Below, one piece after another: positions 1 to 40,606 of a DNA stretch of 40,606 bases (positions are counted from its first letter, which is position 1; each line of letters begins with the position of its first letter). Origin of the DNA: Verrucomicrobiota bacterium. Its GTDB lineage: Bacteria > Verrucomicrobiota > Verrucomicrobiia > Limisphaerales > PALSA-1396. Made by a program: the position numbers and the translations under genes. A model generated the notes under the pieces. That model made no database searches, was not told the DNA's origin, and saw only the letters and a list, made by a program, of their open reading frames with translations. The stretch covers positions 1 to 40,606 of the forward strand of contig JACQFP010000001.1 of NCBI GenBank assembly GCA_016200005.1, read 5' to 3'.

Positions 1-80
1 ATGAGTTACTGGATCGCGTGATCGCGGGAGTGAAGTTCGTCGATGGTGTCGAACTCAACCCCAAGGCAATAGCAGCGTAA
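1..80 (+). CDS. Transposase C-terminus, partial (unidentified family)
   Basis: The frame starting at base 3 is open up to TAA (78-80) and gives a 25-residue tail that begins ELLDRVIAGVKF and ends NPKAIAA. The other forward frames hit stops at once. Placement inside an exact inter-copy repeat supports a transposase or other IS-borne gene. The piece holds no catalytic motif, so family and function remain open. The gene runs off the window. Confidence 0.45.
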   Translation, partial: ELLDRVIAGVKFVDGVELNPKAIAA

Positions 81-141
81 ACACATTTACCCTTGGGATG
101 CCCTCCACCCCCCGCCATCCACAACTTTTGGAAATTTCTCT
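1..141 (+). mobile_element. End of an unidentified insertion sequence, left copy
   Basis: Bases 1-141 are identical, base for base, to the reverse complement of 40466-40606; identity stops at 142. The segment has a reading frame ending in TAA at 78-80 followed by 61 bp of non-coding DNA, as expected for the 3' end of a transposase gene plus the terminal region of an IS. The outer boundary is probably at or near 141. I cannot name the family. Identical inverted copies at both window ends suggest an assembly broken at a repeated element. Confidence 0.7.
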
Positions 142-197
142 CCCAAGACTGAGGATTTGTGCTGCTCATTGAGCATTGATGGTGATAGCTTTGCTCT

Positions 198-479
198 ATG
201 GCCAAGTCCGTTTACACCCGACGTCGACAGTTTGGCACTGCCTGTCTGACGGGCGCTGCCGCAATGTTGATTCTGGGACAGACTTTGTTGAGCGGGTATC
301 TCGACGGAATGGGTTTCATCCTTTACTGGTTTGCCTGCCTTGTCCTGACGGTCTTGACCCTCCTGGCGGCCTTGCTCGATGTTCAGGCGGTGCGACGCCA
401 CGCGCAGGAGCAGCAACGCGATCTGGTGCGGGACGCATTGAAGAAAATTGACGCCGACGAGCGAAAAGATCCCGACTAG
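198..479 (+). CDS. Small two-TM membrane protein, hypothetical
   Basis: This 93-residue protein is not one I recognise. It starts MAKSVYTRRRQ, a basic N-terminus. Two hydrophobic segments follow, at about 14-32 and 39-61, and a charged C-terminal tail (HAQEQQRDLVRDALKKIDADERKDPD) is probably cytoplasmic and helical. The pattern suggests a small inner-membrane protein with both ends inside. The start at 198 is the first ATG that leaves a sensible N-terminus, but no clear ribosome binding site precedes it. It lies about 100 bp before the SirB1-type gene on the same strand, with no terminator visible between them. Confidence 0.6.
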   Translation: MAKSVYTRRRQFGTACLTGAAAMLILGQTLLSGYLDGMGFILYWFACLVLTVLTLLAALLDVQAVRRHAQEQQRDLVRDALKKIDADERKDPD

Positions 480-580
480 CCACGGTTTCAGGCTCCTTCC
501 TTTTAAGAACTATCTTGGAGACAGTATTCGTTCTTGAGTTTTTCGAAGCTTTCTGCTTAACTCTGCGTCAGAGGATTGTT

Positions 581-1453
581 ATGACTGCAACGATCATTGA
601 TGAGTCGAAGACGACGCTCTCGGAAAAGCAGAAATCGGCCTTGATCACTCTGCTGGCGGACGAGGACACCGCCGTTTACCGGAAGGTGCGCGCCAAGATT
701 CTCTCGCACGGTGCGGCCGTGAGCCAGTGGCTGCGGCCTTACGCTCTCGACAGCAATCCGGTGTTGCGCCGGCGGTCAATGGAGATTGTCCACCATCTGG
801 CGCGCAAGGAGGCGGACAATCGCTTCCTGACCTTTTGTTTGAAACAGGGCGAGGACCTGGATGTGGAAGCAGGCGCGTGGTTGCTGGCGCAAACGCAATA
901 CCCCGACATCAACATCGAAGCGTATCAGGCCTTGCTTGACAGTCATGCCGGCGAACTGCGCGAGCGGATTAATATCAGCGCTGACGCGGATAAACTCCTG
1001 ACGACGGTCAACGAGTATCTCTTCGGCGAACTGGGTTTTGTCGGCAACGACCAATCTTACTACGACCCGGAGAACAGTTATTTGAACCGCGTCATCGACC
1101 GGCGCACCGGCAATCCCATCAACCTCTGCCTGGTCTATCTCTCCCTGGCGCGGCGGCTGCGGCTGCCCGTCAGCGGCATTGGATTACCCGGACATTTCGT
1201 CTGCCGGTATCAATCCGCCGCGCGCGAAGTTTTTATCGACGTATTCAATCGCGGCAAACTCTTGAACAAGGCGGACTGCATCAGTTATCTGGTGCACAGC
1301 AATTTCGGTTTGCAGGATGCCTATCTGGCGCCCGTCACTCCGCGCCGCATGTTGATGCGCATCTGCGGCAACCTGCATCAAATCTATCGCCATCTCGAAC
1401 GGCCCGACGAAACCGCGCGCCTGCAACGTTACCTCGTGGCGCTGGCCCGATGA
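581..1453 (+). CDS. SirB1/transglutaminase-like family protein
   Basis: This 290-residue cytosolic protein has the SirB1 N-terminal transglutaminase-like fold. The most telling stretch is the run from YLFGELGFVGN to the paired motifs NPINLCLVYLSLARRL and GIGLPGHFVCRY, which carry the Cys and His expected in papain/transglutaminase folds. The first about 110 residues look like a helical HEAT-like region (LLADEDTAVYRKVRAKI). I chose ATG 581 because GAGG lies about six bases upstream; an in-frame upstream start at 515 adds 22 hydrophobic residues and is less likely. The biological role of the family is poorly defined, and catalytic activity is not established here. Confidence 0.85.
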   Translation: MTATIIDESKTTLSEKQKSALITLLADEDTAVYRKVRAKILSHGAAVSQWLRPYALDSNPVLRRRSMEIVHHLARKEADNRFLTFCLKQGEDLDVEAGAWLLAQTQYPDINIEAYQALLDSHAGELRERINISADADKLLTTVNEYLFGELGFVGNDQSYYDPENSYLNRVIDRRTGNPINLCLVYLSLARRLRLPVSGIGLPGHFVCRYQSAAREVFIDVFNRGKLLNKADCISYLVHSNFGLQDAYLAPVTPRRMLMRICGNLHQIYRHLERPDETARLQRYLVALAR

Positions 1454-1477
1454 CCTGCGCCGGCCTGTCTCAAAAGT

Positions 1478-2620
1478 TCACTGTGAGTGACGCCATGTTT
1501 TCAACTGTCGCCGGGCGACGTAAGGATCGACGCGCGCCACAATAAAGTAAGCCCAGCGTTCCTTGAGCTTGTTCCAGAACGTGCGCGACTTCCGCCAAGC
1601 CGCCCGTTCAACGCGCAGGCAATGTTTCAGATCGTTGGCAAACATTTCCCGCGCGCCCGCCACCAGTTTTGGATCCTGCAACCGCACGAGCAATTCATAG
1701 TTGATGTGCAGGCCGCGCGAATCAAGATTCGCGGAACCGGCATAAACGACATGATTCACAATGATCAGCTTGGCGTGGAGAATTTGCGGCTGATATTCGT
1801 AGATCTCGATGCCGGCCCGTAAAAATCGCTGGTAGAGACTGTGCGTGGCCAGTCGCGAGAGTGTCACGTCTGATTTGCCAGCCAGAATTAATTGCACACG
1901 CCCCCCGCGTCGCGCCACGCGTATGAGTTCACGCCGAATCCGCCACGTAGGCAGAAAATAGGCTTGAATGATTTTAACATCCTGGGCGTGGACCAAATCC
2001 TTTTGCAAAGCGCGTTTGATGGGACTGCGCCCGCGTCCCGGTCCGCTCAGCAACAGTTCCCCGTCGTGCCCTGCGATCGATTTTTTAACGGCGTATTTCC
2101 GTAATCGCACGAAGCGGTGGTGCTGGAAATCAGCGCGGGCAAACTGGTTGTCGAAAGCCACGGACAGTTCTCGCGCCAGCGGCCCGGTGATTTGCAATCC
2201 GAGATCGTGCCAGCCTTTCGTCACGCCGTCGCCTTCGTATTCGGAAGCGATATTGAACCCGCCGATGAAGGCGATTTGTTCGTCGCAAACCAGCATCTTG
2301 CGATGATCGCGGATGCCGAATCGCTGGAGCGACATCGGATTGAACCAGTGAAACTGGCCGCCGGCGGCGATCAACTGGTCCCAAAAACTACCGGAAAGTG
2401 TGATCGAACCGAAGGAATCCAGCATCACCTTGACGTCAACACCGCGTTGTTGTGCGCGCACCAGCGCGTCACGAAAACGTTTGCCCAGCTCACCGCCGCT
2501 GTAAATGTAGATTTCCAAACGGATGATTCTTTGTGCGCCGTGGATGGCGGCCAACATGGCGGGGAAGACCTCATCGCCCGTTCGCAACCAGCGGTAGGTA
2601 TTCGTATTGGGCGACGCCAT
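1478..2620 (-). CDS. Phospholipase D-like cardiolipin synthase
   Basis: This 380-residue protein belongs to the PLD superfamily and most resembles ClsA/ClsB-type cardiolipin synthases, which join phosphatidylglycerol-type lipids at the inner membrane. Motif 1 is complete: HRKMLVCD followed by GGFNIASEY (about residues 105-125). Motif 2 is LHAKLIIVN followed by GSANLDSRG (about 283-305). In motif 2 the usual HxKxxxxD has Asn in place of Asp. There is no N-terminal TM pair, unlike classic ClsA, so it is nearer ClsB/YbhO-like. It is divergently oriented to dsbD, with 122 bp between the two starts, and convergent with the SirB1-type gene. Confidence 0.85.
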   Translation of the reverse strand: MASPNTNTYRWLRTGDEVFPAMLAAIHGAQRIIRLEIYIYSGGELGKRFRDALVRAQQRGVDVKVMLDSFGSITLSGSFWDQLIAAGGQFHWFNPMSLQRFGIRDHRKMLVCDEQIAFIGGFNIASEYEGDGVTKGWHDLGLQITGPLARELSVAFDNQFARADFQHHRFVRLRKYAVKKSIAGHDGELLLSGPGRGRSPIKRALQKDLVHAQDVKIIQAYFLPTWRIRRELIRVARRGGRVQLILAGKSDVTLSRLATHSLYQRFLRAGIEIYEYQPQILHAKLIIVNHVVYAGSANLDSRGLHINYELLVRLQDPKLVAGAREMFANDLKHCLRVERAAWRKSRTFWNKLKERWAYFIVARVDPYVARRQLKTWRHSQ

Positions 2621-2742
2621 GGCCGCAGATTATTCGCGGGTCACTGGTTTTTCAACCTGTTAGGATTGCACAGTGTTGTGTGAAAAGGTTCAAAAAAAAG
2701 CCACAAATTAATTTCAAATGTTTCCCGATTTCGGGCATCTAT

Positions 2743-4809
2743 ATGGATGTGCGACTATCTCTGAGATTATGCGCGACCTTGCTGATGGGTGTAGCTGGTT
2801 TGTCTGCGAACGCGGCAACCACAACCCAGGTGCGCCTGTTGCTGTCGGCGGAAACGGCGCGCGCCGGCGACACCGTGATGGCGGGCGTGCGGTTGAAAAT
2901 GGCGGCTGGCTGGCACACGTACTGGCGAAATCCCGGTGGGCCAGGAATCGCCACTTCGATTACGTGGCAATTGCCACAAGGAGTCAGCGCGGGGGAAATT
3001 CAGTGGCCGCTGCCGGAAAAACTGACCATCTCCAACGAGACGAGCTACGTCTACAACGACGAAGTCGTTCTGCTCGTTCCGTTGAAGCTCGCGCCAGACT
3101 TGAAGCCTGGCCCACTGGAACTTAAGGCCAAAGTCTCGTGGCTCGAATGTGAAGATACCTGCATTCCCGGCAACACGAACGTCTCGACCAAACTCCTCGT
3201 CGCGTCAGAGTTAAAGCCATCTTCTGAAGTAAGTTTGGTCGAAAAGTGGCGCAACAAACTGCCCAAGTCCTCGGACAGGTTGTCCGCGATCGCGCGCTGG
3301 GAGAAACCATCCAGCAGCGACATGCGTCCGGTCATTATGGAATGGACTACGGGCCAAACTGCAACCGACTCCGATTTTTTCCCTTACGCCAACGAGCAAA
3401 TTGAGGTCCAGTCCTCGGCGGAGCAGCTCACAGCCGAGGCTGGAAAAATCCGCCTCCGCAAACAAGTGAAGAAGCTTGAATGGAACTGGCCGAGGCAACT
3501 CCAAGGAATTCTGGTCGCCAAAGAGGACGGCAAACAGCTTTCCTGGGAAGTCAATTTACCGATCGAGAATTCTTCCGGTGGCGACGCGGCATCAACTCCA
3601 TTCTCCTGGGTAGCATTGTTGACCGGACTGGGCCTGGCTTTTTTGGGCGGTTTGATTCTGAACATCATGCCCTGCGTTCTGCCTGTGATTGCGTTGAAAG
3701 TTTTCAGCTTCGTCAAACAAAGCGGCGAAGCGCCGGGCCGCGCGCGCCGGCTCAGTTTCATTTACGCGTTCGGCATACTCTGTTCGTTCCTGGTGCTGGC
3801 GGGCTTCCTGATTGCGGCGCAGAAGGCGGGCGAAGTTGTCAGTTGGGGAATGCAGATGCAGAATCGAAACTTCGTCATCGGTATGACCATCCTGGTTACG
3901 CTCGTGGCGCTCAATCTCTTCGGCCTTTTTGAAGTCACGCTGGGCGGCGGGGCGATGAGCGCCACAGACGCGCTAACCAGAAGGAGTGGTGCATCGGGCG
4001 CTTTTTTCAACGGCGTGCTGGCGACCGCGTTGGCGATCCCCTGCACCGCGCCGTTCCTCGCCGGAGCGCTGACGTTCGCATTTGCGCAGCCACCACTGAT
4101 CGTCTTGTGGGCGTTCAGTTTCATCGCGCTGGGATTGGCCGCGCCTTACATTGTGCTGACGTGGAATCCTGCGTTGCTCAAATTTCTGCCCAAACCCGGG
4201 CCTTGGATGTTGCGTTTCAAAGTCGCGCTCGGATTTCCTATGCTCGCCACGGTCGTCTGGCTTTACAAACTCTCGCTCAATCATCTCAACAAAAGCCAGT
4301 CGCTGTGGTTTGGGATTTTTCTCGTAACGGTGGCGATGGCGGCGTGGATTTGGGGCGAGTTTGTCCAGCGCGGCGGCAGCCGGCGCGGGCTGGCGGTGCT
4401 GATCACGCTGCTGTTGCTGGGCACGGTGGGTGGTTACGCGGTGACTCGCCACGAGGGAATCAAATGGCAGAAGTGGAGTCAAGCCGCCGTGGAAAAGGCC
4501 CGCGCAGACGGCCATTCCGTGCTGGTGGACTTTACCGCGGACTGGTGCCTCACCTGCCAGCTCAATTTACGCACGAGCATTGATGTTCCCAAAGTTCGAG
4601 CAAAGCTCGCCGACGCAAAAGCCGTCACATTGATGGCCGACTACACGCTTCAGGACGAGCTCATCGGCAAGGAGCTGCACCGCTTCGGTCGCGATGCCGT
4701 GCCGTTGGTTGTGGTGTTTCCGAAGAACCCCAATGCGGAGCCGATTGTTCTTCCGCCGCTGCTGAGGCCGCAGATTGTTTTGGACGCTCTGGAAAAGGCG
4801 ACGAAGTAG
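2743..4809 (+). CDS. dsbD: Thiol:disulfide interchange protein DsbD
   Basis: This 688-residue inner-membrane protein would pass electrons from cytoplasmic thioredoxin to the periplasm. A signal peptide (MDVRLSLRLCATLLMGVAG, cleavage near ANA/AT) leads into a periplasmic alpha domain with the Cys pair ECEDTCIPG. The membrane core has about eight TM segments, with the redox Cys in NIMPCVLPV and ALAIPCTAPF. A C-terminal thioredoxin-like domain carries WCLTC in VDFTADWCLTCQ. I took ATG 2743; the longer frame from 2533 overlaps the divergent PLD gene and would bury the signal peptide. A good intrinsic terminator follows (4908-4929). The domain order matches DsbD/ScsB; without copper genes nearby I prefer DsbD. 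Confidence 0.93.
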   Translation: MDVRLSLRLCATLLMGVAGLSANAATTTQVRLLLSAETARAGDTVMAGVRLKMAAGWHTYWRNPGGPGIATSITWQLPQGVSAGEIQWPLPEKLTISNETSYVYNDEVVLLVPLKLAPDLKPGPLELKAKVSWLECEDTCIPGNTNVSTKLLVASELKPSSEVSLVEKWRNKLPKSSDRLSAIARWEKPSSSDMRPVIMEWTTGQTATDSDFFPYANEQIEVQSSAEQLTAEAGKIRLRKQVKKLEWNWPRQLQGILVAKEDGKQLSWEVNLPIENSSGGDAASTPFSWVALLTGLGLAFLGGLILNIMPCVLPVIALKVFSFVKQSGEAPGRARRLSFIYAFGILCSFLVLAGFLIAAQKAGEVVSWGMQMQNRNFVIGMTILVTLVALNLFGLFEVTLGGGAMSATDALTRRSGASGAFFNGVLATALAIPCTAPFLAGALTFAFAQPPLIVLWAFSFIALGLAAPYIVLTWNPALLKFLPKPGPWMLRFKVALGFPMLATVVWLYKLSLNHLNKSQSLWFGIFLVTVAMAAWIWGEFVQRGGSRRGLAVLITLLLLGTVGGYAVTRHEGIKWQKWSQAAVEKARADGHSVLVDFTADWCLTCQLNLRTSIDVPKVRAKLADAKAVTLMADYTLQDELIGKELHRFGRDAVPLVVVFPKNPNAEPIVLPPLLRPQIVLDALEKATK

Positions 4810-4907
4810 TCCCGGAACAGATTTCGCTTGGAACTGCGGCCAAAATTGCGCTTGCACTCGGGAGGGTGGAAGCTAGAGTCCTGTTCACATTCATGCTGGA
4901 TGGCAAC

Positions 4908-4934
4908 CCACCGTGGTCGGTGGTTTTTTATTTT
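4908..4934 (+). terminator. Intrinsic terminator after dsbD
   Basis: The stem is CCACCG (4908-4913), loop TGGT, and CGGTGG (4918-4923), followed by TTTTTTATTTT. It ends dsbD transcription and also argues against a prs start upstream of about 4935, because that start would lie in the hairpin. Confidence 0.85.
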
Positions 4935-4960
4935 GGCGAAATCAGAAAAGCAGACTCATT

Positions 4961-5905
4961 GTGAAAATTTTTAGCGGCACATCCAATCCTCCTTTGTCCA
5001 GGGCGATTTGCGAATACATCGGCATCGAGTTGGGCAAATGCAACATCAGCCCGTTTCCCGACGGCGAGACCTTCGTCAAGATCGAGGAGAATGTGCGGGG
5101 TGAAGATGTGTTCGTGGTGCAATCCAGCAGCCCGCCGACGAACCAGAACCTGATGGAGATGTTCATCATGATGGATGCGTTACGGCGCGCCAGCGCCACG
5201 CGCATCACCGCGGTGTTGCCGTTTTACGGTTACGCGCGGCAGGACCGCAAAGACCAACCGCGGGTGCCGATCACGGCCAAGTTGGTGGCCAACCTGTTGG
5301 TGGCGGCGGGTGCCAATCGTGTCCTGACGATGGATTTGCACGCGCAACAAATTCAAGGTTTCTTCGACATTCCGGTTGATCATCTCTACGCCGCGCCGGT
5401 CATGTACGATTACTTGAGAACTAAGAAGCTTGAAAACCTGGTGGTGGTCAGTCCGGATGTCGGCGGGTTGAAGATGGCGCACGCGTATTCGGAGGTGCTC
5501 GAAGGTGGACTGGCCATCGTGGCGAAGCGGCGGAAGAGTGCGCTGGAGGTGGAATCGATGGCTGTCATCGGCGAAATCCGAGGTAAGAACGTCTTGATGG
5601 TCGATGATTTGACGGAAACGGCAGGGACATTGACAAGCGCCGCCACATTGCTTAAGCGGAAGGGCGCAAAGCAGATTCTGGCCTGTGTTTCCCATGCGAT
5701 ATTGAACGATCTGGGGATCGAAAGATTGCGAAAATCTAATATTGACGAACTCATTACCACTGATACTGTCGTCCGCCCTGCAATTGACGGGGTCAAAATA
5801 ACCACGCTGTCGGTGGCGGGTTTGTTGGGCGAAGCGATCAAGCGGATCAACAGTAATTCCTCGGTCACTTCGCTGTTTGAATTCAAAGGCGGGCGCACCA
5901 GTTAG
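4961..5905 (+). CDS. prs: Ribose-phosphate pyrophosphokinase (PRPP synthetase)
   Basis: This 314-residue enzyme makes 5-phosphoribosyl-1-pyrophosphate from ribose 5-phosphate and ATP for nucleotide, His and Trp synthesis. It starts KIFSGTSNPPLSRAICEYIG and contains PFPDGETFVKI, the flexible-loop stretch YGYARQDRK, DLHAQQIQGFFDIPVDHL and the PRPP-binding motif VDDLTETAGTL (often VDDMIDTGGT). I chose GTG 4961 since upstream codons belong to the dsbD terminator. It is the first gene of an operon with rplY (33 bp downstream), pth, rpsF, ssb and rplI; prs-rplY adjacency is common in bacteria. Confidence 0.95.
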   Translation: MKIFSGTSNPPLSRAICEYIGIELGKCNISPFPDGETFVKIEENVRGEDVFVVQSSSPPTNQNLMEMFIMMDALRRASATRITAVLPFYGYARQDRKDQPRVPITAKLVANLLVAAGANRVLTMDLHAQQIQGFFDIPVDHLYAAPVMYDYLRTKKLENLVVVSPDVGGLKMAHAYSEVLEGGLAIVAKRRKSALEVESMAVIGEIRGKNVLMVDDLTETAGTLTSAATLLKRKGAKQILACVSHAILNDLGIERLRKSNIDELITTDTVVRPAIDGVKITTLSVAGLLGEAIKRINSNSSVTSLFEFKGGRTS

Positions 5906-5938
5906 TGGTTGGCGCGTCGCACAGCAGACAATTTAATC

Positions 5939-6736
5939 ATGAAATCAGTATTATTGAATGCGTTTCCCCGGACACAGGTTCGCCGCGGCGGGGTCAAGAA
6001 ATTGCGCTCCTCCGGCCGCGTGCCGGCGGTCATTTATGGCCGCAGCCAGCAGCCGCAAAACCTCGAAGTCAGCACCAAAGACCTCGACGATTTGATTCAT
6101 CATTCGGTGTCAGAGAATCTCTTGGTGGACCTCGCCATCCAGGACGATGTCCGTCCCAAGCGGCTGGCTTTGGTGCAGGAAGTCCAGCATCACGCCCTGA
6201 ACGGCCAGGTGCTGCATGTCGATTTTCACGAAGTCGCCGAAAACGAAAAAGTCACGGTCATGGTGCCGGTAGAAACCGTAGGCGAAGCGGCGGGCGTCAA
6301 GACCGGCGGCGGCGTATTGGAACACGTCTTGTTCAAACTCAAGGTGCGCGCGTTGCCCAAGGATTTGCCGGAGTTCATCCAGGTGGATGTTTCCAAACTG
6401 GAATTGGGTCAATCCATCCACATTGGTGAAATTCAACCTCCGCCCGGCACCGAAATCCTAGGCGAGAAACACGTTTCGGTTCTCTCAGTGGCCATGCCCA
6501 TCACGGAGGCCCAGGAATTGGCGGAAGCGGAAGCGGCCGCGGCGGCTGTGCCGGGTGAAGTCGAGATGATCAAAGAGAAAAAGGATGAGGAAGGCGCGGC
6601 AGCGGCACCCGTTGGTAAAGCAGGCGCCAAACCGGGCGACAAAACCGCTGAGAAGGGCGCGGAAAAAGCTCCCGAAAAAGGCGCCGAGAAAGCTGCGGAC
6701 AAAGGCGCCGAGAAGAAGGCTGAGAAGAAAAAGTAG
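5939..6736 (+). CDS. rplY: 50S ribosomal protein bL25, Ctc-type, long tail
   Basis: This 265-residue Ctc-type L25 binds 5S rRNA. The N-terminal domain (KKLRSSGRVPAVIYGR, about residues 13-30) is followed by the TL5-like beta domain (about 95-185, e.g. GEAAGVKTGGGVLEH and PGTEILGEK). A tail of about 60 residues is made of Ala/Glu/Lys-rich repeats (KGAEKAPEKGAEKAADKG), unusually long and basic; it is probably disordered and may touch rRNA. ATG 5939 fits the conserved MKSVLLNAFPRT start better than TTG 5909. The gene lies between prs and pth. Confidence 0.93.
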   Translation: MKSVLLNAFPRTQVRRGGVKKLRSSGRVPAVIYGRSQQPQNLEVSTKDLDDLIHHSVSENLLVDLAIQDDVRPKRLALVQEVQHHALNGQVLHVDFHEVAENEKVTVMVPVETVGEAAGVKTGGGVLEHVLFKLKVRALPKDLPEFIQVDVSKLELGQSIHIGEIQPPPGTEILGEKHVSVLSVAMPITEAQELAEAEAAAAAVPGEVEMIKEKKDEEGAAAAPVGKAGAKPGDKTAEKGAEKAPEKGAEKAADKGAEKKAEKKK

Positions 6737-6762
6737 CCCGACGCCGGTGTGGGTGATCCCGC

Positions 6763-7377
6763 ATGGAGAATTTGCATCTCATTGTGGGATTGGGCAACCC
6801 GGGCGGGGAATACGCCGGTACGCGCCACAACGCCGGTTTTCTCGTGCTCGAACGGTTGGCGGATCGCTGGCAGGCCGGTTGGAAAACCGTCAAGAAATTC
6901 CAGTCGCGCCTCGCGCGTGCGAAGCAGGACGACCGGCGGTTGTTGTTGTGCCAGCCGCAGACTTATATGAATAACAGCGGCGAGGCGGTTGGAGCGTTGG
7001 CGAGTTTTTATCGGGTGCCGCCCGGGAAACTGATGGTGGTGGTGGACGATGCGGACCTGCCGTTGGGCGAAATTCGGTTGCGACCGCGCGGCAGCAGCGG
7101 CGGTCATCACGGGCTGGAATCGATTGAGCAGCATCTGGCCACGCGGAATTTTGCGCGGCTGCGGATCGGCATCGGTCGTGCGGCGGGCCAGGCGCGGGCG
7201 ATCACGAATTACGTGCTGGGAGAATTCAGCACGGACGAGAGCAAGTTGTTGGAGAAAGTTTTGACGCGGGCGGCTGACCAGGCGGAATGCTGGTTGAATG
7301 CCGGCATCGAGAAAGCAATGAACCAATTTAACGGAGTGATTCAAGACTCCGGTCAACAGAAAGAAAGAACCGAGTGA
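6763..7377 (+). CDS. pth: Peptidyl-tRNA hydrolase
   Basis: This 204-residue enzyme releases peptides from stalled peptidyl-tRNA. Motifs visible are IVGLGNPGGEYAGTRHNAGF (catalytic His in TRHNAGF), QTYMNNSG, VVVDDADLPLG and GSSGGHHGLESI, in the canonical order and spacing. Its TGA overlaps the GTG start of rpsF (GTGA, 7374-7377), so the two are likely translationally coupled. Confidence 0.96.
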   Translation: MENLHLIVGLGNPGGEYAGTRHNAGFLVLERLADRWQAGWKTVKKFQSRLARAKQDDRRLLLCQPQTYMNNSGEAVGALASFYRVPPGKLMVVVDDADLPLGEIRLRPRGSSGGHHGLESIEQHLATRNFARLRIGIGRAAGQARAITNYVLGEFSTDESKLLEKVLTRAADQAECWLNAGIEKAMNQFNGVIQDSGQQKERTE

Positions 7378-7691
7378 AAAAATACGAAGGCTTGTTCATC
7401 TTGAACACCGCTGGCAAAGAAGAAACGATCAAGGACGCCATCGATAAAATCTCCGCGGAGATTGTATCGGCGGGTGGCAAAGTGGAGACCGTGCAGAAGA
7501 TGGAGAAAAAAAATTTCTCTCGCGTGGCCAACAAGAAAAACAGTTCCGGCTTTTACGTCAACGTCATCTTTGAGAGCCAGCCCGCCGCGGTGAATCAGTT
7601 GCGCCATCGCTTTGCCTTGAACGAGGACGTGTTCCGGGTCTTGATCTCGGTGGCGCCGACGCCCAAAACCGCCGCTAAAACCACCAACTAA
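7374..7691 (+). CDS. rpsF: 30S ribosomal protein bS6
   Basis: This 105-residue protein, MKKYEGLFILNTAGKEETI to the C-terminal FALNEDVFRVLISVAP, matches bS6 in length and in its beta-alpha-beta pattern. It starts with GTG inside the last codons of pth. bS6 normally pairs with bS18 on the 30S platform, but the bS18 gene is absent from this cluster, where it would be expected between ssb and rplI. Confidence 0.94.
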   Translation: MKKYEGLFILNTAGKEETIKDAIDKISAEIVSAGGKVETVQKMEKKNFSRVANKKNSSGFYVNVIFESQPAAVNQLRHRFALNEDVFRVLISVAPTPKTAAKTTN

Positions 7692-7699
7692 TTCCAGTT

Positions 7700-8152
7700 A
7701 TGGCCAGCTTTAACAAAGTCATCCTCGTTGGAAATCTCACTCGCGATCCAGAGCTGCGCTACACGCCGAAAGGAACCGCTGTCGCCAAGATTGGTCTGGC
7801 AGTGAATCGCGTCTGGACCAGTGACACCGGAGAAAAGAAGGAAGAGGTGACCTTTGTAGACGTGGACATGTTTGGCCGTACCGCTGAAAACGTCGCGCAG
7901 TACATGCGCAAAGGCAGTCCGCTCCTCGTCGAAGGTCGGTTGCGGCTCGACCAGTGGGATGACAAGCAAACCGGCCAGAAGCGCAGCAAACTCGGCGTTG
8001 TGGCGGAATCGGTCCAGTTCCTGGGTAGCCCTCGCGCCAGCGAGGGCGGTGCGCCTGCTCCGTCACGCGCACCAACTGCTCAAGCGCCGACTGCCGCTGC
8101 CGAACCAATCGAAGGCGATGGCCCGCCCGAAGGCGACGACGTTCCATTCTAA
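7700..8152 (+). CDS. ssb: Single-stranded DNA-binding protein
   Basis: This 150-residue SSB has an N-terminal OB fold (MASFNKVILVGNLTRDPELRYT, then FGRTAENVAQYMRKGSPLLVEGRL), a Pro/Ala-rich linker from about residue 112, and the acidic C-terminal tip GDDVPF that recruits replication and repair partners. It starts 8 bp after rpsF in the conserved rpsF-ssb order. Confidence 0.96.
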   Translation: MASFNKVILVGNLTRDPELRYTPKGTAVAKIGLAVNRVWTSDTGEKKEEVTFVDVDMFGRTAENVAQYMRKGSPLLVEGRLRLDQWDDKQTGQKRSKLGVVAESVQFLGSPRASEGGAPAPSRAPTAQAPTAAAEPIEGDGPPEGDDVPF

Positions 8153-8229
8153 TCTGGACAATTTGCGCGGTTGCGCCCGGTTGCCGACCGCGACTCGATT
8201 TCAAATCTCAACACTTAATCTTTTTCAAA

Positions 8230-8865
8230 ATGCCAAAAACTGAAGTCATCCTCACCAACAACATCGTGGGCCTGGGCGGCGAGTCCGATCATGTCAAGGT
8301 CGCCGCCGGTTACGCCCGCAACTATTTGTTCCCGCAAGGGTTGGCCATTCCTCTCACTGGCGCGAATAAGCGTCGGCTGGAAGTGCTCAAGCAGCGCCGC
8401 GCCGAACGCGAAGCTAATGAACTCAACACCATGACCGAGCTGGCCAAGAGCCTGTCCAAGCTCACCGCCGTGCTCGCGGTCAAGACCGGTGAAGACGGCA
8501 AAATGTTCGGCTCCGTCACGGCGGGCGCGATTGCCGACCAGCTCAAGCACCAGTTCGACGTGGTGCTGGACAAGAAGAAAATCCACCTCGAACATGCCAT
8601 CCGCACACTGGGCGAACACGAAGTCGAGCTTCGCCTGCATCCCGATGTGGTGATGAAGCTGAAGGTGCGCGTCGAAAGCAGCACGCCAGTGGAGGTGCCG
8701 GTGGCCCCGCCGAAGGTGGAAGAAAAAACCGAAAAGCGCGGTCGTCGTCCCGAACGCGCTCCCCGCGCCGAAAGCGTTGAGCGCGCTGCGAAACCTGAAC
8801 CGGCTCAGAAACCTGAGCGCGCTGAACGGAAACCACGCGCGCCCAAGGACGACAAAACAAAATAA
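8230..8865 (+). CDS. rplI: 50S ribosomal protein bL9 with C-terminal extension
   Basis: This 211-residue protein starts MPKTEVILTNNIVGLGGESD and contains the conserved VAAGYARNYLFPQGLA, then a connecting helix and the C-terminal domain (FGSVTAGAIADQLK...). A typical bL9 is about 150 residues. Here about 60 extra residues rich in Arg/Glu/Pro (KRGRRPERAPRAESVERA) form a basic, probably disordered tail, like that of rplY in the same operon. The 77 bp before it hold no room for rpsR. Confidence 0.94.
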   Translation: MPKTEVILTNNIVGLGGESDHVKVAAGYARNYLFPQGLAIPLTGANKRRLEVLKQRRAEREANELNTMTELAKSLSKLTAVLAVKTGEDGKMFGSVTAGAIADQLKHQFDVVLDKKKIHLEHAIRTLGEHEVELRLHPDVVMKLKVRVESSTPVEVPVAPPKVEEKTEKRGRRPERAPRAESVERAAKPEPAQKPERAERKPRAPKDDKTK

Positions 8866-8888
8866 TCCTTCCGGCAAACCATTTCCGC

Positions 8889-8917
8889 AGGCAGGGCACG
8901 CGACCTGCCTATTTGCT
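8889..8917 (+). terminator. Probable terminator between convergent rplI and batB/C
   Basis: The stem is AGGCAGG (8889-8895) and CCTGCCT (8904-8910) with an 8-nt loop, followed by ATTTGCTTTC. The stem is perfect but the T-tract is interrupted, so strength is uncertain. Confidence 0.5.
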
Positions 8918-8956
8918 TTCTGAGAATGTGGAGACAATCAAGATGGCGTATTGGGC

Positions 8957-10903
8957 CTACCAGTTCTTGAAAAGCCGATTTGGAGTTGCCTGTTTGACAA
9001 TCGGAATGGGAAGAACTTTTTCATCGCCTTTTTGGGCGTCCAACAATTGCAATGCCTGTTGCGGGGTCATCTGGCCTTCGGCCAACGCGGTCGGTTGTCC
9101 CTCGCCGTTTTGGTCGGGTGTTTTATCGCGTGGCTGGGCGGATGCCTTGTCTTGCGATTCTTTTTTCTTGTCGGCCTGATCCTTTTTCTCCTTGGACTGT
9201 GCGTCGGCCTGCTTTTGTTGTTCGGATTTCTGCTCCTGTTCCTTCTGCGACTGGGAGTTTTGTTGGGACTGGGACGGATCTTTCTTTTGTTCGGACTGCG
9301 AGTTTTTCGCCTCGTCCTTTTTGGAATCATTCTTGGACTGATCCTGCTTCTGATCTTTTTGCTGATCCTTTTGTTGTTTGGATTGATTCTGGGAAGATTG
9401 CGGCTGTTGCTTTTTGAGCTCCTCCAGTTTCTTCTTCACAAACTCGGAGTTGAATTTGGCGTCAGCATCCTGGGGGTTCAACTGGAGCGCGCTATCAAAA
9501 CTCTTCACCGAGTTCTCCCACGCTTCGATTTTCTTGGTTGGGTCCGGATTATTCTCACCCAGTTGATAGAGCGTGTTGCCGAGGTTGTAGTAGCCGCGCT
9601 GTTGCATTTGCAAATCACGCGCCGATAGCACCTCGTTAAATTCCTTGGCGGCTTCGTCAAATTGTTTGTTCTGGTAGGCGGACGCGCCGGCGTTGAAATG
9701 CAAGCGCGGATCATCCGCTTTGCGTTTGAGCAATTCTTGGTATTCTTTGAGAGCATTTTCGTATTTTCCCGCTTCGTATTGACGCAGGGCGCTGGAAGGC
9801 GAGGCCAGCAGTGTCGCCGGCAGAAACACGACGATCAAAACGGTGACCGCTTCCCGCAAAGCCGCGTTCGCCGTGGCAGCGGTGCTGGCTGCTGGCTGAA
9901 CCTTCCGTTTGCGTTCTGGCAGAAACATTTCCGCCAGCAAAAGTAAGATCACCGCGGCCAGCGGCCAGTGAAACCGTTCATGATAACGCCGGACGTGTTT
10001 GGTGGTAAGATCGGATTTGGGCAGGGGAGCGAGACCGCGTTCGTAAAGTGTGTCTATGGTCTTGGCGCCGCGGAGCGGGAGGTAAAAGCCGCCCTCGGTT
10101 GCTCCCGCGATTTGCTGGAGCAAGGCTTCGTTGAGTCGCGATTTGACGACATTGCCTTGATCGTCCTTGACGTAGTCGAGGTTTCCTTTTTCATCGCGGA
10201 TGCGCAACAATTCGCCGTCGGCTGTGCCGATGCCGATGGTGAAGATTCGCAGGCCGGCTTTCGCAGCTTTCTTGGCGGCATCCAAAGCCGCGCTGTCGTG
10301 GTCTTCGCCGTCCGTGATGAGCACGAGGACTTTGTAGTTGTCCGCTTCATCCTTGAAAGCAGCCAAGGCGGTATCTATTGCGGCGGCCAACGCGGTGCCG
10401 CCTTGCGGAATGATGTTCACATCCAGCGCGTTGACGCTCTGACGAAAGGCTTCGTCATCCACTGTCAACGGGCACTGCAGAAACGCGGTGCCGGCAAACG
10501 CCACCAACCCGAGCCGGTCGGACCGGGCCTGCTGCATCAAGTCCAGCGCCGCATACTTGGCCTTGGTCAACCGATCGGGTTTCACATCTTCAGCCAGCAT
10601 GCTGCGCGATGTGTCGATGGCCACCACGATGTCCAGCCCGCGTTGTTTGACTTCCTCCCAATCGAATCCCCATTGGGGCCGCGCGAGCGCCACCAGCGAG
10701 AGAGTCACGGCCAGAACGATCAGGCCGAGACGAATCTTCCGGCGAGTCAGAGAAACGCCGGCCATCAGACCGGCCAACAGGCGGGATTGGATGAATTGGG
10801 TGATGAGTCGTTGCCGTTTGCGCCACGCCCACCAGAGGAAGGCGAGCAACAACGGTAACACCACCAGCAGCAACCAAAGCGTTTGGGGGTTTGCATATCT
10901 CAC
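8957..10903 (-). CDS. Fused BatB-BatC: VWA domain plus TPR, Q/K-rich tail
   Basis: This 648-residue membrane protein has two parts. The N-terminal half is BatB-like: TM segments near residues 10-25 and 58-75, a VWA domain with MIDAS DTSRS (about 97-101) and ITDGEDHD, then a TM at about 310-330. A second hydrophobic segment (VTVLIVVFLPATLL) leads to a BatC-like TPR region (LHFNAGASAYQ, YNLGNTLYQLG). A stretch of about 120 residues is then almost only Gln, Lys, Ser, Asp and Glu, ending LPIPIVKQATPNRLFKNW. I chose GTG 10903 because GGAGGAAA sits just upstream, and it overlaps batA's TGA (GTGA). It is the last gene of the moxR operon. Bat proteins are linked to aerotolerance and envelope stress, but their mechanism is unclear. 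Confidence 0.85.
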   Translation of the reverse strand: MRYANPQTLWLLLVVLPLLLAFLWWAWRKRQRLITQFIQSRLLAGLMAGVSLTRRKIRLGLIVLAVTLSLVALARPQWGFDWEEVKQRGLDIVVAIDTSRSMLAEDVKPDRLTKAKYAALDLMQQARSDRLGLVAFAGTAFLQCPLTVDDEAFRQSVNALDVNIIPQGGTALAAAIDTALAAFKDEADNYKVLVLITDGEDHDSAALDAAKKAAKAGLRIFTIGIGTADGELLRIRDEKGNLDYVKDDQGNVVKSRLNEALLQQIAGATEGGFYLPLRGAKTIDTLYERGLAPLPKSDLTTKHVRRYHERFHWPLAAVILLLLAEMFLPERKRKVQPAASTAATANAALREAVTVLIVVFLPATLLASPSSALRQYEAGKYENALKEYQELLKRKADDPRLHFNAGASAYQNKQFDEAAKEFNEVLSARDLQMQQRGYYNLGNTLYQLGENNPDPTKKIEAWENSVKSFDSALQLNPQDADAKFNSEFVKKKLEELKKQQPQSSQNQSKQQKDQQKDQKQDQSKNDSKKDEAKNSQSEQKKDPSQSQQNSQSQKEQEQKSEQQKQADAQSKEKKDQADKKKESQDKASAQPRDKTPDQNGEGQPTALAEGQMTPQQALQLLDAQKGDEKVLPIPIVKQATPNRLFKNW

Positions 10904-11895
10904 GGCAATTTCCTCCAGACGGTATTGCCCAAACCAATTTCCAGCAACAGCAGGAACAGCCCCGGCCACACGACCCAGGGAAACAATTCCTCGTAACGCG
11001 CGAACTTTTTGATGTTCGCCTCGGTTTTTTCCAGTTGATCGATCTCCGCGTAAACTTTCTTCAGCGTGTCGGTGCTGTCGGCCCGGTAATACTTTCCTTT
11101 GGTTTGATCGGCAATTTTCTTCAATGTGTCTTCGTCAATGTCCACTTCCATCGGCACGTAAAATTTTCGCCCGAACGCGTCCACGCGCGGAAAGGGCGCG
11201 GTGCCGCGAATTCCCACGCCAATCGTGTAAACCTTGACGCCGAGGCTCTGCGCGGCTTCCGCGGCGGTCAACGGCGGGACTTTGCCGGCGTTGTTCTGAC
11301 CGTCTGTCATCAGGATAATGATCTTACTTTTCGACTTCAGTTCGCGCAACCGGTTCAGCGCCGCCGACAGTCCCGAGCCGATGGCGGTGCCATCTTCGAT
11401 GGTATTCAAGTTCAGCCGTTCAAGATTTCGCAGCAGAAAATCGTGGTCAAGCGTCTTGGGCGCGGCGATGTAAGCGCGCCCGGCGAAGGCGACCAGACCG
11501 ATGCGATCACCGGGGCGGCGGTCGATGAACTGTTTCAGGACCTCCTTGGCGATGGTCAATCGATTCACGCGCTGGCCACGCACTTCAAAATCCTCGGAGG
11601 CCATGCTGCCGGAGAGGTCGAGCGCCACCACGATGTCGATGCCGCTGGCTTTGATCTTTTCTTCGCTCGCGATCTTTTGCGGCTGGGCGAGCGCCACAAT
11701 GAACAAAGCGAGCGTGAGCCAACGCAGCTTTGCCAGCCAGCCGCCAGCGCGGGAACGGGTCATCTGGTCGATTCCTTTGACGAGTTGGGCCGAGGAGTAC
11801 AGGAAAGCCGGCGGTTGTCCGCGTCGCCCCTTCAACCAGGCCGCCAACGGCAGGAGCAGAAGCAGCAGTAGAAAGTATGGTTGGGCGAAGGTCAT
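10900..11895 (-). CDS. BatA-like VWA membrane protein
   Basis: This 331-residue protein starts MTFAQPYFLLLLLLLPLAAWL, a TM segment typical of BatA N-termini. A second TM near 57-72 precedes a VWA domain with MIDAS DLSGS (VVALDLSGSMASEDF), the Thr/Asp site EDGTAIGSGL and ILMTDGQNNAG. A C-terminal TM (VVWPGLFLLLLEIGL) closes the protein. The domain probably faces the periplasm and binds a partner through a metal ion. Its ATG overlaps the stop of the DUF4381 gene (ATGA) and its stop overlaps the start of batB/C (GTGA). Confidence 0.9.
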   Translation of the reverse strand: MTFAQPYFLLLLLLLPLAAWLKGRRGQPPAFLYSSAQLVKGIDQMTRSRAGGWLAKLRWLTLALFIVALAQPQKIASEEKIKASGIDIVVALDLSGSMASEDFEVRGQRVNRLTIAKEVLKQFIDRRPGDRIGLVAFAGRAYIAAPKTLDHDFLLRNLERLNLNTIEDGTAIGSGLSAALNRLRELKSKSKIIILMTDGQNNAGKVPPLTAAEAAQSLGVKVYTIGVGIRGTAPFPRVDAFGRKFYVPMEVDIDEDTLKKIADQTKGKYYRADSTDTLKKVYAEIDQLEKTEANIKKFARYEELFPWVVWPGLFLLLLEIGLGNTVWRKLP

Positions 11896-12491
11896 GGGTG
11901 GACGTGATTCGTGATGCGTGATGCGTGAGAGGTGGAGTTCTCCGGCAACTTTGGTTCGGTTTCGTCCACCAGTTGCAAGGCGGAAGCGTGCAGGTCCTCG
12001 AGTTCGGGACGACCAGGTTCATAGCGCGCGAATTTGACGAGGTCACAGCGCGAGAGGAATTCGCTAAGACTATTCTTTTGCTCCGGCTTCAACAAATCGG
12101 TGGCTTGCAGCTCGTGCAAAAACTCCTCGGTGGTGCGATCCGGCGCGTGGAAATTGAATCGTTCCTCCAGGTAAAGACGAATGGTGTCGGAGACCAGAAT
12201 GCAAAACAAGCGGGGTTGGTCCATCAACGCCAGCGCCTCCTGCAGTTTTTGCCGGGCGCGAATGTGCGGCGGCACGATGACGATGGGCGACGCCTGCTGA
12301 CGACGTTTTTGCCACCAACGCCAGGCGAAATAAATGAGCGCGGCGAACGCAAGAACGCCGAGTGTCCACCAGAGCCATTCCCAGCCGGTCGGAATCGCCA
12401 CGGGTGGTTTGATGGCGCGCAGGTCGTTCGTCGTCGGTACGGCGGACAGATTGGTGGTTGAAGAAGTGAGCGCGGCGAGATTGGTTTTCAT
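11892..12491 (-). CDS. DUF4381-type single-TM protein of the moxR operon
   Basis: This 199-residue protein has a Thr/Ser-rich N-terminus, one TM segment (WEWLWWTLGVLAFAALIYFA, about residues 37-56), a basic stop-transfer KRRQQ, and a soluble helical domain (RARQKLQEALALMDQP, SDTIRLYLEERF, EEFLHELQ). This fits DUF4381, which often lies between DUF58 and VWA genes. The last 13 residues (TSHASRITNHVHP) are encoded by a 4 x 7-nt CGTGANN array (11903-11930) and look like acquired DNA, not conserved protein. It overlaps both neighbours by ATGA. Confidence 0.75.
   Translation of the reverse strand: MKTNLAALTSSTTNLSAVPTTNDLRAIKPPVAIPTGWEWLWWTLGVLAFAALIYFAWRWWQKRRQQASPIVIVPPHIRARQKLQEALALMDQPRLFCILVSDTIRLYLEERFNFHAPDRTTEEFLHELQATDLLKPEQKNSLSEFLSRCDLVKFARYEPGRPELEDLHASALQLVDETEPKLPENSTSHASRITNHVHP
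11903..11930. repeat. CGTGANN heptamer array (4 units) at the DUF4381 3' end
   Basis: Four 7-nt units, CGTGATT, CGTGATG, CGTGATG and CGTGAGA, run in tandem. They encode the last residues of the DUF4381 protein, 8 bp before the batA start. Arrays of the same unit and length occur at 13454-13481 and 40013-40040. Confidence 0.85.
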
Positions 12492-13447
12492 CCGTGACGA
12501 CGACGCTTTTCTCGAGTTTCAAAAAATCGCCCCAACGCGGCGGCATAAGGCTGGTCGGTGCGCAACTGGATCGCATCGATGCGGGCGGAGCGGAACAGGC
12601 GTTCGAGCTCCTTTTGCGCCTCGGCCTGACGATGCGCGAAGGTCTTGCGCTTATTCGCGTCGTTCGTGTTGACTTCGATAACTTCGCCGGTTTCGGCGTC
12701 TTCAAGCACTAGACGGCCAAGCGCGGGCATCTCAATTTCGTAGCGGTCGGCAATTTGCACGGCAACGACATCGTGTCGTCGATTTGCCTGCCGCAGAGCC
12801 GGGAAGGAGACAGGGACGAGCGTCTGTGTAACCATTTTGTCTGAGCGCCATGCCTGTTCTTTGCTCGCCGGGTAAGGCGGCGGCTGTTCGAGCAAGAAAT
12901 CCGACACGACGACAGCGATGGCGCGATGCGGCGTGACGCGGGTGAGAAATTCCAACGCGTGATTCAAATCCGTGCCGCGACGTTTGGGTTCAAAAAAAAG
13001 TATTTCCCGAATGACGCGCAAGACGTGACGGCGTCCCTTGCGCGGCGGAATGAATTTCTCGACCTCGTCGGTGAACAGGATCAGGCCGACCTTGTCGTTG
13101 TTGCGGATGGCGGAGAAGGCGAGCACGGAGGCGATCTCGGCGGCGAGTTCGCGTTTGGATTGCTCGCCGGAGCCGAACAAGCCGGAGCCGCTCACATCCA
13201 CAACGAGCATCAGAGTCAGCTCGCGTTCTTCGACGAACTTTTTTATGAAGGGATGATTCATGCGCGCGGTGACGTTCCAATCAATGGAGCGGACTTCGTC
13301 ACCGGGCTGATACTCGCGCACCTCCTCGAAATTCATCCCCTGGCCCTTGAAGACGCTGTGGTATTGGCCGGCAAGCGTTTCGCTGACGAGCCGGTTCGTG
13401 CGAATCTCGATCTGCCGGATTTTTTTGAGGATTTCGCGGGGAATCAT
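12488..13447 (-). CDS. DUF58 domain protein (MoxR-associated)
   Basis: This 319-residue protein starts MIPREILKKIRQIEIRTNRL and contains the DUF58 hallmark FEEVREYQPGDEVRSIDWN, then a VWA-like fold with DVSGS (VVDVSGSGLFGS) and FFEPKRRGTDL. DUF58 proteins are cytosolic partners of MoxR ATPases. I reject the longer frame reaching 13630: it reads through a heptamer array and antisense to the addiction-module gene. No ribosome binding site precedes ATG 13447; instead a CGTGAGG array begins 6 bp upstream. A second copy of the first about 20 codons lies at 14308-14370, where the gene probably once began. The stop overlaps the DUF4381 start (ATGA). Confidence 0.9.
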   Translation of the reverse strand: MIPREILKKIRQIEIRTNRLVSETLAGQYHSVFKGQGMNFEEVREYQPGDEVRSIDWNVTARMNHPFIKKFVEERELTLMLVVDVSGSGLFGSGEQSKRELAAEIASVLAFSAIRNNDKVGLILFTDEVEKFIPPRKGRRHVLRVIREILFFEPKRRGTDLNHALEFLTRVTPHRAIAVVVSDFLLEQPPPYPASKEQAWRSDKMVTQTLVPVSFPALRQANRRHDVVAVQIADRYEIEMPALGRLVLEDAETGEVIEVNTNDANKRKTFAHRQAEAQKELERLFRSARIDAIQLRTDQPYAAALGRFFETREKRRRHG

Positions 13448-13453
13448 GGGAGG

Positions 13454-13481
13454 CGTGAGGCGTGAGGTGTGAGGCGTGAAT
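13454..13481. repeat. CGTGAGG heptamer array (4 units) upstream of the DUF58 gene
   Basis: The units are CGTGAGG, CGTGAGG, TGTGAGG and CGTGAAT. They occupy the position where the ribosome binding site of the DUF58 gene (minus strand) would be. Confidence 0.85.
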
Positions 13482-13528
13482 GGAGAAACTCGACTTGCGT
13501 GAATGAGCCAACGCAATAAATTGAATCC

Positions 13529-13915
13529 ATGTCCGTAGCGAAATTCTTTTCCGCAGCGAAAAAACTTCCCTTCGATGAACGGGTTGAACTCGCACATCGT
13601 CTCTGGGATGAATTCATGGATGGCTTCCAAGGCTGGAAAGCGTCGCCAATGCCCGAAGGTCTATTCGCTTGGAAAACTCTGAAGGCCGAGATTGATGCAA
13701 AGTTGAGCCGCAGCGACCGTATCGAACTCGCGCAACGAGTTTGGGGAAACATCCAAGAGAATGGATTTGACCCCGAACCGACGCCGGAGCAAATCGAGGA
13801 ATTAGAGCGACGGGCGCGTGAAGCGATCGCACATCCTGAGAGATGCATTCCGTGGGAAAAGGTGCGAGCGGATCTTAAGAAGCGCCTACGCGCACGCCGA
13901 GCCCGCTCTGCATAG
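13529..13915 (+). CDS. Double addiction-module component (antitoxin-like), no toxin partner
   Basis: This 128-residue protein resembles the putative addiction module component family (TIGR02574-like), whose members usually sit before a RelE-type toxin. The family motif LPxxERxELAxxLW occurs twice: KKLPFDERVELAHRLWDEF (about residues 10-28) and SRSDRIELAQRVWGNI (about 64-79). The second copy is followed by the usual tail PTPEQIEELERRAREAIAHP and WEKVRADL. It therefore looks like a tandem duplication or fusion of the domain. It is the only plus-strand gene inside the minus-strand moxR operon. Downstream there is no RelE-like frame, only a structured repeat. Function as an antitoxin is inferred. 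Confidence 0.7.
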   Translation: MSVAKFFSAAKKLPFDERVELAHRLWDEFMDGFQGWKASPMPEGLFAWKTLKAEIDAKLSRSDRIELAQRVWGNIQENGFDPEPTPEQIEELERRAREAIAHPERCIPWEKVRADLKKRLRARRARSA

Positions 13916-13916
13916 G

Positions 13917-14069
13917 TCATCTCATTAACACCGGGCTTCAGCCAGGTGCGAACGTGACCAAGAAACTCCAGCCGTTTCAACGGCCTTCCTGCGCGCGGAA
14001 AACCGTTAAAACGGTTAAAGGTCTCCCCATCGCCATTCACCGGGCTGAAGCCCGGTGTTAATGAGATGA
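13917..14069. repeat. Structured element with 27-bp perfect inverted arms
   Basis: Arms 13917-13943 and 14043-14069 are perfect reverse complements (core CACCGGGCTTCAGCC / GGCTGAAGCCCGGTG). Between them lie nested palindromes, among them CCGTTTCAACGG and AACCGTTAAAACGGTT. From 14070 to 14300 the DNA continues with further hairpins (GCGGCGTTCACGCCGC; GCGGGCTGAAGCCCGC) and no credible gene. Confidence 0.85.
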
Positions 14070-14307
14070 TGGAGCACGGCCGTGGTCGCAAATCCAGCCG
14101 CAGCGCGTGGTGATTCGTGAGCGCGTTGGAAATGTCGAGCGTGCTGCGGCTGGTGCTTCGCACACAGCCGCGCTCCGGGGCGGCGGAAGCGCGGCGTTCA
14201 CGCCGCTTCAACGGGCGAACGGGATTGCGTGGTGGGTTCGTTTTGGACGCGGCAGTGGTGCGGCCGGTGAAGCGGGCTGAAGCCCGCGCTCCGGCCGCAA
14301 ACCCGGT

Positions 14308-14370
14308 CACGATGCGGTTCGTGCGAATCTCGATCTGCCGGATTTTTTTGAGGATTTCGTGAGGGATCAT
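14308..14370 (-). pseudogene. Orphan copy of the DUF58 gene 5' end
   Basis: ATG 14370 begins MIPHEILKKIRQIEIRTNRI, nearly the same as the true DUF58 start at 13447. A 44-bp stretch is identical (14315-14358 and 13392-13435), a direct repeat 923 bp apart. After residue about 21 the frame enters unrelated repeat DNA. The ATG overlaps the stop of the 163-residue gene (ATGA), which suggests that this was the ancestral start of the DUF58 gene before about 0.9 kb was added. Confidence 0.9.
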
Positions 14371-14858
14371 GGCGACGTTTGAAGGTTTGTCTGAGGTACC
14401 AAACTCTCGTAAGTGCGGAATGGTTTAAAAAACCCCTCAAAATCTTTTTTAAACTTGTCGAGTGAATACCAACCTTCTTTGATCCCGTCAAAACCATCAT
14501 CAAGGACGTAAACCGCAGACTCGTGCTCTTTTGGAACTTGCTGGTTTATTACCCATCGAAACAGAATCCTAACAACCTGTTCTCCAGTAAACTGCTTAGT
14601 TCGCGCCGCGAGTCCCAAGCGAGCCAGCACTAGATTCCAAACAGTGGGCAAATCTGATTTGCCTGGAACAGCGTCCAGAAGCCTGCGTTTACTAGCTTCC
14701 TTATCGATTGAAAGATTTAGCAACCAATCTGGAGTGCTTGCACTACTTTCGGCGATCATTTTGTCTGCCCATGCTTCGATGTCGTTTTCCCGGCAAAGGC
14801 CAACTTCCAGTGCTAGTTGGAAGTATTCTGCAAAATCTTTGGTCGTTGGCTGACGCAT
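14367..14858 (-). CDS. Unknown 163-aa protein in moxR-DUF58 cassette
   Basis: I do not recognise this 163-residue protein. It is soluble, mixed helical, with no signal peptide or TM segment, and carries patches such as EAWADKMIAES, DWLLNLSIDKEASKRRLLDAV, WNLVLARLGLAARTKQF and VYVLDDGFDGIKEGWYSLDKF. The DNA is visibly richer in A+T than its neighbours, which suggests recent transfer. It begins 18 bp after an orphan moxR tail and ends overlapping an orphan DUF58 start (ATGA). In view of the adjoining toxin-antitoxin genes it could be an immunity- or antitoxin-like protein, but nothing in the sequence proves this. Confidence 0.7.
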   Translation of the reverse strand: MRQPTTKDFAEYFQLALEVGLCRENDIEAWADKMIAESSASTPDWLLNLSIDKEASKRRLLDAVPGKSDLPTVWNLVLARLGLAARTKQFTGEQVVRILFRWVINQQVPKEHESAVYVLDDGFDGIKEGWYSLDKFKKDFEGFFKPFRTYESLVPQTNLQTSP

Positions 14859-14876
14859 TTGATTGCCGAGCCCTGT

Positions 14877-14954
14877 TCACGGCACAGGCAACTCATCAAA
14901 GATTTTCTGAATGACCGTTTCGCTGGGTTTCTCCTCGGCTTCGCAGGCGGTCAT
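14877..14954 (-). pseudogene. Orphan moxR 3' end, copy A (25-codon mini-ORF)
   Basis: The 25 codons encode a peptide ending SETVIQKIFDELPVP, the same C-terminus as the real MoxR (15946-16935). Compared with the real gene it lacks two codons (one Glu-Ala unit) and has ACEAEEKP in place of TYEAEAEEKT. It opens with ATG that overlaps the hicA stop (ATGA) and closes with TGA 18 bp before the 163-aa gene. It might be translated and couple the neighbours, or be just a scar. Confidence 0.85.
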
Positions 14955-15137
14955 GGCTCTTCGATTCCCAAATCTCGGCAGGTTTTTCGCGCGAGGAAGC
15001 GGTTGATTTCCGTGTGGCGCGGGACAGCCGAGCGGCGATTGAGTGCGGGGGTTTCCCACCATGAGTGATTCGCCCCTTCGCGGACGAGCCGGCAACTGTG
15101 AGCGGCCAGATGGCGGATGAGTTCGCGGGTGTTTCAC
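14951..15137 (-). pseudogene. hicA: HicA-family toxin, frameshifted near the start
   Basis: After the first codons the frame reads RELIRHLAAHSCRLVREG, then NHSWWETPALNRRSAVPRH and a tail ending KTCRDLGIEEP, a clear HicA (dsRBD-fold mRNA interferase) sequence with the catalytic His in the NHSWW region. The expected start GTG 15137 overlaps hicB's TGA (GTGA), but GTG-AAA-CAC-CCG runs in another frame. Removing one C from the CCC at about 15127-15129 would give MKHRELIRHL, joined to the rest. So a 1-nt insertion probably disables the toxin, unless it is a sequencing error. It ends overlapping moxR tail A (ATGA). Confidence 0.75.
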
Positions 15138-15346
15138 ACCAGAATCGCGGCTTCTTCGTAATCATTCTGCGCGGCGTTGCGCGCGTCTTTGCGGTTGAAC
15201 TCCAGCGCTTCGCTCAAGGCGGAGCGGAGATTTTTCAACAACTCGGCCTTCGTTTTGCCCTGACAGTTCACGCCGGGGATTTCTTCGACCCAACCAATCC
15301 ACCAGTCGGAGTCTTTTTTGATCACTGCGGTGAATCTATTTTTCAT
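15134..15346 (-). CDS. hicB: HicB-family antitoxin
   Basis: This 70-residue protein, MKNRFTAVIKKDSDWWIGW followed by VEEIPGVNCQGKTKAELLKN, is the partial RNase H fold of HicB. HicB normally neutralises HicA and represses its own promoter; the short form here lacks the usual C-terminal DNA-binding domain. I prefer ATG 15346 to TTG 15355. It begins 20 bp after orphan moxR tail B and is followed by the broken hicA with a GTGA overlap. Confidence 0.85.
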   Translation of the reverse strand: MKNRFTAVIKKDSDWWIGWVEEIPGVNCQGKTKAELLKNLRSALSEALEFNRKDARNAAQNDYEEAAILV

Positions 15347-15366
15347 GGTTATCAAGGTAACGGGTT

Positions 15367-15465
15367 TTACGGCACGGGCAACTCATCAAAAATTTTCTGG
15401 ATGACCGTTTCGCTGGTTTTTTCCTCGGCCTCGGCTTCGCAGGTGACGGCAAAGAGCGTGTTCAA
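15367..15465 (-). pseudogene. Orphan moxR 3' end, copy B
   Basis: The last 27 codons (15450-15367) encode AVTCEAEAEEKTSETV... ending IQKIFDELPVP, matching the real MoxR C-terminus at 25 of 27 residues. I count nine nucleotide differences from the real tail over 84 nt; six of the eight in sense codons are synonymous. A TTG at 15465 overlaps the DUF2442 stop (TTGA) and would give a 32-residue mini-ORF. Copies A and B share three substitutions against the real gene, so they are closer to each other. Confidence 0.85.
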
Positions 15466-15728
15466 GCAATTGGCTGCAAATCCAGCAGATGACAAACCTC
15501 GATGCCGTCGTCCAAGTCCGGCCAGTAAATCGCGAAGCCGCCCGGCTCAAGTTTCCAGTTGGCGCGTTGCTTGGGCGTGGCTTTGGCCAGCCACTTCAGC
15601 CACGGCACTTCGGCCAGCGGCAGGCTTATTTCGCGCCAGTCGTCGAGCCGGACGTGCAGCGTGCCGTTGGTGAAACGGACGCTCTGGGCGTGGACTTGTT
15701 CCGTGGTTTTAGCGGTTAAAGTATTCAT
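15462..15728 (-). CDS. DUF2442 protein
   Basis: This 88-residue protein contains the DUF2442 pattern VRFTNGTLHVRLDDWREISLPL, PWLKWLAKATPKQRANW and GFAIYWPDLDDGIEV. DUF2442 genes commonly pair with DUF4160 genes and are thought to form toxin-antitoxin-like or small regulatory pairs; activity is not established. The start overlaps the end of the DUF4160 reading frame by 20 bp. Confidence 0.85.
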   Translation of the reverse strand: MNTLTAKTTEQVHAQSVRFTNGTLHVRLDDWREISLPLAEVPWLKWLAKATPKQRANWKLEPGGFAIYWPDLDDGIEVCHLLDLQPIA

Positions 15729-15942
15729 GCCATGCTTCCAACAGTTTGGTTTCGTTTTGTTGTGTCAGCTTCTACACCCGATTCAATGCAGCTTTATTGT
15801 AGCCGTGATTGTATTCGACTTCGAGTGAATTGAGCCAGATTTTCGCCACCTTCTCCGCGTGAATGCCGTGAACGTGCGGCGGCTCATGCACGTCCGACGA
15901 GTAAAAACGGAATTTGTAGCCTTCAATGAAGATGGTCGGCAT
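15709..15942 (-). pseudogene. DUF4160 protein with internal amber codon
   Basis: The frame begins MPTIFIEGYKFRFYSSDVHE, then PPHVHGIHAEKVAKIWL and YNHGYNKAALNRV, the DUF4160 signature. At codon 57 (15772-15774) there is TAG, after which the same frame continues KLTQQNETKLLEAWHEYFNR to TAA at 15709-15711, exactly the expected C-terminus. One T-to-A change (TTG to TAG) would explain it. Either the gene is truncated, the codon is read through, or the base is an error. It starts 3 bp after the real moxR stop. Confidence 0.8.
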
Positions 15943-15945
15943 AGC

Positions 15946-16935
15946 TCACGGCACGGGCAATTCATCAAAGATTTTCTGGATGACTGTTTCGCTGGTTTTT
16001 TCTTCGGCTTCGGCTTCGTAGGTGATCGCGACGCGGTGGCGCAGCACGTCCATGCCGATGCTTTTCACGTCTTGCGGTGTGACGTAGCCGCGTCCGCGCA
16101 GGAAGGCATAGGCTTTGGCGGCGAGAGTCAGCGCAATGGTCGCCCGCGGTGAAGCGCCGAGTTGAATCAATCCTTGCAGTTGGATTTGGTAGTTGCCGGG
16201 ATCGCGCGTGCAGCAGACCAGATCGACGACGTAATCCTTGACCTTGTCGTCCACGTAGATGTCGTTGATGACTTCACGCGCGTCGAGGATCTGCTTTGGC
16301 GTCACTACCGGCCCGGCGGTTGGCAAGTGGGAAGTGCGGGCCATGAGGTCGAGGATTTGGCGTTCTTCGTCGCGCGAGGGATAACCGATCTTGAGTTTGA
16401 GCATGAAGCGATCAACCTGGGCTTCCGGCAGCGGATAAGTGCCTTCCTGTTCGATGGGATTCTGTGTGGCGAGCACGAGGAAGGGTTCTTCCAGTCTGTG
16501 GGTTTGTTCGCCGATGGTGACTTGCTTTTCCTGCATCGCTTCGAGCAGGGCGCTTTGAACCTTGGCCGGTGCGCGGTTGATTTCGTCGGCAAGAATCAGG
16601 TTGGCGAAGATCGGCCCGCGCCGCGTGGTGAAGCCGCCGGATTGCGGGTTGTAAATCTGCGTGCCGATGACGTCGGCGGGGAGCATGTCAGGCGTGAATT
16701 GCAAGCGAGCGAATTTGACCTGAAGCGTGGCGGCAAGGGTTTTGACGGAAAGTGTTTTGGCGAGACCCGGTACGCCTTCGAGCAAGACATGGCCGTTGGC
16801 CAGCAGACCGATGGCGAGACGCTCGACCAGATAAGTTTGACCGATGACGACCTTGCTGATTTCATTAAAGAGAGGCCGCACAAAAGCGCTGGCGTCCCGG
16901 ACGGTTTCGTTGATCTGATGGATGCCGGTGTTCAT
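15946..16935 (-). CDS. moxR: MoxR-family AAA+ ATPase
   Basis: This 329-residue cytosolic AAA+ ATPase has Walker A GVPGLAKT (about residues 54-61), Walker B LILADEINRAP, sensor region ATQNPIEQEGTYPLPEAQVDRF and GASPRATIALTLAAKAYA, ending ETVIQKIFDELPVP. MoxR proteins act as chaperone-like partners of DUF58/VWA proteins. It leads the operon and is divergent from the histidine kinase (104 bp apart), so its promoter should lie in 16936-17039. Its 3' end is repeated twice downstream (14877-14954 and 15367-15450), each copy followed by an inserted cassette. Confidence 0.95.
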   Translation of the reverse strand: MNTGIHQINETVRDASAFVRPLFNEISKVVIGQTYLVERLAIGLLANGHVLLEGVPGLAKTLSVKTLAATLQVKFARLQFTPDMLPADVIGTQIYNPQSGGFTTRRGPIFANLILADEINRAPAKVQSALLEAMQEKQVTIGEQTHRLEEPFLVLATQNPIEQEGTYPLPEAQVDRFMLKLKIGYPSRDEERQILDLMARTSHLPTAGPVVTPKQILDAREVINDIYVDDKVKDYVVDLVCCTRDPGNYQIQLQGLIQLGASPRATIALTLAAKAYAFLRGRGYVTPQDVKSIGMDVLRHRVAITYEAEAEEKTSETVIQKIFDELPVP

Positions 16936-17039
16936 TCGTGTAATTATGTTAATGACACATCGACAGGAAAACTAGAAAATGTGTTCAGAGAAATCTGGAA
17001 GTTAGCATGGGATTGGCAGTTAACTATTCCAAATAGAAG

Positions 17040-18821
17040 ATGAGAACAGAAGCGTCAAGTCTGGCCGGGCACGTTCGCCGTATGCGAACGGCCTACTCGT
17101 TTTTGTTAATCTCGGTGGGACTCGTGGTCGGCGCTTATTATTTGGTGCGAACCAATAAAGTGGACCTGCCAGTTTATCTGCCGTTGATCGTGTTGTTTGG
17201 CGGGTTGGAGGCCAGTGTTTTGATTTTTGCCATCCTTTGGTCGCAGGTGAAAGGCCGGGTGCGCGCCGAACAGATCGAAACCGAATTGGCCTCGGAGAAG
17301 GAGCGCTTGACGGTCACCTTGAATTCCATCGGCGAAGGCGTCATCACGACCGACACGGGAGGGAAGGTGGTGTCCATCAACAATGCCGCGGAACAAATGA
17401 CCGGCTGGCCGCAACGCGAAGCGGTGGGCAAGCCGCTCAGCGATTTGTTCCACATCATTCATGAAAAATCCAGGGAGCGCCGCGCCAACCCGGTGGAAAA
17501 TGTCATGCGGGTCGGCGGCGCTGCGGGGCTGCAAAGCTCGACGATTTTGATTGCGCGGGACAAAACCGAGCGGGTCATTTCCGACAGCGCCACGCCGATT
17601 CGAGACGAGGAGGGAAATATCTACGGCGTGGTGGTGGTTTTCCGTGACATTACCGAGAAGCAAAAATCCGAAGTGGAATTGTTGAAAGAAAGCAAGCTGG
17701 AATCGGTGGGTTTGCTGGCGGGCGGTATTGCGCATGACTACAACAACATCCTGACGGGCATCATTGGAAATATCTCGCTGGCCCGGATGTCCACGCAATC
17801 TCCCGAAATCTTGCTGGGCCGGCTGGAGGCCGTGGAGAAGTCGGCGATGCGGGCGAAGGATTTAACGCAGCAATTATTGACGTTTGCGCGTGGCGGCTCG
17901 CCCATCCGCAAACCGCTCCAGATTTCCAATTTGATCCGGGAAGCGGCGCAGTTCGGTCTGCACGGCACCAATGTGGACAGTGAGTTCTCGCTGCCCGCCG
18001 ATCTCTGGCCGGTGGAGGTGGATGAAACCCAAATCCGGCAGACCATCAGTCACCTGGTCATCAACGCCGTGCAAGCGATGCCTGAAGGCGGAAAGATTGA
18101 AGTGCGGGCGGAGAACGTTGAATTGATCGGCGGGTTCACGTCCGCCTTGAGGCCCGGCAGATACATCAAGATTTCCATCAAAGATCACGGCGAGGGCATC
18201 AGCCCGGAAAATCTGCCGCGAATTTTTGATCCTTACTTCAGCACCAAAAAGCAGGCCAGCGGTTTGGGACTGGCGACCGCTTATTCCGTCATCCGCAAGC
18301 ATGATGGCCAGATCAAAGTGGAATCGACAGTGGGAGCCGGCACCACGTTTCACATCCATCTGCCCGCCACTTTCAAGGCGGAGTTACCGGCCCCGCCGCC
18401 CGACCGAAAGAAGCCGTTGTTTACGGGTCAGGGTCGCGTTCTCATCATGGATGACGAAGAAGAAATCCTGAACGTGGTCGGCTCGATGCTGGAGTTGAGC
18501 GGTTACCAAGTGAAGACGGCCCGGGACGGCGTAGAGGCTCTCGCCCTCTACAAAGCAGCGAAAGGCGAGGGCAAACCATTTACGGCTGTGATCATGGACC
18601 TGACCATTCCCAACGGCATGGGTGGGCGCGAAGCGATCCGGCTGCTGAAGGAATTTGATCCCCAGGCCAAGGCAATCGTCTCCAGCGGTTATTCCTATGA
18701 TCCGGTGATGGCGGACTACCGGAGATACGGTTTCAGCGGCATCATTCCCAAGCCCTATCGCCTGGAAGACATGGGACGCGTGCTGGCCGAGGTAATCAGC
18801 GGCAACGTCGAGGTTGCATAA
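17040..18821 (+). CDS. Hybrid sensor histidine kinase with PAS and receiver
   Basis: This 593-residue protein has two TM segments (about 17-35 and 45-66) with almost no periplasmic loop, a PAS domain (about 85-210, LNSIGEGVITTD to VVVFRDITEKQ), a phosphoacceptor site in LLAGGIAHDYNNIL (His232), and an NtrB-like ATPase domain (QTISHLVINAVQAMPEGG; DHGEGISPENLPRIFDPYF; GLGLATAYSV). The C-terminal receiver (about 465-590) has MDDEEE, the phosphoacceptor in VIMDLTIPNGMGG, and a Lys in PKPYRL. Phosphate likely passes from His232 to the receiver Asp. No DNA-binding output domain is present. The stimulus is unknown. Confidence 0.9.
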   Translation: MRTEASSLAGHVRRMRTAYSFLLISVGLVVGAYYLVRTNKVDLPVYLPLIVLFGGLEASVLIFAILWSQVKGRVRAEQIETELASEKERLTVTLNSIGEGVITTDTGGKVVSINNAAEQMTGWPQREAVGKPLSDLFHIIHEKSRERRANPVENVMRVGGAAGLQSSTILIARDKTERVISDSATPIRDEEGNIYGVVVVFRDITEKQKSEVELLKESKLESVGLLAGGIAHDYNNILTGIIGNISLARMSTQSPEILLGRLEAVEKSAMRAKDLTQQLLTFARGGSPIRKPLQISNLIREAAQFGLHGTNVDSEFSLPADLWPVEVDETQIRQTISHLVINAVQAMPEGGKIEVRAENVELIGGFTSALRPGRYIKISIKDHGEGISPENLPRIFDPYFSTKKQASGLGLATAYSVIRKHDGQIKVESTVGAGTTFHIHLPATFKAELPAPPPDRKKPLFTGQGRVLIMDDEEEILNVVGSMLELSGYQVKTARDGVEALALYKAAKGEGKPFTAVIMDLTIPNGMGGREAIRLLKEFDPQAKAIVSSGYSYDPVMADYRRYGFSGIIPKPYRLEDMGRVLAEVISGNVEVA

Positions 18822-18881
18822 GAAATTTGGATGGGCCGGGCGCAGCCATAGGGGAAACTATTCTTCCGTGCATTCGCATCC

Positions 18882-19805
18882 CTAAAACCGCACTCGCGCG
18901 GCGGCAATGTCCCGCGCAATCTGCTTCCTGAGCTCGACCGTGGAGGAGAACTTTTTTTCCTCGCGCAGTCTTTCGACAAAGGTGACCTCCAGTTCCGCGC
19001 CATAAAGATCGCCGTCAAAATCGAGCAGGTGCGTTTCCACGCGGAGCTGCGGCGCGGGCTTTTTCAACGTGGGGCGAAAACCAATGTTCAGAACGGCTCG
19101 GCGGGACTTTCCACCGGTGGTGGCGAGCACGGCATATACGCCACGGGGCGGCAGAACCAGACCGTTGACCTCGAGGTTCGCCGTTGGAAAACCGAGTTGA
19201 CAGCCGAATCGATCTCCGCGAACCACGCGCCCGGCCAGCGAATAAGCGCGCCCCAACATCTGGCTGGCGGCATACAATTCCCCGGCGCGGATGGCCTCAC
19301 GAATGCGCGTGCTGCTGACCGCCCTGCCGTCCAGTGAGACGGCCGCCAGACCATGCACCGTAAAGTTCAGCTCCGCACCCAACGCCTTCAGCAAGGCAAC
19401 ATTGCCCGTCCGTTTGTGACCGAAGGCGAAGGAACTGCCAACGCACAGGCTTTGGAGGTGACCGAGGTCGCGCGTCAGGCCACGGATGAAGACCTCGCCG
19501 GTTTGTTCGCTGAATGATTTATCGAAATGAATCAACAAGAGTGAATCGCTGCCGAGCGCCTCAATGCCGCGCAGTTTCTGTGGCAGGGAGTAAATCAACG
19601 GGGGTACGCGCTGCGGCGACACAATCGCGTTCGGGTGACAATCGAACGTGATCACCAACGCGACTGCGTCATGCTGGCGGGCATCGGCAATGGTTTGCCG
19701 GATGACCTGCTGGTGGCCCAAATGAACGCCGTCGAACATCCCGATGGCCACGCAGACTTTGCGCGCGCCGGGTTTCAGTTCGCGGGCGGAGTGGATGACA
19801 TTCAT
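18882..19805 (-). CDS. ribF: Bifunctional riboflavin kinase/FAD synthetase
   Basis: This 307-residue enzyme converts riboflavin to FMN and then FAD. The N-terminal adenylyltransferase has GMFDGVHLGHQQVI and SSTRIREAIRAG; the C-terminal flavokinase has GDRFGCQLGFPTANLEV (PTAN motif) and PPRGVYAV, then VETHLLDFDGDLYG. I chose ATG 19805 (MNVIHSAREL). It is the last gene of the nusA-infB-rbfA-nrnA-truB-ribF run, separated from truB by 145 bp filled mostly with inverted heptamer arrays. Confidence 0.94.
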   Translation of the reverse strand: MNVIHSARELKPGARKVCVAIGMFDGVHLGHQQVIRQTIADARQHDAVALVITFDCHPNAIVSPQRVPPLIYSLPQKLRGIEALGSDSLLLIHFDKSFSEQTGEVFIRGLTRDLGHLQSLCVGSSFAFGHKRTGNVALLKALGAELNFTVHGLAAVSLDGRAVSSTRIREAIRAGELYAASQMLGRAYSLAGRVVRGDRFGCQLGFPTANLEVNGLVLPPRGVYAVLATTGGKSRRAVLNIGFRPTLKKPAPQLRVETHLLDFDGDLYGAELEVTFVERLREEKKFSSTVELRKQIARDIAAARVRF

Positions 19806-19816
19806 GGCGGAGAAAA

Positions 19817-19950
19817 CTCCAACATCCAAGCGCCAAGCACCAGTGAAATTCCCTTCTTCAGGCGCGAAACTTCCAGCGGGCCACGACGTAAATGATTTGA
19901 ACTGGGGCTTTGGAGCTTCACTGGATGTTGGAGGTTGGTGCTTGAAGCTT
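19817..19950. repeat. Inverted pair of heptamer arrays between truB and ribF
   Basis: Left arm 19817-19844 has four 7-nt units (CTCCAAC, ATCCAAG, CGCCAAG, CACCAGT). Right arm 19923-19950 has GGATGTT, GGAGGTT, GGTGCTT and GAAGCTT. The arms are imperfectly complementary. The right arm ends at the base next to the truB stop codon and the left arm lies 11 bp from the ribF start, so the element fills nearly the whole gap. Confidence 0.75.
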
Positions 19951-20664
19951 TCAACTCGCGGCCAGTTTCAAAAACGGAATGACACGCTTCTCGAGTTCGC
20001 TTAAAGACAGCTTCAGGGCGGCGTCGAGCGGGATGGCGTCGGCAACATTGAATTTCCCGGAAACAGTTCGTCGCAAGGTGGCCAAGTGCGCGCCGCAGCC
20101 AAGTTTCTGGCCCAATTCATGGGCCAAAGTCCGGACATATGTGCCCTTGGTGCAGGCGACGCTGAAATGACCGATCGGCTCGGTGTAGGCGCTGAAACGG
20201 AAATTGTAGATGTGAATGAGGCGCGGCTGGCGTTCCACTTCGATGCCTTTGCGCGCCAGCTTGTAAAGCGGCACACCATTTTTTTTGATCGCGGAGACCA
20301 TGGGCGGCATTTGCATTTGATCGCCCACGAACGTGGCTGCCAGTTCGTTCAACTGTTCCACCGCGGTGGGTGGGACGGGCAGGGAAGCCACCAGTTCGCC
20401 GTCGGCATCGTAGCTGTCCGTGGTTTCGCCAAACTTGATGGTGCCCTCATAAACCTTGTCGGAGGACATCAGCTTTTCCGAAAGCTTGGTGCCACGACCC
20501 AGCACGATGATGAGCAGCCCGGTGGCATTGGGATCGAGCGTGCCGCAGTGGCCGACCTTTTTGATTTGGAACTGGCGGCGGATGGCGTCCACGACATCGT
20601 GAGAAGTCGGCCCGGCCGGCTTGTCGATGAGAATGGCGCCGTCGAGAGAATCAAATTCGCGCAT
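19951..20664 (-). CDS. truB: tRNA pseudouridine-55 synthase
   Basis: This 237-residue enzyme makes the T-loop pseudouridine 55. Motifs: GAILIDKPAGPTSHDVV, the catalytic Asp in HCGTLDPNATGLL, GTKLSEKL, YEGTIKFGETTDSYDADG and CTKGTYVRTLAHELG. The C-terminal PUA domain is short or absent, as in many bacterial TruB. It starts 6 bp after the nrnA stop. Confidence 0.95.
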   Translation of the reverse strand: MREFDSLDGAILIDKPAGPTSHDVVDAIRRQFQIKKVGHCGTLDPNATGLLIIVLGRGTKLSEKLMSSDKVYEGTIKFGETTDSYDADGELVASLPVPPTAVEQLNELAATFVGDQMQMPPMVSAIKKNGVPLYKLARKGIEVERQPRLIHIYNFRFSAYTEPIGHFSVACTKGTYVRTLAHELGQKLGCGAHLATLRRTVSGKFNVADAIPLDAALKLSLSELEKRVIPFLKLAAS

Positions 20665-20670
20665 GAAAAA

Positions 20671-21654
20671 TCAATGGGCGGAATTAAGCGCTTTCTTGAC
20701 GGCGGCAATGACCTTGCGCTGCACGGAAAGCGGCTTGCCCCGGATGCGCGCACCGGCGGCGGCGTTATGGCCGCCGCCACCGAACTGGGAGGCGATGTCG
20801 TTCACGTTCACCCGGTTGCTTTTAGATCGCAAACTGATGCGTGTCAGCTCCGGCTCGATTTCTTCGAATACGCAGGCGATGACGACGGGTTCGATGTCGC
20901 GGATGTGATCGATCAAGCCTTCGGACTCGCTGGTGTCGGCACCGGTGCGCGCGTAGTCGGCCTTTTTCAACCAGAGGTAGGCGATTTGATCATCGTGCGT
21001 CAGGTGGAAATGGTTATAGACGTGGCGCAGCAACCGCACGCGGGAGAGTGGGTAGGATTGATAGACTTCGTCACAGATTTTGGCGAGGTTCGCACCGCGT
21101 TGCACCAGTTCGCCGGCGACATGATAAGTACCGGGGCGGGTGGTGGGATATTGAAACGAGCCGGTGTCGGTGGACACGGCGGTAAACAAGCAATCGGCGA
21201 TCGGCGGCGTGATCGGCCAGCGCGCAGCCTTTAAGAGACGAAAAATTATTTCTCCCGTGGACGGGTTCCTGGCCAGAACCCAGTTCAAATCGGCGTAGCG
21301 GGTGTTGCTGGCATGATGGTCGATGTTGATAAAGAGTTTTCGTTTGGCGATGCACGCGCCGACTTTCCCGAGACGCTCGAAGCTGGCGGAGTCGGTGGCG
21401 ATGACGCAGTCAAATTTCATGCCAGGGCGCGGTTTTTGAATGAGATGATCCGGGTCGAGGAAGGCGAGTTTGCGGGGATTGCCGTCCTCGTTCCAGCAGC
21501 GGACTTTCTTTCCCTGGTTCAGAAGAGCGAGCGTGAGTCCGAGTTGCGATCCGATGCAATCGCCGTCCGGGCGCACGTGACCCACGACGCAGAAGGTGCG
21601 GCAGTCGCGAATGCTCTCGAGGATGCGGTTGATGATTTTGGGTTGGGAATTCAT
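20671..21654 (-). CDS. nrnA: DHH-family phosphoesterase, NrnA-like oligoribonuclease
   Basis: This 327-residue cytosolic protein carries the DHH/DHHA1 architecture: VVGHVRPDGDCIGSQLGL (metal-binding DxD), INIDHHASNTRYAD (DHH), DTGSFQYPTT, and the C-terminal GGGGHNAAAGARI substrate motif. NrnA degrades nanoRNA and hydrolyses pAp to AMP. It often lies next to rbfA and truB, as here. Its start overlaps the rbfA stop (ATGA). Confidence 0.9.
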   Translation of the reverse strand: MNSQPKIINRILESIRDCRTFCVVGHVRPDGDCIGSQLGLTLALLNQGKKVRCWNEDGNPRKLAFLDPDHLIQKPRPGMKFDCVIATDSASFERLGKVGACIAKRKLFINIDHHASNTRYADLNWVLARNPSTGEIIFRLLKAARWPITPPIADCLFTAVSTDTGSFQYPTTRPGTYHVAGELVQRGANLAKICDEVYQSYPLSRVRLLRHVYNHFHLTHDDQIAYLWLKKADYARTGADTSESEGLIDHIRDIEPVVIACVFEEIEPELTRISLRSKSNRVNVNDIASQFGGGGHNAAAGARIRGKPLSVQRKVIAAVKKALNSAH

Positions 21655-22007
21655 TCTTGCGACAGGGTCGGTTCGAGTTCCTCAATGATGGCGAGCACGC
21701 GGTTGCCGCGGGCGATGGATTCATCAAGCACGAAGCGCAGTTGCGGCGTGTATTTCAGGATGATGGATTTGGCGACGAGACCCTGGATGCGCTTGCGGTG
21801 TTTCACGAGCAGACCGAAGCCGCGTTTTTGTTGCTCGGCGTTGCCCAGGATGCTGACGAAGACGGTGGCGGAATGCAGGTCGCCGGAGACGCCCACGTCG
21901 TTGACCGAGATCAGTCCGGCGGCGCTGACGGGGAACTCGCGGCGGATGACCTCGCCGATCTGGCGTTTCAACAACTCTTGCACCCGCTGGAGTCGGAGTG
22001 AGGGCAT
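21651..22007 (-). CDS. rbfA: Ribosome-binding factor A
   Basis: This 118-residue protein, starting MPSLRLQRVQELLKRQIGEV and containing VNDVGVSGDLHSATVFVSI and YTPQLRFVLDESIARGN, has the KH-like fold of RbfA, needed for 16S rRNA 5'-end maturation. It lies between infB and nrnA in the usual order. The 88 bp before it (22008-22095) hold a purine-rich GAGGAGGGAG about 60 bp upstream of the start, too distant to be its ribosome binding site. Confidence 0.92.
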   Translation of the reverse strand: MPSLRLQRVQELLKRQIGEVIRREFPVSAAGLISVNDVGVSGDLHSATVFVSILGNAEQQKRGFGLLVKHRKRIQGLVAKSIILKYTPQLRFVLDESIARGNRVLAIIEELEPTLSQE

Positions 22008-22095
22008 ATTAAGCTCTAAGAATGAGAATATGATTAAGAAAGATGGCGCGGTTCGTGATGCTCCCTCCTCTTAATCGTAAACTGTTTTTAATAGT

Positions 22096-24567
22096 TCACA
22101 GTTTCTGCGTCACTTTTTCGACCGTGTAACATTCAATGGTGTCGCCCGGTTGAAATTCGCTGAACCCCTCCAGCCGGATGCCACATTCCATCCCGCTGCG
22201 CACTTCATTGACCTCGTCCTGGAAACGGCGAAGGGTTTGAATGGCGCCCTCGTAAATCAGTCCCTTGCGGCGCAGCACGCGTACTTTGCCGCGGACGATC
22301 CGGCCGCTGTTGACGATGCAACCCGCAACGGGACTGCCCTTGGACAGTTCGAAAATCTTGCGCACCTCGGCTTCGCCGATGACGACCTCTTTCAGAATCG
22401 GGTCGAGCAGTCCAGCCATGGCTTCGATCACCTGATCAATCAGTTCATAGATAATGGAGTAGAGCTTGATCTGGACGCCTTCACGCTTGGCGATGTCGGA
22501 GACGCCGTTGTCGATGCGGGTATGAAAACCGAGAATGACGGCGTGCGACGCCGAAGCCAGCAGGACGTCCGACTCGGTGATGGTGCCGACGGCGCTATGG
22601 ATGACTTCGAGGGAAACTTTTTCAGAATCAATTTTCTTGAGCGCCTCGACGATGGCTTCCACCGAACCTTGCGTATCGGCTTTGACCACGAGCTTAAGCA
22701 CTTTGGCGGAACTTGAGGCCATCGTGTCGAACAGGTTTTCCAACGTCACCTTGGCCCGTGCCTCTTGTCCCAAAGCGCGCGCTTCCATGGCGCGATTTTC
22801 GGCCAGGTCGCGCGCATTCTTGTCATCTTCAACCGCGCTGAATTCCAGACCGGCTACCGGCACACCGTTTAGCCCAAGCAATTTGACCGCCACGGATGGC
22901 CCGGCTTCCCTGAGGCGCTTGCCTTCTTCGTTGATGAGCGCGCGGACTTTGCCCCAGTACTGACCGCAGATGACGGCGTCGCCCACGCGCAAGGTGCCTT
23001 TGCGCACCAGCACCGTGGCCGTGGGGCCGCCGGGTTCGAGGCCGGACTCGATGACGTTGCCTTTGGCGCGGCGATCGGGGTTGGCTTTAAGCTCGAGCAA
23101 GTCGGCCTGGAGCAAAATCATTTCCAAAAGTTTGTCCACGCCTTGTTTGGTCAGCGCGGAGACATCGACGAAGATGGTTTCGCCGCCCCAATCATCCGGC
23201 ACCAGCCCCTTTTCCTGCAACTGTTGGCGGACTTTCATCGGGTTGGCGTTGGGATGATCGCACTTGTTGACGGCCACGAGAATCGGAACTTTGGCGGCCT
23301 GCGCGTGGCTGAGCGCCTCGAGGGTTTGCGGCATCACACCGTCATTGGCGGCGACGACGAGCACGACGATGTCGGTCACGTTCGCTCCGCGCGCGCGCAT
23401 GGAACTGAACGCGGCGTGGCCGGGGGTGTCGAGGAATGTGATTTGCTGGAGTTCACCTTTTCGCTCCGGGTGCGGGAAGGAAATGGTGTAGGCGCCGATG
23501 TGTTGGGTGATGCCGCCGGCTTCGCCAGCCGCCACATCGGATTTGCGGATGACATCGAGCAACGTGGTTTTGCCATGGTCCACGTGACCCATGATCGTAA
23601 CGACCGGCGCGCGCGGCTTCAACGCCTCGGGCTTGTCATCCACATCCAGCTCAACCTTTTTTTCCGGCGCGTGAACCAGTCCGCTGCCGCGCTCCCGCTT
23701 TTCCAGTTCGAAACGAAATCCGTACTTGGCGCAAACTTTTTGCGCGATCCCTTCGTCGATGGCCTGGTTGACGTTGGCGAAGACGTTCAACTCCATCAAA
23801 TCCGCGATCAATTGAAAGGGTTTGCGTTTGAGTTGTTCGGCCAGCTCGCGCACGACGATGGGCGGTTTGAGCGTGATGAGTTCACCGGTTGTGGGCGGAA
23901 CAAATTTTGGCAATGTCGGCTTGAGCGCCTCGGCGGTTGCACCACTGGTCTTTTGGACACCACTTTGTTTCTGGCCGGGCAAGGGTTGGGCCGCGGGTGG
24001 CGCGCCGCCGCCACGGACACTGCGAATGTCCCCGCGACGGGTGAACTCCGTTTTGGTACCAAGGTAGGCGCGTGCGGGACGTCTGGCGGGGGTTGATTTT
24101 TGTTCGGCCCGCGGCGGAGGTTTTGCGGGCAGTTGAACGAAACCAACCTTGTCGCCCACCCGCGGGCCGGGCGGGGGCGGCGGGGGTTTGGCGATTTCCA
24201 AGGAGGGCTTTGGCTGGTCGATGCCCACCGGCGTTGGATGAATCTCCGCCCCGGTTTCGTCCGCTATGGATGGCGCCAAGTCGATGGCAGCGATAGGGCC
24301 GGTTGCGGCCCTGGTCTTTTCATCTGTCGTCGCCGGCTTCGGTTCCGTGACCACGATGATCGATTGGGGAGGTGGCGAAGGCGGCGCAGGAGGGGCCGTG
24401 ACCACCGGCCGGCCGCCGGTGAGTTGTAATTCCAGGAATTCGGCGGTGATTTTATCCAGCGAGCTGGAGGGGACGCGCGCGGCAATGCCCAGTTCCTTGG
24501 CCTTGGCAAGGACTTCCTTGTTCTCGAGACCAAGTTTTTTCGAAATGTCGTATATGCGAACGGGCAT
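22096..24567 (-). CDS. infB: Translation initiation factor IF-2
   Basis: This 823-residue GTPase places initiator fMet-tRNA on the 30S subunit. It begins [20 protein letters not shown] (IF2 N-domain), followed by a Pro-rich, low-complexity linker to about residue 220, a second IF2 N-like segment, then the G domain with G1 [10 protein letters not shown]3 DTPGHAAF, and G4 NKCD, and the C1/C2 domains to KVTQKL. The linker contains many Pro runs ([21 protein letters not shown]). It follows nusA by 100 bp; no rimP lies upstream. Confidence 0.97.
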
Positions 24568-24667
24568 AATAATTTAACTCAAATTCTGCGAGCCAGATTT
24601 TCCACAAGGCCTTCATCGGCTTAAGCCACAGACGATGTGTTTACTGAACTCATAGGCTGATACCGGA

Positions 24668-25945
24668 CTAAGTAACCGACGGTTCGCCGACTTTTAAGGT
24701 GCGCCGCGCAACTTCCGCGCTGGCGGCATCCCTGATGGCGGTCGCCTGTTCGCCAATGCCAGGGATCTCCGCCAAGTCGCCGACCTCAGCTTGCAATAAA
24801 TCTTCCAGACTCGTCAAACCATGATGCACCAGCGTATCGGCTTGTTCTTTGGAAATTCCGGGGATGGCCGCCAATAATTCCACGGCGTTGGCAACCTTTT
24901 CGGCAAAACCCATCGTGACGACGACTTCCGGCACAATATCCACCTGCCAACCAGTCAATTTGGAGGACAGCCGGGCATTTTGACCGCGCTTGCCAATCGC
25001 CAGCGAGAGTTGATCTTCGCTGACGATGATTCTAACTCGGCGATTTGCTTCGTCCACTTCGAAGGATTTCAATTGGGCCGGTGCCAGCGCGTTGGTGATG
25101 TACGCTTTGACGTTGGGTTCCCATTTGATGATGTCCACTTTTTCGTTGTTCAATTCGCGGACGATGTTTTTGACCCGTTGACCGCGCAGTCCAACGCACG
25201 CGCCAACGGGGTCAACCTTGCCGTCGCGCGAATGAACCGCCAGTTTGGTGCGGAAACCCGGTTCGCGGGCTATGCCTTTGATCTCAATCGTGCCGTCGTT
25301 GATTTCGGATACTTCCAGTTGAAACAGCTTGATGACAAATTGCGGGTCAGCACGGGAGAGAATGATCTCCGGTCCGTGCGGGCCGTCTTCGACCGCCTTG
25401 ACGTAGCAACGAATCCGCTCGCCGATCTGGTATTCCTCGGTCGGCACACGTTCGCGGTTGGGCAAAAGCGCTTCGTACTTGCCCAGATCAACGGTGACAT
25501 CTGAGCGATCAAATCGCCGGACGATTCCACTGATGATATCTCCCACGCGGTCCTTGAATTCAGAGAGGATGAGCTGCTTTTCGGCGCGGCGCACATGTTG
25601 CATGAGGGATTGTTTGGCGTACTGAGCCGCAATCCGTCCGAAACCGGCCGGGGTGACTTCCACTTCAATTTCATCACCCAGTTGCGCGTCCGCTTTGATC
25701 CGGCGCGCGTCGAACACGGAAATCTGATCGTGCTTGGAAAGAATCTTGTCCGAGACAATCAACTTGGCGAACGCTTTGATGTCTCCGGATTTGGGATCAA
25801 TGACGCAGCGCAGTTCACGCGCCGGGCCGACCGCCTTTTTGGCGGCGGAGAGCAGGGCGTCTTCCACCGCGGCGACAAGGATCTCGCGGCTGATGCCCTT
25901 TTCCCGCTCCCAATATTCGAGTACTGTTAAAAAATCAGCGTTCAT
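24668..25945 (-). CDS. nusA: Transcription termination/antitermination factor NusA
   Basis: This 425-residue protein begins MNADFLTVLEYWEREKGISR (N-terminal RNAP-binding domain), followed by an S1 domain (GDIISGIVRRFDRSDVTVDLG), two KH domains (GACVGLRGQRVKNIVRELNNEK; IVSEDQLSLAIGKRGQNARL) and a helix-hairpin-helix tail (IPGIGEQATAIRD). I prefer ATG 25945 to the codon at 25966, because homologues begin at MN. It is the first gene of the run nusA-infB-rbfA-nrnA-truB-ribF. The usual upstream rimP is missing. Confidence 0.95.
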   Translation of the reverse strand: MNADFLTVLEYWEREKGISREILVAAVEDALLSAAKKAVGPARELRCVIDPKSGDIKAFAKLIVSDKILSKHDQISVFDARRIKADAQLGDEIEVEVTPAGFGRIAAQYAKQSLMQHVRRAEKQLILSEFKDRVGDIISGIVRRFDRSDVTVDLGKYEALLPNRERVPTEEYQIGERIRCYVKAVEDGPHGPEIILSRADPQFVIKLFQLEVSEINDGTIEIKGIAREPGFRTKLAVHSRDGKVDPVGACVGLRGQRVKNIVRELNNEKVDIIKWEPNVKAYITNALAPAQLKSFEVDEANRRVRIIVSEDQLSLAIGKRGQNARLSSKLTGWQVDIVPEVVVTMGFAEKVANAVELLAAIPGISKEQADTLVHHGLTSLEDLLQAEVGDLAEIPGIGEQATAIRDAASAEVARRTLKVGEPSVT

Positions 25946-26102
25946 AAGCTCATTCCGGCGTGCCATGCGTGGAACAAAAAAGTCGGTAGAATAATCTCCG
26001 ACTTCGCGCGCTGGCAGACCAGCAAACTATCTTTATGCTGTGAGATTAAATATTCCTCTTGAGGGAGTCAAGTTTCAATTCGGCAACTGCCTGAGAATAA
26101 AA

Positions 26103-26119
26103 AGGCGATGGAAACGCCT
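26103..26119 (-). terminator. Terminator-like hairpin in the nusA leader region
   Basis: Read on the minus strand, AGGCG (26119-26115), a 7-nt loop and CGCCT (26107-26103) are followed by TTTTTATTC. It lies about 160 bp upstream of nusA. No minus-strand gene precedes it, so it could be an attenuator of the nusA operon, or chance. The stem is only 5 bp. The rest of the gap 25946-26327 shows no gene I can support. Confidence 0.35.
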
Positions 26120-26327
26120 CTGCGCAGAAGAGTTAACGGTCAGGCAGGCAAGGTCCGGAACGAGTTGGAAGAATCGTGTTTGCGCTGCAGGATTGTCCTG
26201 GTGGTCGCCATTGCCACTCACCGGAAGCGGATCAACCGGCCGGGCGGGGATCGCATCCTCCACCCTCCAAGCAGCTTCTGCGCGGAAATTTTTTGCTTTT
26301 TTTGAGCGTCTGTTCCAACCTCGGCTT

Positions 26328-26702
26328 ATGACGAAACCGCTCGCGCTCGTGTTGTACGAAAAACTACTTCCGGGCAGCCAACTCGTTAACAAACTGCAAG
26401 ACTTGAACTATCGCGTTTATACAATTGCGGATGCCGGTGCGCTCGTGGATTACGCCCGGCAAAAAAAACCATTAGTGGTGCTGGCCGATCTGGCTTCGAG
26501 CCTGACCAATGTCTCGGTTGCCATTGCCAGGTTAAAACAAAATCCAGACACCAAACATCTTCCGGTGATCGCCTTCTCCAGCGATGAAGAAAAAGAGGCG
26601 CGTGAGGCGGCGCGTCAGGCCGGTGCGACGTTGGTGGTGAATGACGCCGCGATTCTGACTCACCTGGATCAGTTTCTGGAACAGGCGCTCCACGTGGAGT
26701 GA
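26328..26702 (+). CDS. Degenerate receiver-like (CheY-fold) protein
   Basis: This 124-residue protein begins MTKPLALVLYEKLLPGSQLV and shows the alternating pattern of a receiver domain: VVLADLASSL at the position of the phosphoacceptor strand, then HLPVIAFSSDEEKEAREAA and AGATLVVND. The N-terminal acidic pair and the final Lys of true receivers are not evident, so phosphorylation is doubtful. Extending upstream to 26040 gives an implausible N-terminus. It is 30 bp before hemQ and may be cotranscribed with it. Confidence 0.65.
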   Translation: MTKPLALVLYEKLLPGSQLVNKLQDLNYRVYTIADAGALVDYARQKKPLVVLADLASSLTNVSVAIARLKQNPDTKHLPVIAFSSDEEKEAREAARQAGATLVVNDAAILTHLDQFLEQALHVE

Positions 26703-26732
26703 TAGAACCACACTCCCGATTCGCTCATACTT

Positions 26733-27548
26733 ATGGCACTCCCGGTCGTTAAACTGAATCAGGGCATTCATGCGATGCACCTGTTTTACCGGATTGATCG
26801 CGTGCGCTGGTCGCAATTGCCGACGGGCGAATCCGCCAGGGTTCGTGGCCGATTGGAGCAGCTCTGCGCCGCCAATGCTGCGGTTTCAAATCCGCGCCTG
26901 ACCAGTTATGCGACCGTTGGCGGAAAAGCAGACCTGGGCTTCATGTTGTTGGCGGCGGAATTGGGGCAGCTCGCCCAGATGCATCGTGATTTGGAAGCCT
27001 GTTTCCCGCCGGGCGCGATTGAACGAGGGTTCACCTATTTGAGCGTTACCGAGCTTTCCGAATACGCGACCACCGAGGAGGACAATCGCCAGATGCTCAC
27101 CGAGCAGGAAAAACTTGCGCCCGAAAGCGAAGCCTTCAGCAAACGTCTGGCCGAGTTGAACAAACGGCGCGTGGAGTACGAACATTACCGGCTATATCCC
27201 GAAATGCCGGATTGGGAGGTCATGGGGTTTTATCCAATGAGCAAACGCCGCGCTGCCGCGGATAATTGGTACCTGCTCGATTTTGCCACGCGCAAGCGGC
27301 TGATGGGCGGTCACGCGCGCGTGGGACGCAAATACGCCGGCCGGGTTTCCCAACTCATCACCGGCTCAACCGGTCTCGATGATTGGGAATGGGGCGTGAC
27401 GTTGATGGCCCACCAGGTTGATGCCTTGAAGGAGATCGTCTATGAAATGCGTTTTGATGAAGTGACCGCCCGCTATGGCGACTTCGGCCCGTTTTACGTC
27501 AACTTGCGTCTGTCTCCCGCGCAGTTGTGGGAGCACCTGCATCTCTAG
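26733..27548 (+). CDS. hemQ: HemQ-type coproheme decarboxylase (chlorite dismutase family)
   Basis: This 271-residue protein has the HemQ signature in its second half: EVMGFYPMSKRR, WYLLDFATRKRLMGGHARVG, KYAGRVSQLITGSTGLDDWEWG, and YEMRFDEVTARYGDFGPFYV. The His in GGHARVG is the expected haem ligand and the Tyr of FYPMSKRR region is likely catalytic. HemQ converts coprohaem III to haem b, the last step of the coproporphyrin-dependent pathway. The N-terminal half is a weaker repeat of the same fold. HemW at 28107 is nearby and also haem-linked. Chlorite dismutase activity is unlikely given the HemQ-specific motifs. Confidence 0.85.
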   Translation: MALPVVKLNQGIHAMHLFYRIDRVRWSQLPTGESARVRGRLEQLCAANAAVSNPRLTSYATVGGKADLGFMLLAAELGQLAQMHRDLEACFPPGAIERGFTYLSVTELSEYATTEEDNRQMLTEQEKLAPESEAFSKRLAELNKRRVEYEHYRLYPEMPDWEVMGFYPMSKRRAAADNWYLLDFATRKRLMGGHARVGRKYAGRVSQLITGSTGLDDWEWGVTLMAHQVDALKEIVYEMRFDEVTARYGDFGPFYVNLRLSPAQLWEHLHL

Positions 27549-27600
27549 AATCAATGCCGCGTTGAGAGGCTTTTGTCGGCACTCTTTTTCCTCGAAATTG

Positions 27601-27631
27601 GGAATAAGCTGGGGAATAACCTTGGGAATAA
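27601..27631. repeat. Three GGAATAA direct repeats spaced 12 bp
   Basis: GGAATAA occurs at 27601-27607, 27613-27619 and 27625-27631, each preceded by TGG or TTG, just upstream of the promoter at 27650. They may be binding sites for a regulator of the cold-shock gene. Confidence 0.6.
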
Positions 27632-27649
27632 GATTACTGCAACAAGTAC

Positions 27650-27678
27650 TTGACCGCCGCGGCGCAAACTTTTATTCT
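27650..27678 (+). promoter_or_regulatory. Sigma-70-type promoter of the cold-shock gene
   Basis: A -35 box TTGACC (27650-27655), a 17-bp spacer and a -10 box TATTCT (27673-27678) match the consensus well. Transcription would begin near 27685 and give a leader of about 118 nt before the cold-shock start at 27803, typical of cspA-like genes. Confidence 0.65.
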
Positions 27679-27726
27679 GCCCGCAATCAAATTTGAGTCG
27701 TATGCTTGCCTTACGAAGCGATTGCG

Positions 27727-27768
27727 GGACACAAGCTGAAACGAAGAGCTTGTGTCCTTTCGTTTTTT
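27727..27768 (+). terminator. Terminator-like hairpin inside the cold-shock leader
   Basis: A perfect 11-bp stem, GGACACAAGCT (27727-27737) and AGCTTGTGTCC (27747-27757), with loop GAAACGAAG is followed by TTTCGTTTTTT. It lies between the promoter and the start codon. It can act as the terminator of hemQ or as an attenuator in the cold-shock leader. Confidence 0.8.
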
Positions 27769-27802
27769 GAGCCGGCGCACTCAAGCACCTCAGGAGAAAA
27801 AT

Positions 27803-28012
27803 ATGGCCAGCGGCAAAGTCAAATGGTTCGATAACAAAAAGGGGTTTGGTTTCATCGCCCAGGACTCCGGGCAGGATGTATTCGTGCATCACTCCTCGAT
27901 TCAGGGCACCGGCTTCAAAACTTTGAATGAAGGGGAAGCGGTAACATTCGACATTGTTCAAAGCGAGAAAGGCCCCAAGGCCCAGAACGTCCAGCACGTC
28001 CAACCTGCCTAG
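27803..28012 (+). CDS. Cold-shock protein (CspA family)
   Basis: This 69-residue OB-fold RNA chaperone starts [20 protein letters not shown], with RNP1 KGFGFI and RNP2 DVFVHHSSI, length as usual for the family. AGGAG lies 7 bp before ATG 27803; upstream in-frame codons are leader. Its long leader carries a terminator-like hairpin, and a terminator follows at 28045. Confidence 0.95.
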
Positions 28013-28044
28013 GCATTCGATTTAGATTGTCACCCATCAACACC

Positions 28045-28075
28045 AGCCTCCTGCCAGTGGGCCGGGGGCTTTTTT
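28045..28075 (+). terminator. Intrinsic terminator after the cold-shock gene
   Basis: AGCCTCC (28045-28051) pairs with GGGGGCT (28064-28070) with one G-T pair, followed by a run of T (28070-28075). Confidence 0.8.
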
Positions 28076-28106
28076 CTTCAGCGCTCGAGCCTGTGCACGC
28101 AATGTC

Positions 28107-29342
28107 ATGAGGTCTGATCCAGCCACCCAACCCATCACCAGCCTGTACGTGCATGTGCCGTTTTGCGCGCGTAAATGCGAGTACTGCGCCTTCTATTCCG
28201 AGGCCTCCAATGGCGAAATCATCGATCGCTATGTGAGAGCACTCATCCGCGAACTGGAGCTGGTGGCCGCCGAGCTCAAGCCGCGCACCGTGTTCTTCGG
28301 CGGCGGCACACCTTCGCTCTTGAACTTGCGGCAATGGGAAAAAATCCTGAAAACAATGGAACGCCTCGACCTCCTTGGAGCGGCGGAGTGGACGGTGGAA
28401 TGCAACCCTGCGACGGTTTCGCTCGACAAAGCCCGGTTGCTGCGCGACTACGGCGTCAATCGCATCTCGATGGGCGTGCAATCCCTTGACGAAACTTTGC
28501 TCGAACGCCTGGGGCGTATCCACACGCGTGACATGGTGTTCAAATCCTTCGACACTTTGCGCGCCGCCGGCTTCGATAACCTCAACATCGATCTGATGTT
28601 TGCGGTTCCCGGCCAGACGATGTCGATCTGGCGCGATACGTTGACCGAAGTGATGGCTTTGGGCAGCGAACATCTTTCCTGTTACGAAGTGATTTATGAG
28701 GAAGACACACCGCTCTACGCGCAGCTTCAGGCGGGGCAGTTTGATGTGGACGAGGATTTGGCCTGCGGGATGTATGACGAGTTGATCGAACGCGGAGCGC
28801 AGGCTGGTTTTGTGCAATATGAAATCGCCAACTTCGCCCGCGACACGCGCGGTGAAAACGGAGTGTTGGCGCGTTGGAGCAATGAGGACCCGGCAATCGT
28901 CCCCTCCATCACTCCATCACTCCATCACTCCATTCCCACCCGCGCCTGCCGGCACAACATCAACTATTGGCGTGGCGGTTCGTTTTATGGGTTGGGTCCC
29001 AGTGCGACCAGTTATGTGCGCGGCGTCCGGACGAAGAACTGGTCGAACACGCAACGCTATTGCCAGCAGTTGGAACGCGGGGCGCGGGCGATTGAATCGC
29101 GCGAAGAACTTTCGCCCCTTTCACGCGCGGGCGAAATTGCGGCGTTCGGTCTGCGGATGAACGCGGGCTGGCCGTTTGCGCAATTCCAACAGATTGCCGG
29201 CAACGATCTGCGTCGGGAATGGTCAGACGAGATGAATCAGTTGGTGGGGCAGGGCTGGGGCCGGATTGACCATCATGGCTTCAGGCTGACGCGAGCCGGA
29301 CTGCGGTTCGCTGATTCTGCCGCCGAGCTGTTTCTGCGCTGA
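28107..29342 (+). CDS. hemW: HemW-like radical SAM haem chaperone with in-frame insertion
   Basis: This 411-residue radical SAM protein has VHVPFCARKCEYCAFYSE with the CxxxCxxC cluster motif, FFGGGTPSLL, NRISMGVQSLD, DLMFAVPGQT and CRHNINYWRGGSFYGLGPSA. These fit HemW (haem chaperone) rather than the coproporphyrinogen dehydrogenase HemN, since the N-terminal extension of HemN is absent. Between IANFAR (about residue 246) and CRHN (about 282) lie about 35 residues that normal HemW lacks; they are encoded by an inverted pair of octamer arrays (28860-28935) that keeps the frame. The protein may still fold, since the site is probably a surface loop. Confidence 0.88.
   Translation: MRSDPATQPITSLYVHVPFCARKCEYCAFYSEASNGEIIDRYVRALIRELELVAAELKPRTVFFGGGTPSLLNLRQWEKILKTMERLDLLGAAEWTVECNPATVSLDKARLLRDYGVNRISMGVQSLDETLLERLGRIHTRDMVFKSFDTLRAAGFDNLNIDLMFAVPGQTMSIWRDTLTEVMALGSEHLSCYEVIYEEDTPLYAQLQAGQFDVDEDLACGMYDELIERGAQAGFVQYEIANFARDTRGENGVLARWSNEDPAIVPSITPSLHHSIPTRACRHNINYWRGGSFYGLGPSATSYVRGVRTKNWSNTQRYCQQLERGARAIESREELSPLSRAGEIAAFGLRMNAGWPFAQFQQIAGNDLRREWSDEMNQLVGQGWGRIDHHGFRLTRAGLRFADSAAELFLR
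28860..28935. repeat. Inverted octamer arrays inserted inside hemW
   Basis: Left arm 28860-28887 reads GGAGTGTT, GGCGCGTT, GGAGCAAT, GAGG; right arm 28904-28935 is CTCCATCA three times plus CTCCATTC. The arms are imperfectly complementary and 16 bp apart. The same units flank the four-helix-bundle gene at 34610-35204. Confidence 0.85.
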
Positions 29343-29408
29343 AAACCTGGGCCGCCGCGCCTCAATTCAGCGTTGCCTCTCGGCGGGCAAACCATTAAAC
29401 TTCACGTC

Positions 29409-30389
29409 ATGAAGCATCAGCTCGATTTCGAGAAGCCGATTGTTGAGTTGGAGAACAAGCTGGAGGAACTTAAAAAGCACCAGGAAACCCACTCCTTAAG
29501 CGTCAATTTCCAGCAGGAAATCCAGCAGATCGAGAAGAAAATCGCCGCCACGCGCAAACAAGTCTTTTCCAACCTCACCGCCTGGCAACGCGTGCAACTG
29601 GCCCGCCACCCGAAACGTCCCTTCACCTTGGACTACCTCAAATCCACGTTTAACGATTTCAACGAACTGCATGGTGACCGGTTGTTCGCCGAAGACCGCG
29701 CCGTGGTGGGCGGGTTCGCGAAGCTGGGCGACCACAAGGTCATGGTGATCGGCACCCAGAAAGGCCGTGATACCAAGGAAAACATCATGCGCAATTTCGG
29801 CTCCGCCCACCCGGAGGGCTATCGCAAGGCGCTTCGTCTGATGCGCATGGCCGACAAGTTCGGTTTGCCGATCATCACCCTCATCGACACCGCGGGCGCG
29901 TACCCCGGCATCGGCGCAGAGGAACGTCACATTGCCGAGGCGATTGCCGTCAACCTGCGCGAGATGATGTTGTTCGAGGTGTCTATCATCGCCGCGGTGA
30001 TTGGCGAAGGCGGTTCCGGAGGCGCTCTGGGCATCGGCGTGGCCGACCGCGTTCTCATCATGGAAAACGCGTACTACTCGGTCATCAGCCCGGAAGGCTG
30101 CGCGGCGATTCTTTGGAAAGACCGCACCGCGTCGGCGAAGGCCGCCCAGGCTTTGAAAATCACCGCCAAAGACCTTCTGGAATTGGGTTTTGTGGATGAG
30201 GTCATACCCGAACCGCTCGGCGGCGCGCACAATGATCCAGCCATGGCCGCAGAGAGCTTAAAGAAGCATCTACTCAAACATCTCAACCAATTACAAAAGC
30301 TCACGGGCGAGGAGCGTCTGAAGGAACGCTACGCCAAGTTTCGCGCGCATGGCCATTTTGTGGAGAAACAAACCTCCGCCGCGGCCTGA
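29409..30389 (+). CDS. accA: Acetyl-CoA carboxylase carboxyltransferase subunit alpha
   Basis: This 326-residue subunit carries the carboxyltransferase half-reaction making malonyl-CoA for fatty-acid synthesis, with AccD. It starts MKHQLDFEKPIVELENKLEE and includes HPKRPFTLDYL, DTAGAYPGIGAEERHIAEAI, IGEGGSGGALGIGVAD and SVISPEGCAAILWKD. ATG 29409 gives the family start. The C-terminal LTGEERLKERYAKFRAHG is normal. Confidence 0.96.
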   Translation: MKHQLDFEKPIVELENKLEELKKHQETHSLSVNFQQEIQQIEKKIAATRKQVFSNLTAWQRVQLARHPKRPFTLDYLKSTFNDFNELHGDRLFAEDRAVVGGFAKLGDHKVMVIGTQKGRDTKENIMRNFGSAHPEGYRKALRLMRMADKFGLPIITLIDTAGAYPGIGAEERHIAEAIAVNLREMMLFEVSIIAAVIGEGGSGGALGIGVADRVLIMENAYYSVISPEGCAAILWKDRTASAKAAQALKITAKDLLELGFVDEVIPEPLGGAHNDPAMAAESLKKHLLKHLNQLQKLTGEERLKERYAKFRAHGHFVEKQTSAAA

Positions 30390-30477
30390 GCAATCTTCCA
30401 GTTTCGGATGGTGTTGTTCTGAATGACAGATTGAATCGTTGAGTCGATCTTCCAGGAAAATCATTCGAAAAGTTTCC

Positions 30478-31512
30478 ATGCTCTACCCGCTGACCTTCCA
30501 TCCGATTTTCAAGGAACGTGTCTGGGGTGGGCGAAACCTGGAGCGGCTTTACCGAAAACCGTTGCCGCCGGACGTTCCCATCGGCGAATCGTGGGAGATC
30601 TCCGACCGCCCCAACGACGTGAGTGTGATTGCCAACGGCCCGCTGCGCGGCAAGGACCTGCGCTGGTTGATGGAGAATCACGCGCAAGAATTACTCGGTT
30701 CAGCCAAGTCGCAGGCCGGACGCTTTCCGCTGCTGGTCAAGATTCTCGACGCCCAGGAGAAACTTTCTTTGCAAGTGCATCCTCCAGCATCCGTCACCGC
30801 GCAACTCGGCGGCCCGCCCCGTGGAATAATGAGCCCATCCAGTGCGGCGGCGGTCCTGCCTTCTATTCCACGGGGCGAGCCGAAGACGGAGATGTGGTAC
30901 ATCGCCGACGCCACGCCCGACGCCGAACTGTTCGTCGGCCTGAACCGCGGCGTCACGCGCGCACAGTTCGAACGCAGGATTCGAGATGGCACGGTCGCGG
31001 AGTGTTTTCATCGACTGCGCGTGCGAACGGACGACGCCATGTTCTTACCGAGTGGGCGTGTTCACGCCATCGGCGCGGGCAACGTCATCTTCGAGATCCA
31101 ACAGAACTCGGACACGACGTATCGCGTGTTCGACTGGAACCGCCTGGGTTTGGACGGCAAACCACGCCAACTCCACATCGCCCAATCGCTGGCCAGCATC
31201 AATTTCAACGACTTCGAACCGTCGCTGATCCAAAGTCAATGGACACCAATGGGCGATGGACAAACGCGTCGTCTGGTTGACGACCCGCTGTTTCGAATTG
31301 ATGCGTTGGAAATTCGATCCGGTAACGCCATGCTCTTGCGAAAACCCGGGCTGAGGATAATCGGCTTGTTGAAAGGCCGATTGATCGTCGGAAGTGACGC
31401 GCATTCCGTTGAATTGCTGCCCGGCCAAGTTTGTTTGCTGCCCGCCGGATTGAAAGTAGCGGAATTGCAGGGCGGATCGGATTGCACTTTTCTGCAGGTT
31501 CAAGTCAGTTGA
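30478..31512 (+). CDS. manA: Mannose-6-phosphate isomerase, class I, with 63-bp insertion
   Basis: This 344-residue protein interconverts mannose 6-phosphate and fructose 6-phosphate. It starts MLYPLTFHPIFKERVWGG and has the metal-site LSLQVHPPAS, EPKTEMWYI, and the active-site stretch PSGRVHAIGAGNVIFEIQQNSDTTY. In usual members LGG joins directly to EPKTE-like sequence; here about 21 residues (PRGIMSPSSAAAVLPSIPRG) intervene, encoded by a palindromic 63-bp element that preserves the frame. It lies 88 bp after accA. Confidence 0.92.
   Translation: MLYPLTFHPIFKERVWGGRNLERLYRKPLPPDVPIGESWEISDRPNDVSVIANGPLRGKDLRWLMENHAQELLGSAKSQAGRFPLLVKILDAQEKLSLQVHPPASVTAQLGGPPRGIMSPSSAAAVLPSIPRGEPKTEMWYIADATPDAELFVGLNRGVTRAQFERRIRDGTVAECFHRLRVRTDDAMFLPSGRVHAIGAGNVIFEIQQNSDTTYRVFDWNRLGLDGKPRQLHIAQSLASINFNDFEPSLIQSQWTPMGDGQTRRLVDDPLFRIDALEIRSGNAMLLRKPGLRIIGLLKGRLIVGSDAHSVELLPGQVCLLPAGLKVAELQGGSDCTFLQVQVS
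30815..30877 (+). repeat. 63-bp palindromic element in frame inside manA
   Basis: Ends CGCCCCGTGGAATA (30815-30828) and TATTCCACGGGGCG (30864-30877) are perfect inverted repeats around a 35-bp core. A second element of exactly the same length and ends lies in pdhC (36262-36324). Both read PRGI...RG on the coding strand. Confidence 0.9.
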
Positions 31513-31513
31513 C

Positions 31514-31531
31514 CCTGAGTCGCCACTCAGG
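31514..31531 (+). terminator. Hairpin after manA, weak terminator
   Basis: CCTGAGT, loop CGCC, ACTCAGG is a perfect 7-bp stem two bases after the manA stop, but it has no T-tract, so termination is uncertain. The 31532-31682 gap shows nothing further. Confidence 0.4.
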
Positions 31532-31682
31532 AAACTCTTCGAAAAAGTTTGCCCCTTGATATTGTCAGCCAGTTGACTCATCTTCTTCACGCGATGGATA
31601 TTTAACCGCGAAGATCTGCTGATGTGGCCTTCAGGACCGGCTTCTTCAAGGGGTTCTCTGCGGGTTTCAAGTCGCCGAACAA

Positions 31683-32111
31683 ATGCCGCCCGGACTTAAA
31701 TCATTTTTGCAAAGCTGGCTCATCAACACGCTGGCCGTGCTGGTCGCCACCCAAATTGTCAAAGGGATTCACTACGACAGTTGGGATGGCTTGCTGGCGG
31801 CCACGCTGGTGCTGGGCATTCTGAACGCGATTCTGCGGCCGTTACTGTTATTGCTCTCGCTGCCGTTGGTCATTCTCACACTCGGGTTGTTTACGTTGGT
31901 GATCAATGCGGTGCTGCTTTATCTTGTGGGCGGACTTATCCCGGCGTTTCACGTCGATAGCTTCGGCTACGCCTTGCTGGGCGCGCTCCTCATCAGCATC
32001 GTGTCCGTAGTGCTCAATACGCTGACGGGCACGGGCAAATCGCGAATTCAGGTGCACCGTAGCAAACGCCCGCCCGACCGCGATGATGACGGCCCGGTGA
32101 TCGATGTGTAA
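31683..32111 (+). CDS. Phage-holin-family (PF04020-like) membrane protein
   Basis: This 142-residue protein has four TM segments: WLINTLAVLVATQIV, LLAATLVLGILNAIL, VILTLGLFTLVINAVLLYLV and ALLGALLISIVSVVL, with the family motif NAILRPLLLLLSLPLVILTLG. It ends with a charged cytoplasmic tail (RSKRPPDRDDDG). The name holin is historical; the protein is a common chromosomal membrane protein of unknown role. It is convergent with trmB. Confidence 0.8.
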   Translation: MPPGLKSFLQSWLINTLAVLVATQIVKGIHYDSWDGLLAATLVLGILNAILRPLLLLLSLPLVILTLGLFTLVINAVLLYLVGGLIPAFHVDSFGYALLGALLISIVSVVLNTLTGTGKSRIQVHRSKRPPDRDDDGPVIDV

Positions 32112-32114
32112 CCG

Positions 32115-32190
32115 TTGGAGTTCAAGCTTCAGCTTGCTTTTGTTGCATCGACCGACACTGACGCCCAAAAAGCTAAAGCTTGAACTCCAA
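32115..32190. repeat. Inverted repeat at convergent gene ends
   Basis: Arms 32115-32135 (TTGGAGTTCAAGCTTCAGCT...) and 32170-32190 match at 20 of 21 bases as reverse complements. The right arm also encodes the last five residues and stop of trmB (LEFKL). It could work as a bidirectional terminator. Confidence 0.8.
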
Positions 32191-32799
32191 TCGATAGGCC
32201 GCCCGCCGCGTGGCGACGCCGCGCGCATGAAAATTCCGCTCGAAGTCGGTGAGCACTGCGCTCAACGACTCCGGAGTTTCGACCAACCGAAAGGACGAGT
32301 TGGCCGCAAAGACGGTGACCATCTGAGAGAAATATTCTTCATCATCCGTGCGCAAATAAAGCACCCCGCCGGGCGCAAGCGCCCGTCTCGCCAGTTCCGG
32401 AAACCGTGCGTCAATCAGCCGGTTCTTGCGGTGTTTCCGTTTCGGCCATGGGTCGGGAAAGTAAACGTGCAGCGCCACGGCAGATTGTGGTGGCAACAAA
32501 TATTCCAGGAAATAGGCCGACTCGATGCGCAGCCCTCGCAAGTTATGCAAGCCGGCGCGCAGACCCTTGCGGTCGAGTTTTCGCAGGCGACCGAGCAATC
32601 GCTCCACACCGAGGTAATTATGGTCGGGGTGTGCGTTGGCGTAGTTCACCAGGAATGATCCGTCGCCACTGCCCAGCTCCACTTCCAACGGCTGGCTTTG
32701 CGGAAAGAGTTGCGCCAGATCGAGCCGCTCCACGATGGAGGGGATTTGGTAGATCAGACTGGTCGCCGCAACGAGTTTGGTAATCGAGCCTTCATTCAT
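32173..32799 (-). CDS. trmB: tRNA (guanine-N7)-methyltransferase
   Basis: This 208-residue enzyme makes m7G46 in the tRNA variable loop. Motifs: VELGSGDGSFLVNYA (SAM site) and the family hallmark YFPDPWPKRKHRKNRLI, then LRTDDEEYFSQMV. The C-terminal LEFKL comes from the arm of the inverted repeat at 32115-32190, so the tail may have been replaced. It lies upstream of the tRNA-Pro gene's 3' side with no clear operon partner. Confidence 0.93.
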   Translation of the reverse strand: MNEGSITKLVAATSLIYQIPSIVERLDLAQLFPQSQPLEVELGSGDGSFLVNYANAHPDHNYLGVERLLGRLRKLDRKGLRAGLHNLRGLRIESAYFLEYLLPPQSAVALHVYFPDPWPKRKHRKNRLIDARFPELARRALAPGGVLYLRTDDEEYFSQMVTVFAANSSFRLVETPESLSAVLTDFERNFHARGVATRRAAYRLEFKL

Positions 32800-32906
32800 G
32801 CCGTTGTTTCAACGTGCGACGCGCAGCCTCATGAGTATTCATCCGCCGGGAAACCAACGGTTGCGCAAACTCGCAACCGGCAACCTGCAACCTGTGACCA
32901 AATGAA

Positions 32907-32983
32907 TGGTCGGGGCGGTGAGATTTGAACTCACGACCTTCTGAACCCCATTCAGACGCGCTACCAAGCTACGCTACGCCCCG
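32907..32983 (-). tRNA. tRNA-Pro (anticodon GGG), CCA encoded
   Basis: On the minus strand the acceptor CGGGGCG (32983-32977) pairs with CGCCCCG (32917-32911), followed by discriminator A and an encoded CCA (32909-32907). The anticodon arm TCTGA-ATGGGGT-TCAGA places GGG at positions 34-36 after U33. The T-arm shows GTTCAAATC. All arms fold well. It is a single, isolated tRNA gene. Confidence 0.95.
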
Positions 32984-33079
32984 AACCATTTCGCCCGTCA
33001 TACAACCGAGCGAGCCGGAATACTACTGCGACCCATCTCAAATTCAACAAGAAGATTTCGCTCAGACGCGTTCCTATGG

Positions 33080-33164
33080 CACGGCGGAGCGCGGACAGCC
33101 TTGTCCGCGCGTTCTCAACTGGTAGGCGGCATTTCGAGGACAAGACTGTCCGCGCTCCGGCGTG
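33080..33164. repeat. Palindromic element between tRNA-Pro and lpdA
   Basis: Left arm 33080-33106 and right arm 33138-33164 are reverse complements with two mismatches; the core is GGAGCGCGGACAG / CTGTCCGCGCTCC. It sits 11 bp beyond the lpdA stop, so it could terminate lpdA. Confidence 0.8.
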
Positions 33165-33175
33165 GTGAAGGCCCA

Positions 33176-34600
33176 TCAAGCACTCGTTTGTTTCTTCCGC
33201 ACGAATGTATGCGTCGGATGTCCGTAAAAAACTTCCGCGCACTCCATCAACGTCTCGGACAACGTGGGATGCGGATGCACCGTCAATGCAAGGTCCTTCG
33301 CCGTCGCGCCCATCTCGATGGCCAGCACGCCCTCCGCAATCAGCTCCCCTGCCCCATGGCCCACGATGCCGACGCCGAGAATGCGTTCGGTTTCGGGATC
33401 GATGATCAACTTCGTCAGTCCGTCGGTCCGATCAAACGTCAACGCCCGACCGGACGCCGCCCACGGGAATTTAACAACCTCCACCGCAATGCCCTTCTGT
33501 TTCGCTTCGACTTCGGTCAAGCCACACCAGGCAACTTCCGGATCGGTAAACACCACGGCGGGGATCACGACACCTTCAAACGCGCTCGCGCCACCGCTGA
33601 TGACTTCGACGGCGATGCGCGCCTCTTTGGAGGCTTTATGCGCCAGCAACACACCGCCCGCGATATCGCCAATCGCGTAAATCGCCGGGTCGCTCGTTTG
33701 TTGTTTCTCATTCACCTTGATGAAGCCCTTGTCGTCGCACGTCACCTTGGTGTTTTCCAAGCCGAGGTCATCGCAATTCGGCACGCGCCCCACGGCAACC
33801 AGAACGCGATCGTAGAGTTCCTCCCTCTTCTGCCCTTCGACCTCCAACTCGACTTTGATCTGCTTGCCACTCGTGGCCATCTTCAAGACCTTGGCCTTGA
33901 CGCGAATTTCTTTGAACGCCTTCTTCGCGTAAGCCATGACCGGGCGGGCAAGATCAGGATCAGCACCCATCAGAATCGAATCCAATGCTTCCACCATCAC
34001 GACCCTGCTGCCCAGCGTGGCATAAACCGTCCCCAACTCCATGCCGATGTAACCGCCGCCGACCACCAAAAGATTTTCAGGGATTTCCTCAATGTCCAGC
34101 GCTTCGCGCGACGTCATGATGCGCGGATTGCCCAGATCAAATGCCTTGGGCATGGCGGACTTCGAACCGGCGGCGATGATGGCCTGGTCGTAAGTAATGA
34201 ATTTTTGTCCCTCCTCTGTTTCTACGCGCAGAGTTTTGGAGTCTTCAAAATAACCCCGGCCATAGACCACTTCCACGCCGCGCATCTTGGCCAGTTGCGC
34301 AATGCCGCCGGCAAGCTTTTGCAGAATTGATTCCTTCCATTCGCGAAGCTTGGCCAAGTCGATCTTCGGCGCTTCAAATGTAATGCCGCGATGACTCGAT
34401 TCCTGCGCTGCGGTGATCGTGTGTGTCGCGTGCAACAATGCCTTCGACGGAATGCAACCGCGATTCAAGCACACACCGCCGAGACGTTTGTCACGTTCGA
34501 CGAGAATGACTTTCTTGCCGAGGTCGGCGGCGTAAAACGCGGCGGCATAACCGCCCGGGCCGGCACCGACGACCACGATTTCAGTTTTGATTGGGTCCAT
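33176..34600 (-). CDS. lpdA: Dihydrolipoamide dehydrogenase (E3)
   Basis: This 474-residue flavoprotein reoxidises lipoyl groups. It starts MDPIKTEIVVVGAGPGGYAA (FAD site), has the redox pair in GGVCLNRGCIPSKALLHA, an NAD site (LLVVGGGYIGMELGTVYA) and the C-terminal HPHPTLSETLMECAEVFYGH with the active-site His/Glu. The frame extends further upstream to 34720, but those codons read through GGAGTNNT repeat units, so ATG 34600 is right. No ribosome binding site is seen: the repeat array begins 10 bp upstream. It was probably next to pdhC before the four-helix gene was inserted. Confidence 0.96.
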   Translation of the reverse strand: MDPIKTEIVVVGAGPGGYAAAFYAADLGKKVILVERDKRLGGVCLNRGCIPSKALLHATHTITAAQESSHRGITFEAPKIDLAKLREWKESILQKLAGGIAQLAKMRGVEVVYGRGYFEDSKTLRVETEEGQKFITYDQAIIAAGSKSAMPKAFDLGNPRIMTSREALDIEEIPENLLVVGGGYIGMELGTVYATLGSRVVMVEALDSILMGADPDLARPVMAYAKKAFKEIRVKAKVLKMATSGKQIKVELEVEGQKREELYDRVLVAVGRVPNCDDLGLENTKVTCDDKGFIKVNEKQQTSDPAIYAIGDIAGGVLLAHKASKEARIAVEVISGGASAFEGVVIPAVVFTDPEVAWCGLTEVEAKQKGIAVEVVKFPWAASGRALTFDRTDGLTKLIIDPETERILGVGIVGHGAGELIAEGVLAIEMGATAKDLALTVHPHPTLSETLMECAEVFYGHPTHTFVRKKQTSA

Positions 34601-34609
34601 AGAGGAATT

Positions 34610-35204
34610 GGAGTGATGGAGTGTTGGAGTATTGGGGGGAATTGAGCGTTGGAGTTGTGGAGTATTGGTTTTTAGCCGTAGGTGACGTTGCTTTCTTTGA
34701 TGACCAGATGATCGATCCAATCGCCGTCCATTTCCTTTCGCTCCAGACTTTCCACGAGTTTCAGCAAGCCGTTTTCGAGTTTGTAGGCCAGCGAGTTCAA
34801 GCGGTCGAAATCCAATTCGCCTAGTTGCTGGGCCTTTCGATACGCATACAAACCGGAGACTGTTTCGCCGAGCGAACCCAAGGCGAAATTCAGAAATTGG
34901 AGATACTCACGCAGCGAACGCCGGCAGTAGCCCTCGGCGATGTTGCGATGCACCGAATCCGCGGAGGCAATGGCTTGGGAGGCGACTCGCTTCAACTCAT
35001 ACGGGAATGCCCGGAAAACCGGACACGTCATGGCGTAATACTCAATCGCATCCTGCCACACGCGCAATTGCTGGTAACCACGGTTTTTGTCCTTGTATTC
35101 AGTCATAGTTAAATGGAGTGACGTTATTCCAGCGATGGAGATATCGAGAAACTGCCGCGTCTTCGGTTCAACACTCCATCACTCCATAACTCCACCACTC
35201 CGTT
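34610..35204 (-). mobile_element. Octamer-flanked four-helix-bundle gene inserted between pdhC and lpdA
   Basis: One side (34610-34668) has units GGAGTGAT, GGAGTGTT, GGAGTATT, a 17-bp interruption, then GGAGTTGT and GGAGTATT. The other (35173-35204) has ACTCCATC, ACTCCATA, ACTCCACC and ACTCCGTT. They are inverted with respect to each other and enclose one gene. The outer edge of one array touches the pdhC stop codon and the other lies 9 bp before the lpdA start. The whole unit behaves like an inserted element, with inverted arrays as ends. Confidence 0.6.
34672..35106 (-). CDS. Four-helix-bundle protein (23S rRNA IVS/TIGR02436-like)
   Basis: This 144-residue helical protein resembles the S23/IVS-encoded four-helix-bundle family: YQQLRVWQDAIEYYAMTC, FPYELKRVASQAIASADS, NIAEGYCRRSLREYLQFL, ALGSLGETVSGLYAYR and YKLENGLLKLVESLERK. 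Members occur in rRNA intervening sequences and as isolated genes; a relative (Avd) serves diversity-generating retroelements. No reverse transcriptase or variable repeat is present here. It is enclosed by inverted octamer arrays that nearly touch its stop codon, so it may be carried by, or help move, that element. Function is unknown. Confidence 0.85.
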   Translation of the reverse strand: MTEYKDKNRGYQQLRVWQDAIEYYAMTCPVFRAFPYELKRVASQAIASADSVHRNIAEGYCRRSLREYLQFLNFALGSLGETVSGLYAYRKAQQLGELDFDRLNSLAYKLENGLLKLVESLERKEMDGDWIDHLVIKESNVTYG

Positions 35205-36553
35205 CATATCTTTACATCCGCTTCTGCGAAATTCTCCAGCGCTTGCACCAGGTCCACTGTGAAGCGCGCCGCTGTGCCGCCGTCGATCACGCGATGGTCA
35301 TACGAAAGTCCGATGGGCAACATCATGCGCGGCACGATTTGTTTGTCTTTGACGACTGGCTTCAGAACCCCGCGACCCAGGCCGAGAATGGCGACCTCCG
35401 GTTTGTTGATGATGGGCGTGAAGTGCGAACCGCCAATACCGCCCTGATTCGAGATGGTGAACGTGCCGCCCTTCAGTTCATCGAGCGAAACTTTACGGTC
35501 GCGGGCCTTCTGCGCCAGCGCCTCCAGTTCCTTCGAGAGATCGAGCAGGCTTTTCTTATCGACATCGCGAATCACAGGAACAATTAAACCCGCCTCCGTA
35601 TCAACCGCGACGCCGATGTGGTAATACTCCTTCAAAAGGACTTCCCCGGCGGCTTCATCGAGGCTCGCATTGAAGCTCGGATGCTTTTTCAACGTTGCCA
35701 CAACGGCCTTCAACGCAAACGGCGTCAACGTCAGCCGCGCTCCTTTTTGTTCGTAAGCCGGGGCGTACTTCTTCCGGAGTTCGAGTAACGCGGTGATGTC
35801 GGCGTCATCGAACTGCGTGACATGCGGAATCGTGTTCCAATTCTCCGCCATTCGCCGGCTGATGACCTTGCGCAGCGATGACATGGGCTTCTTGGAAATT
35901 TCGCCCCACTTGGAAAAATCGACCACTTCTGCAGTCGCCTTTTGCGCAGGTGCAGCGGAGGGCTTGGGTTGCGCCGTCAGTTTTTGCAGGCGCTGGACGT
36001 AAGCCCGGAGATCAGCCATCCCGATGCGCCCGCCGCGCTCACTGCCGCGCACCCGGGTCAAGTCGATGCCGAGTTCACGCGCCGCCTGCCGAACTGAAGG
36101 CGATGCTGCCGCCGGCAGATCGGAGGTCGGAAGTCGGAGGCCAGAGGTCTGACTTCTGTCCTTTGTCGTCTGTCGTCTGTCCTCTGCAGCTTCAGGCGTT
36201 TCTGGTTTTGATGGAGGCTCTTCTTCGGCAGACACTGCCGGTCTCGCTTCGGCCTGTCCCCCGCCCCGCTGAATAACCGTGGGTTCATCCTCTGCAGTAG
36301 GTGCGCCGTTTATTCCACGGGGCGAGGCGGCAACCGTAAGGATGCGCTGGCCGACGCTGAGTTTGTCGCCTTCCTTGACATGGATTTTGGTGATAACACC
36401 CGCGACGGTGGAAGGAATAGGCGCAACGGCCTTTTCATTCTCCAACTCCAGAAGAGTTTGATTCAGTTCAATCCGGTCGCCTTCCTTGACCAAAAGGCTG
36501 ACCACGGTGCCGGAATCCGCACCTTCACCAAGTTTGGGTAACTTCACGTCCAT
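35204..36553 (-). CDS. 2-oxoacid dehydrogenase E2, dihydrolipoyl acyltransferase
   Basis: This 449-residue protein is probably the pyruvate-type E2. An N-terminal lipoyl domain has the target Lys in ELENEKAVAP (about residue 41). A linker (about 78-148) is mosaic: residues 77-98 come from a 63-bp palindromic element and residues about 121-145 (RRQTTKDRSQTSGL) from a heptamer array. Then come the E1/E3-binding domain (about 150-185) and the catalytic domain with LSYDHRVIDGG. ATG 36553 is the start (MDVKLPKLGEG); the longer frame reads repeat DNA. E1 genes are not in this window. Confidence 0.92.
   Translation of the reverse strand: MDVKLPKLGEGADSGTVVSLLVKEGDRIELNQTLLELENEKAVAPIPSTVAGVITKIHVKEGDKLSVGQRILTVAASPRGINGAPTAEDEPTVIQRGGGQAEARPAVSAEEEPPSKPETPEAAEDRRQTTKDRSQTSGLRLPTSDLPAAASPSVRQAARELGIDLTRVRGSERGGRIGMADLRAYVQRLQKLTAQPKPSAAPAQKATAEVVDFSKWGEISKKPMSSLRKVISRRMAENWNTIPHVTQFDDADITALLELRKKYAPAYEQKGARLTLTPFALKAVVATLKKHPSFNASLDEAAGEVLLKEYYHIGVAVDTEAGLIVPVIRDVDKKSLLDLSKELEALAQKARDRKVSLDELKGGTFTISNQGGIGGSHFTPIINKPEVAILGLGRGVLKPVVKDKQIVPRMMLPIGLSYDHRVIDGGTAARFTVDLVQALENFAEADVKI
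36121..36190. repeat. Heptamer array in the E2 linker
   Basis: Ten consecutive 7-nt blocks are seen: four like CGGAGGT, then CTGACTT and five of CTGTCCT/CTGTCGT type. The array is translated in frame in the E2 linker. Confidence 0.8.
36262..36324 (-). repeat. 63-bp palindromic element in frame inside pdhC/E2
   Basis: Ends CGCCCCGCTGAATAA (36262-36276) and TTATTCCACGGGGCG (36310-36324) are inverted repeats with two mismatches. Length and ends match the manA copy (30815-30877). On the coding strand both give PRGI, 12-13 varied residues, and RG. Confidence 0.9.
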
Positions 36554-36898
36554 AAAAATCAAGCTGTCGCCATCCGCGAACACTCGCGGAAAAGAAGAAA
36601 TTGGGAAAGCAGAAAGCAGAAATCCATACAAGATTCAAAAAGCAGGTGGCAGCCGTTCGCCAATTCAAAGGAGGAGATTAACAGCGAACCATTCAGATTC
36701 AAACCGCGAACCACACGAACTACGCGAACGGAATTCCTGAAAAACTTTTTGCTTATTTGGCGTATTTCGCGGTTAATTTCTGTTTTCAAACGCGGGGCAA
36801 ACGCTAAAGGAAGGCAAGACCAGTGTCATCAGGAAAGAGCCGAAGGCGAAGTTTCGTTCGGCATAGAGGGCCTAACGACCCATTTTCTGAAACCATTC
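36554..36898. other. Intergenic region with repeats, no gene seen
   Basis: The 345 bp between E2 and DoxX hold AAAGCAG heptamers near 36606-36620 and an imperfect inverted pair: ACCGCGAACCACACGAACTA near 36701 and GGCGTATTTCGCGGTTAA near 36758. Short frames here have no protein character. Confidence 0.55.
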
Positions 36899-37327
36899 TT
36901 ACGAAGCCGTATTCCGTCCGCCTTTTGCTCGGCTCAACAAATGGTCCACACTCCATGAACCGCCACCCGCGACCGCCAGGTAGAGAAACACAAAGCTGTA
37001 CAACACTGCCAATTCACCGCCGTTTACCAAGGGCAAGAACCCGCGTGACGCATGTGCCATGAAGTAAGCCACGGCCATCTCGCCCGACAGAATGAATGCG
37101 ACGAACCGGGTGGATAGGCCAAGCAGAATAAACAGACCTCCGAAGAACTCGAGCACCCCGGCCACGCCCATCACCGATAACAGAACGAACGGCGCAGGAT
37201 GCTGGCTTAAAGGTATGCCAAATAACTTTTGGCTTCCATGCTGCGTGAAGAGCAACGCCAGCGCGATTCGCATTATGCCAAGCACACGTGGCGACCATTG
37301 CGCGGAAAGAGAGTTTAGATTAGTCAT
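36899..37327 (-). CDS. DoxX-family membrane protein
   Basis: This 142-residue protein has four TM segments and the DoxX pattern RIALALLFTQHGSQKLFG, LSVMGVAGVLEFFGGLFILLG, FVAFILSGEMAVAYFMAHA and GELAVLYSFVFLYLAVAGGG. DoxX proteins are quinone- or redox-linked membrane proteins of varied role. It lies downstream of a 59-aa membrane protein gene on the same strand. Confidence 0.9.
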   Translation of the reverse strand: MTNLNSLSAQWSPRVLGIMRIALALLFTQHGSQKLFGIPLSQHPAPFVLLSVMGVAGVLEFFGGLFILLGLSTRFVAFILSGEMAVAYFMAHASRGFLPLVNGGELAVLYSFVFLYLAVAGGGSWSVDHLLSRAKGGRNTAS

Positions 37328-37415
37328 AGGCGCTCTGATAACAGAAAGGTCCGTTTGGAACCAAGCGCGATGATACGCCCAACAACCAATCTAGATTGTC
37401 TGAAGTTATTCAGGG

Positions 37416-37595
37416 CTAGCGAGACAAGCGCCTGAGCAAGCTCCACGCCCAAAAACATAGGGCGGCGGTCGCGACGGTGAGGAGAAGAAACACGGGGTCC
37501 GTCGCCAGGTGCGACCCTTCCGCGAATATACGCCAGACATGCGCCAAGGTGATCAATCCAAAAACCGTGCCGGTGGTTATGAGATATGCCTTCAT
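37416..37595 (-). CDS. Small two-TM membrane protein, 59 aa
   Basis: The frame begins MKAYLITTGTVFGLITLAHV, continues WRIFAEGSHLATDPVFLLLT and ends WAWSLLRRLSR. Two TM segments flank a short acidic loop and the tail is basic. It has the look of a conserved small membrane protein; I recall similar short proteins starting MKxYLxTTGxxFGLxTLAH in related bacteria, but not their function. Its stop is 88 bp from the DoxX start on the same strand. Confidence 0.65.
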   Translation of the reverse strand: MKAYLITTGTVFGLITLAHVWRIFAEGSHLATDPVFLLLTVATAALCFWAWSLLRRLSR

Positions 37596-37619
37596 CAGAA
37601 TTGTGTCTCTGTGTTTAAC

Positions 37620-37707
37620 GGATGGCGAGGACGCTCCGCGCGACTACCTCAAACAAAAGTTCAGACTGCCCTCCGCGCTCCGGTCCTTCCCATCCTTTGG
37701 TGGTTAG
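37620..37707. repeat. 88-bp dispersed repeat, copy 1
   Basis: It starts GGATGGCGAGGACGCTCCGC and ends CCATCCTTTGGTGGTTAG. The ends form an inverted pair (GGATGG.GAGGAC / GTCCTTCCCATCC). A copy of the same length lies at 40303-40390, so two copies bracket the IS110-like element and its neighbours. Confidence 0.8.
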
Positions 37708-37751
37708 CACCCCACCCGCCTGCGGGGCGTGGCAATAACTCGATAAGCTGA

Positions 37752-37996
37752 CTTGCGCTGAGCGCGTGCATGCGGTTCCATTAGTGGCGACGGGCGGCGG
37801 CACGTAAACCGGCCTGCCATTGGTGTCATCAAAACCCGTTGGTTAGCTTGGTTCCGCAGCCGCCGTGCAAGTCACTGGTGAGAACCCACGGCCTGACCGC
37901 CGCGCGTTCATCCCGCTCAGGAGATTGCTCCACTTGCTGCTTTGACGCTGCGGGCCGTCCGCCCCTCACCAACACCGGATCAACGAAAGGAACAGT
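37752..37996 (+). ncRNA. Left non-coding end of the IS110 element, candidate bridge RNA
   Basis: IS110-group elements encode a bridge RNA in the non-coding end next to the transposase start. This 245-nt segment holds several GC-rich patches and repeated xATTxGTGG/CACTGGTG motifs, but I cannot fix the loops or guide sequences by eye. The assignment is by position only. Confidence 0.35.
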
Positions 37997-39374
37997 ATGA
38001 GTCCACGCTACAAAGGCAAAAAGAAAATCCCGTCCGTTTCCAAAACCGCTCCCAGCCTGCCCGTCCTCCAGCCCCACGCGGCGGGCATTGACATCGGCGC
38101 CCGCGAAATCTACGTCGCGGTGCCGCTCAACCGCGACCCCAAACCGGTGCGCGCCTTCGCCACCTTCACCGACGACCTGCAGGCGTTGCGCGACTGGCTC
38201 AAGGCCTGTGGCGTCACCGCCGTCGCCATGGAATCCACGTCCGTCTATTGGATTCCGCTCTTCCAAATCCTGGAAGCCGCCGGGATCGAGGTCTGTCTGG
38301 TCAACGCCCGCCATTGCAAGAACCTGCCCGGCCGCAAGACCGACGTGCAGGATTGCCAGTGGCTCCAATACCTCCACTCCGTCGGCCTGCTGCGCGGCAG
38401 CTTCCGCCCGCCCGAAACCGTCTGCGCCCTGCGCTCCCTGCTGCGCCATCGCGACGGGCTGGTGCGCGCCGCCGCCACCTGTGTCCACCGCCTCCACAAG
38501 GCGCTCACGCAAATGAACCTGCAACTCCAACACGTCATCGCCGATGTGACGGGCGTCACCGGTCTGGCTATTCTGGAGGCCATCCTCGCCGGTGAACGCG
38601 ACCCCTCACGCTGGCCAAACTCAAGGACGGACGCATTCGCGCCAGCACCACACGATCGCCAAGAGCCTGCGGGGCGACTGGCGGGCGGAACATCTCTTCA
38701 CGCTCCGCCAGACGCTGGGCACCTGGAAACATTATCAGGGGCAGATCACCGCCTGCGACGAGGAAATCGCCCGCCGGCGCCAGGGCTTTGCCGCCAAGGT
38801 GGATGTGGCCGCGCAACCGCTGCCCGCGCGCACCCGCACGCATAAATCGCCGCAGAAGAACGAGCCTCGTTTCGCGGCCCGGCAGGAACTCTACCGCACC
38901 TGCGGCGTGGACATGACCCAGGTGCCGGGCATGCAGAGCGGCACGGCGCTGGTGCTGGTGGCGGAACTGGGCCCGGACTTTGCGCAACGCTTTCCCACCG
39001 CCAAACACTTCGGCTCGTGGCTCGGGCTCTGTCCGGACAACCGGATCACCGGCGGCAAGATCATGAGTTCCTCCACGCGGGATGTGAAAAGCTGGGCGGC
39101 GACCGCCTTGCGCCTGGCCGCGCAGTGCCTGAACTCCGCGCAGAATTACTTTGGCGACCGCTACCGCCGCTGGAAGGCGCGCTTGGGAACGCCCAAGGCG
39201 ATCACCGCCATGGCGCACAAACTGGCCCGCATCCTCTGGCATCTCTTCAAATACCGGGAAGCCTTCAACCCGGAAGTGTTCCGGAAGGAGGAGGAAAAGA
39301 TGCAGCGCAAGAAACTCGCCCGCCTCCACAACTCCGCCGCCGCCCTCGGCCTCAAACTCGTCCCCGCCCAATGA
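37997..39374 (+). pseudogene. IS110-family transposase with two frameshifts
   Basis: The first part (37997 to about 38605) has the DEDD domain: AAGIDIGAREIYVAV, AMESTSVYWIP and KTDVQDCQWLQYLHSVGLLRG. The last part (about 38650-39374) has IAKSLRGDWRAEHLFTLRQ and the Transposase_20 domain PGMQSGTALVLVAELG, SWLGLCPDNRITGG, with the Ser expected to attack DNA. Between them a short third frame reads LTLAKLKDGRIRAST, which belongs to the family. So there are two separate -1 shifts, near 38603 and 38650, and the protein cannot be made in one piece. Confidence 0.88.
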
Positions 39375-39391
39375 CTTACCCCATCAGCTTA

Positions 39392-39679
39392 TCAGGAGGC
39401 CGACGGTTTATCATCATGCTTCTCATCCAAATCCTCATAACCAACGTCTCCGGCCAAACCCTCGACGATGGAAAAACGATGGGCCATGCACGCGCAAAAA
39501 ATGCCAGCCGGAACACTCAAAACAATCAGACACAAAGCAATCAAATGTCTCCACGAGCCATCTGCCTGTCCCAAAAAACTCATGCCGCCAAGAGCCAACA
39601 TCAGCGCTGCGAAAACTCCGCAAGCAAGCCGGTGCAGCCACAACGGTAAATAGTGATTGCGAACAAATGGTCGGCGCAT
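39392..39679 (-). CDS. Hypothetical two-TM protein, 3' end at the IS border
   Basis: This 95-residue protein starts MRRPFVRNHYLPLWLHRLAC, with TM segments LACGVFAALMLALGGMSF and LIALCLIVLSVPAGIFCACM and an acidic tail (DVGYEDLDEKHDDKPSAS). The stop codon falls inside the right IS110 inverted repeat, so the native C-terminus may have been cut by the insertion. The frame stays open upstream to 40144, but those codons are repeats and GC-rich DNA, so I start at ATG 39679. I do not recognise the family. Confidence 0.5.
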   Translation of the reverse strand: MRRPFVRNHYLPLWLHRLACGVFAALMLALGGMSFLGQADGSWRHLIALCLIVLSVPAGIFCACMAHRFSIVEGLAGDVGYEDLDEKHDDKPSAS

Positions 39680-39834
39680 AGTCGGCCTAGTCAGTATGGC
39701 TTTCGCTGGGAGCGAGAGCGGTGTCTGCTCTCCGGAGTAAGCGTGGGTTGCGAACCGAGGTGAATCGGGTTGCCGAGCCACAAGTTGTGGGACTCGCGCC
39801 CAAGACAACCGAAATGACCGAACGAACAGACACC

Positions 39835-40002
39835 ATGAAGACCTACATACTCCGTGAGCCAAAAACTGTCGAGCCGCAAAAACACCAACCCAATCCCATC
39901 CCCCCTCCCCGCCGCCACGCTCCCGCCGTGCCGCCGCCGAAATGTCCGGGCTGCGGGCAGACGATGAGGCTGATCGGGACGGTGGCGCGCAAGCCGCCGT
40001 AA
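39835..40002 (+). CDS. Short protein with one CxxC knuckle, doubtful
   Basis: The 55-residue frame starts MKTYILREPKTVEPQKHQP, has a Pro-rich middle and ends with CPGCGQTMRLIGTVARKPP. A single CPGC knuckle might bind half a zinc site. No clear ribosome binding site is seen. It may be a real small gene or a relic; function is unknown. Confidence 0.35.
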   Translation: MKTYILREPKTVEPQKHQPNPIPPPRRHAPAVPPPKCPGCGQTMRLIGTVARKPP

Positions 40003-40012
40003 GCAGGGGCAA

Positions 40013-40040
40013 CGTGAATCGTGAATCGTGAATCGTGAAA
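40013..40040. repeat. CGTGAAT heptamer array (4 units)
   Basis: Four units (CGTGAAT three times, then CGTGAAA) of the same type and length as at 11903 and 13454. The following 40041-40302 is very GC-rich, with no gene that I can support. Confidence 0.85.
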
Positions 40041-40302
40041 CGGGCGCCGCGCGAAAACTGCGCGGGCGCGCGGCTGGGGCGGTGTCGGCGCGACGCGCAA
40101 AAACCGGCGCCGGAGGGCGGCGCGACGCGGGGGCGCGGGGCCAAACCGGACGGCGAACCGAAAAAACCGCGGCGGGCCGGCGCGGGTGAGGGGATCAGGG
40201 CCGCGGCCGCGCTCCGTCCGCGCGGACTGGCAGGCGACGGGAGGCAAAAGCAAAAGGCAAGGCAGAACGATGCACGAACCTTCGACGGGCGGGTTCAACC
40301 CC

Positions 40303-40390
40303 GGATGGAAAGGACGCTCCGCGCGATCACCTCACACAGCAAGGCCACGCCCCCTCCGCGCTCCGGTCCTTCCCATCCTTTGGTGATTAG
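40303..40390. repeat. 88-bp dispersed repeat, copy 2
   Basis: It starts GGATGGAAAGGACGCTCCGC and ends CCATCCTTTGGTGATTAG, matching 37620-37707 in both outer parts and in length; the middle is divergent. Confidence 0.8.
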
Positions 40391-40465
40391 GCGTTCGGCT
40401 CATAAACTGGATGCTCATGGTAACTCGGCAAATACTCCTCGACGACTGTCGCTCGCGGTGCGCGC

Positions 40466-40606
40466 AGAGAAATTTCCAAAAGTTGTGGATGGCGGGGGGT
40501 GGAGGGCATCCCAAGGGTAAATGTGTTTACGCTGCTATTGCCTTGGGGTTGAGTTCGACACCATCGACGAACTTCACTCCCGCGATCACGCGATCCAGTA
40601 ACTCAT
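40466..40606 (-). mobile_element. End of an unidentified insertion sequence, right copy
   Basis: Exact reverse complement of 1-141. The transposase tail reads on the minus strand with its stop at 40527-40529, so both copies point their 3' ends into the window. Confidence 0.7.
40527..40606 (-). CDS. Transposase C-terminus, partial, second copy
   Basis: The same 25-residue tail as at 1-80, ending NPKAIAA, on the other strand. The gene runs off the window. Confidence 0.45.
   Translation of the reverse strand, partial: ELLDRVIAGVKFVDGVELNPKAIAA

Follow-up and report, generated by a model that had tools for sequence, protein, structure and literature searches.

Short palindromic elements inserted in frame in conserved protein genes of a Limisphaerales bacterium form a dispersed and polymorphic family

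Rickettsia palindromic elements (RPEs) are described as short palindromic repeats with terminal inverted repeats, which lie between genes and also in frame in conserved genes, where they are read as peptides, and an RPE-bearing guanylate kinase has been reported to be translated and active, with a changed substrate affinity (PMC2229807, PMC10969869). About ten RPE families are listed in Rickettsia. Their length is quoted as 105-146 or around 150 bp, but RPE-4 and RPE-6 are described as short and similar to REPs (PMC3733652). According to the same source, GTAG or CGTC REPs are small palindromes that sometimes lie within ORFs, and Opitutus terrae, from the phylum studied here, carries the most intragenic GTAG repeats among the genomes it considers. 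The 107-bp Correia/NEMIS and 127-bp ERIC MITEs are also described with open frames fused in frame with genes (PMC2229807). Here, we analysed a window of 40,606 nucleotides from a Verrucomicrobiota bacterium of the order Limisphaerales (contig JACQFP010000001.1), in which two unrelated enzyme genes each carry a 63-nt palindromic unit. The features are as follows.

30478..31512, + strand: manA host gene, type I phosphomannose isomerase (Pfam PF20511; 80 relatives; alignment; predicted model)
30815..30877, + strand: palindromic element in manA, 63 nt, reading PRGIMSPSSAAAVLPSIPRG in the coding frame
30815..30828, + strand: left arm of the manA copy, 14 nt, CGCCCCGTGGAATA
30864..30877, - strand: right arm of the manA copy, 14 nt, reverse complement of the left arm
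35204..36553, - strand: E2 host gene, 2-oxoacid dehydrogenase acyltransferase (Pfam PF00364, PF02817, PF00198)
36262..36324, - strand: palindromic element in the E2 gene, 63 nt, reading PRGINGAPTAEDEPTVIQRG in the coding frame
36262..36275, + strand: altered arm of the E2 copy, CGCCCCGCTGAATA, two changes
36311..36324, - strand: intact arm of the E2 copy (from sequence)

The manA start (ATG at 30478) was chosen from the alignment with relatives, and the E2 start (ATG at 36553) was assumed. The initial annotation had described both units from the letters, and direct reading confirmed their positions, their ends CGCCCCGTGGAATA / TATTCCACGGGGCG, the two changes in the left end of the E2 unit on the + strand, and the peptides read in the two coding frames. 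Its placement of the units also held: the ManA unit splits GG|EPKTEMW, which is contiguous in relatives, and the E2 unit lies in the linker, between the lipoyl and E3-binding Pfam domains. With a family covariance model run with filters off, the two copies scored 1.8e-14 to 5.6e-12 and the next best match 0.06, the model having been built with both copies included. Searching the whole window against Rfam at gathering thresholds returned just one tRNA and no family matching the element. In the predicted ManA model (mean pLDDT 90.9), the sole segment below 50 was residues 112-130, within the insert.

We then compared the sites with those of relatives. The 21 extra ManA residues were missing in 80/80 relatives compared, and the regions around manA in the 80 named relatives contained no element. 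Against the same-genus sibling G001, in which no family match was found, manA showed an exact 63-nt empty site at GGC^GAG; measured against it, the insert could equally be taken as 30814-30876, its placement being ambiguous by up to 3 nt, and any target duplication is at most 1-3 nt and equally ambiguous. The E2 linker likewise carries a net 63 nt, as the initial annotation implied, relative to the one relative compared. A net difference of 63 nt from G001 was also found in FtsA and at two sites not called genic, and KARI exceeds PDB 5e4r by 21 residues at a single point. These results show that the units were truly inserted into genes that are uninterrupted in relatives. The view that they are ordinary conserved protein segments or chance similarities has a negligible probability: it had been named as what might undo the annotation, and it is already refuted for ManA by the relatives without the peptide, while identical DNA arms recur in unrelated genes and the arm 12-mer CCCCGTGGAATA occurs at 28 genomic places (14 on each strand), whereas the reversed-pattern control gave 0.

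Presence and absence could also be seen between congeners. In another genus, site G200:C83:4352 is filled in 2 genomes and empty in the other 10 aligned congeners; site 12811 is filled in 1 genome and empty in 4 aligned, with a net 63 nt; and at site 18673 one element is nested in another, giving a net 123 nt, with 3 aligned genomes empty. At site G200:C83:7638, two loci were tried and neither yielded an orthologous alignment. Together, these comparisons establish that the elements are polymorphic between congeners and that one is nested. At the threshold used, element matches were present in 31/320 genomes of the order Limisphaerales, and a phylum-wide sample of 387 genomes gave the genome's own match, one weaker match and nothing else.

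Within this genome, at least 50 distinct copies were found at E<=0.01, which answers the initial concern that there might be no others; this number is a minimum because just 150 of 2604 candidates were scored. Lengths were divisible by three in 47/50 copies (63 nt in 30, 60 in 10, 36 in five, 39 in one and 66 in one), the other three being 62, 62 and 59 nt. In most copies the inverted repeat extends two bases beyond each 14-nt arm (CT...AG), the left junction is C|T, and a variable centre of 32-35 nt lies between the 14-16-bp inverted arms; CTYG...CRAG ends were found in 63/96 distinct copies. A supposed orientation of the ends, in which an outer T on the left and an outer A on the right would avoid each other, was dropped on the wider set (p=0.48). 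Among 100 of the 155 arm matches, as listed, no longer pair was noticed that could represent an autonomous parent with the same ends. Elements occur in unrelated genes, including ftsA, ilvC, feoB, manA and the E2 gene, and also outside genes. The family is thus shown to be dispersed, with a variable centre between inverted arms of 14-16 bp and 63 nt as its commonest length.

The arms covary: 36 cells were changed on both sides compared with 10.6 in shuffles, at 9/16 pairs, while for further pair types one covariation measure showed no excess (17 vs 17.0 in shuffles). The 22 copies folded gave predicted hairpins of between -16 and -42 kcal/mol. Arms that remain paired while the centres differ would also be expected if the palindromes were functional sites, such as mRNA hairpins or DNA-protein sites, selected at each locus rather than selfish insertions. 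We regard this as improbable, given that the elements lie in unrelated genes as well as outside genes, have no match, at the threshold used, in the sibling or in 289/320 Limisphaerales genomes, and are polymorphic between congeners and nested. The reading we favour, and consider very probable, is a non-autonomous palindromic mobile element that is translated in place, RPE-like in its way of working but shorter and in another phylum; its arms would be maintained as a pair by whichever enzyme recognises the palindrome.

Translation in place is strongly supported by the reading frames. Coding sequence was present on both flanks in 28/97 copies, and 27 of these 28 were in frame, divisible by three and stop-free. 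The PRGI frame was open on both strands in 72/81 distinct copies with a length divisible by three (shuffled mean 53.3, maximum 65 in 500), although for the 27 genic copies alone the value of 24 fell within the shuffles (mean 19.5, maximum 25). The nested pair at site 18673 also keeps its frame open through the net 123 nt. The genic copies are therefore read as translated, since frame is kept, stops are absent and, over the family as a whole, PRGI...IPRG is open on both strands above shuffled centres. Genic and other copies differed marginally in divisibility by three (27/28 vs 55/69, p=0.06), and at hemA (L161) it is doubtful whether the sequence to the right of the element codes in frame. The expectation in the initial annotation that insertions keep frame was thus largely borne out, whereas its suggestion that they choose surface loops was viewed in ManA alone, on a predicted model.

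Hairpins within conserved genes, together with the interruption of a contiguous ManA site, led us to consider that the element might be removed from the message as a micro-intron, or be skipped by the ribosome in a byp-like hop, leaving the protein unchanged. Skipping would free both length and stops, which is at odds with the in-frame and stop-free coding-flanked copies, the both-strand openness above chance in the whole set and the open nested insert. Moreover, the codon preceding the insert varies (GGC, GAC, AGC, CGC, ACC, GCC and TAC), and there is thus no common take-off or landing codon. This explanation is not favoured and appears very unlikely.

The best-resolved junctions point to insertion at C^RAG without a target duplication longer than 1-3 nt, as inferred from few sites. 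Exact junctions come from manA and from site 4352 (2 of the 10 empty congeners there read CGC GAG); FtsA, 12811 and 18673 are consistent with C^RAG and no more, and the right end at E2 is GGG. Four copies have 4-nt direct repeats at their ends, which fall outside the C^RAG explanation. In 132 coding ORFs, the RAG of CRAG was a codon 1306 times, with 362 and 181 occurrences in the other phases. Sense-strand CRAG accordingly predicts fr2:fr1:fr0 of 71:20:10, compared with the observed 21:6:0. The 21:6 of fr2 to fr1 departs from 1:1 (p=0.006) and is fully predicted by sense-strand CRAG phases (p=1.0); the absence of fr0 (0/27 vs 2.6 expected from the target) is not significant (p about 0.06-0.08), and fr0 is the reading frame of two sub-threshold copies within long ORFs, in CheA (36 nt) and L180 (66 nt). 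CTYG sites gave fr2:fr1:fr0 of 573:1093:147, and if the antisense strand were used equally, the predicted fr2 share drops and 21:6 deviates (p=0.03). We therefore claim protein-level selection on phase neither way, because CRAG alone predicts 21:6, yet adding CTYG leaves some bias.

Glu and Lys tend to be at protein surfaces. If insertion occurs at C^RAG, the sense-strand RAG would usually be a Glu or Lys codon, so that such insertions would begin at a codon boundary, in the open PRGI...IPRG frame, and a 21-codon unit with this surface tendency would often add a tolerated loop. A tentative extension, which we hold to be possible but less than evenly probable, is that the element is built for life inside genes: it would have a whole-codon length, selection acting on the element itself would preserve one open frame in both orientations, and its C^RAG target, by coinciding with Glu/Lys codons, would favour the right phase and tolerated surface loops. 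If true, this would be a general route for a selfish hairpin to seed new protein loops in core enzymes.

A trans-acting enzyme would mobilise the element, and one of the single-strand HUH/Y1 kind is a guess. In this narrower form of the mobile-element reading, a Y1/HUH transposase would cleave single strands at a CT and leave no target duplication, the mechanism suggested for REPs and TnpA-REP (RAYT). TnpA-REP is described as cleaving at CT 5' or 3' of the REP (PMC8266576), which fits the C|T left junction; hairpin ends, the short duplication limit at manA, and Y1_Tnp matches in this genome (4) and in 9/9 other genomes tried agree with it. However, the conserved GTAG foot is absent from the elements, the element-free sibling has 8 Y1_Tnp matches, and no element match at E<=1 was found in 34 Y1_Tnp loci (4 own and 30 from 9 other genomes, up to 1.5 kb fetched, drawn from 71 matches listed in 10 genomes), which leaves this form doubtful. 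A single 14-mer resembling an arm, though with 2 mismatches, is found about 0.7 kb ahead of a Y1_Tnp domain (C6:268249), with no close partner seen.

As the initial annotation proposed, the family parallels RPEs as they are described, in being a dispersed palindromic repeat with terminal inverted repeats and in-frame insertions in conserved protein genes. It differs in length (36-66 nt, mostly 63, also 60, 36, 39 and 66, rather than the about 105-150 bp of the main RPE families), probably in its arms, and in its patchy distribution over one order of another phylum; empty sites could also be resolved for it, together with one nested case and a candidate C^RAG target. Like REPs, the elements are small palindromes, but REPs are 20-40 bp, mostly intergenic and end in GTAG or CGTC, whereas here most copies have a 32-35-nt centre and neither end was found among the listed end pairs of 96 distinct copies. 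A Y1 transposase gene flanked by the repeats also marks the REP/RAYT type, whereas the 34 loci above held no element. With Correia/NEMIS and ERIC, the family shares inverted ends, in-frame gene fusions and a non-autonomous nature, being too short for a transposase; those MITEs are described with target duplication and TA termini (PMC2229807), whereas here any duplication at manA is limited to 1-3 nt and the elements are about half as long. The remark that no such family was known in this group stands for this family, of which no report was found in the literature searched, with subscription journals thinly covered, but must be narrowed by the intragenic GTAG REPs, a different family, of Opitutus terrae (PMC3733652). 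The arm letters turn up in three papers on what appear, from the titles, to be unrelated subjects.

Rickettsia is the best-known source of in-frame palindromic elements, and here the same lifestyle is found in a different phylum, among genomes several megabases in size. Filled and empty sites together, a candidate target and a nested copy make favourable material, with which an old question becomes testable: how a mobile element inside ftsA, ilvC, feoB, manA and the E2 gene is tolerated, and whether new loops arise. The genic copies apparently add loops of about 20 amino acids, and unexpected insertions in the conserved genes of assemblies like these are not necessarily errors.

The manA gene and the gene for E2, a 2-oxoacid dehydrogenase acyltransferase, each carry a 63-nt unit with arms CGCCCCGTGGAATA / TATTCCACGGGGCG, and direct sequence reading bore out the palindromic ends and common frame PRGI-12-I(P/Q)RG proposed in the initial annotation. 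The 12-mer arm core was found at 28 places in the 6.54-Mb source genome, and its backwards-read control at none. A search for further copies with a sequence model (R1) built from an alignment of 22 copies gave at least 50 distinct copies in this genome at E<=0.01, a lower bound because 150 of 2604 candidates were scored; five weaker places were excluded from the 50. Their arm-to-arm lengths were 63 nt (30 copies), 60 (10), 36 (5), 62 (2) and 39, 59 and 66 (one each). Palindromes with short loops (GTGGAATA...ATTCCAC type) cluster at locus L187:2571-5690 (G000:C13:3570-6689) and matched the model weakly (E 0.05-0.5); they are possibly relatives of the element with a minimal centre.

Across 46 copies, 92.9% of the cells in 16 arm pairs were standard pairs, falling to 35.6-47.2% in slid controls. 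Arm cells changed on both sides numbered 36 (10.6 in shuffles) and arm pairs with double changes 9 (5.0 in shuffles), while further pair types showed no excess over shuffles in these copies (17 vs 17.0); relatedness among copies can inflate such covariation scores. Variants with GGAAT, GGAGT, GGGAT, GAAAT or GGCC were matched in both arms in most copies bearing them, and the centres differed.

All 80 ManA relatives compared (the top 80 among 438 found) lack the 21 inserted residues, and in most of them EPKTEMW follows immediately on GG or G, confirming that the unit splits a normally continuous LGG/EPKTEMW site; one relative (L099) aligned ambiguously but was likewise shorter. The closest relative (74% identity) was labelled Limisphaerales bacterium, and most others bore the labels Verrucomicrobia or Pedosphaera, a few those of other taxa, which makes Limisphaerales the probable order of the source genome. 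The same-genus sibling has an exact empty site, reading CTC GGT GGC GAG CCG where the source genome reads CTC GGC GGC [63 nt] GAG CCG. In an AlphaFold2 model made with 32 relatives (mean pLDDT 90.9), the sole segment below 50 was residues 112-130, inside the insert and placed between helix 104-110 and strand 138-145, suggesting that the fold need not be disturbed by the inserted loop. Q99, H101, E138 and H196 (own numbering) were invariant in the ManA alignment; we take these to be the residues that bind zinc in type I phosphomannose isomerases, and by sequence the loop is predicted to lie near this metal site.

The E2 unit, also as proposed, lies in the linker, which is diverged and has a net 63 nt extra compared with the sibling. 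A second repeat-like stretch in this linker (window 36100-36190; TCGGAGGTCGGAAGTCGGAGG... and GTCGTCTGTCGTCTGTCC) was not seen in the sibling E2 and may be a further in-frame repeat. Relative to the sibling, FtsA and two other sites of the same 14-kb stretch each showed a net 63 nt; KARI (IlvC) has 21 extra residues at one point relative to PDB chain 5e4r_A, and in FeoB the insert separates two aligned GTPase-domain blocks. By a codon-usage test, 14 copies in the source genome have coding sequence on both flanks; of 32 candidate ORFs, a Pfam scan covered 30 and assigned 26 of them to a family.

Host genes of element copies in the source genome
Both flanks coding: ManA; KARI; FeoB; FtsA; phosphoglucomutase/phosphomannomutase; TPMT-like methyltransferase
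Both flanks coding: acyltransferase/AMP-binding enzyme; two histidine kinases; GH38 glycosidase; PQQ-repeat protein
Both flanks coding: glucose/sorbosone dehydrogenase with cytochrome c; hydrazine synthase alpha-like + F5/8 C domain protein
Both flanks coding: one ORF without Pfam match
Weaker cases include: E2 and DsbD, with Pfam domains on either side of the insert
Weaker cases: CheA; CheR
Weaker case: glutamyl-tRNA reductase, element near the C-terminus, right flank not clearly coding in frame

Elsewhere in the window, octamers resembling CTCCATCA or GGAGTGAT form tandem arrays at 28888-28943, 34596-34676 and 35158-35213. The contig ends (1-141 and 40466-40606) form a perfect 141-nt inverted repeat, where the assembly perhaps stopped at a repeat.

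Within the order, a wider model (R2, 46 copies) matched at E<=0.001 at least 31 of 320 genomes, the source genome included, in at least 19 of 118 genera; these are lower bounds, since scoring stopped at 16 candidates per genome and used strict filters. The same-genus sibling (G001, 82% complete) gave no match. In a phylum-wide sample of 387 genomes, with 13 candidates scored per genome, matches at E<=1e-4 were limited to the source genome and a single further one (2.3e-5). The family is patchily distributed, for the most part within the order. Copies may lie close together: three 63-nt copies within ~420 nt, two called genic (L236:5008-5423, genome G100), two 66-nt copies within ~290 nt, both called genic on one strand (L239:3665-3956, G205), and two copies with GGCCTG arms (L190:2514-2903, G011) in one long ORF of 1799 codons, open at the stretch ends and, by its motifs, presumably polyketide synthase-like. 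A different repeat of ~100-200 nt at L236:11879-12090 had very many matches in the five f47-family genomes searched.

Filled and empty sites were also found in genus g95, where 49 genomes were searched and selected matches fetched for alignment. Site G200:C83:4352 carries the element in G200 and G202 but not in the 10 other aligned genomes, and site 12811 was filled in G200 and empty in four, with a net 63 nt. At site 18673, an element with arms GTGGAATA is nested in another with arms GTGAAATA; the net 123 nt are absent from three aligned genomes, and the reading frame is open across both elements. An outer inverted repeat (ctctcccact...agtgggagag, for example) surrounds three 60-nt copies (L148:2502-2565, L150:2557-2620, L151:2513-2576), which look as though they had been placed in the loop of another palindrome.

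The parallel drawn earlier with Rickettsia palindromic elements held for the way of working, as described in passages of PMC10969869 and PMC2229807, but not for length, which differs from the main Rickettsia families; we therefore do not file the element among them, the likeness being one of working. By the features tested, it is not a GTAG/CGTC REP either: that end motif is absent, and no linked Y1 gene was found among the 34 Y1_Tnp loci examined. The family was not found in the literature searched, in line with the initial annotation. Opitutus terrae, which belongs to the same phylum, is known to carry REPs inside genes (PMC3733652, section 15), so an element of this kind has a precedent in the phylum.

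Frame keeping was assessed on 97 copies (50 from the source genome, 47 from others) by scoring codon usage on each flank separately, irrespective of frame; long ORFs at the source-genome loci served to train the model. Both flanks were coding on one strand in 28 copies, two of which (L195 and L233:4352) represent a single insertion shared by two genomes, and 27 of the 28 had a length divisible by three and were in frame and stop-free, as the proposal of in-frame insertion had anticipated; the exception, L219, is 62 nt long with short flanks. Among the other 69 copies, which include sub-cut-off genic copies and those outside genes, 14 were not divisible by three. Because this contrast gives a Fisher p of 0.06, divisibility by three mostly reflects the element itself. 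The PRGI frame was open on both strands in 72 of 81 distinct copies divisible by three (mean 53.3, maximum 65 in 500 centre shuffles), in 48 of the 54 not called genic, a count beyond the shuffles (33.6, maximum 44), and in 24 of the 27 genic ones, a count not beyond them (19.5, maximum 25); these copies are related and not independent events.

The 27 in-frame genic copies fell 21 in the PRGI phase (fr2), 6 in fr1 and none in fr0. In manA, the empty sibling already has both the right-hand GAG and the left-hand C; the 63 inserted nt thus amount to a [YCGCCCC...GGGGC] unit placed at C^GAG, duplicating no more than 1-3 nt. Site 4352 has CGC GAG at the matching place in 2 of 10 empty congeners, and FtsA, 12811 and 18673 are compatible with C^RAG (R = A/G), though letters differ in the empty relatives. 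Four copies (L185:2562-2628, L220:1501-1567, L160:6225-6291, L235:1979-2045) end in 4-nt direct repeats (CCAG, CCAG, CTGG, CACG), not CTYG...CRAG, perhaps a target duplication. An NNC codon preceded 21 of 21 genic copies in the PRGI phase and RAG followed 20 of 21, counts partly built into the model by its consensus ends (CT...AG). Within 132 coding ORFs from the source-genome loci, CRAG places RAG as a codon 1306 times and in the shifted phases 362 and 181 times, predicting ~71:20:10 for fr2:fr1:fr0 against the observed 21:6:0 (fr2:fr1 p=1.0); counting CTYG sites, the target on the other strand, equally gave a poorer fit (p=0.03). The favoured frame may therefore follow, wholly or in part, from the target.
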